From positions 55,107,028 through 55,171,027 of the forward strand of contig OZ024936.1 in NCBI GenBank assembly GCA_964017235.1: 64,000 nucleotides of DNA. The letters are read 5' to 3'. This DNA comes from Sabellastarte sp. h YS-2021 (taxonomy: Eukaryota; Annelida; Polychaeta; Sabellida; Sabellidae). Positions 1-64,000 of the stretch are shown here, piece after piece; position 1 is the first letter of the stretch, and each line of letters starts with the position of its first letter. The notes beneath the pieces are model-generated. The model had not been told where the DNA came from and made no database searches. It saw nothing but the letters and a program-made list of their open reading frames with translations. Position numbers and translations under genes: made by a program.

Positions 1-2440
1 TGGTTTTTAATGTCGCTTTCAACACTAGCTTTATAGTAGCTCATTTGCAGTACTTTAGATGTAAATCAAATCTACATGTCACACACCAAATTTAACATAC
101 AGACAGATTTTAAATTTGGCCAAGTAAAATCGAAATTATGTCTCACTTAGGTGAAATCATATAGTGATATCACCTATAGGCTTATTTAAATTCCACCTAG
201 ATCAACTTATATAAATTGATATAAATAATGGTCTATCCACCAATTAGCTTTTTTGCCTATTAGAAATAGGTAGAAATTTTGCTGGTGTTGTGATTTGTTA
301 ATTTCATGACATATAGGCAATATCTATGTGATTCCATTCCCCTAAAAATTGAAATGTGCAATACCATGTACTTAAGATAAAGATATGTATATATGTGCAT
401 AAAACTTCAAAGGTTCTTCCTCTTTTGCAAAATTAAACCTCTTGAACATTGTTTGTAAATGCCATGCACATACTTATCCTTACTATGTGGTCTAGCTTGA
501 CCAGTTCCTAAAGACAAGCAGCACTGGGCTTGGTTAGTGCATAATAGTATTGTTGACCATCTGAATATTGGGCCACATATGGGCAGATATCGATACTTAG
601 TGACTATGATGATGACTTAAATGGTGGTCCCATCACATTTTAAGTGAAACAAGATATAGGCACAACATGAAGTATAAATGAATAAATCAACTTTACTAAT
701 TCCAGGCAAAATCATGCATGTGGAAACTCTGATATAAAAAAATGTTAAGTTTATCAATGAAGCCAAGTCAAAATACATAATTAAAGCAATGTACCTGAAG
801 AAATTGTACCTGAAGAAATTGTTCAAAGACTGTGTTATATTGGAGCAACATACCTGAAGAAATTGTTCAAAGACAGTGTTATATTGGAGTTGGATTTCTT
901 CATGTGTGCCAGCTAAATATATGTCATGGTATAAAGTCCAATCTGGTAGAATTTCAAATTCTACTGGTAGTCCAATTGGACTTTATACCTACATAAACTT
1001 GGTATAAAGTCCAATTGGAGTTCCTACTGGTAGAAAGTCCAATCTAGGAGTTTGGGGTATTGCCCTGAGGTCCGAAATCTAATAAACTTGGTAGGTATTC
1101 CAATCTAGATGTTCAAACTCTGGATGAGGAGACAGTACTACAAGCTTTACATGCTGAAAAATGGTGATGGGATTAATATTTTGATGCTGAGTGTAAAAGT
1201 CTTTAAATAGACTGAAAAGTTCAGTTTCAAAGGACTCCAACTGGACTTTCTACTGGTAGAATTTGAAATTTTACCAGATTGGACTTTCTACCATGATATA
1301 TATATAACGTATAAAATGTTGGGTCACCTTAGTTTATTTTGGCTGTTAATCATAAATATTTATATTGAGCAATCTTAACATGCTAATTTGTTCAAGTAAA
1401 AGTTTTTGTGGAATTTCTTCTTGTGGCAAATTATTCTTTTTTTGTAACTTTCATATCTTAGTATAAGAGCCCACATATTGGTTCATCCTAAAAGTTGGAC
1501 AAAAGCTGTGATTCCTTTGCTGCTAAGACTGATAGCATTTATTTTAATTGAGAAGAGATGAGAAGGGGTAGATGACCAGTGGTGATAGCAGAAAAATGTC
1601 TTATTTTTAAACTATTGCTAGAATTCCCATCAGGAAGAATGCCCATCAGGTAAGGTCTAAGTTTAAAAAAAAATGGGTAAAAATATTGATGTGCAAAATT
1701 CCACCCTTGAAAAATTTGTGATGGGCAAACTTCTTGATGGGCATTGGTCTTATGGGCATTTTCCATGGATTTGGTTATTGGGCGTATAACTCCATGATGG
1801 AAATTTTTTTCTACTTATAAAATAATGCTACAAAACCCCATCTGAGGCTTCGCATTTCCTCAACAGACAATAGCAGGTGGTGATGGCTGGGGTGTGTTTC
1901 TATTTATAAAATGTTGCAAGACAAAACCCCACCTAGGGCCTCAGATTCTTCAATAACATTCATAACTTGAAAATTGGGTGTACAACTTCACTATTTTGAA
2001 GCATTTTATATTCTAGTAATTAAGGTTCCTTTCTGTCCAACTTGGGGGTAGAAAATGAATTTTATTGGCTGAATTGATGCATAACACAGCATTTCCCCTT
2101 GCCCTCTCAACCCTAGCGCTGCTGGCTAGTGGCTACCCCCCCCCCCCCCCCCCCCAAACTTCGAGCCCATCGCCGCTTTGTCCAAGAAGAATTCCCAGTT
2201 GTACCAACATCCGAGTTTTAGAATGCACCCTCTTTTGGTAAATGGTACTTAGATATAGAAAATTATTTCAGTTTAGTTTCGCATACGTCAAAATATAAAA
2301 ATATTGTACCAGAGATATTATTTGTGTTTGAAATGTTACTCTAATTTTATTAAAACATTTTACAAGTACTTTTCCTCGAAATTGTATGTATAACTAAACC
2401 TCTACAACCGGTAGGTCAAGGTCAGTCCTGAAAGAGCTTT
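1..2440. other. Upstream flank of DLAT, no gene seen
   Basis: AT-rich with no credible ORF. It holds short imperfect repeats: a doubled block around 790-890, a scattered ACTGGTAGAA / AGTCCAATC motif at 900-1290, and two diverged copies of a KCAAAACCCCA-bearing block at 1800-1960. A C run lies at about 2138-2156. The promoter of DLAT should be near its end but I see no convincing TATA box or initiator. Confidence 0.5.
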
Positions 2441-2472
2441 GGCGAGTGGGCTGTCTTTTTCATGTTTTTAAC

Positions 2473-2594
2473 ATGCATCGGTCTGTAGCATTTGTCAGGG
2501 CGGCTTTCCGCTCAAAATCAATTGAAAATGCTATTAAAAGAGAAGTAACTAAAAGTTATACCACAACGAAAGTTTTGCCTGGGATTACAATCAG
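2473..2594 (+). CDS. DLAT: DLAT exon 1: start codon and mitochondrial presequence
   Basis: Encodes residues 1-40 plus two bases of codon 41. The start MHRSVAFVRAAFR, followed by Lys/Arg/Ser/Thr-rich sequence with few acids, is a typical matrix-targeting presequence (inference from composition). ATG 2473 is the only in-frame ATG after the preceding stop. A second ATG at 2462 is out of frame and opens an 8-codon ORF ending at 2488 that overlaps this start. The exon ends ...ATCAG before a GTATGT donor at 2595. Its two spare bases AG join C at 15980 to give Ser. An untranslated exon further upstream is possible and cannot be seen. Confidence 0.85.
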
Positions 2595-2651
2595 GTATGT
2601 AAGCACTGCATTGGACTTCATGCAAGGTCGGTCAAAAGAATCGAACTGGTT

Positions 2652-3416
2652 ATTTACACCACGGCTGTGTACATAAGGGTACCGGTATTTCAGTTCTTTA
2701 TGTACACCACGGCTGTCGACCAATCAGAATGGGTTTTACATCTCTCTTGTTTTGGCGCCATTTCGCTGTACTGGCTGCATGGAAAGTGAGAAATATAGAA
2801 TCTTAAAAAGAATGTTTTTCTTTTTGTATTTTTGCTATATATCACTTTTTTGTAAGGTGTGTAGATGGCCGTGTGTAGAGGCTTTCATGCCATTAGAACC
2901 TGGTACATTTGTAATGTATGTGTCATCCAACCCAAGTTAAGCCACAACTATTCGACCTGTGGGGATCAAAAGGCTAATTATGTAACAAATTTTACCTGGC
3001 TGGGTACACAACAAGGTGTGTATAGGAAATTTAATTTAGTTTCCACAGTACAATAGTGGGGAAGACTAATCATCCCATTTCTAGGGGGACTGACATAGCA
3101 TGCACAATAAGGTGGTGTAGAAGTGGTACACAAAATATCCCAAATATCTTGCATATGTACACAAGATATTCAATCTAGCTTACATAAACAGCGGTGGTGT
3201 ACATAAGGGACATTATCTGGCTAATATACACAACGGTGGTGTACATAAGGAACCATATCTAGCTTATGTACACAGCGGTGGTGTACAAAAGAGACATTAT
3301 CTGGCTAATATACACAACAGTGGTGCACATAAGAAACCATATCTAGCTTATGTACACAGCGGTGGTGTACCTAAGACGACTTTTCGGCATTGCGTACACA
3401 GCGGTGGTGTAAATAT
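2652..3416. repeat. Fold-back-like element with internal GTGGTGTAC minisatellite
   Basis: The left end has TTTACACCACGGCTGTGTAC near 2655. The right end near 3395-3414 is its inverted near-copy (GTACACAGCGGTGGTGTAAA). Between 3180 and 3410 the same motif recurs about every 49 bp, in alternating versions (ATTATCTGGCTAATATACAC / CCATATCTAGCTTATGTACA), giving a dimer of about 98 bp. Long inverted ends built from tandem units are typical of fold-back elements. No target duplication was recognised and no protein is encoded. Confidence 0.5.
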
Positions 3417-3848
3417 CCTCTGCCCAAAAGAATACCAGATCATTCGCCACATTTCCCGTTCGCCACATAATTACTTCAGACGTTTCGCCACACAAGAAAT
3501 ATTGCATTAGCCACAAAACAGGGATGAGGAACAGGGGAATCTGGGAGCATGACAATTTTCATTGTATCAGAGTTTGTTGATTTATGATGAAAGTCATTGG
3601 CATATGTATGTATGAATGAAAGAAATTCCTTTGCTTTTATTGACATGACTACATTATACATTGTTATTATATATCATTTACATTTATTATTATATTTACA
3701 TTGCTATGCAACCAAAATGTGTCATATTGTTTATTCACTTCGAGGTTCCTCTGGTTTTGGAGTTGGGGCATAGATTCTGCCACAGGATGCCAACAACTGT
3801 TTTGCTGTTATGTCCCCTGTGGAAAATTTGGTCCAGATCGTGTTTATT

Positions 3849-4526
3849 TTAACATTGATGTCCCTGTCCCTGTATTCCATCATTGTTCGTACGAACATTC
3901 TGCATAAAAACAGACCAGCTTGCTGGAACAAAGATTCTTGTGGTAATCCATGTTGCTTCTATGTAGGCACACAATGCTTCCAGCAGGGGGTCGCTGGCCT
4001 CTTCCTTAAGGGCATGGAAAAGTCCTGGGATCAGCTCATGTGGGGCAAATGGTAAGGCAAACAGCCGTCTGCAGTAGGCCCTGGTCCCCTCATCATTGCA
4101 ATATGCACTGGAAAGCCCTATGTCCCGTAATTTCCGGTTCACTGCTTGTACCCAGTGAAAGGCACAGCCCTTGAACCTCACTTCAGGAAAGGCAAAGCGT
4201 AGTCCTTGCCACATAGCTACCTCAAAATCCATGAGGACTGCTTCCACATCAGTTTCGCCTCCTAAGATGATTTTCAGTGAGTCAAAAACTCCCTTGTAGT
4301 CTGATTTCCTCTTCCCAGACATCAAGATGAAGGCAAGGGGGACCTGTTTTATGTCCTCCCCTCTCTTGATGAAGGCATGTACACTCAGTAACTGGGTGAA
4401 GGGGGCCTTTACCACCTTGAAGGTTGCATCGATGTACCACCGCTTTGCCTTCTTCAGCAGGTCAATTTGGTGGTCTGTGGCACATAACAGGTGTCTTTTC
4501 TCATTGACAATAATGTCCCTTTTCAA
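3849..4526 (-). pseudogene. Mutator-like (MULE) transposase fragment
   Basis: 225 codons of the MULE DDE domain. WYIDATFKV carries the first Asp. About 80 residues on, LMDFEVAMWQGLRFAFPEV, then CAFHWVQAVNRKL, match the family pattern DxExAxxxAxxxxFP...C.FH..Q with the second Asp and the Cys/His pair. Near the end VRTNND matches the conserved RTNN segment, after which the frame is lost (a shifted frame continues at 3731-3931). The N-terminal DNA-binding part is absent, replaced upstream by tandem repeats. It would act in transposition of this element and possibly of the related MITEs nearby. Probably not functional. Confidence 0.8.
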
Positions 4527-4569
4527 AAAATCCTCTGGAACATGGTCATACTGAAGCTCAAATTCTAGA

Positions 4570-5127
4570 TCAGTAAATGCCCCCTTAAGAGAACGTTCTG
4601 AAATATTTTATTTCACGGCCGAACACCAACTCATGAATATTCATGAGCAAATCAGAAATACGGGGTAGGAAACAAAATATTACTGGCCATTTCTGTTTGG
4701 AGTAAATATCCCTGTAAAAGAACGATCTGCATCGTCTTAAAATATTTTATTTGTCGGCCTAACACCAACTCATGAATATTCATGAGCAAATCAGAAATAC
4801 GCGGTAGGAAACAAAATATTACTGGCCATTTCTGTTTGGAGTAAATGCCCCCTTAAGAGAACGTTCTGAAATATTTTATTTCACGGCCGAACACAACTCA
4901 TGAATATTCATGAGCAAATCAGAAATACGGGGTAGGAAACAAAATATTACTGGCCATTTCTGTTTGGAGTAAATGTCCCTGTAAAAGAACGATCTGCATC
5001 GTCTTAAAATATTTTATTTCACGGCCGAACACAACTCATGAATATTCATGAGCAAATCAGAAATACGGGGTAGGAAACAAAATATTACTGGCCATTTCTG
5101 TTTGGAGTAAATATCCCTGTAAAAGAT
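4570..5127. repeat. Tandem dimeric repeat with an 18-bp perfect palindrome
   Basis: Four units lie inside the MULE, each containing the palindrome CTCATGAATATTCATGAG at 4630, 4769, 4897 and 5035. Spacing alternates 139, 128, 138, and the unit leaders alternate between CCTTAAGAGAACGTTCTG and TGTAAAAGAACGATCTGC. The array is therefore a dimer of about 267 bp. It occupies the place where the transposase N-terminus would be expected. Confidence 0.8.
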
Positions 5128-5491
5128 TTTATTTCACGTGCCAACACATCAAAGACTAACACATGGCACTTCAAAGAAGTTAAGACTTTTCATAATTGTG
5201 TAATTAGTGCCCTCCCTCCCTTTTCAAACAATGGAGCCATCTTCAAAGAAGTTAATTTGATAATTCCAATTATTATGTGGCGAAACATCTGAAGTAATTA
5301 TGTGGCGAACGGGAAATGTGGCGAATGATCTGGTTACCGTTCAAAAGTTTATGTGTCAGTACAGTAAGTTTCCTAATAGGGTTGTTCCTTTATTGCGATC
5401 GTCTCCACAATTGGAATATGATCCCTCATTTTTTCCATTCAGGAGGTCCATCTGTCAATCAGTACACTTTTAAGCCCATCGCAAAGTACCG

Positions 5492-6187
5492 TCTTGCTAC
5501 CAATTATCGCCGAGTACCAATTATCGCCACCGGAAAATAAAACATTCATATCTTAGTAATGGCCATATGTTTTGAAAGCTTTTTATTGTGTATCTGTTCT
5601 ATTCACTGTTGAAATGGTTTTACTTTATTTGCTAGACTTGGGATGTACTTTTGGTCAAGTTTAGACGTGGTTACCTCGGCTCTACTTACTTGCCGTGGCA
5701 CGACCCCACATAAAACTAGAGAATTGCATAAAACACAAATACCATAAAAATTATACACACAACTGTTCCCACAACTATTTTGTTACATTAACCCCAACAG
5801 TCAGTCAACATGCAAACATATTTGACAAAAAAATAAATTATATTTCCTCATTTTCAATACTTTTTTGACCATTTCTCAAAAAATTTGAAAATGCTCTTTT
5901 GCTATAAAAGCTGTATAAAATAGCATAAATATTATACACATATTGTATTTGTTGTGTCCTTGGCTTAATATCAGCTGCTTTTAAATATATCAAACCATTT
6001 TGAGTCATTTTATCAAGTTTTATTCAACAGAAAGTGATTTTTTTTGCAAATCTCTAGTTTTATGTGGGGTAGTGCCACGGCTCTACACGCAAGTAAGTAG
6101 AGCCGAGGTAACCACGTCTAGGTCAAGTTATGTCTATTTGAATTTTGTCTGGCGGTGATTGGTACCTGGCGATAATTGGTAGCAAGG
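5492..6187. mobile_element. TIR element with repeated ACCAATTATCGCC motif
   Basis: The left end has CTTGCTACCAATTATCGCC followed by a second ACCAATTATCGCC. The right end carries the inverted versions, ending GGTAGCAAGG. It is interrupted by the MITE at 5662-6120. Without that insert it is about 240 bp, a MITE. No protein. Its motif-repeat TIR layout resembles the MULE at 3434-5334. Confidence 0.6.
5662..6120. mobile_element. MULE-like MITE with 9-bp target duplication
   Basis: TIRs of about 60 bp begin TAGACGTGGTTACCTCGGCT and end with the inverse. The flanks GGTCAAGTT at 5653-5661 and 6121-6129 are a perfect 9-bp target-site duplication, the length typical of Mutator-like elements. It is nested inside the element at 5492-6187. 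AT-rich core, no ORF. Confidence 0.85.
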
Positions 6188-6379
6188 CAGTATGGTTGAT
6201 CCTGGTATGTTCGGCCTAACTTATATTGTAGATTAGACCGATTAATCTGTCTCTCAGCCAATATTTAAAAGATGGATGTATTGGCGAGAGACAGATGGCA
6301 TAAGTATGCAAAAAACATAAATGTCCTGAAGGGCAACAAATGACACACATCCTGACATTAAACATGTACTAGACTACCA

Positions 6380-7442
6380 CCTTGAGTATCACGGATGATT
6401 ATAGGAGGTTTCGCGGTATGGAGGTTTCGCGTTAAAACTCACTGGAGGATTCGCAGTAGACTGTCATTATCCCATTTAAGTTTAAAGTGACACAAAATTT
6501 TTATTAATGGACGGATTTTGATCATTGGGGTACCATTGTTTTCAGTTTTTAATCATGGATCTAATGATATGCAATAATGTTAAATTATATTGAGATAGGA
6601 TATTATATTTTGTAGCAAGTGCATCTAATTAATTCCACATAGATATATTGATTGCAATTCTTTTCACTAGCTAGGATTAGGCTCTCCTACTTGAATTACT
6701 TTATGCACTGTACGAGATTAATCCCAATAATTGACTTGAAAGAAGTTAGGGTATTTATGTTTATAAATTAGTTTGTGGATATTAGATTCATAGGGCCCAC
6801 ATTAAAACCTTCATAAATGGTAAATAATGAAATAATATATCCTAGGATCTGACAAATTCACGTGAAACGTCTCCCGTTTTACCGCGAATCTTCCAAATTA
6901 ACAGCGAAACTAGACCGAGTTTCTGTCCTGTCGCCAATTGCTATTGATATACTGATGGACACAATGGCGAAGGACAGAGTTCACATGTACTTGTTTTCTG
7001 TGTAAAGTTTGAAAAGCAGACAATTTTTGCATTTACTTAATAATGTCCTTGCTATGACTATACACATATATCCAGTTCATAATACATATGTTGTTACAAT
7101 AAGCCGATTTTGAAAGCCAGAAATTTATTTTGTACATAACACAACAGTTGTGAAGTTTTGTTAACATTTTAAAAATGGGTTGAAATATACACATACCAAT
7201 AAGATATGCATTAAATATTAGTGAACGGCACACATGCATACCTCAAAGAATGCAAATAACACTTTATATTAGTGGCAATATTTGTATAAATATGCCGTTC
7301 AAAATTTACACAGAAAACAAGTACATGTGAGCTCTGTCCCTCGCCATTGTGTCCATCAGTACATCAATAACAATTGGCGATGGGACAGAAACTCGGTCTA
7401 CAGCGAAACCTCTCGACCGCGAAACCTTTCAACACCTCAAGG
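6380..7442. mobile_element. TIR element with repeated GGTTTCGCG motifs
   Basis: The left end (CCTTGAG, then GGTTTCGCG, GGTTTCGCG and GGATTCGC) is matched in inverse order at the right end (GCGAATC..., GCGAAAC, GCGAAACC, CTCAAGG). The right TIR is split by the MITE at 6911-7400. No protein; about 570 bp without the insert. Motif-repeat TIRs again resemble the nearby MULE. The exact ends are uncertain by a few bases. Confidence 0.55.
6911..7400. mobile_element. MULE-like MITE with 95-bp TIRs and 9-bp target duplication
   Basis: Starts TAGACCGAGTTTCTGTCC and ends with the inverse. The TIRs match over about 95 bp with scattered differences. CAGCGAAAC at 6902-6910 and 7401-7409 is a 9-bp duplication made from the TIR of the host element. 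Related right ends (ACAGAAAACTCGGTCTA) occur at about 7742-7762 and 8298-8316 in the duplicated block. Confidence 0.82.
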
Positions 7443-7616
7443 ATGTGCCCCGCATTAAAAGAAATAAACTTTTTGCATAGTTAGTGGATATATTTAACAA
7501 AATTTATTTCACTTGCAAAATTTCATCATTGTTTATACCAACAGGAAGTGTAGAAAAAGTGTCTATATTACTGCGAACAGAAAATTGTGTTCCTGCATCT
7601 AAATGCTTTATACTGT

Positions 7617-8730
7617 TAATACATTTAAGTGGATATTTTAAAGTTTAAAGTGACAGTAATTTTCAGATATTGAAGTTTTTTGTGCGGCGAGGAACTCTGT
7701 CCCAAAGTGCCATCCATCAGTTTTAAAAAGGCATATTTTGGGACAGAAAACTCGGGTCTAATGGTAGATGATCATAATGTCAATATGCTCATTAAGTCGA
7801 TCAGTCTGCATTGACAGCTTTACCGCAAATTACAAATTTGATTTAAATATGCATATAAACAAGCACCTTTTCTTGAATATATTCTACAAAAATACTCGTG
7901 CAATGTGTTCCAAGCAGATTTATTTTTATATTTTCTTAAATAAACACTAAAATGATATCTCATCACAGAAATAATCCAGTTTATCATAATACAACTAAGA
8001 TAAAATCTGTGTACAAATTTTTGATCGATAGATATATTTGATCATCTAGTAACAAATTTTTCATCAAGTTGATCCCAATGAAAGTGGTGGTACTAGGCAA
8101 TCACCTTAATGATCAGTCTTACAAATGGCAGTCTTTTTGTGAATTTTCAAAGCCAAGTTTGAACTGTCTGTTGAATACATTTAAGTGGATATTTTAAAGT
8201 TTAAAGTGACAGTAATTTTCAGATATTGAAGTTTTTTGTGCGGCGAGGAACTCTGTCCCAAAGTGCCATCCATCAGTTTTAAAAAGGCATATTTTGGGAC
8301 AGAAAACTCGGTCTAATGGTAGATGATCATAATGTCAATATGCTCATTAAGTCGATCAGTCTGCATTGACAGCTTTACCGCAAATTACAAATTTGATTTA
8401 AATATGCATATAAACAAGCACCTTTTCTTGAATATATTCTACAAAAATACTCGTGCAATGTGTTCCAAGCAGATTTATTTTTATATTTTCTTAAATAAAC
8501 ACTAAAATGATATCTCATCACAGAAATAATCCAGTTTATCATAATACAACTAAGATAAAATCTGTGTACAAATTTTTGATCGATAGATATATTTGATCAT
8601 CTAGTAACAAATTTTTCATCAAGTTGATCCCAATGAAAGTGGTGGTACTAGGCAATCACCTTAATGATCAGTCTTACAAATGGCAGTCTTTTTGTGAATT
8701 TTCAAAGCCAAGTTTGAACTGTCTGTTGAA
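7617..8730. repeat. Tandem duplication, two near-identical 555-bp units
   Basis: The block starting ATTTAAGTGGATATTTTAAA at about 7623 is repeated from about 8179 and ends GAACTGTCTGTTGA in both copies. The copies seem identical apart from one extra G near 7755. A 60-codon ORF is therefore present twice (7768, 8323), but its composition is that of AT-rich noncoding DNA. High identity means a recent duplication or an assembly artefact. Confidence 0.85.
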
Positions 8731-8864
8731 AAAAAAATCTTAAAAGTCTTGCAACAGTTTGTTAGTTTATTTGCTTTATGAAGTCATATTTTTCAATGTA
8801 CTTTATTATTGTATTGTATCGTGTATTTATACTCAGTGCAATATCTCCATATATTACAGGACTC

Positions 8865-9133
8865 AAAGCGCTATTTAACCCATCCGATTGTACAAGGACA
8901 GCCCCAACTCACAAGTAACTGACATTCCCCTAACTGAAAGATAGAGGCTCAAGGATGGCCATTTATCATCGTCCTTGAGGTTCTTTAGCCTGCTACTGGG
9001 GATAGGACCCAATGACAGAGGACCGCCATTTTAAGTGGTCATCCGAGCCACTATGTATCTGCCTGTACCTGGGTTTGAACCCAGGTCCTCTGAGTTCCTA
9101 GACAAGTGTCTTACCCGCTAGGCAGTGGCTTAT
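8865..9133 (-). mobile_element. tRNA-derived SINE-like element
   Basis: Read on the minus strand from about 9131, the sequence has an A-box-like TAGCGGGTAAGAC and, about 40 bp on, a B-box-like GGGTTCAAACCC (plus-strand positions 9071-9083). This is the internal RNA polymerase III promoter layout of a tRNA. It does not fold into a full tRNA by eye, and the non-tRNA body continues to about 8865. A diverged SINE is the likeliest reading. Confidence 0.5.
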
Positions 9134-9334
9134 TTTGGTGTTGAATTTAATTGTATTAAGTGACAACAATCACTCTTTATAAGTCTCCCTTAAGTGATCG
9201 ACTTTACAATCATCCACTATATTTTCTGCCTATTGTGTGTATTTTGGCAAAAAAAAAAAAAAAAACAGCAAAAATTCTTATTTTTCAACAAATATTAAAA
9301 CATCTTTTTATCATGTCAATACACCCTAGGTTGG

Positions 9335-10325
9335 TTGGTGAACATGAAGAAATCAGAGCTGGACCCCAAACAGGTCTTCGACTTGGTCAGTTACCCAGTT
9401 CGACCTGAAAGAGGTCAAGGTCAGACCCACTCTGGAGCGTTGGCAGAGCTAAACGACAAAGATATAAGATCTTATGTCTGGTCTGGTCTGGTCTGTCCGG
9501 CCCAGCAACTGATGTCCCACATAGGGCCACTGACTGTGGCACTTAGTCAGGGTACCAGAATCACTAGAAAGATTATCCCTATACCCAGGTCATTGACATT
9601 CCACCCCCATCTAAAATGGTGGCTGGAGGAAGACAACATACTTCAAGGTCAACCATTACACCCACTAAAACATGCTCTGCAAATATTTACAGACACATCA
9701 AAAGAAGGGTGGGGTGCTCACTTAGGAGAACACACTACAAGAGGAATGTCGTCTCTCCCAGAAAGCAAGTTGCACATACATGTATGTTATCTGGAACTAA
9801 AGGCGGTCTTTCTGGCCCTGAAAGAGTTCCAAGACCTCTGCTTGAACAACATAGTTCTCATAGCTACAGACAACACCACTGTGGTTGCCTATATCAACAA
9901 GGAGGAGAGGGGATGAAGTTGGGCCCTCTGTGTGGCCTTTTGTGGAGAATCCTGACCTGGTGTTCCACGAAAACAGGTGAAAGCCTAACACATTCCAGGA
10001 CGGCTGAATGTGGTAGCAGACAAGCTATCCAGGCTAGGCCAGGCCATCCAAACAGAGTGGTCTCTCCTCCCAGTGGTCTTCCAATCAATATGCAACAGGT
10101 GGCATCAACCTCGGATAGACTTATTTGATACAAGGTTCAACAACAAACTGACCCAGTTTGTGTCACTAGTACCAGACCCCCTGGCTTGGTCAGTCGATGC
10201 ACTAAGCCTGTCTTGGGAGGATCTGGATCCATATGCCTCCCCACCAGTAGCCATCTTGGGCAAAGTGGTGGAGAAGTTACAGCACTACCCATGCAGGAGA
10301 ATCATTCTGATCTCTCCAGGGTGGC
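9335..10325 (+). pseudogene. DIRS-type RT thumb and RNase H fragment, broken
   Basis: Begins in the end of a reverse transcriptase (VNMKKSELDPKQVFDLV, then a RPT-like, QLMSHIG stretch). It continues into RNase H (IFTDTSKEGWGAHLG, LELKAVFLALKEF, ATDNTTVVAYIN) and then HIPGRLNVVADKLSR, EWSLLPVVFQSI, PRIDLFDTRFN and VDALSLSWEDLDPYASPP, the order seen in DIRS retroelements. A frameshift near 9905 and an in-frame TAA just before HIPG break it. No tyrosine recombinase follows. The fragment stops abruptly at about 10325 where a tandem-core repeat begins. It is a different DIRS lineage from the element at 11640. Confidence 0.85.
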
Positions 10326-11105
10326 AAGTTTGTCCGGGCTGTATCTCAGAAACCGTTAGACGTAGGAAGTTGATACTTGGTAGGGACATTGGTTAGGAGG
10401 TGTAGGTGTGCATCGTCATGGTGTGACCTTGATTTGACCTTGCCGTAGTGACCTTGACCTATAAAATCTTGTCCGGGCTATATCTCTGAAACCAAAAAGT
10501 GAAGGAAGTTGATACTTGGTAGGGACATTGGTTAGGAGGTATAGGTGTGTAACGTCATAGTGTGACCTTGATTTGAACTTTGACCATGCCGTAGTGACCT
10601 TGACCTATAAAATCTTGTCTGGGCTATATCTCAGAAACCGTAAGGTGTAGGAAGTTGATTCATGGTAGGGTTATTTGGTAGGGGGTGTAGGTGTGCAACG
10701 TCGTGGTGTGACTTTGATTTGACCTTGCTGTAGTGACCTTGACCAGTAAAAATCTTGTCTGGGCTTATCTGTGCAACCCTAAGGTGTAGTAAGTCGATAC
10801 TTGGTAGGGACATTGGTTAGGGGGTGTAGGTGTGCAATGCCATGGTAAGACCTTGATTCGACCTTTGACCTTGTCATAGTGACCTTGACCTATAAAATCT
10901 TATCCGGGCTATATCCCGGAAACTGTAAGGTGTAGGAAGTTGATACTTGGTAGGCAGTGGTGGGTGGTTGTAGGTGTGCAACGTCATGGTTTGTCTTTGA
11001 TTTGACCTTTGACATCTCCATAGTGGCCTTGACCTTTAAAATGTTGTCCGGGCTATATCTCAGAAACAGTAAGGTGTAGGAAGTTAATACTTGTTAGGGA
11101 GATTG
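10326..11105. repeat. Tandem core repeats of the ACCCCACAGCC element family
   Basis: About five units of roughly 150 bp, each with GTCCGGGCTATATCTC, AAGGTGTAGGAAGTTGATAC and GTGACCTTGACCTATAAAAT. These are the core units of the elements at 35240, 45030 and 48121. The hairpin 5' end and the 3' tail are missing, so this is a fragment fused directly to the DIRS remnant. Confidence 0.85.
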
Positions 11106-11946
11106 ATTGAAGTAAAACAATCATTCAGATGAACAATTGAAAGTTTTATTAGTACATATTACACCAGTAGTGGCATTATGCTGCACACATTCTGCCTGAC
11201 CACACATGTTGATGTATCAAGAAGACCTGAGTGATGTTACTTATTTTGCATCTCATTAGCATTGTATGCTGACATATTAGAGATAAGACTTGTGCAATCA
11301 GTTCTTATCACCAGCCTTGGATCGTGAAACCAGAACTTTTTGTCAGCATTGGTAGGAAGACATTACACATAATAATGTCTTGTATCCTATCCTGTAGGGC
11401 TGTAATCATTAGTGATTTCTGTAGATCGAGGATCGCCTGTTAGATGCGAGTTGAACTCGAGTAAATGACACAAATATAAATAAAATAACAATGTCCAAAT
11501 ATTGTCATTAAGGGATCCGCCATTACGTACAGATATATATGAGCACTTTATGAAACAGCCACGTAAATCAGGGAAATAAAAAACGACCATTGCTCATTGA
11601 TTTTTACGTCTTTATGGTTAAAAAATTGCAAAAGTGGTATTTTATTTCATAAAAATGTAAATATACTATACCATATGAAAACACTTGGGGTAGGCGTGGC
11701 TTGGCGTTCGGTGACCGCCACGTACACCGTACATAGAATTTAAATATATGAGGGGAGACCCTCTTTAAACCTATATACTTGCTACCTTTGACCCCTGGTG
11801 ACCTAATTCACTCTGCCATGCGCAGTAATACAGAAATAGTTCATTCTTTTTGTGGCGGTTGAACTATCAACAGGCGTTTTGCTACCTTTTTAAAAGACCT
11901 GCATTTACACGTTTTTGAAGCTCTGTGAGTCCTTCAGGAGATAAGA

Positions 11947-12850
11947 GTGTTGTTTTACTCAAATTTTCACTCTTACTTCCAGATCCCTCCACTTGCCAGT
12001 GGGAGGTCAACTGATTCCAGTGGTCTCTCAGATTCCACTTTCCTGATTCTTTCAGCTCTTCTCCACAGAAGAATGCTGTTCTTTGTCATTCAGTCTCACA
12101 CTGTCTGTTCACATGAGCAGTTCAAGTATCTTGAGCTCCTGTTTTCCTGATTTTTCAGGGCATTATCCTTGACAAAGATATACTGGAAACCACAATTAGA
12201 TTTATATCTTTTCCTGGTTTTCCAGACTATCAGGATGCAACTTATCAGTTGATCATTTTCTCAATTGGCCAGTGGACCACTTCTCTTCCTCAATTTGCCT
12301 CCTTTCTCTCCTTTGGCTCCTTTGGTTCACTCTTGCTCATAGTTTTGCTTTTGGGCAAGGTGTACCACTTTGTGGCAATGCCTTATGGTCTAGCCACTAG
12401 CCTTTCAGGATTTACTTCCTTAGTCAAGGAAGTAAGGAAAGTTGGCTTTGAGGTTGGGCATCTCAGTGCACATGTGACTACAAATTGGCTCATTAGAGCC
12501 AATAGTTGTCAGAGGCTCTTTTTTCAACTCTATTAGAGTTGACTTTCATCTTGGAGTGGTTCTTAGCAGGAAGTATTTACATCTGTTTCTTTAACAGGTC
12601 TCCTTCCTGGGTCAGGTTCTTAACCTGTTTCTTAATTACCTCTCTAACTGGGCTCCTTATTTCTTTTGGCTTCCACTTGGAAGCCGCTTCTTCAAGGTCC
12701 CTACACATGACACTTCTTCCGTGTCATCTCAGGACACTTGATTTTCCTTCTCAAAGGTGCTCTGGATTTTCCATTCCTTGATCCTTCTATGAAGGTTCAT
12801 TCAAGATGGTACTATCCTGGGAACTATGTCTTTGCATACCTCCCTTTAAT
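11947..12850 (+). pseudogene. DIRS reverse transcriptase region, decayed
   Basis: The clearest match is at about 12355-12510: KVYHFVAMPYGLATSLSGFT, then LVKEVRKVGFE, and shortly NWLIRANS. It corresponds to the RT pattern F-x-x-MPFGLxTAPxxFT ... D-D-WLIRA-S. The usual acidic pair of the YxDD-type box is not intact here (HVTTNW). Frames are interrupted by several stops before and after, so no working RT is encoded. Confidence 0.75.
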
Positions 12851-12989
12851 TCCCTAGTTTTTACATCTACTTTCATGGATGTTTCACTGCGGGGTTTGGG
12901 AGTTCTTTGTGCTCTGTGGACCACCTAAGGTCTATTTTTGATGTAGCAGTCCAGTCTGTGCATCAGTTCTAGAGCTCATAGCTGTCCTT

Positions 12990-13600
12990 TTTGCTCAGAC
13001 ATTTGTTCCTCTTTTATCCTTTCATCAAAGGATCATCCTTTCAGCCTCAAACAACTCAGATGTCTTGTTCTCAAGACATTTGTTCCTCATTTGTAAGGGA
13101 TTCTTCAGATAGTCCAGGTAACACTGTTGTCTGGGCTTTCTTTTTATCAAGACAGCTTCCACTCTTGGGACATGTGTATTTTGGCATCTTTTGCCATTAT
13201 TTTTACAAGAACAAGTCTGTTCTTCCACCTCATGTTCCAGGGGCATGAATCTTTGGCAGACCATCTCTGGAGGTCTTTTCTCACCTTTCATATAAGGTGG
13301 CCCTTCAATTCTTGGATCTTCAGATGGTAGTCTCAGACTTCTCATCTTATTTAGATCTCTTTTGCCATGTGATTCAATCACAAGCTGCTCTTACATGTGC
13401 CTCCTGTGCTAGATCCTTAGGCTCTGGCAACAGATGCCCTGGAGTGTTTTGGTCCGGAGTACTTATTTTACTCCTTCCCTCCTTCAGCCCCTTGTCCTCT
13501 ATGGCCATGAAGTTAATCAACTTTCAGAGCTGTATCATTATTCTTGTAGCCTTTCCTGGTAATTGCCAGGTTTGGCCTCAAGATCTCCTTTAAGAAAGCC
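12990..13600 (+). pseudogene. DIRS RNase H region, decayed
   Basis: SSDSPGNTVVWAFFLSRQ matches the DNTTVVxxL-type segment. HVPG followed in another frame by HESLADHLWR matches HIPGxxNxxADxLSR. IIILVAFPGNCQVWPQDLL matches the I-x-L-V-x-P-x-W-P ... W-x-x-x-L tail. Order and spacing are those of DIRS, with at least one frameshift at about 13240. Confidence 0.7.
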
Positions 13601-14000
13601 ATTGGCTCTTCCTCTTATTCTTTTATAACAATCTCATCTAGAGTTTTGTTATTTATTTTTATGGAGTTCCTTTCTTCAAGCTTTCTGGCTGAAGTCTCCT
13701 TTAACAAGAATTTTCACAGGAGGGGTCTTGGAGGATTTTTATCCTCCATAACTTTCTATGAAGCAATGTGGAACTGCTTCAAAAAACTTGTGAGAAACAT
13801 GGCCACTCTGCTATGCTTCAACTGTCCCATTTATTGCTGTTTGTTCCTTTTAAGGAATTATTTTTCAGACAATAGGGATACAGGTCAGCTCTCTCCAGGT
13901 ACTACTTGGAGTTGGGTTCTTATAGGAGCTAGGAAGTCTCATTTAGAGCTTCTTTAAGTCCAGAATTAGAGTAGTCGTCACCTACCTGTTTGGTACTTAA

Positions 14001-14625
14001 TCCTTGGTTCTGCAGGCTCTTACCAAGGCTCCTCTTGAACCTTTTCATTTGCTGAGCCAAGTTTTTCACATTTTAGACAGTCTTTCTTACTCCCTTTCTT
14101 TGGGAAGGAGAAGGAGTGATTTTGTTTCCTTTATTTAAAGGTTTTCTCTCACTCTTTAGGGATGGCCTAAGTCATCCTTAAGTCAGATCTTACTTTCCTG
14201 GCTTAAGCCAGTTATCTTCAGAAGGCTCTTCCTGCTTTGACTTTTTGTCTTTGGTCAGGATGACTTAGAAGACCTCTCCTTTTTTACAGTCAGATTCCTA
14301 AGATACTTTCTATCTAGCTATTCTGACTTAAAAGGATTTCTTCTTGGTCTTTCTTCTGAAGTCCAAGAGGGTGATATTGCTGCTCAGACAATATCTTTTT
14401 GGATAGCACTTTATCCTTTATTCCCTCAATCTCTGTTCCACAGAGAATGCATCTCTTCATGGTGTCAGGGCTCATCATGTCAGGGCACAGGGGTCTTCCT
14501 GGTCCTTTAGGGGTGGAATCCCACTCCTAGTCAACATGAGATCCTGCACGTGGAAGAGCCATTCCACTTTTACATCCTTCTATTTTAGGAATGTATTTCC
14601 TTCAGAGATGTTGTTCTTAAGAATC
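14001..14625 (+). pseudogene. DIRS tyrosine recombinase, decayed
   Basis: Starts SLVLQALTKAPLEPFH and has SLSLGRRRSDF, the box with the first catalytic Arg. In a later frame VRAHHVRAQGSSWSFRGGIP contains the H-x-x-R pair (His codon 14473, Arg 14482), TWKSHSTF the His/Trp-type position, and FYFRN the catalytic Tyr (codon 14581-14583). Stops (for example after DFVSFI) and shifts break it. The recombinase would integrate the circular cDNA. All catalytic residues can still be traced. Confidence 0.8.
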
Positions 14626-15066
14626 TCTTATGATTTCTTAAGTGGAGTGGACATCCTTTTCCACTCAGCCATTTCTCTCTCTTCTACTTAAATTCCTCAA
14701 TTTAAGTCCATCTGAAACTTTTAGTTTCAGAAAAAGGGGGGTGGCATTTCCCTTTTAGGGAATCTATTCTTCATCTCTATTTTCAGAACCGTGCTTCTTA
14801 GTGCCTCTGGGCATGTTCCTATTCTGAGCACAGGGCATACTTATGCCTTCTCCTTTGAGCTGACCTAATAGGGTGTAGACAGCAGTGCTGAAGTTAGTGC
14901 AGTGGTTAATGCTACTCACTTAGCTCACTCGAGTTATTGCTTCAGCACAGAGGTTTTGGGTTCAATTGCATTGCACTAGGAAGTATCCTTTTGTAGCAAT
15001 TTAACCTTAGGGTGGTTTTCCTCAGTCTGTCTTTTTCCCACCATCCTTCCATGTGGGCATTCAACC

Positions 15067-15180
15067 CAAGTGTTTTCATATGGTATAGTATATTTACATT
15101 TTTATGAAATAAAATTTCATATTTTTAAATGTAAAATGCATTTTTATGAATAAAAATGTATATACTTACCATATGAAAAC
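15067..15180. repeat. DIRS internal complementary region
   Basis: Positions 15067-15114 are the inverse of the element's first 48 bp and 15115-15180 the inverse of its last 66 bp. In DIRS elements this region templates the joining of the ends during circle formation. An equal copy lies in the derivative at about 25700-25815. Confidence 0.85.
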
Positions 15181-15811
15181 AGCAAATCACCCTCCCGCCT
15201 GCCCCGCTTTTAAAGACCTTTTTCCAGCATTTATGTTTATTCACAAAAAGAATGAACTATTTCTGTATTACTGCGCATGGCAGAGTGAATTAGGTCACCA
15301 GGGGTCAAAGGTAGCAAGTATATAGGTTTAAAGAGGGTCTCCCCTCATATATTTAAATTCTATGTACGGTGTACGTGGCGGTCACCGAACGCCAAGCCAC
15401 GCCTACCCCAAGTGTTTTCATATGGTAAGTATATACATTTTTATTCATAAAAATGCATTTTACATTTAAAAATATGAAAGTTTGTAACAAGATTAGTATA
15501 CCATTATATATTTCTTAAAAACTCGAGTTTAAATTGTGTAAACCGATGTCATCCCCAAATATCGCCCATCGAGTTACGACTCGAGTTTCGGTCAACTCGT
15601 TACAGCACTACTATCCTGTGTTTACTTTCTGTGGTGTATTTCTTGTCATCTCTGGGGAAGCTTGCTTTGTTTTTGCATGTGAAAACAGCCATTATCTACT
15701 TTATATTTGATAACTAATGCAGTCATATGTTATACATTTTGCAGCCAAAGTTAACAAATAAAAAGGTCTTTACCTACTGTACAACTCTCTTGTCAGAGCA
15801 TTTATAGGGTG

Positions 15812-15901
15812 GACATTACACATGATCATGTATTTTCTTTTACAGCATTCTCTTATTTTTGATATATTCCATCTACTGTTAACAGTGCATCCCATTTCTA
15901 G
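15812..15901 (+). mobile_element. 3' end of a TATGTCCACCCC-family element
   Basis: GGGTGGACATTACACATGAT followed about 60 bp later by palindrome ACTGTTAACAGT and the end CCCATTTCTAG before T. It matches the 3' end of the element at 20149-21956. Only this end is recognisable, 78 bp upstream of exon 2. Confidence 0.65.
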
Positions 15902-15979
15902 TTATTTGTTTTAATGCAGCCACAAGTTCATACCATCAAAGGAGATTAATCATAGGCATGGTAGGGTCCTGCTTTCCAG

Positions 15980-16125
15980 CAGAAACTCTGGACAACAAAA
16001 ACAGTGGTATTCAAATGGCAGTCTTCCAGAGCATTATAAGGTGTCATTACCTGCTTTGTCCCCCACCATGGAAAAGGGAACACTTGTCAGGTGGACTAAA
16101 GAAGAGGGAGACCAGCTTCATGAAG
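15980..16125 (+). CDS. DLAT: DLAT exon 2: first half of lipoyl domain 1
   Basis: Starts after the acceptor ...TTTCCAG (AG at 15978-15979) and ends before GTTAGT at 16126. It encodes residues 42-89: a short linker and then the lipoyl-domain start [19 protein letters not shown], containing the LPALSPTM signature of E2 lipoyl domains, through EEGDQLHE. One spare base joins exon 3 to form Gly90. Exon 5 begins lipoyl domain 2 in the same way and ends at the equivalent codon, so the two domains share intron positions. Confidence 0.93.
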
Positions 16126-16383
16126 GTTAGTTATAGAGTTGTAGTAGAACTGAAACGATTATTTGTACTAATCGATTAGTAGATTATCAAAGCACAAGTC
16201 GACGCAAATATTATGAAATCGGTTAATTGTTTTCTTGTATATATCACCACATAGCAGATTTTACGTGATCATTGGAACTATGAGTATCTCGAGTTAAGAC
16301 CTTAAAACATATCAAATGAAAACATTTTATATGCATTTTATTTTTAAAATATAAAAATATTACATTATCGGCCAATTTACCCC

Positions 16384-16878
16384 ATAATCTAATGAATTCT
16401 TTGCTTTTCAGCATCTCGCAATCCGCAATTTTATTTGTTTACATCCAGAACACACATTTTCGGTATTTCTCATACATGCTAAATGTCAGAAACAGTTAAT
16501 CGGTTAGTTGACGGTTAATGGTAACCTATTGACTGACTGAAACAAGGTGATCTGGCTGCATCTAAATTACTTTGCATTATTTTATGAATTTTTACTGTAA
16601 TTAGTGCTGGTATTGTTTATCGATATTGATACATAATCTAGTGAATTCTTTGCTTTTCAGCATCTTGCAATCCGCCATTTTATTTGTTTACATCCAGAAC
16701 ACACATTTTCGGTATTTTTCATACATGCTAAACGTCAGAAACAGTTAATCAGTTAGTTGACGGTTAATGGTAACCTATTGACTGACTGAAACAAGGTGAT
16801 CTGGCTGCATCTAAATTACTTTGCATTATTTTATGAATTTTTACTGTAATTAGTGCTGGTATTGTTTATCGATATTGA
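16384..16878. repeat. Tandem duplication, 249-bp unit
   Basis: ATAATCTARTGAATTCTTTG starts at 16384 and again at 16633. The units differ at a few positions. Each ends with the first 28 bp of a hAT MITE (TAGTGCTGGTATTG), so the duplication happened after that MITE inserted. Confidence 0.85.
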
Positions 16879-17227
16879 AATATTAATCAATTCATGCTGA
16901 ATATAACGATATTGGTAATGTAAGGTACAATATCAATATTGAAACATACTACTTAATAGATCCACCTCTTCTGTCTTCTATTAAAATAAAGAACAAAATT
17001 CTAAGATTTTATGCCTTTTCTTGTCATTTTTTGTAACTTTTACTTACCGCGAAAACGGAACTGCCATATTTATTTATGTTTCGGGATACTACTAAAACTC
17101 GAGAAAGAGTTTGGAAGGTCTCACCCAGGAAAGCATCTCATCCCCCGATATTTCAATATTGATCGATACGGAAGGTAAAAATATGGTTTGATATCGATCT
17201 GCATATTTTTATTTGATACCAACACTA
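16851..17227. mobile_element. hAT MITE, 377 bp, 8-bp target duplication
   Basis: Ends TAGTGCTGGTAT / GATACCAACACTA, flanked by ACTGTAAT at 16843-16850 and 17228-17235. No ORF. A stub of its left end is also found at 16602 because of the tandem duplication. Confidence 0.85.
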
Positions 17228-17700
17228 ACTGTAATCTATTAAAATATTAGCACAATAAAAATCTTCAAAAAGCACTACATGGTTTATATTTATATGCAAT
17301 TTATGTATCAGTTGTGCATTTTGATTACTAATTAATGTCATGTTGTTTACTAAATCAAGTGCTCCCTGTCGAATTTCTGGTTTTGGGAACTACAGAGTAT
17401 ACTTTGAGTATACAGAGTAACCAGGGTTTCAGATTCGCGTCGGCCATCGGTCATTGACCGAATTTTGCAACAAAACCCCGAATTTTAAGTAGAATATTAG
17501 GACATATTGTCCGAGTCGTATCCGTGGGCGATAATAGAAGATATAGACGTCTTTTTATTTACAAAATATGAAGTCATGTTACAACCCTAAAATCTCGCGA
17601 GATCTACGTGATTTTAAATTTTTTTATTGTAGCAAGGTCTAGACGTATTTTATGAAATCTCGTGACAAGCCACGTGATCTGCAAGGATATCCCAGGGGAA

Positions 17701-18128
17701 ATCCGTGTCCTCATATCTTCTCATGAATATTAATGACTTGGGTGCTATGGCCGTGAGTTCTCGAGTTTAAATTATTTGCTTTTCATCTATGCTTCCATTT
17801 TAAAAAATATTGCAAGGAAATCAAATGGAAAATCTGTGTCCTCATATCTTCTCATGAATATTAATGACTTGGGTGCTATGGCCGTGAGTTCTCGAGTTTA
17901 AATTATTTTATTTTCGTCTATGCTTCCATTTTAAAAAATATTGCAAGGAAATCAAATGGAAAATCTGTGTCCTCATATCTTCTCATGAATATTAATGACT
18001 TGGGTGCTATGGCTGTGAGTTCTCGAGTTTAAATTATTTGATTTTCGTCTATGCTTCCATTTTATAAAATATTGCAAGGAAATCCAAGGGAAAATCTGTG
18101 TCCTCATATCTTCTCATGAATATTAATT
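17701..18128. repeat. 131-bp tandem repeat, about 3.3 copies
   Basis: ATCYGTGTCCTCATATCTTC starts at 17701, 17832, 17963 and 18094. Units include TTCTCATGAATATTAATGAC and GTGAGTTCTCGAGTTTAAAT. Two diverged units recur at about 39208-39480 in intron 3. No coding signal. Confidence 0.9.
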
Positions 18129-20148
18129 ATGGTCGTCTGGTATTTTCGTGTAATTGTAGATTTTGTTTTCTGTAGGGTTCCACATAAATTTTACTGTAAT
18201 ATTCTGAATTTTTGCTTTGATTAATATTTCTTTTTATTAATAATTGCACTGGAAAAAAAATCAGATTGAAAGTTTATTTGCTAGCTGTAATGTTTACTGC
18301 CAGTGGACATTTTAATAGCATGAAAATCTCATGGATCACCGATTCACCATACTTAGGTTCTGTGGCCGTGAGTTCTCGTTTTAGTAATACATGATCATTG
18401 AACATCATAAAGACTTTTTGACATTTTAACTAAAATGAGATTTTTATTATGATTCAGTAAATTTTATTTTATATGCCATTCATAAAGGGTCATTGACTTT
18501 AATGACTTAATTTTAGCAACCTGTAGAATGAAAATTTAATTGACAAGAATTCTGTCCTAAATTCTCCGAAAATGTCCTAAACGTTTTCCTAGTCTTAGGA
18601 CAGAATGTCCGGCCGGACTTTTCATGTAGCAGAATCACTGTGAGTAAGATACTTTGTTCAGGTGAATAAAACAAGCATAACTGGTTCCAGTTATAGATGG
18701 ATCTACAGTAACGATCAGTTAGTGCTGGGGTCAGTAACTGTTTTAAAAGATTGAGTCTCAGATCTGCAAAAAAAATCGTGGATGAGTTGAGCTCTAGTTT
18801 GTGGTCAAACAAATGTTAAAGCATAATATTAACTTAGCCTTCTGAGAAATGTTTGAAAGTAACATGAATAATCAAAGGTATGCAATAAAATATGTGGAGT
18901 TATGTATAAATTTCCTTGATTTCATTATTGAGGCAATTCAGCAGTGTTGTAGTCTTGCTACAGTTCAAGTAACATTTGTAAGATTGATCATTTTTTGCAG
19001 GAAGTGGAGTCCATGCTCATCAAAGTTACTTTGCAAAAGAATTAGTCTTTCTGCTTTAAAAAGTATGAGTCATTTTAGTAAGGACGTCACGACTCAAAAT
19101 GTTTCATGTCAGCTAATCACTAAGTACTCTTTATGTTGACACCGAATTACCATTGAATTTATAAAACAACCAAAAATCTTAAGTTTTATATTGTAAAAAG
19201 CAATGAAAATGATAAATATGTGAAATAAAATGAAAATATATGTGTATAATCTGTAAAATTTAACAGATTTTGCTGTTTTCGTGTGACTCCTGCTTTGTTT
19301 GTTTCAGACAGGAAATGGGTGATATAAGAGGTAAATGGTACTTCTGGTTTTCAGTAAAACTGTCGACTTACATTGCAAATATTTGAAAAAAAGCCTAAAT
19401 TTGAAGAAAATGTACTCTTTTATCTTGTGTTTTTGAAGTTTTCAATGCATTTTTGATGATAACTGCCATGTTTTGTTTTGATAAATTTGGTTCCTGTTAG
19501 CATTGGGAATATACTGGAACAAAATATTTGCGTTATCCTGGATTTGGATTATTTGGTAGAGAACATCACCCCCTCCCTCCTCTTACCCCCTGATATAAGC
19601 CGATATTGAAATATTTTTACATACAATATCAATATCCACATAGCCAAACAATTTATATCGATTTTTAAGTAATTAAAAAAAAACTGCAATTCTATATCTC
19701 TAGAAAATCAATTTTATAAGGTTACAGTAGGGTGAGATGGACTGCCTAATGAAACATGACCACAAAAAAAAAATTGTCAAGAAGAGTACTGTTTTGTTAA
19801 TGCTTGACAAGAGGAGAGGGTTATTGTGATCAGTTTGGTCTGTCTTTCTGTCATTCTGTCTGTGCACCATTTTGCCCTTATAACTTAAGAACTATAACAT
19901 CAATCAAGCTCAAATTTGGTGGGTGGATTCCTCCAAATTTGGTGTAATTTGATTGGAAATTAAAGTCTGGAGAGAGTTTTTCTTATTTTCAATTTGGTAT
20001 ATACAGTGAAATCTGCTTCTCTGTCACATGTGTAAAAAATCAGTATCATTACAGGATTTCTTTATGAATTTTTGTCTTGTCAGAATTGGACTCTCTTGTG
20101 ATGTAGGTAATGTGTAGTACACCCTAATTAGTAATTACGTCACTTCAT
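18129..20148. other. Intron 2 sequence, no feature recognised
   Basis: AT-rich intron. Around 18535-18610 there is a GTCCTAAA / TTAGGACAGA inverted pair. Around 19800-19960 a short stretch (GTTTGGTCTGTCTTTCTGTC and the following TCAAGCTCAAATTTGGTG) resembles worn leaders of tandem-core elements. No exon, RNA gene or intact transposon was seen. Confidence 0.4.
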
Positions 20149-21956
20149 TATGTCCACCCCACTGGGGGGTGGACATATTATTTTTGCTTTTTCCGCCGTC
20201 CGCCGTCCCACTTGGTTTCCAGACATTTTAGGCAACAGTTCTTATCCTATCTTTACCAAATTTGGCATGCAGGTTTATTGGGTTAATAGCTTGTATGGGA
20301 TTGCTTTTGGTGATGATAGCTCTATAGCTAACTGAGTAATAGCTACTTTGCGACTTTTGAGTATCTCTTTGGTTTCCAGACATTTTAAGGAATGCTATTA
20401 AGCCTAGCTTTCTGAAATTTGGTATGGAGGTTCATTGGGTTAATAGGTTGTATGGGATTGCTTCATAGATGAGTGAGTAATTAATTAAATAAATGAGTAA
20501 TTGGCTATTTTGAATACTGAAAAAGGCAAATGTGCTCATATCTCCTAAACCGTGCGAGATAGAGCGATTTCGTCTAAAATTTTCGACCCACAGGGTATCT
20601 AAGGAATGTAATCTTTGCAATTTTCAAAAATTTTCCCCTCCCCAAAAATGGCGGCCATTTTAAATTTTCGAATTTTTGCCAAAAATGGCAAAACACAAAT
20701 TTGCTTCTATCTCCTTAACCGTGCGAGATAGAGCGATTTCGTCGAAATTTTCAACCCACAGGGTATCTAAGGAATGTAATCTTTGCAGTTTTCAAAAAAA
20801 ATTTCACCTCCCCAAAAATGGCGGCCATTTTTAATTTTAGAATATTTGCCAAAAATGGCAAAACACAAATTTGCTTCTATCTCCTTAACCGTGCGAGATA
20901 GAGTGATTTCGTCGAAAGTTTCAACCCACAGGGTATCTGAGCATCGTACTCTTGGCAATTTAAAAAAAAATTTCCGCTCCCCAAAAATGGTGGCCATTTT
21001 GAAAAATGGCAAAACACAAAATTGCTTCTATCTCCTTAACCTTGCGAGATAGAGCAATTTCGTCGAAATTTTCGACCCACAGGTTATCTCACAAATGCAC
21101 TCTTGGCAATTTTCAAATAAAATTTCCTCTCCCCAAACTGGCAGCCTTTTTGAATTTTCGAATTTTTCCCAAAAATGGCAAAACACAAAATTGCTTCTAT
21201 CTCCTTAACCGTTTGAGATAAAGGGATTTCGTCAAAATTTTCGACCCACAGGGTATCTGACCAATGTACTCTTGGCAATTTTCAAAAAATTTCCTCTTCC
21301 CACATATGGCTGCCATTTTGAATTTTCGAATTTTTGCCCAAAATGGCAAAACACAAAATTGCTTCTATCTCCTTAACCGTGCGAGATAGAGCAATTTCGA
21401 CCCACACGGTATATAAGAAATGTACTCTTGGCAATTTTCAAAAAAATTTCCCCTCCCCACATATGGTGGCCATTTTGAATTTTCGAATTTTTGCCCAAAA
21501 TGGAAAAACACAAATTTGCCTTAACCGTGCAAAATAGAGTTATTTCAGTGAAATTTTTTACCCATAGGGTATCTAAGAAATGTACTCTTGGCAATTTTCA
21601 AAAAATTTTCCTCACAAAAATGGCGGCCATTTTGAATTTCCAAATTTTTGCCAAAAGTAGAAAAACAGAAATTTGCTTCTATCTTCTTAACCGTGCAAGA
21701 TAGAGTGATTTCGTCAAAATTTTCGACCCAACCAATGCAAAAAGGCATGAAGCTGAAATAATTTACATGTACACTAATCAATATTTAAGCATCATTGATA
21801 TATTTTACAAATGAAACAGGGTCTTGTAAGACTACTGTACAATTTTGGCAAAGGGTTCATGGGGTGGACATTACACATGATAATGTGTTTTCTTCTATGC
21901 TATCCTGTTTCTATTCATATGTCGCAGCTACTATCAACAGGGCGTCCTATTTCTAG
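20149..21956 (+). mobile_element. Tandem-core Helentron-like element, TATGTCCACCCC family
   Basis: The 5' end is a perfect hairpin TATGTCCACCCC ... GGGGTGGACATA. A leader follows and then about seven core units of roughly 169 bp (20500-21730), each with ACCGTGCGAGATAGAGCGAT and AAAATGGCGGCCATTTTGAA. The 3' part repeats the 5' motif in inverse (GGGGTGGACATTA at 21861), has the hairpin ACACAT-GATA-ATGTGT, and ends TTCTAG before T. The many short ORFs across it are repeat translations, not genes. Confidence 0.75.
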
Positions 21957-22439
21957 TTCATTATTTCTTTGCGGGGATATTTATTAAAGGGATATGTATA
22001 GCATGAGTTCTGTTTTCATTAATATTTTAAAATTCCAAAAATTATTTATGATATTTATAATTGTTAGTGAATGATTGTTAAACTGAAGCAAACCTCAATT
22101 ACCAATGTGTATTCTAAGCCCTTTGAAATGTTTGAACTTTATTTTATGAACTTTTAAGAAAGTTGTCAAATGTGTAAAACCTAGTGTAAAATAACTACTG
22201 TGGAAAAATAGATATTTTGAAACTTGAAAGTGTTAAAAAGATATTAATACTGGCTTATTAGGGCTCAGTCTCAAAGAGAGGTATGACTGAATACAAAGAC
22301 TATTGTGAACTATTACGGTAGATGTGCATATCTCCAGGAAGTTAAATATCAGTGCAAAACACTGCAAATGGATTTGTCAAAGAAATCCAACTGCACAGAT
22401 TGTCCCATAAGAGTTGATCATCCTCTAGGGATTAGTTTA

Positions 22440-23825
22440 AAATTTTTCTAACAAATATACTTACTCCAGAACTCCAGAACAACTTCTCCAAAACTACAAG
22501 GCCTAGAGACATGCTGTTTTTTTTAAAGATACCTTATCTATCGGGGATGAAAAATTGTTCAAGGCTTGCAAATCTGTCTGTTTGCTAGAGACATTACAAG
22601 GGAGGTACTCCCAACATAAGTGTGAAAATTTCGACACTTTGTCACAATTCTCTCCGTGTCCATTTTAGGGATTTCTCTCATTTCTTGCATATATGTACTA
22701 AGTCACAAGTAGATACCCTTGTGTGAGTATCAGACCTGGATCTTTTTAAATTATTTTTTCATGACTTTTTAAATAATTTTATGTATTAAAATTCATGAAA
22801 TCATGCTCTAAATCACCTATAACTTGAAAAGTATTGCATTTAGAGCATTTTGTTAAAATGTGTTATTCCGCTACTTTTTTCATAGCTACAACATGGTGAG
22901 TAACTTGGGCGTCTATTCCAATAGCTAAATGAGTAATAGCTACTTTCTGATTTTTCAGTACCTTTCATAATGAGTAAAATCATTTGTAACTCAAAAACTA
23001 TTGCATTTACAGAATTTTGCATAAATATATTATTCAGCTATTTTGGGGTCAGCTATAACATACCGGTAGTAAAATGTAGCTCATTGCATCTCCGAGTAAT
23101 AGCTACTTTGAGGTTATGACTGACAGTCTGTTGAGTATATTGCTTGTATCTTCAAAACTGTTGCATTTAGAGCATTTTGTTTATATGTTTTTCATATACT
23201 TTTGGGTCAGCTATAACATTGTAAAATTGCAGACCTGTAGTTCATGGCATAGCTGAGCAATAACTATTTCCAGGTTCTCACTGTTGAGTAAATCTGATGT
23301 AACTGGAAAACCATTGGATTTATAGTATTCTGTTTGGATATGTTGTTCACCTACTTTTGGATCAGCTATAATATAGTGAAATTGCAGACCTTTATGTCAT
23401 GGCATAGCTGAGTAATAGCTACTTTCAGGTTCTCAGTGTTGAGTAAATCAGTTGTAACTTGAAAGGTATAGCGTTTAGAGCATTTATTTAAATATGTTAT
23501 TCACCTACTTTTTGGTCAGCTATAACATAGTAAAGTTGCAGATCAGTAGCTCATTGCATAGCTGGCAATAGCTACTTGGTTCTCAGTGTTGAGTAAATTG
23601 CTTGTAACATGAAGACTATTGAATTTAGAGAATTTCGTTTAAATGTGTTATTCATCTACTTTGGGGTTAGCTGTAACATTGTAAAATTGGAGACGTATAG
23701 CTCATGGCATAGCTGTGTAATAGCTATTCTCATGTTCTCACTGTTGAGTAAATCAATTGTAACTTGAAAAATATTGCATTTAAAGTATTTTCTATAAATA
23801 TGTCATTCACTTACTTTTGGGTCAG
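22440..23825 (+). repeat. Leader plus 155-bp satellite array A
   Basis: A leader (CTACAAGGCCTAGAGACATG at about 22490) precedes about seven units of a 155-bp satellite with GTTGAGTAAATCAGTTGTAA, GGTCAGCTATAACATAGTGA and CATGGCATAGCTGAGTAATA. The array is cut at 23826 by a hAT MITE and resumes at 34441. No coding capacity. Confidence 0.85.
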
Positions 23826-24106
23826 CTATAACATAGTGGGTGGACGATTAGACCAATGTTCGATCAATCGTCGGTGTCATGGTACAATCGCATTCGGTCA
23901 CTGACAACTTCTAGAAATCGATTAAATCTTGCCCTTCTTTATGTGTCTTAATATCCATGTATTTTTATGTCGTCACTCTGCGGCGTGGGCGTCCACGTGA
24001 ACAACTTCTTCTCCGAAACTACAAGGCCTAGAGACATGCTGTTTTTTTTTAAAAGATACCTTATCTATCGAGGATTAAAAAGTGTTCAAGGCATGCAAAT
24101 CTGTCT

Positions 24107-26112
24107 TTTTATTTCATAAAAATGTAAATATACTATACCATATGAAAACACTTGGGTAGGCGTGGCTTGGCGTTCGGTGACCGCCACGTACACCGTACAT
24201 AGAATTTAAATATATGAGGGGAGACCCTCTTTAAACCTATATACTTGCTACCTTTGACCCCTGGTGACCTAATTCACTCTGCCATGCGCAGTAATACAGA
24301 AATAGTTCATTCTTTTTGTGGCGGTTGAAGTATCAACAGGCGTTTTGCTACCTTTTAAAAGACCTGCATTTACACGTTTTTGAAGCTCTGTGAGTACTTC
24401 TTTGCTGTTTTATTCACTTTTCCTCCATTTTATTTACCTTTTACTTCAATTTCTGGTGAATTTATTGTATACTTTGGGCATTATTTACGTATTTCTTCAT
24501 AATTCGTATTATCGCTCATCTGGTCACGTGGTGTTAGAATGTCGGATTACCTTTGGAGATATTCATTTCCTTTGTAAATTAATTCTTTTTATGCACTTCT
24601 ACAGGCATTTTTATTTTAATTTACGGTATTCCTTCATTCTTTCAACGAAATTCTTCGTTTCTCCACGTATTTTGACCGTATTGACTGTGCATAGTTTTTT
24701 CACATTTTAGACAGTCTTTCTTACTCCCTTTCTTTGGGAAGGAGAAGGAGTGATTTTGATTCCTTTATTTAAAGGTTTTCTCTCACTCTTTAGGGATGGC
24801 CTAAGTCATCCTTAAGTCAGATCTTACTTTCCTGGCTTAGGCCAGTTATCTTCAGAAGGCTCTTCCTGCTTTGACTTTTTGTCTTTGGTCAGGATGACTT
24901 AGAAGACCTCTCCTTTTTTACAGTCAGATTCCTAAGATACTTTCTATCTAGCTATTCTGACTTAAAAGGATTTCTTCTTGGTCTTTCTTCTGAAGTCCAA
25001 GAGGGTGATATTGCTGCTCAGACAATATCTTTTTGGATAGCACTTTATCCTTTATTCCCTCAATCTCTGTTCCACAGAGAATGCATCTCTTCATGGTGTC
25101 AGGGCTCATCATGTCAGGGCACAGGGGTCTTCCTGGTCCTTTAGGGGTGGAATCCCACTCCTAGTCAACATGAGATCCTGCACGTGGAAGAGCCATTCCA
25201 CTTTTACATCCTTCTATTTTAGGAATGTATTTCCTTCAGAGATGTTGTTCTTAAGAATCTCTTATGATTTCTTAAGTGGAGTGGACATCCTTTTCCACTC
25301 AGCCATTTCTCTCTCTTCTACTTAAATTCCTCAATTTAAGTCCATCTGAAACTTTTAGTTTCAGAAAAAAGGGGGTGGCATTTCCCTTTTAGGGAATCTA
25401 TTCTTCATCTCTATTTTCAGAACCGTGCTTCTTAGTGCCTCTGGGCATGTTCCTATTCTGAGCACAGGGCATACTTATGCCTTCTCCTTTGAGCTGACCT
25501 AATAGGGTGTAGACAGCAGTGCTGAAGTTAGTGCAGTGGTTAATGCTACTCACTTAGCTCACTCGAGTTATTGCTTCAGCACAGAGGTTTTGGGTTCAAT
25601 TGCATTGCACTAGGAAGTATCCTTTTGTAGCAATTTAACCTTAGGGTGGTTTTCCTCAGTCTGTCTTTTTCCCACCATCCTTCCATGTGGGCATTCAACC
25701 CAAGTGTTTTCATATGGTATAGTATATTTACATTTTTATGAAATAAAATTTCATATTTTTAAATGTAAAATGCATTTTTATGAATAAAAATGTATATACT
25801 TACCATATGAAAACAGCAAATCACCCTCCCGCCTGCCCCGCTTTTAAAGACCTTTTTCCAGCATTTATGTTTATTCACAAAAAGAATGAACTATTTCTGT
25901 ATTACTGCACATGGCAGAGTGAATTAGGTCACCAGGGGTCAAAGGTAGCAAGTATATAGGTTTAAAGAGGGTCTCCCCTCATATATTTAAATTCTGTGTA
26001 CGGTGTACGTGGCGGTCACCGAACGCCAAGCCACGCCTACCCAAGTGTTTTCATATGGTAAGTATATACATTTTTATTCATAAAAATGCATTTTACATTT
26101 AAAAATATGAAA
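24107..26112 (+). mobile_element. DIRS deletion derivative
   Basis: The ends and internal complementary region are the same as in 11640-15479. Positions 24690-26112 match 14058-15479 almost base for base. The RT and RNase H regions are absent, replaced by about 295 bp of unrelated AT-rich sequence (24396-24690). The recombinase H-x-x-R and Tyr codons are kept (Tyr at 25215-25217) with the same disruptions. The empty site is visible at about 30645 (CTGTCT|GTTCGTCTG), proving insertion without target duplication. Confidence 0.88.
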
Positions 26113-26339
26113 GTTCGTCTGTTTGCTACAGACATTACAAGGGAGGTACCCCCACCAAAAGTGTGAAAATTTCAACACTTTATCACAATTTTCTCAGTGA
26201 GTATTGCAGGGATTTCTCTCATATCTTGCATATATGTACTAGGCCAGAGGTAGATTCTCTTGTGTGAGTATGAGACCTGGATCTGTCTTATTTTTTTTTA
26301 ATAAAATTTTTTAATAATTTTTAATGCATTAAAAACCAT

Positions 26340-29300
26340 GAAATCATGCACTAAATCACTTATAACTTGAAAAGTGTTGCATTTAGAGCATTTTGTTAAA
26401 ATATGTTATTCAGCTACTTTTTTCATAGCTACAACATGGTGAGTAACTTGGGTGTCTGTCTCAATAGCTAAGTGAGTAATAGCTACTTTTGGGCTTTTCA
26501 GTAACTTCCATCATGAGTAAAATCACTTGTAACTTGAAAACTATTGCATTTAGAGAATTTTGTATAAATATGTTATTCAGCTACTTTGGGGTCAGCTATA
26601 ACATAGTAAGATTTCAGACCTGTAGCTCATGGCATAGCTGAGTAATAGCTACTTTTAGGTTATCACTGTTGAGTAAATGACTTATAACTTGAAAACTATT
26701 TCATTTAGAGTATTTTGTTTCAGTATGTTATTCACCTATTTTGGGGTCAGCTATAACACAGTGAAATTTCAGACCTGTGGCTCATTGCATAGCTGAGTAA
26801 TAGCTACTTTGAAGTTCTCACTCTTGAGTAAATCAGCTGTAATTGGAAAACTATTGCATTTACAGAAATTTGTGTAAATATGTTATTCAGCTACTTTTGG
26901 GTCAGCTATAACATAGTGAAATTACAGACCTGTAGCTCATGGCATAGCTGAGTAATAGCTACTTTTAGGTTATCACTGTTGAGTAAATGACTTCTAACTT
27001 GAAAACTATTTCATTTAGAGTATTTTGTTTCAGTATGTTATTCACCTATTTTGAGGTCAGCTATAACAGTGAAATTTCAGACCTGTGGCTCATTGCATAG
27101 CTGAGTAATAGCTACTTTGAAGTTCTCACTGTTGAGTAAATCAGTTGTAATTGGAAAACTATTGCATTTACAGAAATTTGTGTAAATATGTTATTCAGCT
27201 ACTTTTGGGTCAGCTATAACATAGTGAAATTACAGACCTGTAACTCATGGCATAGCTGAGTAATAGCTACTTTTAGGTTATCACTGTTGAGTAAATGACT
27301 TATAACTTGAAAACTATTTCATTTAGAGTATTTTGTTTCAGTATGTTATTCACCTATTTTGAGGTCAGCTATAACACAGTGAAATTTCAGACCTGTGGCT
27401 CATTGCATAGCTGAGTAATAGCTAGTGCTGGGAGATCGCTTGGATTTTCCGTGTCGATGTTCGTATCGGACATTTGTAACCAAACTTCGAACATTGCCGA
27501 TTATGGAGTCGAAGTGTTAAAAAGACAGATAAAATATTAATATTATATTATATGAAGCAAAATACACACAAATTACCACAAATATGACCAAAATATAATC
27601 TAAAAGCCATTCACAGACGTCTCCCTCACTAACAGACTATGCTTGATGTATCCTCACTTTTGATTGGCTGATTTTATTATTACCTTGACAACAGTTGGAA
27701 AACCCCAAGGTGTTTCTATTTACGTTATTTTTATTGCATTCACGGCTAGTTTTGTCATTTTAACTGGTGGATATTTCAGATTTTTACAAAATATTATTAA
27801 GGTTAGCATTTTATTGTGACCAAAAGTCTGCAAAGAAATGGATTTAGCAAATATCGGTTTTACTTAAATTTTACCGATCATTGATTAGCAATGAGCCAGC
27901 GAGCGATAATACCGAAGTTTGCGAACATCGTCCCAGCACTAGTTATAGCTACTTTGAAGTTCTCACTGTTGAGTAAATCAGTTGTAATTGGAAAACTATT
28001 GCATTTACAGAAATTTGTGTAAATATGTTATTCAGCTACTTTTGGGTCAGCTATAACATAGTGAAATTACAGACCTGTAGCTCATGGCACAACGGAGCAA
28101 TAGCTATTTTCAGGTAGTGACTGTTGAGTAAATCAGCTGTAACTTGAAAAATATTGCATTTGGAGTATTTTGTTAAAATATGTTGTTCATCTACTTTTGG
28201 GTCAGCTATAAAATAGTAAAAATTCAGACATGTAGCTCATTGCATAGCTGAGTAATAGCTACTTTGAAGTTATCACTGTTGGGTAAATCAGTTGTAACTT
28301 GAAAACTATTACATTTAGAGTATTTTGTTTCAATATGTTATTCACATAATATTTGGTCAGCTATAACATGGTGAAATTGCAGACCCTGTAGCTCATGGCA
28401 CAACTGAGCAATAGCTATTTTCAGGTAGTGACTGTTGAGTAAATCAGCTGTAATTGGAAAACTATTGCATTTACAGAAAGTTGTGTAAATATGTTATTCA
28501 GCTACTTTTGGGTTAGCTATAACATAGTGAAATTACAGACCTGTAGCTCATGGCACAACGGAGCAATAGCTATTTTCAGGTAGTGACTGTTGAGTAAATC
28601 AGCTGTAACTTGAAAAATATTGCATTTGGAGTATTTTGTTAAAATATGTTGTTCACCTACTTTTGGGTCAGCTATAACATAGTGAAATTACAGACCTTTA
28701 GCTCATGGCATAGCTGAGCAATAGCTATTTTCAGGTTCTCACTATTGAGTAAATCAGTTGTAACTTGAAAACTATTGCATTTACAGTAATTTGCTTAAAT
28801 ATGTTGTTCATCTACTTTTGGGTCAGCTATAACATAGTAAAAATTCAGACATGTAGCTCATTGCATAGCTGAGTAATAGCTACTTTGAAGTTATCACTGT
28901 TGGGTAAATCAGTTGTAACTTGAAAACTATTACATTTAGAGTATTTTGTTTCAATATGTTATTCACATAATATTTGGTCAGCTATAACATGGTGAAATTG
29001 CAGACCCTGTAGCTCATGGCACAACTGAGCAATAGCTATTTTCAGGTAGTGACTGTTGAGTAAATCAGCTGTAATTGGAAAACTATTGCATTTACAGAAA
29101 GTTGTGTAAATATGTTATTCAGCTACTTTTGGGTTAGCTATAACATAGTGAAATTACAGACCTGTAGCTCATGGCACAATGGAGCAATAGCTATTTTCAG
29201 GTAGTGACTGTTGAGTAAATCAGCTGTAACTTGAAAAATATTGCATTTGGAGTATTTTGTTAAAATATGTTGTTCACCTACTTTTGGGTCAGCTATAACA

Positions 29301-29690
29301 TAGTGAAATTACAGACCTTTAGCTCATGGCATAGCTGAGCAATAGCTATTTTCAGGTTCTCACTATTGAGTAAATCAGTTGTAACTTGAAAACTATTGCA
29401 TTTACAGTAATTTGCTTAAATATGTTGTTCACCTACTTTTGGGTCAGCTATAACATAGTAAAAATTCAGACATGTAGCTCATTGCATAGCTGAGTAATAG
29501 CTACTTTGAGGTTATCACTGTTGAGTAAATCAGTTGTAACTTGAAAACTATTACATTTAGAGTATTTTGTTTAAATATATTATTCACATAATTTTTGGTC
29601 AGCTATAATATAGTGAAATTGCAGACCTCTATGTCATGGCATAGCGGACCAATAGCTACTTTCAGGTTCTCACTGTTGAGTAAATCATTG
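26340..29690. repeat. 155-bp satellite array B with 4-unit higher-order repeat
   Basis: About 18 units of the same satellite as array A, interrupted by the MITE at 27423. From about 28200 units differ in a fixed order that recurs after 621 bp (for example GTTGGGTAAATC at 28278 and 28899), which is a four-unit higher-order repeat. No ORF. Confidence 0.85.
27423..27941. mobile_element. hAT MITE, 519 bp, in satellite array
   Basis: Ends TAGTGCTGGGA / TCCCAGCACTA, flanked by GTAATAGC (27415-27422) and GTTATAGC (27942-27949), an 8-bp duplication with one change. The rest of the satellite unit continues on both sides. Confidence 0.85.
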
Positions 29691-30504
29691 TATCCACTGG
29701 TTAACTGCAGTATGTAGAGAGATTTCACCATTACCTTCTAACGAAAAAAATATTATAGCTAGCCTTCTTAAGTTTGCAGGATATATTAATAACCATAAAA
29801 TGTTGCCTGGGAATATTTTTGGCCTCATTTTGAAAAACAAGATGGCCGCCAGGGAGGTTTATTCGACTTTAAACAAGGACTTCTGTTGGCCCCCTAGAGC
29901 AAAGAGTATTATAGGTAGACATCTCAAATTCACAGGATATGTTCCTCATTATAAAATCTTGACCGGGAATATTTTTGGCCTCATTTTGAAAAACAAGATT
30001 GCCACCACAGGTGTTTCTTTGTCAGTCATGAAAAGTGTTTATATCTCCCTTATTATTGGTCGTAGAGGTTTGGGATGGTAAACCAACCTGTGGGAAATCA
30101 TCGGCTGTGAATCTTTTGGTGTGGTCAGATTTGACCTTTGACCCCTCCTTCAAGGTCAAACAAGGATAGCCAAACTTCAAAGTGCTTATAACCTGCTTAT
30201 TATTGGTCCTAGAGGTTTGGGATGGTAAACAGACATATAGGAAATCATGGGCTGGGAATCTGTTGATGTGGTTCGATTTGACCTTGGACCCCTCCTTCAA
30301 GGTCAAACAAAGATAGCCAAACTTAAAGTGCTTATAACTCGCGTATTATTGGTCTTAGAGGTTTCGGATGGTAAACCAACCTATAGGAAATCATGGGCTG
30401 GGAATGTTTTTGTGTGGTTGGATTTGACCTTGGACCTGTTCTTCAAGGTTGACCGAGGATATTGCATTTGCAGTATTTCTTTAAATATGTTTTAACCTAC
30501 TTTT
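29691..30504. repeat. Trailing module 1 with 146-bp tandem repeats
   Basis: Starts TTGTATCCACTGG and includes GCCTCATTTTGAAAAACAAG twice. From about 30010 there are three units of about 146 bp with GTTTGGGATGGTAAACC, AGATTTGACCTTTGACCCCT and CTTCAAGGTCAAACAA. A diverged duplicate follows array C at 32870-33670. Confidence 0.75.
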
Positions 30505-32872
30505 TATGTCATCACTCTGCGGCGTGGTCGTCCGCGTCCGCATGAACAACTTCTTCTCCAAAACTACAAGGCCTAGAGACATGCTGTTTTTTTTAAAAGA
30601 TACCTTATCTATCGAGGATGAAAAATTGTTCAAGGCATGCAAATCTGTCTGTTCGTCTGTTTGCTAGAGACATTACAAGGGGGGTACCCCCACCAAAAGT
30701 GTGAAAATTTCAACTTTTTATCACAATTTTCTCAGTGACTATTGCAGGGATTTCTCTCATATCTTGCATATATGTACTAGGCCAGGGGTAGATTCTCTTG
30801 TGTGAGTATGAGACCTGGATCTGTCTTACTTTTTTTTTAATAAATTTTTTTAATAATTTTTAATGCATTAAAATTCATGAAATCATGCACTAAATCACTT
30901 ATAACTTGAAAAGTGTTGCATTTAGAGCATTTTGTGAAAATATGTTGTTCAGCTACTTTTTTCATAGCTACAATATGGTGAGTAAGTTGGGTGTCTGTCT
31001 CAATAGCTATGTGAGTAATAGCTACTTTTGGGCTTTTCAGTAACTTCCATTATGAGTAAAATCACTTGTAACTTAAAAACTATTGCATTTAGAGAAATTC
31101 GTATAAATATGTTATTCAGCTACTTTTGGGCCAGCTATAACATAGTGAAATTTCAGACCTGTAGCTCATGGCATAGCTGAGTAATAGCTACTTTTAGGTT
31201 ATCACTGTTGAGTAAATCGCTTATAACTTGAAAACTATTGCATTTAGAGAATTTCGTATAAATATGTTATTCAGCTACTTTTGGGTCAGCTATAACATAG
31301 TAAAATTTCAGACCTGTAGCTCATGGCATAGCTGAGTAATAGCTACTTTTAGGTTATCACTGTTGAGTAAATCACTTATAACTTGAAAAGTGTTGCATTT
31401 AGAGCATTTTGTTAAAATATGTTATTCAGCTACTTTTTTCATAGCTACAATATGGTGAGTAAGTTGGGTGTCTGTCTCAATAGCTAAGTGAGTAATAGCT
31501 ACTTTTGGGCTTTTCAGTAACTTCCATCATGAGTAAAATCACTTGTAACTTAAAAACTATTGCATTTAGAGAATTTCGTATAAATATGTTATTCAGCTAC
31601 TTTTGGGTCAGCTATAACATAGTAAAATTTCAGACCTGTAGCTCATGGCATAGCTGAGTAATAGCTACTTTTAGGTTATCACTGTTGAGTAAATCACTTA
31701 TAACTTGAAAACTATTGCATTTAGAGTATTTTGTTTCAATATGTTATTCACCTATTTTGGGGTCAGCTATAACATAGTGAAGTTTCAGACCTATGGCTCA
31801 TTTCATAGCTGAGTAATAGCTACTTTGAACTTCTCACTGTTGAGTAAATCAGTTATAATTGGAAAACTATTGCATTTGCAGAAATTTGTGCAAATATGTT
31901 ATTCAGCTACTTTTGGGTCAGCTATAACATAGTGAAATTATAGACCTATAGCTCATGGCACAACTGAGCAATAGCTATTCTCAGGTACTGACTGTTGAGT
32001 AAATCAGCTATAATTTGAAAAATATTGCATTTGGAGTATTTTGTTAAAATATATTGTTCACCTACTTTTGGGTCAGCTATAACATAGTGAAATTACAGAC
32101 CTACAGCTCATGGCATAGCGGAGCAATAGCTATTTTCAGGTTCTCACTATTGAGTAAATCAGTTGTAGCTTGAAAACTATTGCATTTACAGTAGTTTGCT
32201 TAAATATGTTGTTCACCTACTTTTGGGTTAGCTATAACATAGTAAAATTTCAGACATGTACCTCATTGCATAGCTGAGTAATAGTTCCTTTGAGGTTCTC
32301 ACTGTTGAGTAAATCAGTTGTAACTTGAAAACTATTACATTTAGAGTAATTTGTTAAATATGTTATTCACAGAATTTTTGGTCAGCTATAGGGCTGCGAA
32401 CGAGTACTCGAGCCTCGGTGTACATAGCGATCTTGGCTTGTACTCGAGTCCATTTTAAGTACTGGGTTACTCACGAGGTATTATATTATCGCCCACGTAA
32501 TGAAACGTTTGTGTAAAATATGCTGCATTTCAGCATTTCCGTCACATAACATCAATTAAAGTTGTTGTTTTCACATGAAAACCTATAATTTGCCCCATAA
32601 TCTACAATATCTGGTTAAATAGGAGACGTTTTTCTTCAAAAGTTTCATTTCCGGAATGGACTATTTGTTTACAGAAAACTTCTAATGGTGGGAACTAAAT
32701 CTCGCGGTTACTCGAATTCGGGCCGGTTTTCAGAGGGCGAGTGCTCGATGCCGTTTTTTTGTACCCGTCACAGCCCTAGTCAGCTATAACATAGTGAAAT
32801 TGCAGACCTCTATGTCATGACATAGCTGAGCAATAGCTACTTTCAGGTTCTCACTGTTGAGTAAATCATTGT
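30505..32872. repeat. Leader 2 and 155-bp satellite array C
   Basis: The leader at 30505-30890 duplicates leader 1 (CATCACTCTGCGGCGTGG, CTACAAGGCCTAGAGACATG) and holds the empty DIRS site. About ten satellite units follow, interrupted by the MITE at 32389. With 29691-30504 and 32873-33670 it shows that a leader-array-trailer block was duplicated. Confidence 0.8.
32389..32778. mobile_element. hAT MITE, 390 bp, in satellite array C
   Basis: Ends TAGGGCTGCGAACGAGTACT / GTCACAGCCCTA, flanked by the perfect 8-bp duplication GTCAGCTA (32381-32388, 32779-32786). Same family as 44567-44893. Confidence 0.88.
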
Positions 32873-33670
32873 ATCCACTGGATAGCCGCAGTGTGTAGAG
32901 AGAGATTTCACCATTACTGCTCTCATGAAAAAAAATATTATAGCTAGCTTTCTTAAGTTTGCAGTATATATTAATAACCATAAAATGTTGTCTGGGAATA
33001 TTTTTGGCCTCATTTTGAGAAACAAGATGGCCGCCACAGGTGTTTTTTGTCAGTCATGAAAAGTGCTTATATCTCCCTTATTATTGATCCTAGGGGTTTG
33101 GGATGATAAACCAACCTGTAGGAAATCATGGGGTGGGAATCTTTTGGTGTGGTCAGATTTGACCTTCAATGACCCCTCCTTCAAGGTCAAACAAAGATAG
33201 CCAAACTTAAAAGTGCTTATAACTCGCTTATTATTGGTCCCAGAGGTTTGGGATGGTAAACAGACAGGAAATCATGGGCTGTGAATCTGTTGATATGGTC
33301 CGATTTGACCTTGGAACCCTCCTTCAAGGTCAAATGAGGATAGCGAAAATTGAAAGTGCCTACAACTCGCTTATTATTGATGACAGAGATTTGGGATGGT
33401 AAACCATCCCATAGGAAATCATTGGCTCGGAATCTTTGGGTATGGTCAGATTTGACCTTTGGACCCCTCCATCAAGGTCAAATGAGGACAGCCAAGCTTA
33501 AAAGTGCTTATAACTCATTTATAATTGATCCAAGAGGTTTGGAATGGTAAACCATAGGAAATCATGGGCTGGGAATGTATTTGTGTGGTTAGATTTGACC
33601 TTGGACCCCTTCTTCAAGGTCGAACGAGGATATTGCATTTGTAGTATTTCTTTAAATATGTTTTAACCTA
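32873..33670. repeat. Trailing module 2 with 146-bp tandem repeats
   Basis: Diverged copy of 29691-30504: TTGTATCCACTGG start, GCCTCATTTTGAGAAACAAG, then four units with GTTTGGGATGGTAAACC and TTTGACCTT...CCTTCAAGGTCAAA. Confidence 0.75.
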
Positions 33671-33674
33671 TTTT

Positions 33675-34150
33675 TTACACTTAAACAATTACCTTGTTAT
33701 TTTCCTTCATAATACCATATACAGGGCACAACTTTTTTATCCTTTTCTTCTGTCAGCTTCGGAATTTCTTTGGAACTTGCTGTTCAGTTACCATTTACTG
33801 TATTTCTGTACAGCCCTTTTCCTGATAATTATTCTGTCCTCTAATCACCTTCACAAATCAAAAACACTCACTCAGCTGACACAGTGCCCGTTCACGGGCA
33901 CTCTCCTCTTGTTACACCTAAACAATTACCTTGTTACTTTCCTTCATAATACCATTTGCAGGGAACAACTTTTTTGTCCTTTTCTTCTGTCAGCTTCGGA
34001 ATTTCTTTCAAATATGCTGTTCAATTACCATTTACTGTATTTCTGTACACAGCACTTTCCCTGATAATTTTGCTTTCCTCTCATCACCTTCACAAATTAA
34101 AAACACTCAGTCAGCTGACACAGTGCCTGTTCACAGGCACTCTCCTCTTG
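33675..34150. repeat. Doubled 3' end of the 10.2-kb element
   Basis: Two units of about 238 bp, each with AAACAATTACCTTGTTA, TCTGTCAGCTTCGGAATTTC and a terminal hairpin at 33883-33902 and 34122-34141 followed by CTCCTCTTG. The two hairpins differ by one compensated base pair. The first copy ends where the second begins, so an end was added in tandem. Confidence 0.8.
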
Positions 34151-34440
34151 TTTTATATTTTAAGCAGTTTTCTAAACTTTCCTTTAATAAATCAATAGAT
34201 TTCTCACGAATTTTGTGTTTGTTTAAAACTATCGCCATATTTACCGGAAGTGGGTTCTTTTGGTAGATTCTAAATGTCGGAAACACTGTTATTCTTACCG
34301 GAATGAAATATAATTTATCCCGGAAAGTATTCATGATATACTCGTCAACAGTGGAATAAAAAAGTAGATTATGGGTCGATCATCGGTCGGAAAAATGGAC
34401 GAATAATCAACCATGAAAATTGAGGCAATTCCACTCACTA

Positions 34441-34615
34441 CTATAACATAGTAAATTTACAGACCCGTATGTCATGGCATAGCTGTGCAATAGCTACTTT
34501 GAGGTTCTCCCTGTTGAGAAAATCAGATGTAACTGGAAAAGTATTGCATTTAGAGTATTCAGTTTAAATATGTTGTTCACATACTTATGGGTCAGCTATA
34601 ACAGTGAAATTGTAG
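34441..34615. repeat. Satellite array A, resumed
   Basis: Just over one 155-bp unit continuing the array interrupted at 23826. It ends at about 34615 in unrelated intron sequence. Between here and 35027 nothing else was recognised. Confidence 0.8.
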
Positions 34616-35027
34616 AAGCCTTAGAACTCAAGTCAAAGTTATTCTACCATGAACACATAATATGACAAGATCTATTTTTATCTAAATTTATCCTCCGAAC
34701 ATAATTTTCCCGTATATTTATTTCCTTATTTTTAATAGAATTTATAGTAAGTCACAGATAAATTAACTTAATGGATTAAGATGTATTAGTACACTTCTAC
34801 ATACTAACTTTGGCAGACCTGTGTTGGATTTACTAAATTTTCTGTCCTTTGCTTATTATAATACGTATTTTTATGTATTGGGGAAAAATAGTACATATAC
34901 AATGTACATATGATTTTATATGCGTGTGTTATTTGTGTGTTATTTAAGTTTTCTGTGCTTATCAGTATTTTGATTATTTCTACTCTTTACATGCAATGCA
35001 GATCATATAACAGCACTTATTGTCCCT

Positions 35028-36480
35028 CACTTCCGCTTTAGTGGAATAGGGACATTAAATCTCGTTTGTCCATATGTCAGTTTGTCCATCACAAAAACTT
35101 TAACCTAGTCCATAACATCCAAACCCCATGACAGATTTTGACCCAATTTGGTAGAAAGGTTTATCCAAAGGAGATAAACAGTTTCTTTGGTTTTGGGCAG
35201 GATCCAATGAAAACTGTTGCTATAGCAATCATTTTTTATTACCCCACAGCCCTTCAGGGCTGTCGGGGTATAGTTTTCACCCATGGTGTCCGGATGGGGA
35301 TGGCGGGCGGCGGAAAAAAGTTTGTCCGGGCTGTATCTCAGAAACCGTAAGGTGTAGGAAGTTGATACGTGGTAGGGACATCGGTGAGGGGTTGTAGGTG
35401 TGCAACGTCATGATCTGACCTTGATTTGACATTTGACCTTACCGTAGTGACCTTGACCTATCAAATCTTGTCCGGGCTATATCTCGGAAACCGTAAGGTG
35501 TAGGAAGTTGATACTTGGTAGGGACATTGGTTAGGGAGTGTAGGTGTGCAATGTTATGGTCTGACCTTGATTTAACCTTTGACCTTGTCATAGTGACCTT
35601 GACCTATAAAATCTTGTCCGGGCTATTATCTCGGAAACCATAAGGTGTAGGAAGTTGATGCTTGATAGGGACATTGGTTAGGGGGTGTAGGTGTGCAGCA
35701 TCATGGTGTGACCTTGATTTGACCTTTGACCTTGTCGTAGTGACCTTGACCTTTAAAATCTTGTTGCACCTTTGGGTCTGTCTTTTGATGCAGATTAAGC
35801 ACTGTTAAAGTCATATTAGAATTCATTAAGAATTTTTCTTTTACAACTTCTCATTGTAACAGATGGAATTTCATCAAGTGAGCCGCAGATGTTGCTCCAA
35901 CACCACACATAAGCATTCATGGAATGTATTACCACTTCTGTATGCATGGTAATATTCAAAACATCCAAACCATAATTCGGCCATGCCAGATGTAGATAAA
36001 TAGTGTCGTAATGTTTAGTTTACTGATTAATGCTGTCATTTTAATATTAAATTGTCTTGTTTTAATACTTCATCTTTACATGTATTATCTTTCTCTTGGA
36101 CATTGTTTTCTCTAAGCATTGTTTGGACCTTTATATAACTGACAGTGCTCTGGAAGTATCCTGAACTTTGTACTGATACAGTACTTCTATATCTCATGGC
36201 GTTAAAAATATTTCCCTAGGCTGTCGGGTACGGACATCTCTGATGCTATTTTTTTTTTACTTTCTTGTCATAGACTGAACCCTTTGTTAGATTTTCACCA
36301 AGTTTGGCATAAAAGTGTACCTAGAAATCTATAACTCTTTCAGTTTTGGGGATAATCCAGTAAAAAGTGTTGCTATGGTAACCATTATTGTTTGAATATT
36401 TAGGTATTGTTAGGTGTACAGAGTATAGTTCAGGCACATTGATTGGATATTTTTCATTGGACCAACTTTCATAACATTAC
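35028..36480. mobile_element. TGTCCCT-hairpin repeat element, interrupted
   Basis: Starts with a hairpin (TGTCCCT ... AGGGACA) and a leader TTTGTCCATATGTCAGTTTG. It has one roughly 130-bp unit before and one after the element at 35240-36248 (ACAGATTTTGACCCAATTTG; TTAGATTTTCACCAAGTTTG). It looks like another small tandem-core family. The ends are not well defined. Confidence 0.5.
35240..36248 (+). mobile_element. Tandem-core Helentron-like element, ACCCCACAGCC family, copy 1
   Basis: 5' hairpin TACCCCACAGCCCT...AGGGCTGTCGGGGTA, three to four 150-bp core units, a unique tail (CTCCAACACCACACATAAGC) and a 3' end with GGCTGTCGGGTA, the near-inverse of the start. A terminal hairpin CATC-TCT-GATG follows, then CTA and T-rich flank. 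No ORF of note. Nested in 35028-36480. Confidence 0.8.
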
Positions 36481-36499
36481 AAATTGCATCACATTTGGT

Positions 36500-37310
36500 T
36501 TTTAGCCCCAGCCAGAAAGGCTGGGGTTATAGTCATCCCCTGCTCCATCCGGGTGGGGGCGGCGGGAGCTGGCATAAAGCTTGTGGGTGTTCCACAGCCT
36601 AAACCCACAGATGGATTTTCACCAAATTTTCAGGATATGTAGAGAGGTTCTAGAGCTGATTAGGTTTTGGTGAGTATCTGACAGCAACTATTGCCATGGC
36701 AACACGTTTAGAATTTTTAGGTGATAAAGTTTGTGGGTTTTGCCACAGCCTAAACCCATGCATGGATGTTCACCAAAGTTTTATGATATGTTTAGCCCAA
36801 GAGGATTCTAGAGCTGATTAGGTTGTAGGGGGTATCTGGGAACAACTGTTGTCATGGCAAAACTTTTAAGATTTTTGTCTTAAAGTTTGGGGGTATTCCA
36901 CAGCCTAAACCCATGCATGGATGTTCACCAAAGTTTTATGATATGTTTAGCCCAAGAGGATTCTAGAGCTGATTAGGTTGTAGGGGGTATCTGGGAACAA
37001 CTGTTGTCATGGCAAAACTTTTAAGATTTTTGTCTTAAAGTTTGGGGGTATTCCACAGCATAAGCCCAATCTTGGATTTTCACCAACTTTTCAGGATGTG
37101 TTTAGCCCAATAGGATCTGAAGCTGATTAGGTTTTGGGGGTATCTGGCAACAATTTTAAGATTTTTGGGCTTAATGTTTGCGTGTTCCACAGCCTAAACC
37201 TATGCATGGATTTTCAAGAAATTTTTAGGAAATGTTTACCCCAAGAGGATCCAAAGCTGATTAGGTTTTGGGGTTATCTGGCAACAACTGTTTGAAATGC
37301 TTGAAAACCT
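36500..37310 (+). repeat. AGCCCCAGCC-hairpin tandem-core element
   Basis: The leader hairpin AGCCCCAGCC...GGCTGGGGTTA at 36504-36531 is followed by about five units of 155-165 bp with TTCCACAGCCTAAACCCA, GATTTTCACCAAA and GCTGATTAGGTT. The two middle units are nearly identical. I see no matching 3' inverted motif, so the 3' end is probably lost. Confidence 0.7.
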
Positions 37311-37639
37311 TTTTAGCAAACCTTCACAAGCCATACTTAAAAATACATACTGGCAAATTTATTTCACAAATTTAAACAGAGTTAGAAATATGTAATTTGC
37401 CACTTTAGGCATTCTTTGAAAGTCAGTCACCGTGGAACAATAAAAATTTGTGTAATTTTATATCGGGGGAGGTCAAAGGTCAGATGTAGTCCCAAAAAAT
37501 CATAAATCAAAGTGATTATAGCCAATGGGTTATAACCATTTTATGGAGAATTTCCCACAAATCAAGCGTATAGTTCTAGCGTATAGAAGGTTCCTCACTG
37601 GAAAACTTTATACACTGTATGTCAAATTTCACCCTGTAT

Positions 37640-38212
37640 ATACCGAAACCTTGCGCACAACGGCCCATTTTCACGTAACGGCCCATCCCCCAAATTCCTG
37701 AAAATTCGTCTTTTCACCCAATATTTTTGAAAAACTTACAAAGACATACAGCAAAGTTTGTTTTTTCTTTTTTGCGTTCACAAACTTGGAAGTTAGTGTA
37801 CAAATAAAAAAATATGCCAAATAGTGCATTAGTTTTATGAGGTGTACATCTTCCCTCTTAAAATGCTTATTTTATGGTTTCCAAGAAGTGAGGAATCATA
37901 TTTAAAAAAAAAAACGGGGCTGACTGCAGCATTTTTATCGAATGAAATTTAGGGTACCAGTCTAGTATATTACAGGTGACAAATTGCCGGTGAAATTATT
38001 GAAGGTAAATAGTTGCAGGTAAACCAAAATGAAAACAAGTCAAAATGAATGGAGTATAGAGTGATAAAGTGTACTTTATGCATGGAATACCACAGGTATG
38101 TTGATAAAATATATTTTATTTTACGTCTTTGCTTCGCGTAACCGCCCATCCCCAACTTTTGAGATTTTCCCTAATTATCGCCCATGAGCCGTTACGCGCA
38201 AGATTTCGGTAT
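37640..38212. mobile_element. TIR MITE with repeated CGGCCCAT motif, next to exon 3
   Basis: Left end ATACCGAAACCTTGCGCAC, then AACGGCCCAT twice. The right end has the inverse (GGGCGGTTACG, GCCCATGAGCC, GCGCAAGATTTCGGTAT). TIR matches are interrupted by spacer differences. No target duplication recognised. Its right end is 17 nt from the acceptor AG of DLAT exon 3. Confidence 0.7.
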
Positions 38213-38229
38213 TTTTAAATCTTATTTAG

Positions 38230-38348
38230 GAGACCTCCTGGCAGAAATTGAGACTGATAAAGCAACAATGGGATTTGAAACCCCAGAAGAAGGTTACCTA
38301 GCCAAGATTATTCTACCGGGTGGCTCCCAAGATGTACCTGTGGGAAAG
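38230..38348 (+). CDS. DLAT: DLAT exon 3: lipoyl-lysine half of lipoyl domain 1
   Basis: Encodes residues 90-129, [16 protein letters not shown] and onward. The lipoyl-attachment lysine is Lys100 in ETDKA. The acceptor AG is at 38228-38229 and the donor GTGAGT at 38349. The exon is 119 nt, exactly the length of exon 6, which encodes the same part of lipoyl domain 2. A TIR transposon ends at 38212, only 17 nt upstream, so the pyrimidine tract lies in the short gap between the element and the AG. Confidence 0.94.
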
Positions 38349-40010
38349 GTGAGTGGACATTTGTGAGTCCTTGACCTTATAAAATAGATGTCAGGAAACT
38401 TAAATTACTGTATAAATAGAAGTGTGATCTAGCAAAAAAAATTTCCTTAAGTTTTCATGTTTATGAAATTCACTAGAATTAATTTTCATAAGTGGCTGGT
38501 TTCTACTTGAGATATTAACATGCTAGTAATTTATTTTTACTATCCAAACTCATTAGCTAAATTTAAAGCAAAGTGAAAATTTCAAATTATACTATACCAG
38601 TATGTTAATGAAGGTATTGTTGAACACTGGGGAAAATAAGTGAGTGATGAATTACAAAAGGTAAGAATAGAAATTTCTCTCTTTTTGTCAATAATAGTAG
38701 TTTTTCAAATATTTCCAGTACAGTTGTGGCAATTTTAAATGAATCAATGTTTTCTGTCCATTCTACTTATTTCTACAAGAGTTCCAAGCATTGATAGTGG
38801 CTCGTCTGTGAAAATATGATTCAACCTCCAAGCAAACCCATTTTTGTCATTTTAATATATGCCATTGTAATATATTAACTTAGCGTAATATTTTATCAAA
38901 TGCATATTCAGTGATGCTTCTAGAGCGCGGGATACGCGATATCTCGCGAGTTTTAGTACTAGCCCGCAATTCGGTATATTCGGCGCGTTCGGTAGAAGAC
39001 ACGATCCCGCATGTTTACAAAATGGAGGGGCACCGATCGTTTCGCGAAAATCCTTTAATTTTATCATCATGAAGGCTATATTTGGTCGTTTTTTCAGCGA
39101 AAAATGTTATTTCATATGAAAACAAAACGGATACTACAGTTTGAAAGTGGATGATGCAAACGTCAGATACTAACAACAATACTGTTGAACCAGTTCATAC
39201 AGCATAGTCTGTGTTCCTCATATCTTCTCATGAATATTAATGAGCTGTGAGTTATGGCCGTGAGTTTTCAAGTTTGAAGTGTTATACCTTTGTTGATGGT
39301 TCCATTTTATAAAATATTGCTAGAAAACCCCAATGGAAATCTATGACCTCACATCATCTCATGAATATTAATGACTTGGGTGCTACTGCAGTATGGCCAT
39401 GAGTTCCCCAGTTTAAAGCATTTGGTCTTTCATCGAGGCGCTTCTATTTAAAAAAATATTGCTAGAAAAGTATAGTCAAGTATCCTTGATTCGAGGGTCT
39501 TGGTGATTCGAGTATCGCCGTTTTTATAACATTAAATGGTGTTTTAGTATTTATAGTTTCATAAAACACATCCAAATTGCTTCAAAATAAAATATTTAGG
39601 TGCGAAATAAGCTCGTAACTAAAACGTTAAAACTCGCGAATCATGAAGATGTAAGGCTATTGTAGAATATGGCCCCAGGTCTTTAAGTAATAAAAATTAA
39701 TGTGATCTAATATCAGTTTCCATCTTCTATTTTTTTTTTCATGAAGATCCATACAGTAGCATTTGTGTAATCCTGCTAACAAACATACGGACAGACAAAT
39801 GCTTCCGAAATTAAACCCGCTTTGGCGGAGGTACAAGTTCCCATTTTTAGTGACCAAGCCCCCACATTTTTCGGACATGGGGGGGAACTGCCCCCACATT
39901 TCAAAATTTCTAGAATCAACACTGATATTTAACCATCTGGACTCTGAGTTGAATTCCTTTACTTTAGGGGTCCCACCTATAGTGTTTTTTGGTTCATGAA
40001 CACTCATGAT
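38349..40010. other. Intron 3, mostly unassigned
   Basis: 38349-38900 shows nothing. 38920-39070 is a GC-richer block with CGCGATATCTCGCGAG, possibly an old MITE. 39208-39480 has two diverged copies of the 131-bp repeat seen at 17701. 39490-39900 is unassigned. No exon signal between exons 3 and 4. Confidence 0.4.
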
Positions 40011-40239
40011 TAGAGTAAGAAATCTAAAATTCGCCAGGAATCTAAAATTCGCCACCTCTAAAACCTTAGTTAATTTTATGAAGAAAATGATGTTTTTGTC
40101 TAAAAATTGGTATTTTTCAGTTCAAAAAGCCTTAATTTACTATACAGTCAACAAATCTCACCACAATTCATTTATTTTATTAGTATTTTCACATGTGGCG
40201 AATTTCAGATATGTGGCGAATTTTAGATTTCTTACTCTA
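40011..40239. mobile_element. MULE-like MITE, TAGAGTAAGAAATC family, copy 1
   Basis: TIRs of about 44 bp: TAGAGTAAGAAATCTAAAAT, then TTCGCCA twice on the left, and the inverse (GTGGCGAATTT twice) on the right. The TTCGCCAC motif is the same as in the MULE TIR at 3434. No target duplication recognised. It lies 263 bp upstream of exon 4. Confidence 0.8.
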
Positions 40240-40501
40240 CTCCTTTTAGCAAAAATTAATCAAAATTGGGTCTTTTTGGGTTAAAATATGGTCAACTTTA
40301 ATTTGGTAATCTTATATCAATACATTTTGAAAATGTTAAAGATTTCAACAATTATCACAGAAAAAAATATTCCTTTCATTAAGGCTAATGAGGGTAAATA
40401 TCATAATAAGACATGTCCCATAATTTAAACGGAATTGGAAGTTTAACACAATGTATGAATAGGACTGTGGCAATTTTCATATTCTGTGACCTTATCCACA
40501 G

Positions 40502-40631
40502 CTGCTATGTATCATTGTGACGGAGCAGGCTGAGATTGATGCATTTAAAGACTACCAGCCAGAAGCCAGCGAAACTTCTGACAACCCAGCCACATCAGAG
40601 CCAACAAAGGACTATCCTTCTCATATTACAG
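40502..40631 (+). CDS. DLAT: DLAT exon 4: end of lipoyl domain 1 and linker
   Basis: Residues 130-172. It opens with LLCIIVTEQAEIDAFKDY, the last beta strands of lipoyl domain 1, followed by an acidic Ser/Thr/Pro linker (about 148-171) to the second lipoyl domain. The acceptor is ...ATCCACAG and the donor GTATGT at 40632. The opening LLCIIV matches the opening of exon 7, the paralogous exon of lipoyl domain 2. The last base G joins TT of exon 5 to make Val173. Confidence 0.92.
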
Positions 40632-41272
40632 GTATGTATCAGAAAGGGAATAAATACAAGACTGTGTTAATCCAGTACATGTGAATGAGTAGTAGTATAA
40701 TGGAGCATTGAATTAACAGAACCGTTCTGTTTGTGTAAAAATTTGGAATGGATCAGTAGGCCCGGTATCTTGGTACCGAAAGCATTTTAATGATATACTG
40801 AGATGAAATTTTACAACCACCACTTCGCTTGTTAGCACATATAATGGAAGGAAAACTTAAAATATTAGGAACATACCCCAAATCTAAAGAAATTACAAGC
40901 TTTTAGCCCATATTTTTGTGCATTTTGCCGACTGTTAGAGCGATTTTATTTACCAGAACTGCCATGTTTTGGTAATAGTATTATAACCTTAATCTCACTT
41001 GTCAACACATATAATTAAAGGAAAACTGAAATATATTGAAAACAACAAAAATATGAAGAAATTCTGCACTTTTATATCATATTTTGTGTATTTATGGACT
41101 TGTATTGCCATGTCGTTAAGAGGAACGTCCATGTTTGTTGGGTGAACTAAAACATGGAATCCTGGAATTGGTACGGTTTTGCATTGGCAACAGTTCAATG
41201 GTTGGTATCTCTGCAATTTAGTAAACTATGGTCTGGCTCGCCCATCAATCACATGCTTTCAGAAACAGACTT
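40632..41272. other. Start of intron 4, nothing recognised
   Basis: AT-rich intron. A loosely repeated block (GGAAAACTTAAAATATT / GGAAAACTGAAATATATT with TTGCCATGT) at 40800-41130 may be an old duplication. No ORF or known element. Confidence 0.4.
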
Positions 41273-41697
41273 TAGTGAGTGGAATTACCTCAATTTTCGT
41301 GGTCGTTTATTCGTCCATTTTTCCAAACGATAGTCAACCCATAATCGACTTTTTTACTCCACTGTTGGCCAATATATGTTTATCATGAAACGCTTTCCGG
41401 GTGAAGTATATTTCAATCCGGTAAGAATAAACGCATTTCTGACATTTAGGATCTACCAAAAGCACCCAGTACCTGTAAATATGATGCTAGTTATGACTTA
41501 TCAGCAAACCCAAAATTCATGACAAATCTATTGATTTATTAAAGGAAACTGCCTAAAATATGTATACAATAACAAAAAATGTGGCAGCTGAGATATGCAA
41601 AGAAGGGTAAGATTTAATTGATTTCTAGAAATTGTCAGTGACCAACCGCGATTGTTCCATGCGACCGACAATTAATCGTCTAATCATCCACCCACTA
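41273..41697. mobile_element. hAT MITE, 425 bp, uninterrupted relative of 23834-34440
   Basis: Ends TAGTGAGTGGAAT and ATCATCCACCCACTA. Its inverse aligns with the two halves at 23834-23962 and 34151-34440. An 8-bp duplication is not evident (ACAGACTT versus GAAAGAGT). The following 41698-42092 holds nothing recognised. Confidence 0.75.
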
Positions 41698-42155
41698 GAA
41701 AGAGTTAAAATACTCAGATCTAATATAAAATCTTGTCTGTTTGTTATGGGTGGAACTGGAACATCAGTTTACCACACACACAGTGCATTATCCTAAGCTG
41801 TGGGTACATGATATTTGATGCCTCAAATAAATTTTCATATTGAAAGAATATTTTGACAAAATGCACATATAGTATGCTGGTATTATAGGTTTCATGACAT
41901 TGTGTGTTTGTGCATCTCTGGTGTAGTATTTTGTTGTTTTGTACTTTTTGTAAGGTTTGCTGTGTAGTGTATTGATCATGGTTAAATTGTTTTGTACTTT
42001 ATGACTTTTGTTTGGTATTTTGTTAAAATGTCCAAATAAATATGTTAAAAGTTAGGGTATGTGTTTGACAGTTATTTATTATGACGCTTCTGTAGAGTAA
42101 GAAATCTAAAATTCGCCAGGAATCTAAAATTCGCCACCTCTAAAACCTTAGTTAA

Positions 42156-44016
42156 TTAAGCGGCCCGTCAGGGACGCTTATTTGTTTTCACCGAAGTTCG
42201 ACTGATCACCGCCGCCGCCGGATTATGGTCTCCCTTGAATGACTTCTTAGCCTTTCAAATTTTTCTATCCTTCTTATCTTTCTTTAAAACTATAGGGGCG
42301 GGAAAAAAATTTGGGATACTTTGCGCGGACCTTAAGCTTAACTTAAGGTAACCTTAAGTATAACTCCAAAACACCCCGTCATCGCGTTTCGGAAAAAACC
42401 ACACACACCTGTGCTATAAAATTTATCTGGTACATTCTAGACCAAATTTCCAAGGTCGGAAAGGATTTTCTCATCAATCGGACTATAGATGCCTGAATGG
42501 GAGGCGTTTAATTTTTGTAAAGTTTTAAAAATGGGTTATTGGTCTGTATCTCAAAAACGGTCAGGATTTCGGCGTTTTGTTGGAATAACTTATTCAGCTA
42601 CTTTTTGATAATCTTTCACATGCCAAAGTTTTAGCCCTGTATCTGCACTCTTAAGGTCACCTTTATGTCAAAAAAGGGGGTTTTAGCTAGTGCTGGGACG
42701 AGTTGACGGAAACTCGAGTTACAACTCGATGGGCGATAATTGGGGGTCGCATCGATTTGCGCAAGTCAAACTCGAGTTTTCGAAAACGTATATTTTTTCA
42801 CCATCTTAGGCTGACACTTCACCAAAACAATAGAAATATCTGAAATTTTCAAAAATATATTGTACTTTTACTTTATTCTTGCTTAAATCAATGAAGATTT
42901 AACTTAAATTATATCGCGAAAGACCATTTCCAGTTCAAAGTTTTGTCTCATGTACGGTTATGTAAAATATTTTCGCTAACAAACGAAATACTTTATCCCG
43001 AAAATTACTCGAGTTTGACTCGAGTTCAACTCGCTTCTAACAAGTGATGCTCGATCTTTCATTTAAGCTGGCGATCCCACCACTAGTTTTAGCCCTCCAG
43101 TTCACTTAATTTTTCACTTTTTTCAACCAAACTTTGCACATTTATTAAGATTTGCCAAAGGAATATCCTGACTTTATGGTGACCTTAAACTCAAAATGTT
43201 AATGGACATATGGCCTGCTTAAAGTCATCAAATTGCAATAAAATCCTCTGGCTCCTTTCTTTTTCCATTTTTTATATTGAAATTATCACTGGTATTAAAC
43301 TAGATAAAAATAATACTTATGGTGACCTTAAACTCACAGTATGAATGGAGTTGTAGCCACCTTAAAGTGAAATAAGGGGGTTTTCAGCCTCCAAGTATCT
43401 TATTGTTTGACTGACCTCAGTTAAACTTTGCACACCTATAAAAGATGGCAAACCAAAGGGTTATCCTGACTTTAAGGTGACCTTAAACTGTTAATATAAT
43501 TTTGCCCCCCCCCCTAAAGTCATAACATTTGAATAAAGCCGTCTGGCTCCTTTCTTTTTCCATATCTAACATATATTGATATTGAAGGGACATATTATGG
43601 TCACCTTAAAGTCGCAGTATGAATGAAGTTATGGTGACCTTACAGTGAAAAAGGAAGTTTCAGCCTCCAGCTATCTTATTGTTCAACTGACCTGAGCTAA
43701 ACTTTATGCACTTATAAAGAATGAGAAAAGGGACATTCTTATTTTATGGTCACGTTAAACTCCCAATATGAATGAAGTTATGGTCACCTTGCAGTGAAAT
43801 TATGGAGTTTTTAATCTCCAGCTATTGTATTGTTCAGCTGACCTCACTTTAATTGTGCACACTTATTAAAGATGAAAATAGGGACAAGTAACGTACATAA
43901 TGCAATAAAGTTCACATTTTGTATTGCTTATGATGCATATGTTGACATCTTTTATGGGTGACTTCTTTTTCATCAGGGCTGCTTCATTTTTGTCAGCAAA
44001 AACATTCTTCTAGTTT
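42156..44016 (+). mobile_element. Non-autonomous Helitron-like element, copy A
   Basis: Begins TTAAGCGGCCCG. It ends with GGGCTGCT (inverse of AGCGGCCC with one change), the hairpin TTTTTG-TCAG-CAAAAA, and CTTCTAG before T. Insertion between A and T without duplication and a hairpin just before CTAG are Helitron hallmarks. The paired subterminal motifs suggest the Helentron branch. The core has loose repeats with TTATGGTCACCTTA. It contains the hAT MITE 42688-43085. No Rep/helicase. Confidence 0.8.
42688..43085. mobile_element. hAT MITE, 398 bp, nested in Helitron-like copy A
   Basis: Ends TAGTGCTGGGACGA / GCGATCCCACCACTA, flanked by GTTTTAGC (42680-42687, 43086-43093), a perfect 8-bp duplication. 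Copy B at about 48095 shows the empty site GGTTTTAGCCCTCC. Confidence 0.9.
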
Positions 44017-44179
44017 TATGAAGAAAATGACGTTTTTTGTCTAAACATTGGTATTTTCAGTTCAAAAAGCCTTAATTTACTAGACAGTCAACAAATCTCA
44101 CCACAATTCATTTATTTTATTAGTATTTTTACATGTGGCGAATTTCAGATATGTGGCGAATTTTAGATTTCTTACTCTA

Positions 44180-44566
44180 TACTTGTAGTAGATAATCTGA
44201 ATTACTTCAATTGAGGGTGATTTAGGACAAAAGTTAGGACTGGAAGGTCGAAATCCAAAAGCCAGTCTGACTTGAGAGATCCCCTTTTCAGAAGTAACCA
44301 CTGGAAATAATAGTAAAGCAAATCTATAGATTGATCTTATGTTTATGTAAATATAGTATCGGATATATATGAGAATAATGAAAATTAACTATGAAAAATG
44401 AAAGATTGGTAGGCATATCATAGTTTGTTTCTCAATGCAGGTGGCATTTGTTCTCCACATGTGCAGAAAACTTCCTGAATGACATATACAAATAATATAA
44501 TATATCTTGAATGACAGTGACGAGTAATATATTGCTAATCTTCATGAGTTATTTATATATCTTTTC
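44180..44566. other. Intron 4 segment, nothing recognised
   Basis: AT-rich. No repeat family, ORF or RNA signal was seen between the split MITE and the next hAT MITE. Confidence 0.4.
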
Positions 44567-44893
44567 TAGGGCTGTGAACGAGTACTCGAGCCTCGATAGA
44601 CGAGTCGATCTTTGCTAGTACTCGAGTCCATTTTAAATCCTTGGTTACTTGCGAGATATTGTATTAGCGCCCACATAATGAAACGCTTGTGTAAAATATG
44701 CCACATTTCAGCATTTCCGTCATGTAATATCAATTAAAGTTATTATTTTTGCTTGAAAACATATAAGTTACTCCATGTTCTATAAGATCTGGTCGAATAG
44801 AAGACATTTTTCTTCCAAAGTTTTACTCGAATTCGGGCCGGTTGTGAGAGGGCGAGTACTCGATGCCGTTTTTCAGCACTCGTCACAGCCCTA
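44567..44893. mobile_element. hAT MITE, 327 bp
   Basis: Ends TAGGGCTGTGAACGAGTACT / GTCACAGCCCTA, with 8-bp duplication ATCTTTTC at 44559-44566 and 44894-44901. Same family as 32389-32778. Confidence 0.88.
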
Positions 44894-45029
44894 ATCTTTT
44901 CTATATATTTAGTATCAACCTTATTTATGAGTATTGAATAATAAGTAAAATAAGTCTCCATATTTATAGAAAGAATGCCAAAAAGGCTGTCATGTATCAC
45001 AGCTCCGGTGAATATAAAACTTCAATTTT

Positions 45030-46089
45030 TACCCCACAGCCCTTAAGAGCTGTCGGGGTATTGTTTTCACCCATGATGGGCGGGTGGGCGGGCGGCGGGA
45101 AAAAGTTTGTCTGGGCTGTATCTCAGAAACCATAAGGTGTAGGAAGTTGATACTTGGTAGGGACATTGGTTAGGATGTGTAGGTGTGCAACATCATGGTC
45201 TGACCTTGATTTGACCTTACCGTAGTGACCTTGAGTTTGAAAATCTTGTCTGGGCTATATCTCAGAAACCGTAAGGTGTACGAAGTTGATACTTGGTAGG
45301 GACATTGGTTAGGAGGTGAAGGTGTGCAACGTCATGGTCTGACCAGGATTTGACCTTTGACCTTGTCATAGAGACCTTGACCTATAAAATCTTGTTCCGG
45401 CTATTTCTCGGAAACCGTGAGGTGTAGGAAGTTGATACTTACTAGGGACATTGGTTAGGGGGTATAGGTGTGCAACATCATGGTCTGACCAGGATTTGAC
45501 CTTGCTGTAGTGACCTTGACCTATTAAATCTTGTCCGGGCTATATCTCGGAAACCGTGAGGTGTAGGAAGGTGATACTTACTAGGGACATTGGTTAGGGG
45601 GTGTAGGGGTGCAGCATCATGGTGTGACCTTGATTTGACCTTGTTGTAGTGACCTTGACCTATAAAATCTTGTTGCACCTTTGGGTCTGTCTTTTGATGC
45701 AGATTTGGCACTGTTAAATTCACATTAGAATTCATTAAGAATTTTACTTTTACAACTTCCCATTGAAACCGATGGCATTTCATCAAGTGAGCCACAGATT
45801 TTGCTCCAACACCACACATAAGCATTCATGGAATGTATTACCACTTCTGTATGCATGGCAATATTCAAAACAACTAAACCATAATTTGGCCATGCCAGAT
45901 GTATATAAAGTATATGCATTAACTTTCTCTTACAGACATTATTTTCTCTATTTAAACATTGTTTGGACCTTTATATAACTGACAGTGCTCTGAAAGTATC
46001 CTGAACTTTGTACTGATACGGTACTTCTATATCTCATGGTGTTAGAAATATTTCCCTAGGCTGTGGGGTACGGGCATCTCTGATGCTAG
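45030..46089 (+). mobile_element. Tandem-core Helentron-like element, ACCCCACAGCC family, copy 2
   Basis: 5' TACCCCACAGCC hairpin, four to five 150-bp core units, tail with CTCCAACACCACACATAAGC. The 3' subterminal GGCTGTGGGGTA is the exact inverse of the start. A terminal hairpin GCATC-TCT-GATGC and CTAG follow before TTTT. Its flanks are T-rich, with no clear duplication. Confidence 0.85.
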
Positions 46090-47580
46090 TTTTACTTGTG
46101 ATTTCTCTGTTATTTCTGCCTGGTTTCTAATGCACTAAACTAATGCCTTTGTAATGATGTAAATGTATATAACATATTTGTAGGTCACATAGTTTTCTAA
46201 ATTCAAATTTTGCACATGTATGTATTAGCCCTGGGACTATTTTCTGAAAATGGTATCTATGACATTTCGACCAATCAGAGATGTCACATGACCAAAACAT
46301 ATTTTTTAAAAGGGTGTGCTTGTCCCGATGATAATTTTAAAAAGCGCTTCACCTATTCGCATAAAATTTGTTAAGAAGCTTTATTATATTAATGCCTTGA
46401 AGCATTAACTTTTGGAAATGATGTGATACAAAATGGTTGACCTATTAAAGAGTAACCAAACACCACAATATTTCTTAACAACAAAAATGAAAAATCTTTA
46501 ATACCTCAGAAACGGTGTGAGATAGAGCCACTCCAACAAAATTTTTAAACCCTAGTCATATGCAACTTTTTGCGAAAAATCCTTTTTTTCCATTATTTTT
46601 GGCAGTCATCTTAAATTTCTGAGCAAAACACCCAAATAAATTTATCAGAATAACAGTGCGACATAGAGTGATTTTGATGAAATTTTCAGACCCCAGGGTA
46701 TACCCAGAATCATCTGTCACTTTTTGCCAAAAATCGTTTTCCTACAACTTTTGGCAGCCATCTTGGATTTCTGTGTTAAAGCAAAAACACATTTATCTTG
46801 GAAATGGTGTGAGATAGAGTGATTTCAATGGAATTTTTGGCCCACAGGTTATATATATATACGCAGGGTCAAGTATGCTTGTAGAATACGCCCCCTGGTC
46901 CTTAAAAGTGGCTTTATCCATTAAAATCTACCCTACTATCTGGAAATCCATGTAAATTAGAAATATCTTGTCCATCCCTTGAGATTTAACCGTATATAAC
47001 TAAGGCGAGTGGTTAAAATCCACCCCAGTACCTAGGCAACCCAAATTTGTCCCGCAGTTCGGTATTCGCTTGTTTTAGTTTGCACATTTTTTCCTCTCCA
47101 TAAACTAAACGGTGGTTTCTGGAAACGATGTCTTTGCATTAAAATAGTGGTGAAAGGTAATCAAAACTTGTTTTATTGTTATAAAAGGAGGAGTTTTATA
47201 TAACACTTCGCAATATACAAAGAATTCTGACATTTTGCAGAGTTGTCATTCTTTATTGACATTAGGCTTTACTAGATGCCAGTGACGTAAATGCCAATAC
47301 AGTGTGGAAATGTATTACGTGAGCCACATCATGTTTGAAGTTTCAGAAATTTATAGTAAATAACATTTATTTGTTAACTGAGATATCTGTAATTCTCAGA
47401 CCAAAAATTAGGGCTGACCCGAGGTAAGTATTAAAACTCTTTTTAAGGTCTATGACTAAATGGGATAAATAACTGTGATAAACTACTAAATAATCCTCCG
47501 AACATATCAGCAAGCCCCTTAAGCTTGTTAATTAACTCACCAGTTACATTATTGAGCTGGTTTCTGAAAAGTCTGCATAA
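46090..47580. other. Intron 4 segment with worn GAGATAGAG repeats
   Basis: At 46494-46840 three worn units carry GTGTGAGATAGAG and a following AAATTTTTxGACCC..GGGTAT motif, related to the core units at 20500 and 63175. A short TA run is at about 46848. 46860-47580 has nothing recognised. Confidence 0.5.
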
Positions 47581-50500
47581 TTAAGCAGCCCGCTTATTTG
47601 TTTTCACATAAGTACGACTGATCACCTCCGCCGCCGGATTATGGTCTCCCTTGAATAACTTCTTGGACTTTTAAATTTTCTTTCCTTCTTATCTTTCTTT
47701 AAAACTATAGGGGCGGGAAAAATTTTTGGGATACTTTGCGGAGACCTTAAGCTTTACTTAAGGTAACCTTAAGCATTTTTAGAAAACAACCCATCATCAC
47801 ATTTCAGAAAAAAAAAACCACACACCTATGCTATAAAATTTATCAGGTATATTCTAGACCTAAATCCGCAGGTCAGAAAGGATTTTCAGATCAATTGAAC
47901 CATAGATGCCTGAATGGGAGGCATTTTATTTTCGTAAATATTTTTATAAATGGGTACTTGATCTGTATCTCAAAAATGGTCAGGGTTTCGACGTTTTCTT
48001 GGAATAACTTATTGAGCTACTTTTTGATAATCTTTCACATGCCAAAGTCTTGTATCAACAATCTTAAGGTCACCTTAATGTCAAAAAAGGGGGTTTTAGC
48101 CCTCCAGTTCACTTAGTTTTTACCCCACAGCCCTTAAGGGCTGTCGGGGTATTGTTTTCACCCATGGTGTCCAGATGGGCGGGTGGGGAAAAAGTTTGTC
48201 TGGGTTGTATCTCAGAAACTGTAAGGTGTAGGAATTTGATACTTGGTAGGGACATTGGTTAGGATGTGTAGGTGTGCAACGTCATGGTCTGACCTTGATT
48301 TGACCTTGCCGTAGTGACCTTGAGTTTGAAAATCTTGTCCAGGCTATATCTCGGAAACCGTAAGGTGTAGGAAGTTGATACTTGGAAGGGACATTGGTTA
48401 GGGGGTGCCGGTGTGCAATGTCATGGTCAGACCTTGATTTGACCTTTGACCTTGCCGTAGTGACTTTGACCTATAAAATCTTGTCCAGGCTATATCTCGG
48501 AAACCGTAAGGTGTAGGAAGTTGATGCTTGGTAGGGACATTGGTTGGGGATGTAGATGTGCAACATCCAGGTCTGACCTTTTTTTGACCTTGCTGTAGTG
48601 ACCTTAACCTATAAAATCTTGTCCAGGCTATATCTCGGAAACCGTAAGGTGTAGGAAGTTGATACTTGGTAGGGATATTGGTTAGGGGGTGTAGGTGTGC
48701 AACATCCAGGTCTGACCTTGATTTGACCTTGCTGTAGTGACCTTGACCTATAAAATCTTGTCCAGGCTATATCTCGGAAACCGTAAGGTGTAGGAAGTTG
48801 ATACTTGGTAGGGACATTGGTTAGGGGTTATAGGTGTGCAGCATCATGGTGTGACCTTGATTTGACCTTTGATCTTGTCGTAGTGACCTTGACCTTTGAA
48901 ATCTTGTTGCACCTTTGGGTCTGTCTTTTGATACAGATTAAGCATTGTTCAAGTCATAGTAGAATTTATTAAGAATTTTAAGAATTTTACTTTTATAACT
49001 TCCCATTGTAACAGATGGAATGGAATTGTAACAGTGAGCCACAGATTTTGCTCCAACACCACACATAAGCATTCATTGAATTTATTACCACTTCTGTATG
49101 CATGGTATAACTGACAGTGCTCTGAAAGTATCCTGAACTTTGTACTGGTACAGTACATCTATATCTCATGGTTTTAAAAATATTTCCCTAGGCTGTGGGG
49201 TACGGGCATCTCTGATGCTATTTTTCACTTTTTTCAACCAAACTTGGCACATATATTAAGATTTACCAAAGGATTATCTGGACTTTATGGTGACCTTAAG
49301 CTGTTAATATAATTTGAGCTATGCCCCCCTCCCCCCTAAAGTCATAAAATTGGAATAAAGCCATCTGGCCCCTTTCTTTTTCCATATCTAACGTGTATTG
49401 ATATTGAAGTAGATCAAAAGAATACTCTTATTACCTTATGATTTTAATATTAATGATGTTATGGCCATCTTAAACTTAAAATGTGGGGTTTTTCAGTTAA
49501 TGTTTAATTTTTTAAAATAAAACTTGGCACATTTATAAAGGTTGCCAGAAGGGATATTCTCATTTTATGGTCACCTTAAAGTCACAATATGAAGGAAGTT
49601 ATGGTCACCTTACAGTGAAAAAGGAAAGTTTTCAGCCTTCAGCTATCTTATTGTTCAACTGACCTCAGCTAAAACTTTATCCACTTATAAAGGATGACAA
49701 AAGGGACATTCTTATTTATGGTTACTTTGAAGTCTCAATATGAATGAAGTTATGGCTACCTTGCAGTGAAATTATGCAGTTTTTAACCTCCAGCTATCGT
49801 ATTGGTTGGCTGACCTTAGTTAAATTCTGCACACTTATTAAAGATGGCTATAGGGACATTCTAATTTTCTTTCCACCTTGGAGTTCCAATACAAATACAG
49901 CCATGGCCATCTTGACATAAAAATGAGGGATTTCAGCTCCCAGCTGACTTACTGTTCAATGGCATCAGTTCAACTTGACATATTGATTAAGCTTAAGGAA
50001 GATTTTTAATGACCTTTTTACTTAAAATTCCTGTATTTGAGAGACTTTGGCCATCTTAACATAATAAATATTTAGTTTTTGCTCCCACCTCATTTATTTT
50101 AAGATTTTTTAAAACGACACCTGCCACATGTATACTTAAAACAAAATTTTTGTTATCTGGCAAAGCTAACCTAGTGTTTTTCAAATTATGGCATCTTCAT
50201 AGAAAAAGAATGAGGTATTTAGCATGCTGTGATGTGGTTATTAATATATTGCAGCTGATCAGAGTTCATATAATATAAATTCCAATTTTAGGCACATTAA
50301 ATCACACATTCTTCTGATTCTATTCTTGTGGAATTGTGTGGATATGACCTTTCCTTTTTGGAGAAAAAAGCTTTAATTAATTCAGCTCTTGTTAAGCAGG
50401 AGTTGTTGATCTAGCTACTTATTCAAGTACACTATGTAAATTGGTCAAATGTATAGACTTGACTTCTTTCAGAAGATAAGATGACTGGAAAAAAACACTT

Positions 50501-51465
50501 TGTCCTAAACAATTTTTCTTTGTGCAGTATTTTATATATCTTCAGCTAATTGAGAATGAATGAGTTCTCTTTTTTTCTCATCCAACTCTGTATTTGCTTT
50601 TGTGTGATATCTATCTGGAGGCAGATTCATGGAAAGTCCCAGTCACTCACTGATGCCCCACTATGCTTTGTGTGTTAACATCTATGCATTACATAATGTG
50701 TCTGCACACTAGTGAAAAGGTTGATAAGGGTTATCAAGATGTATTCATTTCTTTTCATTAAGGGATATGCTTACAGTAAATCTTTCTGTTTGTAAACATT
50801 CAAACAAGGGAATTTATCTCTAGGTTCATGGAAGTAGAGCCTTGTGGAAAGAATGCCTCGTCTGTTTTGAGAGAATGGAAAACCCTAAACATTAAAAACC
50901 TTGGGCTTTCATGATATTCAGATATAGAGTCATATGTGAATTAAAAACTGTAAACAATAACATCTGACAACATGACTTTGTGTGTCTTTTTTTACAATGG
51001 AACAATAAAAGATTTCACAAATGCGATTATCTTAAGCATATTTATCTTATAAAAAGATTAAAAAGCAATCAAAAAAAAAGCAAAAAAATGCCTCAAAGAT
51101 AAACAACATAGGATTGTCCCTATCTATAGGCTATAGCCAATTATAGTTTACTACAGTGAATCTTTATCATTATCAATCTAGGATTAAATATCTCCTGGAA
51201 AAAATTTACGATCCCAAATTTACAGCCAAAATGATATGTTCTTTTCATAAAATATACCACTCTACAAAACACAGTAAAGCTCACATTCTGCTTACAGTCT
51301 AATACTGTAATTGATACAGTTTTTAGATAATCCACTTTTCCATCAGATACAAAACACAGTAAAGCTTACCTTCTCCTTACTGTCTCATACCACAACTACT
51401 ATAGCTTTATTAACTTAAGTCTCCATCTGGGCCGCTCGTTTTTGTAAGCAAAAACCTTTTTCTAG
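47581..51465 (+). mobile_element. Helitron-like element, copy B, with nested element
   Basis: Begins TTAAGCAGCCCG after AA. Its 3' end has GGGCCGCT, the exact inverse of AGCGGCCC, the hairpin GTTTTTG-TAAG-CAAAAAC, and CTTTTTCTAG before T. Homology to copy A is clear at 47581-48120 and 49222-49900. About 1.5 kb near the 3' end (50000-51420) has no partner in copy A. Contains the element 48121-49221. No protein. Confidence 0.7.
48121..49221 (+). mobile_element. Tandem-core Helentron-like element, ACCCCACAGCC family, copy 3
   Basis: 5' hairpin TACCCCACAGCCCT, about five core units, a shortened tail, 3' GGCTGTGGGGTA and terminal hairpin GCATC-TCT-GATGC. Comparison with Helitron copy A (TTCACTTAATTTTTCACTTT) gives the empty site: the insertion lies in the T run with no clear duplication. 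Confidence 0.85.
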
Positions 51466-53147
51466 TTTCATTTTAGGAATGCCTTATCATGTTCTGTTGT
51501 TTATACCTGTAGAAGTTTTTGTGTGTTTAAATCATCAGCAATTTCCTGGAAGTGTTTGCATCATTGTTCAAGTGTTCACCCATTCAACTAACCTAAGAAT
51601 CTCTATTTAAACATCGAAACTATTACAATTATTTCTTAAGAGATAATTGAAGTCATTACGTTCATTTTGCCAATACAGTAGAATCTCAGTTATCCAATCA
51701 TGTTGGAAAAGTAAGTTGTAGTTTATACAATAGAAGGTTTAAAAAAGAAGGGGAAATTGTCAGCATAAAACAATAATAGAGAAATATAAATTTGGAAGCA
51801 TGGAATTCAGTTCGTAAAATTGATTATTTGGATAATAGGAGGTTGGATAACAGAGATTCTGCTATATTTACTCTGACAGGGACAGTGTTGTGAAACTTTT
51901 GCATCTCAATATGCACTACTTTCTGCAGTGATATCATGGATACACGTCATCAACATTGTTGGGCATTATTATTCTGTATTCACTTTAGCTTCTTCTATAC
52001 ATGATCATATCTTCTGTATAACTTATTCTCTCACTGTGTGTGTAAAAGTTGCTTTTTAAACTCATTAATAATTGAAATATAAGAAACATCTGTTATTTAG
52101 CTGTAAATTTATAAAACAATAATAAGTGAATTAATGCTGTTCTACAGCAATTTCAATGAGATTGAGGGCTTTTTTAGATTCATCTGCTCCTTATTGCCGC
52201 TCCATAAAAGCTACTAACTGCTATTAAAATCTCCAGCCGATATGATTTTTGGAGGGATTGGACCAAAATTGTGCAATTTATAGGGACATCACGACTCCAA
52301 ATATTTCATGCCGGCTAATCAGCCAGTACTATTCGTGTCGACACTGAATAACCGTTCATTTATAAAACTACCAAAAAGTCTTAAGTTTAATATTCTAAAA
52401 GGTTACAAAAACAGTAATTATGTGAAATTAATTTAAAAATATATGTCCATAATCAGTAAAATTTATTAAATTTGCCATTTACCTGCGACTTCTGATTCAT
52501 TTTTCTTATACAGGAAGTAGGCGATATAAAACACTGCATAAACAGTGCAGAATATGTGGCTGTTGTTGGATTTTAACTTATTTTATGTGATAATATGAAC
52601 AAATTTGACAGATTAAGATTTCATCTTGTACTACATTCATTTTCCACCAGTTTGAGTTCTGAACTTGTGACATGATCTACTTTTACAAAAGTGAGATTTT
52701 AGTCATTTTACCTTGGACCATATTCATAAACATTCTTATTTTTAAAAGTATTTTCTATAATGGAGATTTGAGATTTTCCTAATAAAATTTCAGGAAACAT
52801 TTCAAAAGAAAGGAATTTTTTAAAGTTTCCTACAAAAGAGTATTTTCTACTTTACAAATCTACCTCGTACATGGCTGTTGTATGCAATTTGTTATCTTCT
52901 TTGGAATTCTAAAATTTCATAATGTTGTATCGTTTGAAATTTTTCCATCTCTAAAAATTTTCGGAGGAAAATCTAGAAACAAGAATAATTCTACAAAAGA
53001 GAAAATCAGTGAATATGTACCCAGTTTGAAAGTCAGGGGAAACTTAACCTGTGGAACCTTAAAACTTAAGCCAATTTTTCTTGTATATTAAAAAGTCAAA
53101 TTTGTGCTGGTCAACTTTTAATGTAGAATTATTGTATAATATTCCAG
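51466..53147. other. End of intron 4, with one small pogo-like MITE
   Basis: Apart from the element at 51676-51864 this is AT-rich intron. 52260-52500 (ACATCACGACTCCAAATATT, TCGACACTGAATAACCG) is a diverged duplicate of 19080-19310 in intron 2 (ACGTCACGACTCAAAATGTT). No coding signal before exon 5. Confidence 0.45.
51676..51864. mobile_element. Pogo/Tigger-like MITE, 189 bp
   Basis: CAGTAGAATCTCAGTTATCC at the left and the inverse (GGATAACAGAGATTCTGCTA) at the right, with TA on both flanks. The TIR resembles the consensus CAGTAGAACCTCxxTTATCC of pogo/Tigger elements (established knowledge). Confidence 0.7.
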
Positions 53148-53231
53148 TTACATTGCCAGCATTATCACCGACTATGACAGAGGGAGGTATTGCCACTTGG
53201 ATGAAAAATGTGGGAGACAAACTTTCAGAAG
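53148..53231 (+). CDS. DLAT: DLAT exon 5: first half of lipoyl domain 2
   Basis: Residues 173-200, [18 protein letters not shown] through MKNVGDKLSE. It carries the second copy of the LPALSPTM signature. Acceptor ...ATATTCCAG, donor GTTGGT at 53232. The exon is 84 nt and ends in the same phase and at the same domain position as exon 2. The open frame continues past the donor only as intron sequence that soon loses similarity. Confidence 0.93.
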
Positions 53232-55069
53232 GTTGGTATCACCTAGCTTATCCTAGGTTTATCATATCCACCGTAGGTATCCATTGCATACTATGGATTA
53301 CACTTTGTTATGCCACTATCTACATTGCTGCTGCAGTGTGTAGTAGTGTTGTTAAATAACATAATACTGGTGTAATGTTCATTCATCCCCATCATTATTA
53401 CCCGGGGGATTTATTTTCTAGAAATTAAGAAAATAAGAATATAAATTGGCAATACTTCACAATCATTTTATAAGTAGATTTCTTGTAAAGAAGTGCTGGA
53501 AAATAATAGCCCCCGTCCTGAAAATATTGCCCTCCACCAACACCAAAGGAACATCTCTGACCAATAACACTGTGGTTTTGTGGGGTTCTTTTGTTACTGT
53601 TGTTGAAAGTAGTAAATGATAATAATCATTTTACAATTAAAAGTATTTTATAGTTTATAACCTGAGATATAATCATTTGGAAATTAAAATTTGTCTGAAT
53701 TTCCATGAATCATAAAATTTTAAATAATTAAGTTTAATTTGACAAGACAATGGAAAACTCGATTCTCAGGCATCTGAAAGCTTTATTGTGTTTGATAATA
53801 ATTTTGGTGTGCAGGCTCCTTTCTCTGTGAAGTGTTTCTTCTTTTAAATTAAGTTAAAATAAAGCAGAGTTGACAAAAGTTATATTTTTCTACTGTTGGT
53901 ACAGGTGGGGTGAAGGTGGGGGGGGGGGGGGGGGGGGGGGGGGTATATTCTAGATTTACTTTTACAATCATTTATGGTATACCGCATTTCATTTTGATTG
54001 GGACTTAAATAAAGACAACCGCTATCAAGTACTGAGAACTTGTATATATATAAAGCTATTTATTTATCCACGATGGACAGCTCACATTGCCTGACAATAT
54101 AAAAAATGTTGTAAATATTATGGAATATTTAATAAAATATCTTCAAAATGGTTAAATATGCCGTTTCTTTCAGTTTAAAATATTTCTGGTACTCTTGTTC
54201 CTTCAACGCTGTGTCTCATGTACGGACGTCTAGATTTTTCACCAAGGCGAATACTAAACCAAACAAAATACTTCATCTAGCACCATTACCACTCTATCAG
54301 GGGTAGTTTTACACCTAGGCTTTTCAAATTTGTAGGATATTTTTATTTTTACAACAGCTTGCCCGGGAATATTTTTTACTTCATTTGGGATAACAAGATT
54401 GCCCCCATGGTTATTTCTTGGACAGTCATTGAGCCTTTTTACACCACCTGTGGCTTGTTCTCATCTATAGAGGTTTGAATCTCTTTATGGGTGATAGTTT
54501 TAATAGAATGATGCTTATGTCCTCTGTAGCCTACAAACATTTGATATTGAAGCTTGCTCTTCAAGCAAGTTTATCAATTTTGGCGGAAATTGAAAATGTT
54601 CTTTATCCCAAAAGTTGTAAGAGATAGAGCAATTTTGGTAAATTTTAGGACCCTTGGGTCACCTCTAAACAATTCAGAATTTTTCAAGATATTTGCTGTC
54701 TTGGTGGAAATGAAATTATCATTATCTCAAAAATCATTAGAGATAGAACAATTTCAAGCAAATTTTGGACCCGAGGGTAGTAAGGACTATTTATTTCAGA
54801 AATTTGAATTTTCCCAATTTTGGCTGTCATCTTGAATTTTGGCGGATATTGAAAATGTTGTGTCTGCTACAGATAAAGTTATTCTGAGCCCTTCTAGTAG
54901 TAAAGGTATTATCTGGTGCATGCATCTTACCACAGCTGCATCTTTGGTTAGTAATTCTTCATAATACTCTTAATTGTATATATTTTACTGAAAGTAAATT
55001 TTAATATACCCCTATAACACCAGTCCCAGATTGGGACATTAATTTCTGTGAACTCATCCTACCACTAAG
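53232..55069. other. Intron 5 segment, G run and worn repeats
   Basis: A G homopolymer run lies at about 53914-53943. At 54585-54850 two or three worn units with AGAGATAGARCAATTT and GGACCC..GGGT relate to the core units at 20500. Around 54330 there is a copy of the GCCCGGGAATATTTTT block seen in the trailing modules. No gene. Confidence 0.45.
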
Positions 55070-55380
55070 TAAGGCTGTGACTTCGTTGGAAAAACGACAC
55101 TGGGTATTCGCCTCGAAAGAATCGATCTGAATTCGGGTAACCACATTTTAGTTGTCACCCAGTGGAAGTAGCAGAGAAGCAAACATGAAATGTCTATAAA
55201 TAAGGAAAATTATGCAAAAACCTAATATCAGTTAAAGAAATCTGACAGAATACTAAGGTTTGTGTAAGTATTTCATTGATTTACGCAATATTTAATATAT
55301 TTTCGGTTAACCGCTTTGCAAGTTTGTGTTCGGTTTCTCAAGGAATTTGGACTGTTTTCGGGTAACTTATCACAGCCTTA
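55070..55380. mobile_element. hAT MITE, 311 bp
   Basis: TIR TAAGGCTGTGA perfect at both ends, with 8-bp duplication CCACTAAG at 55062-55069 and 55381-55388. No ORF. 55389-55794 has nothing recognised. Confidence 0.88.
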
Positions 55381-55794
55381 CCACTAAGCGTGTGCTATAA
55401 GCCCAGTGGTCCATATTAACTAAGGCTCCAAGGCTTTACTTCCCTAGCTCCCTTGTTTGCTGGTCAGACCTTCTTGGAGAAATCAAACTTAATTCTTCTC
55501 CTAAGCTTGTTATTGAAGGTACAGTAAAATGAAATAATGTTTGTGTAACCTGTTCTTTTATGATATGAAATAATGTTTGTGTAACCTATTCATTCATGAT
55601 AAAGACTTTTGGCTGAGACAAGTCTCTGTTGAGTCAGCCTGTGGCATTTGAGCCCAAACCTCAAATTTTAGCCAGTAACTCAGCCTTAGACTGAGATGAG
55701 TCTTAGACCTTTCATGAAATAGGCCAAAGTAAAATACTACTTGCACTATGGGTCTACTTATACAAGGTCTAGTTTATTAATTGTCATTACACAG

Positions 55795-55913
55795 GTGACA
55801 TCATTGCACAAATTGAGACAGACAAAGCTGTGATGGATTTAGAGACTCCAGAAGAAGGTTATCTAGCAAAGATTCTTATCCCAGAGGGAACCAGGAATGT
55901 GCCGCTGGGGAAG
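55795..55913 (+). CDS. DLAT: DLAT exon 6: lipoyl-lysine half of lipoyl domain 2
   Basis: Residues 201-240, [17 protein letters not shown] and onward, with the lipoyl lysine at Lys211 in ETDKA. Acceptor ...ATTACACAG, donor GTAACA at 55914. The 119-nt length and both phases equal exon 3. The shared [11 protein letters not shown] segment shows the two exons are duplicates. Confidence 0.94.
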
Positions 55914-57079
55914 GTAACAAACTAAAATAACAGAATAAGTAAGATGAAAAGAATAATTGAAAATTTTGTAAATTGCCAAAAGAATCGTCTAAATTATGGT
56001 TTCTCAAAAGAAATTATTGCTCGTACCTGTGATACCCTAGATCTTTTTGTATAAAACAGTGTATTCATCCGTGTCCACAATTAGGAAGGAATAAGTTCAT
56101 TCTTCACGGGCAGCTACTAAACTGTATTATACCTAAATATCTAGGGTATCCCGGGTAGGGGCAATAACGGACATGGATACGGGTGATGAAAAAAGGACAG
56201 ATGAAGTTCCCACTATCCTGTGTGGCCCCTAGAAAAAGTAAAGATTTTCAAAACTAAATAATGATAGGTTGCTAAAAATTAATGCTTAAAGCACGCACAC
56301 AACTGGTAAATCAAGTAGTGAAACTTACTTAAAATAAAAGCTGAAAAAATTTATGTAAATTTTTATACAAGTGTATGTATGTTTGATATAAGGTTGTAAA
56401 TGGAAAACCTAGTTTTTCTGGTAGTTGGTTGGTTTTGTCATATAAACCAAAAACCTGTGATAAAACTTTCAAAACCTGTTGTTGCTTTTAAGTTTAACAT
56501 AAAATATGAATTTTCATGTCCTTTTTCATTCAGACTTTCATAAAAATATTTTTAGAGATTATGAAAATCTAGAAATCTGATGAAATAGGTTCTGAATAAT
56601 GCTATTTTAACCTTCCAATGGTTCCAACCCTTATTAGTGACAATTATAGCATGGATTCACCAACTTAATGAAGCTGTGTGTTTTGTTTGTAGTTTGAAAA
56701 AAAATTACACAATTTCAAAACTGGTTAGTACTTGGTTATCACCCGGGTTTTTTTGGAAATCAACAACCATTTTTGGAAAATTAAGCACAACTGGGCTAGA
56801 TTTTACTTTACCGGTACGAGATTTGGAGCTATAATATAATTAAATGTTTTTAGCAATTCCATCCCTTTATTTTTATTGTAATACACAGGAATATCTATTT
56901 ATGGGGGTTGGGGGCTTGCCCCCATTTATTACTTTGTTCATTTAATTTCATATTTCCATGATAATTTCCTGTAATTATCAAAATGGCGGAACCCGTACCG
57001 GTAAAGTAAAATTGCCCCCACAACTGCAGCTCTAGTTTAAAAACATCATTACTAATTTCTTTGTTGTTCATATTTACAG
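55914..57079. other. Intron 6, nothing recognised
   Basis: A short inverted pair (ACTTTACCGGTAC at about 56807 and GTACCGGTAAAGT at about 56996) may mark a roughly 200-bp MITE. Otherwise plain AT-rich intron. Confidence 0.4.
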
Positions 57080-57376
57080 CTTCTCTGTATTATTGTGGAA
57101 AATGAAGAGGACATTAAAGAATTTTCTGATTATGTCCCCCCAGTAATAGAGGAACCTGAGCCAGTCCAGCAAGCTCCACCTCCAAGTCCAAAGGCTCCAC
57201 CCCCTCCAAAACAAGCCCCTCCCACTCCAAGTAGCCCAAGTCCAGTCCCTCAAACTGTCGCCCCACCCGTGGCCACAAGTCCTACACCTGTAGTGGCTAA
57301 TGTACCAAAGACTGGGAGAGTCTTTGCCACACCATATGCCAGGAAAATAGCCAAAGAAAAAGCAATAGATATCTCA
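57080..57376 (+). CDS. DLAT: DLAT exon 7: end of lipoyl domain 2, Pro/Ala linker, start of binding domain
   Basis: Residues 241-339, 297 nt, phase 0 at both ends. It begins LLCIIVENEEDIKEFSDY, the end of lipoyl domain 2. About 55 residues rich in Pro, Ala, Ser and Thr follow, the flexible swinging-arm linker typical of E2. The exon closes with GRVFATPYARKIAKEKAID, the first helix of the peripheral subunit-binding domain that holds E1 (and E3 through its partner protein). Acceptor ...TATTTACAG, donor GTAAGT at 57377. Confidence 0.94.
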
Positions 57377-58642
57377 GTAAGTAAAACTACAGTGGGCTTG
57401 CCATACCTTTGTTTCAAAAAGGATTTGTATTAGTAAAGGGATTGAAATACAACATTGATAAATTAAACTGTACTTTTGTTGTTTTTTTTTAACAATAATT
57501 ATTTAGCATATTGTTTCATGCTATAAAATACACAATTCGAAAGCTAGTAACGCTCATTTTCATAAAAAACAACACTTAAGGTTTCCAAGAATTTTTGTTA
57601 AAGCATGGTTCTTGGAAAATTATAAGAATAAAAATATTATTGAACATGGTCCCAGATTTCTAAAACTAAGAGAGGAGATCCAGTATAAAACAGTGGGAAA
57701 GTACATTTTTAATTGGTTCAATTTAGGTGTATAAAATTGAATATTTTGATAATAAAAGTGTTGGTTCCATAATTAGGTTCAGAGTGGAGAAACTACTAAT
57801 GGATAAGTAATCCATATCAAACACTATTAACCAGCAGGATGCAACACTAAATGTCTTTTTGAAGTTTGGAAAAAACTTTAATTATTTCCTGATTAATACA
57901 TCAGACACATATAATGTTAGTGATCGGACCGCTTACGAAAATCAAATAAGCAGCAGTGTGTAGAGATTTCCCTTTACCCCTCCAAAGCAAAAGGTATTAT
58001 AGGTAGAGTTATCAAATTTACAGGATATGTTCATCATAACAAAAGCTTACCTGGGAATATTTTTGGCCTCATTTTCAAAACAAGATGGCTGCCAGGGCTG
58101 TTTCTTTGCTGGTCATCAAGGAGTTCCTTTTGGGGCATCTTTAACCCTATTTGTTTGAATTGTCGCCATAATGACTTATGGCTGAAATGAAAAATTTTTT
58201 TATCTTGAAAACCATAAGAGATCGATCAATTTCAGGATAAAAAAATGTTTACCCCTCACCCAGTACTAAGGACTACTCCCCCAATACCTCTGAAAAATTT
58301 ATAATTTTCTAAATTTCAGCCACCATCATGAATGTTGTGGAAATGGAAAATGTTGCAACTTTTGAAATCTGTAAGAGATAGAGCTATATTGGGCTAATTT
58401 TGGACCCACTGGGTAATAAGAACTAATCTTTTAAGGTCTGTGAATAATTTAGAATTGTTCTGAATTTTGGAACCCTCTTGCAAAATGCTGTTTATCTTGA
58501 AAACCATGTTAGTCATCCTATTCTGGTGGATACGTCTTGTATCTGGCTGCAGATACGTCATTAGTCTAGTTTTTATCGAGTTTCTGTGTACTTTTCAGTC
58601 GATATACATGCACTTTTCACTTAATATTTGTTTACATTTTAG
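57377..58642. other. Intron 7 with worn repeat copies
   Basis: At 57960-58110 there is a diverged piece of the trailing module (AATATTTTTGGCCTCATTTT). At 58190-58540 two or three worn GAGATAGAGC units follow. No gene. Confidence 0.45.
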
Positions 58643-58816
58643 CTAGTGGCTGGTTCAGGGCCAGATGGCCAAATTCGTGCCAACGATGTTGAGAATTATG
58701 TTCCTGTTGCCACGACAGCAGCAGTAGCACCACCACAACCAGGAATAGCACCACAGCCAGTAATACGCACAGAGGGAGTAGGGTACACAGACGTATCACT
58801 TTCTGAGTTAAAAAAG
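58643..58816 (+). CDS. DLAT: DLAT exon 8: end of subunit-binding domain, linker to catalytic domain
   Basis: Residues 340-397, 174 nt, phase 0. VAGSGPDGQIRANDVENYVP completes the subunit-binding domain (the G-S-G-P-x-G-x-I loop and last helix are clear). A Pro/Ala linker follows, then TDVSLSELKK, the entry to the catalytic acetyltransferase domain. Acceptor ...ACATTTTAG, donor GTGGGT at 58817. A hAT MITE sits 55 bp past the donor. Confidence 0.93.
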
Positions 58817-58871
58817 GTGGGTCTTCACTTGTTATTATAAAAGCCTTCTTTTGACTACATTTGGTTCAGAT

Positions 58872-59241
58872 TAGGGGTGCGACCGAGCAGTCGACACTCG
58901 CCGAGCGAGGCGAATTTCACGAAAGTTCGACCCCAGTTCTTATAGTCGAGCGCTCGTATATAGATAACAAAACATAAATAACATACCTTACTTTCATTAA
59001 ATCGCATAATCCACCATTTGTAACATAATATTATTGATATTATGTGCTGACAATAGCTAATTCAAGCGATTCAAAGCTTTTATCTTTATATTTTTTTCGT
59101 TTCATTTTTTCGTACTGTTTCATCCATATTGGATGTCGTTTCCTGTTATGGTGGATACTAAATGTCGTGAGGGCTCGATGTCGAGTCGAGTTTTTATCTG
59201 CGAGTAATCAACCCGAATTATTTGTACTCGTCACACCCCTA
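58872..59241. mobile_element. hAT MITE, 370 bp
   Basis: Ends TAGGGGTGCGACCGAGCAGT / GTCACACCCCTA, 8-bp duplication GTTCAGAT at 58864-58871 and 59242-59249. Inserted 55 bp after the exon 8 donor. Confidence 0.9.
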
Positions 59242-59249
59242 GTTCAGAT

Positions 59250-60105
59250 GGTACAGCTGCCCCACCAACTTGAAGGATATGTTGCAACTAACATTTTGGT
59301 TATGCAAACTTAAAAACATTGGATAAGTTAAAAAATCAGGGACAGGCAGTATTGCCAAAAAACATGTTACCTGTTTGTTGACACGTCGAAGCTTCGTGTT
59401 CATTATTTTGACAGACTCTTCTTCTGTTACATGGTGTATTTGGTTATGCAAATGAAAACCTTTTAATCACTTAGCAACTTGCAAAGACTACTTTTGGGAG
59501 GTTATCTAATATGGAGATTATATTTAAATCTGCCTTTGCAAAAGTTAAGCCAATGACTTAGCCAAGACTTACACTTAGCTGCTATGTGAAATCCACTTAG
59601 TCTAAAACTACATACACAGACTAAAAGAAGTCTTACCTGTAAGTCCAAGTCTAGACTAAATCCTTTTGTGAAACTAGACCTTGGTAACTTAGTTGAAGTA
59701 CTTTTCTGCTTCAGTAACATTTTAACTTAATTCGAGGGTGTTATTTTGTTAAACACACTTTCAATTGGTGGTGTCATGGAAAAAGAAAGATTTAAAAAAG
59801 AAAATATCTGTTTTATATATATTGTAGTTGGCATTTCTTGTTATTTTGACAACTTGTAGATATATGTCAAAGGATCAATGACTAAATAAATGCAGTAGAA
59901 TAGAACCTCACATGTGATCACTATTTGATTCCAGCTGTAACTTTCTTTGACTCCTGCAAAAATATGCTATATTTTAATACCAGTCCCTCAAAACTTGTTT
60001 CATTTATAGTTGAATACGACTTATGGTTAGTTATATTGGTACAGGCTGAATGACTGTCATAAAAATATCTAAATTACTGATGTTAAAAGACATTTTATTT
60101 TTCAG
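59250..60105. other. End of intron 8, nothing recognised
   Basis: AT-rich intron without repeats I can name. Normal acceptor context for exon 9 (TTTTATTTTTCAG). Confidence 0.4.
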
Positions 60106-60191
60106 ACAAATGCTGTTCGTATGGTGGAGTCTAAGACAACTATCCCCCATTATTACCTGTCTGTGGATATTTGTATGGACCAAGTTCACAA
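60106..60191 (+). CDS. DLAT: DLAT exon 9: catalytic domain, TIPHYY segment
   Basis: Residues 398-425 plus two bases of codon 426. MVESKTTIPHYYLSVDICM matches the strongly conserved SKxTIPHYYL region of E2 catalytic domains. The ten residues before it (TNAVRMVESK) have the right length but differ from the usual RxxIAxRLxxSK pattern, which is odd for such a conserved stretch. Acceptor ...TTTTTCAG, donor GTAAGT at 60192. Confidence 0.9.
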
Positions 60192-61078
60192 GTAAGTGCT
60201 GGATAAAGTTAATAAATTGCTTGCGCAAAGTCAACAATAATTTAGTGGGGTAAGTTTACAAATTTTTTTTTTTTTTAATTTTTTCGGGCGGGGGGATGTA
60301 AGTAGCAAACCTGAAAAAAATTTTAAAAAAATGAAGTAGGACCTCTACTTCTTCCAGCAATAACTTAGCAATTGCCATCAAATTAACACAAAACAGAATA
60401 TTGAATACTAATCCACCATTGGTTGTCATTAGTGCTGTGAAATCGCTTCGAATATCGGGTTTGATGTTTGGTACCTGTACTAGCTACCGAACTCCGAAAT
60501 CAGGGCAGTAAACGAACGAACTTTCGAACTTCTTCAAACATTGTCATCAGCCACAATTGTGCATTTCCGGGAGTTTCACATACTATATAAAGTGAAAATG
60601 GTAAACAAAAGTGATATAAATTAATTGTTTTGAAAAATTTCTGTGTGGACATTCAGAGTTTTGTGCCAAGTTGGGCCACTGAAATGAAGAGTATAATTTT
60701 ATTATCGCCACTTCTGAAGCCCTGTTAAAGGGTCATTCATATTTTCAGTGTTAAAATACATTACTCATGGAGATGAACAATATCATGCTGATGCTATGGA
60801 TTTGTATAATATTGTCATCTTAATTTGTGACTTTTTTTTTGTGTATGTCTTTCGGAATGTTTTCCTATTACACTAGAAGCTCTATTAGCCGAATTTTCAA
60901 TTATCCAACCTCAGACCCACACTCACAACTTTATTTCTACCATTTATTTTATGCCTTCTATTATCCAATCATTCTATTATCCAGCCTAATTGGTACTCCA
61001 TCAAGAAGGGTCAGATAATAGAGGTTCTACTGTGAATGTATCTCGGAAAGAGTGACAGTATTTTCTTATTTTCATCAG
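60192..61078. other. Intron 9 with a hAT-like stub and a pogo-like MITE
   Basis: TAGTGCTGTGAAATCGC at about 60431 looks like a hAT left end but no matching right end was found. A pogo-like MITE lies at 60871-61032. Short T and A runs occur at about 60262-60330. Confidence 0.45.
60871..61032. mobile_element. Pogo/Tigger-like MITE, 162 bp
   Basis: Left CACTAGAAGCTCTATTA and right TAATAGAGGTTCTACTG form an inverted pair close to pogo/Tigger ends. TA precedes the left end. The right flank is TG, so the duplication is not intact. It lies 46 bp upstream of exon 10. Confidence 0.6.
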
Positions 61079-61219
61079 GTTAAGAGAAGAGCTGAACAAT
61101 TTGCTGATGAAGGAGGAAGTGGAACTCACAGATCTAGATTTTGTCATTAAAGCCTCCTCGTTGGCCTGTAAAAAAGTACCAGCTGCAAATTCATCCTGGC
61201 AGGGAGAATTCATTAGAGA
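61079..61219 (+). CDS. DLAT: DLAT exon 10: catalytic domain, ANSSW segment
   Basis: Residues 426-472. It includes ELTDLDFVIKASSLACKKVP and then AANSSW, matching the family pattern (V)NDFIIKAxALAxxxVPxxNSSW. These residues form part of the CoA and lipoamide binding core of the trimer. Acceptor ...TTTCATCAG, donor GTGAGT at 61220. A small pogo-like MITE lies just upstream at 60871-61032. Confidence 0.93.
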
Positions 61220-61539
61220 GTGAGTAATTAACTCAATTATACATAACATGAAAAGCTTCATTTCATGTTGTATCTCACTTGCAGAGGTATCATACACAGA
61301 CCTCCTGTTAAAAGGACAGTAACTTCCTTATTTCTGGTCCAATTTTGCAAGGTTTTACCCATGTTATTTATGGAAATCAATAATATAATAGTATTACGAG
61401 TCCCCCAGTGTGCTATTTTCAACTGGTTTGTCAACAGAGTTGGCTCATTTGTGAGTACCATGGCAACCTCTTGCAGCCATTCCAAATTTTCCTTATTTAC
61501 CAATTATATCACTTATTATGTTATGTGCTTATTTTTCAG

Positions 61540-61621
61540 ATTTCATTCTGTAGATCTGAACCTCATTGTGGACACAGAACATGGCTTCCTCACCCCCATT
61601 TTATTTAATGCTGAGAGAAAG
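61540..61621 (+). CDS. DLAT: DLAT exon 11: catalytic domain, GFLTPI segment
   Basis: Residues 473-500, FHSVDLNLIVDTEHGFLTPI through LFNAERK. This matches the conserved region with the Gly-Leu-x-Thr-Pro motif of E2 catalytic domains. Acceptor ...TTTTTCAG (AG at 61538-61539), donor GTGTGT at 61622. The intron before it is the shortest of the gene at 320 bp. Confidence 0.92.
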
Positions 61622-61998
61622 GTGTGTGAGATATGGCTGCTTTATCTATCATAGTAAGACCCAAAGTCTGTCCGTCCGTCTATACTGCTAGCCAGTCAAT
61701 TGCTTGCATTACCAACATAATACTGAATCACATCAGCCCAGGAAACCATTAGAAGTTGTCATTAGAAGGACACAGTATCAAATAGATCAGTATTATGTTG
61801 GTAACAAGGATTGGAATTTCCCATTTTAAAAGCTTTAGCGTTTATTAAAATCAAAGAGAGAAAATAAATTATATATACTTCAGAAAAAATATGTCCAATG
61901 TTGAAATGAGCTAACAACATTAGCATTCGTGGGATGAACAAGATTTTGTTGGGTTATGTTAATTCGAATGTGAAAAGGGAGAAGCCAGCAATAACTGC

Positions 61999-62227
61999 TA
62001 GAGTAAAAAATCTAAAATTCGCCAGGAATCAAAAATTCGCCACCTCTAAAACCTTAGTTAATTTTATGAAGAAATTGATGTTTTTGTCCAAAAATTTGTA
62101 TTTTTCAGTTCAAAAAGCCTTAATTTACTATACAGTCAACAAATCTCACCACAATTCATTTATTTTATTAGTATTTTCACATGTGGCGAATTTCAGATAT
62201 GTGGCGAATTTTAGATTTCTTACTCTA
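61999..62227. mobile_element. MULE-like MITE, TAGAGTAAGAAATC family, copy 3
   Basis: Nearly identical to 40011-40239, with left TAGAGTAAAAAATC and right TTAGATTTCTTACTCTA, including the paired TTCGCCA motifs. No target duplication evident (ATAACTGC versus CATATGAA). Confidence 0.8.
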
Positions 62228-62518
62228 CATATGAAAACATTCTAATTCTAATGGTATTTTATAGCGCTTAATCTCCATCTGAAGAGAGACTTTAGGCGCA
62301 CCAAACAGAAAAGCAAGAAAACTATAATCATTAACCTGAGACATAGCATGGATAAGTGCCATGGAGAGATACCGGGAAAAGCAGAGATTAGTTAGAAATG
62401 CTGGTGCAAAGAGATAAGTACATCAGTCCTTTCAGTGAATATACTTTGTTATAATGTCTAGAGATTATATAGAAGTGTGGAGAAGTGGTACTTCAGAGGT
62501 ATGTTTGTATAATTTTAG

Positions 62519-62599
62519 GGTCTTGCTACCATTAGCCAGGAGGTCAGTGAGTTAACGCAGAGAGCTGTTGAGGGGTCATTGAGTTCAGCAGAAATACAG
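62519..62599 (+). CDS. DLAT: DLAT exon 12: catalytic domain helix (last exon in window)
   Basis: Residues 501-527, GLATISQEVSELTQRAVEGS through the end SLSSAEIQ, matching the helix that precedes the GGTFTISNLG-type segment in E2. Acceptor ...ATAATTTTAG, donor GTAAAA at 62600. The remaining 3' exons are not in the window. A tandem-core element starts 151 bp downstream and runs off the end. Confidence 0.9.
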
Positions 62600-62750
62600 G
62601 TAAAAACTTTCATTGTGATAAGGCTGTGATGTCGTGGCAGATGATTTGAAATAAAATATATCTGTTAAAATAAGTAAAATTACATGAAAAACAACTACTG
62701 ACCAGACAGATCTGTCTGAATACTGAGGTTTTCCAGAGTGATTTAATGAT

Positions 62751-64000
62751 TATGTCCACCCCCCTGGGGGGTGGATATATTATTTTTGCTTTTTTCGCCG
62801 TCCGATGTCCGATGTCCGGCGTCCGATGTCCGGCGTCACGCATGGTTTCCGCTCATTTAAAGGAAAAGTATTAGAGCTATTGTCACCAAATTTGGTATGC
62901 AGGCTTATTGGGTCAGTAGCTTGCTTGGGATTGCTTTTGGCTGTTGTACCTCTTTTGCTTACTGAGTAATACTTAAGTACAGCTATTTTCAGTACCCATT
63001 GGTTTCCGTGCATTTAAGCCAAAATAATTAAAGATATTTTACTACAATTTTGAATACAAGATTGTTATGTCCATAGCTCGCTTGGTATTGCATTTGGGAC
63101 TGATAGCTTTGTCAGTACATGAGTAATAGCCATTTAGGTACTTCATTGTGTATTTTCAGTACTACTTTTGAGTAATTTGCTTCTATCTCCTTAACCGTGC
63201 GAGATAGAGCGATTTCGGCAAAATTTTCGACCCGCAGGGTATCTGAGGAGTGTACTCTTTGCAATTTTCAAAAAATTTTCCCCTCCCCAAAAATGGCGGC
63301 CATTTTGAATTTTCGAATTTTTGCCAAAAATGGCAAAACACAAATTTGCTTCTATCTCCTTAACCGTGCGAGATAGAGCGATTTCGTCGAAATTTTCGAC
63401 CCACAGGGTATCTAAGGAATGTAATATTTGCAATTTTCAAAAAAATTTCCCCTCCCCAAAAATGGCGGCCATTTTGAATTTTCGAATTTTTGCCAAAAAT
63501 GGCAAAACACAAATTTGCTTCTATCTCCTTAACCGTGCGAGATAGAGCGATTTCGGCAAAATTTTCGACCCACAGGGGATCTAAGGAATGCAATCTTTGC
63601 AATTTTCCAAAAATTTTCCCCTCCCCAAAAATGGCGGCCATTTTGAATTTTCGAATTTTTGCCAAAAATGGCAAAACACTAATTTGCTTCTATCTCCTTA
63701 ACCGTGCGAGATAGAGCGATTTCGGCAAAATTTTCGACCCACAGGGTATCTAAGCAATGCAATCTTTGCAATTTTCAAAATATTTTCCCCTCCCCAAAAA
63801 TGGCGGCCATTTTGAATTTTCGAATTTTTGCCAAAAATGGCAAAACACAAATTTGCTTCTATCTCCTTAACCGTGCGAGATAGAGCGATTTCGTCGAAAT
63901 TTTCGACCCACAGGGTATCTAAGGAATGTAATATTTGCAATTTTCAAAAAATTTTCCCCTCCCCAAAAATGGCGGCCATTTTGAATTTTCGAATTTTTGC
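62751..64000 (+). mobile_element. Tandem-core Helentron-like element, TATGTCCACCCC family, cut by window end
   Basis: Same 5' hairpin (TATGTCCACCCC ... GGGGTGGATATA) and leader as 20149-21956. From 63175 there are at least five core units of about 169 bp (CTATCTCCTTAACCGTGCGA at 63184, 63353, 63523 and so on), more alike than those in the intron 2 copy. All ORFs here are repeat translations. The 3' end is not in the window. Confidence 0.8.

Follow-up and report, generated by a model that had tools for sequence, protein, structure and literature searches.

Anatomy of the element and its copies

Positions 11940-14900 of the window (the whole stretch of 64,000 nucleotides analysed) form the body of a decayed retrotransposon of DIRS type, which is non-autonomous and non-coding. 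The first-pass annotation called this stretch a DIRS coding region; it is the decayed remnant of one, within an amplified element that has no long reading frame. In the window copy, broken relics of reverse transcriptase (RT), RNase H and recombinase are accompanied by inverted terminal repeats and an internal complementary region. The left inverted terminal repeat occupies 11640..11854 (+ strand), the right one with the terminus 15242..15483 (- strand), and 11649-11854 matches the reversed right end at 98.5% over 206 bp. The internal complementary region (15065..15181, + strand) is a copy of the circle junction, in which the left end (11640-11689) and the right end (15413-15483), both in reverse complement, are fused, so that it matches both termini, as in DIRS elements.

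The RT relic (GKVYHFVAMPYGL...FTSLVKEV...WLIRANS; 12269..12512) matches related DIRS loci in tblastn with a best E of ~6e-7. The RNase H/connection relic (13255..13489) lies in a different frame and matches locus L062 (tblastn, E 2.8e-7), and the tyrosine recombinase relic (13829..14595) is spread over two frames with stops (tblastn, E 1.5e-7 with L051 and 7e-7 with L046). All three are on the + strand. Since only gene relics with stops and frame changes are present, we file the element as a non-autonomous derivative and not as DIRS proper.

About 2.3 kb is missing from the window copy at 11925..11940, where other copies have extra sequence and where a 7-bp overlap marks the junction. This deletion is absent from 15 other copies compared, and the missing part also carries hairpins. 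A second, differently deleted copy lies at 24106..26115 (+ strand; 99.6% identity over 1421 bp, with a left terminal repeat at 24107-24400). Our example of a complete copy, L022, measures 6167 bp, and its longest frame has at most 157 codons. A 39-mer spanning the hairpin at 12412..12435 occurs at 467 genomic places with up to 3 mismatches. By-eye inspection of both ends of four copies revealed no obvious target-site duplication, ARAGORN found no tRNA genes, and the single Rfam match was below threshold (E 0.36). The sense strand is rich in T (37%). Changes seen in one copy only, among 27 copies, were G>A 15, C>T 11, A>G 11 and T>C 9. This spectrum speaks against ongoing editing or hypermutation, and from it the T-richness looks older.

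Hairpins and predicted folding

All nine hairpins named as examples in the first-pass annotation were found, exactly where it had placed them or a few bases away. Hairpins of the + strand are TTACTTCCTT-AGTC-AAGGAAGTAA (12412..12435), ATTGGCTC-ATTA-GAGCCAAT (12484..12503; below threshold in L068), TCAACTCT-ATT-AGAGTTGA (12524..12542; L067 and L068 differ in the loop only), GGCTTCC-ACTT-GGAAGCC (12668..12685; below threshold in L066 and L067), ATCCTTT-CATC-AAAGGAT (13016..13033), ATGTCTTG-TTCT-CAAGACAT (13060..13079; L066-L068 differ in the loop only), AAGAACA-AGTC-TGTTCTT (13207..13224; below threshold in L067), TGGAGGAT-TTTT-ATCCTCCA (13729..13748), ACTTAAATT-CCTC-AATTTAAGT (14686..14707; L068 differs in the loop only) and TCTGAAACT-TTT-AGTTTCAGA (14711..14731). 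Within a 4.4-kb segment with 27 hairpins, 4, 4 and 5 of them fall under the threshold in the older copies L066, L067 and L068.

With stems of at least 6 bp and loops of 3-5 nt, 11940-14900 contains 16 perfect hairpins, whereas 200 dinucleotide shuffles gave 2.62 ± 1.6 and never more than 8, which bears out the excess first reported. With stems of at least 7 bp and loops of 3-8 nt there are 13, against 1.06 ± 0.99 (shuffle maximum 4). The spacing had been overestimated in density: the 21 perfect stems (at least 6 bp, loop 3-8) in 2961 bp amount to one per ~140 bp and not one per 40-60 bp. As claimed, the other DIRS fragment of the window, 9335-10325, has no excess (1 hairpin, 0.88 expected; stem 6, loop 3-5). 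24690-25500, which proved to be part of the second copy of the same element, has 4 where 0.72 are expected.

Perfect hairpins exceed shuffles elsewhere in the window too, mostly to a smaller extent: 16 vs 8.65 at 0-8 kb, 8 vs 2.66 at 15-17 kb (which contains the end of the element), 17 vs 3.04 at 20-22 kb (within which the same hairpins recur in a tandem array), and 77 vs 40.8 at 26-62 kb. The special mark of the element is the preference for 4-nt loops. Sixteen stems of at least 6 bp have a loop of exactly 4 nt, where 1.05 are expected. The loop is NNTC in 11 of 18 cases (9% background), and is not strictly conserved among the copies compared. Chance, tandem repeats or the composition of a pyrimidine-rich sequence could in principle produce such counts, and both the T-rich sense strand and the roughly twofold excess at 26-62 kb point that way. 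However, the observed counts lie beyond every shuffle, a T-rich strand reduces self-complementarity, and no 4-nt-loop preference is seen at 1-11.6 and 32.5-62 kb, the two other stretches of the window tallied. We consider an artefact of this kind highly improbable.

Spacing supports the earlier proposal that the hairpins are not inserts: the distance between the ends of the RT and RNase H matches is 977 nt in the element and 978 nt in its relative L062. Programmed-bypass or intron-like hairpins were rejected because of the same agreement. The gap from the RNase H match to the recombinase match is ~70 nt shorter in the element than in L062.

Folded with pairs limited to 60 nt, the sense strand of L022 has a predicted energy of -1608.8 kcal/mol, compared to -1182 ± 24 for 10 local dinucleotide shuffles; the antisense strand reaches -1412.2 kcal/mol, the shuffles having been made for the sense strand only. 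The predicted fold has 164 hairpin loops in 6167 nt, tiling the full length at one per 38 nt, and it is only here that a density close to the one first claimed appears. Mean z per 200 nt is -3.01 for sense and -2.37 for antisense, and -0.68 to -1.35 for three related DIRS loci. Across the whole window, z is -2.15 for the element and -0.32 for the remaining 483 folding windows. Sense exceeds antisense over 45 folding windows (-2.25 vs -1.71; paired t p = 0.0043, Wilcoxon p = 0.014), while in the three related loci the difference is not significant.

Selection could act on the single-stranded DNA of the DIRS cycle, to compact or protect its cDNA circle, and not on RNA. Strong structure on both strands is consistent with this, and so is a Watson-Crick-only fold with a nearly unchanged z (-2.17). 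On the other hand, the sense structure exceeds the antisense one, and when up to two mismatches are tolerated in a stem, these are G-T 9 times and A-C once, compared to 1.02 and 0.95 in shuffles. We regard selection on DNA as improbable.

Changes among copies

Among 30 copies, changes present in one copy fall on unpaired bases in 80 of 216 cases, near the base-matched expectation of 87.1. Changes present in at least two copies are unpaired in 37 of 57 cases, where 24.4 are expected (P = 0.0003), leaving 20 paired ones instead of ~33. The two classes differ from each other (Fisher p = 0.00026). This avoidance of predicted pairs holds when young copies (p = 0.0018) or old ones (p = 0.022) are taken separately, after removal of sites near indels (p = 0.0003-0.001), and also when neighbouring changes are counted as one or the query-biased region is left out. 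The test is built on predicted structure and weakens with pair span: with four reference copies, p is 0.0003-0.015 at span 60 and 0.010-0.047 at span 120, where a narrower pair-breaking test gives 0.046-0.069.

None of the multi-copy changes hits the inner bases of perfect stems, compared to 16 of the 216 one-copy changes (p = 0.028). The predicted energy cost on the sense strand is 0.26 kcal/mol for multi-copy changes and 0.86 for random ones (P = 0.0046; antisense P = 0.07), and multi-copy and one-copy changes differ in cost with p = 0.038 on sense and 0.27 on antisense. Against selected pairing stand the hairpins lost from older copies, a G-U share of 10.7% among predicted pairs (15.8% in shuffles), and the lack of a clear G-U preference over A.C (6 and 3 among multi-copy changes, 37 and 29 among single ones). 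Of the two causes first suggested, selected structure is supported by the avoidance of predicted pairs and by the more structured sense strand.

The other suggested cause is that replication or reverse transcription involves intrastrand template switches, which would perfect imperfect palindromes in each cycle without any benefit and would go unpurged in noncoding elements. Cases described in PMC8794818 favour 4-nt loops and can yield perfect stems in one event, and the stems of the element are rich in Watson-Crick pairs. In the first hairpin, the left arm and not the right departs from the protein of the relatives (FTSLVKEV vs FT[V/M]L[A/V]KEV), as if the right arm had been copied. However, by our reasoning template switching should yield many two-sided changes, roughly one for each reversion, and there is no two-sided compensatory pair among the 57 multi-copy changes. 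Nor would a strand-symmetric process lead one to expect a sense excess. Moreover, tetraloop stems number 31 in 104 kb of 29 related DIRS loci (~1.6 per 5445 nt), many of which contain stops, an argument qualified by their 88 triloop stems, which are an excess. Template switching may have made the stems, while their upkeep is less well explained by it; as the whole explanation we think it unlikely, though it deserves to be taken seriously.

Comparing stems across copies, as the first-pass annotation had proposed, gave one compensatory case. In the older copy L066, a two-sided change turns TA into CG in CAGTCT-AATC-AGACTG; of four double-changed pairs there, one is compensatory. Exact 20-mers genome-wide have T-A at this pair 140 times, U.G 3 times, C-G twice and C.A never. 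Covariation support is thin. Paralogous 5' units of 75% identity differ by one G-U to A-U change and by loop changes.

Relatives and possible role of the structure

Among 150 scored of 47,267 candidates, a protein search found DIRS loci 62-85% identical to the other DIRS fragment of the window, whereas they align with the element at only ~26-49%. In a related locus, L060, RVT_1 matches at 4.5e-22, while Phage_integrase stays below the cut-off (E 0.018). A search with one narrow terminal-repeat pattern yielded no autonomous partner with the same terminal repeats. In anatomy, as outlined in PMC5633606, and in its RT, RNase H and recombinase relics the element resembles DIRS-1-like tyrosine recombinase retrotransposons, but L022 has no intact frame, and the related loci (three for folding, 29 for loops) show the excesses of folding and of 4-nt loops far more weakly or not at all.

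The large retrotransposon derivatives (LARDs) of cereals have a noncoding, structured interior and direct repeats. They are likewise abundant, conserved and nonautonomous, but they are LTR retrotransposons, while the terminal repeats of the element are inverted, of DIRS type, and not direct. The genome-scale ordered RNA structure (GORS) of persistent RNA viruses, in the aspects reported in PMC3695492, PMC3950689 and PMC7642675, shares with the element a pervasive excess of folding energy: along its entire RNA, the element is predicted to fold with energies far lower than those of sequence-order controls. The element differs in being a noncoding retrotransposon with mostly short hairpins and a preferred 4-nt loop. 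Hairpins made by template switching are alike in perfect stems with 4-nt loops, but the cases in PMC8794818 concern rRNA and microRNA genes, while here the stems are kept up without compensatory doubles in several copies.

Excess predicted structure, which surpasses that of the three related DIRS loci and of the remaining window, its sense bias and the avoidance of predicted pairs can be considered established. We think that they probably reflect purifying selection on the local structure of the sense RNA in a very recently amplified, non-coding DIRS-type family. The family would presumably be mobilised by proteins of open-frame DIRS elements in the same genome. Its sense transcript would be tiled end to end with short local hairpins that show a preference for loops of 4 nt, and a copy would leave fewer descendants once its RNA lost this pairing. 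The selected molecule would be the sense RNA serving as the template of retrotransposition.

What the pairing brings is a more tentative matter. The likeliest option, though still short of an even chance, is that self-paired RNA remains compact and is concealed both from the antisense transcripts of the element and from the sensing of double-strand RNA. We propose this because the inverted repeats of DIRS-1, according to the account in PMC5633606, give rise to both sense and antisense transcripts. As a second and less probable option, the repeated tetraloop hairpins may be binding sites through which the RNA captures proteins of the helper. A more specific version is more doubtful still: dozens of tetraloop hairpins that share an A/C-N-U-C/U loop preference would attract the capsid or the reverse transcriptase of DIRS helpers, and the gene-free parasite would out-compete these helpers for their own machinery through the many binding sites along its RNA.

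Selection and template switching are usually hard to separate because both make compensatory changes. The several hundred copies, young and older, constitute a natural experiment in which selection on RNA structure can be set against template-switch mutation. If our reading is right, this is a gene-free transposable element shaped by selection on the folding of its whole RNA, like some RNA viruses, and retroelement sequence that looks decayed can be functional at the RNA level.

Hairpin excess and anatomy of the element

The first-pass annotation described 11940-14900 as a DIRS coding region tiled with perfect hairpins. All nine hairpins named there are present, and perfect short inverted repeats are about six times as frequent as in dinucleotide shuffles (16 vs. 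2.6; with stems of at least 7 and loops of 3-8, 13 vs. 1.06). The other DIRS fragment (9335-10325) has perfect hairpins at background level, as had been stated. The region 11940-14900 cannot be called coding: translation gives only relics of reverse transcriptase (RT), RNase H and tyrosine recombinase, with stops and shifting frames. A smaller excess is found at 26-62 kb of the window (77 vs. 40.8 in shuffles), and the excess at 20-22 kb (17 vs. 3.04) is produced by a tandem array. A second element copy (99.6% identity) occupies 24696-26115. Elsewhere in the window, 10326-11105, 35318-35764, 45103-45673 and 48192-48907 are arrays of a single tandem repeat with a period of about 139-146 bp (TTGTCCGGGCTATATCTC...); the first of these four directly adjoins the DIRS fragment 9335-10325.

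The element extends from about 11640 to 15483 and has inverted terminal repeats of 206 bp. Its internal complementary region (15065-15181) carries both termini joined, as the reverse complement, a known feature of DIRS-1 (PMC5633606), and its anatomy matches the DIRS kind. The relics align to DIRS loci of the same genome, themselves found with the other DIRS fragment. Two DIRS loci with long open frames were scanned for domains: L060 gave RVT_1 (4.5e-22), RVT_3 and a recombinase match under the cut-off (0.018), L052 an RT_RNaseH match (2.5e-6). The assembly is very rich in DIRS-related protein matches: there were 47,267 first-look candidates, of which 150 were scored, and among the matches listed many loci have long open frames. 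Potential helpers are therefore plentiful. Just before the internal complementary region, 14893-14980 includes a 7-nt TAGTGCA/TGCACTA pair as well as box A-like and box B-like motifs. We take this stretch to resemble tRNA-derived sequence; ARAGORN found no tRNA there.

Copies in the genome

In the assembly (1.79 Gb, 647 contigs), a 601-bp element query gave 944 first-look candidates, and all 40 that were scored are 100% identical. A 39-mer across one hairpin occurs 467 times at up to 3 mismatches, the 100 matches listed all being exact. Fifteen copies, hand-picked from the 40, were fetched with flanks, and three more, taken from the top of the 39-mer listing, were added. About 2.3 kb missing from the window copy is present in all 15. 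L022, a complete copy of 6167 bp, has a longest stop-to-stop frame of 157 codons; the other 14 are 99.3-99.97% identical to it in long blocks (L025 also has one 99.2% piece). Since the copies are near-identical and L022 lacks a long frame, the element is, judging from its sequence, gene-free and recently amplified.

Four matches to one element 20-mer, on the same strand and spaced by 8.1-8.3 kb (G000:C6:99541336-99565879), suggest that the element, or a larger unit that includes it, is tandemly repeated there. In the 5' part of L022 (1420-1907), a unit of about 208 bp occurs twice in tandem; the two are 75% identical and have corresponding hairpins, one loop being changed.

Loop preference and predicted fold

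Outside the terminal repeats of L022, the main enrichment of stems of at least 6 is at loops of exactly 4 (16 vs. 1.05 expected); loops of 0-3 count 4-5 each (0.8-1.25 expected) and loops of 5 none (0.9 expected). The preferred loop letters are A/C, any, T, C/T, and NNTC accounts for 11 of 18 loops vs. a 9% background. Loop length is flat in two other window stretches tallied. Template switching, which is documented to yield perfect stems closed by loops of 4 nt (PMC8794818), may have created stems here.

The sense strand, i.e., the one bearing the RT relic, folds in L022 at -1608.8 kcal/mol (pairs up to 60 nt); 10 shuffles gave -1182 ± 24. The fold has 70 tetraloops, vs. 33 in the shuffles. 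Mean folding z per 200-nt window is -3.01 for sense and -2.37 for antisense; for three related DIRS loci, two with long open frames (L052, L060) and one with a stop in the matched part (L062), the means lie between -0.68 and -1.35. Sense folding is stronger than antisense per 120 nt (p = 0.0043; Wilcoxon 0.014), and a window-wide scan by the 120-nt method gave z of -2.15 for the element vs. -0.32 in the other 483 windows.

Some observations speak against selection on the sense RNA. The predicted G-U share of pairs is lower than in shuffles, and 29 related DIRS loci (L037-L065, 104 kb) show an unexplained excess of perfect triloop stems of at least 6 bp: no other loop size in the 3-8 range comes close to these 88 stems, and tetraloop stems (31) are not in excess. 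The triloops possibly represent a few hairpins common to homologous copies.

Probable selection on the sense RNA

Thirty copies were compared with L022 as the reference. One-copy changes are presumably mostly post-insertion or last-cycle mutations, while changes in at least two copies were presumably inherited via an active source. The former follow base composition (80/216 unpaired, 87.1 expected), whereas the latter avoid paired bases (37/57 unpaired, 24.4 expected, P = 0.0003). Avoidance holds within young copies (15/21 multi-copy vs. 22/72 one-copy changes unpaired) and old ones (22/35 vs. 58/144), and is robust to removal of sites near indels, merging of neighbours or exclusion of the query-biased region. 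At a pair span of up to 120 nt it weakens (p = 0.010-0.047; narrower pair-breaking test, p = 0.046-0.069). No multi-copy change (0 of 57) hits an inner base of a perfect stem, compared with 16 of the 216 one-copy changes (p = 0.028). Random changes cost 0.86 kcal/mol in sense and 0.66 in antisense; the multi-copy ones cost 0.26 (P = 0.0046) and 0.31 (P = 0.07). Compared with one-copy changes, p = 0.038 and 0.27, respectively.

Three older copies, L066 (about 96%), L067 and L068 (both about 97.8%), were checked against 27 perfect L022 hairpins in a 4.4-kb segment. Respectively, 18, 17 and 15 hairpins are unchanged and 9, 10 and 12 altered, with loop-only differences in 4, 4 and 5, loss of the outermost pair in 0, 2 and 2, and a fall below threshold in 4, 4 and 5; each copy has three hairpins absent from L022. 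One L066 hairpin has a pair changed on both sides; for this pair, exact 20-mers genome-wide number T-A 140, U.G 3, C-G 2 and C.A 0. These are small numbers, and of the four pairs with both bases changed in L066, three are non-compensatory.

The cause had been proposed to be either selected structure or template switching. Switching may account for the origin of stems but fits their upkeep less well: upkeep by switching should leave compensatory doubles, and none was seen among the multi-copy changes. Multi-copy changes show no clear preference for G-U over A.C (6 and 3; singles 37 and 29), which counts against selection on the sense RNA. Such selection is, in our view, the probable reason why the sense strand folds better and why multi-copy changes spare paired sites. 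The RNA structure kept by it may conceal the transcript from antisense pairing and from sensors, or it may act as signals for helper proteins.

The hairpin tiling is real and specific, and it looks selected. A literature search (titles and abstract starts, few subscription journals) found no description of a hairpin-tiled DIRS-type element. The RNA property is similar to genome-scale ordered RNA structure (GORS) of viruses, and the life style is comparable to that of large retrotransposon derivatives (LARDs) of cereals.
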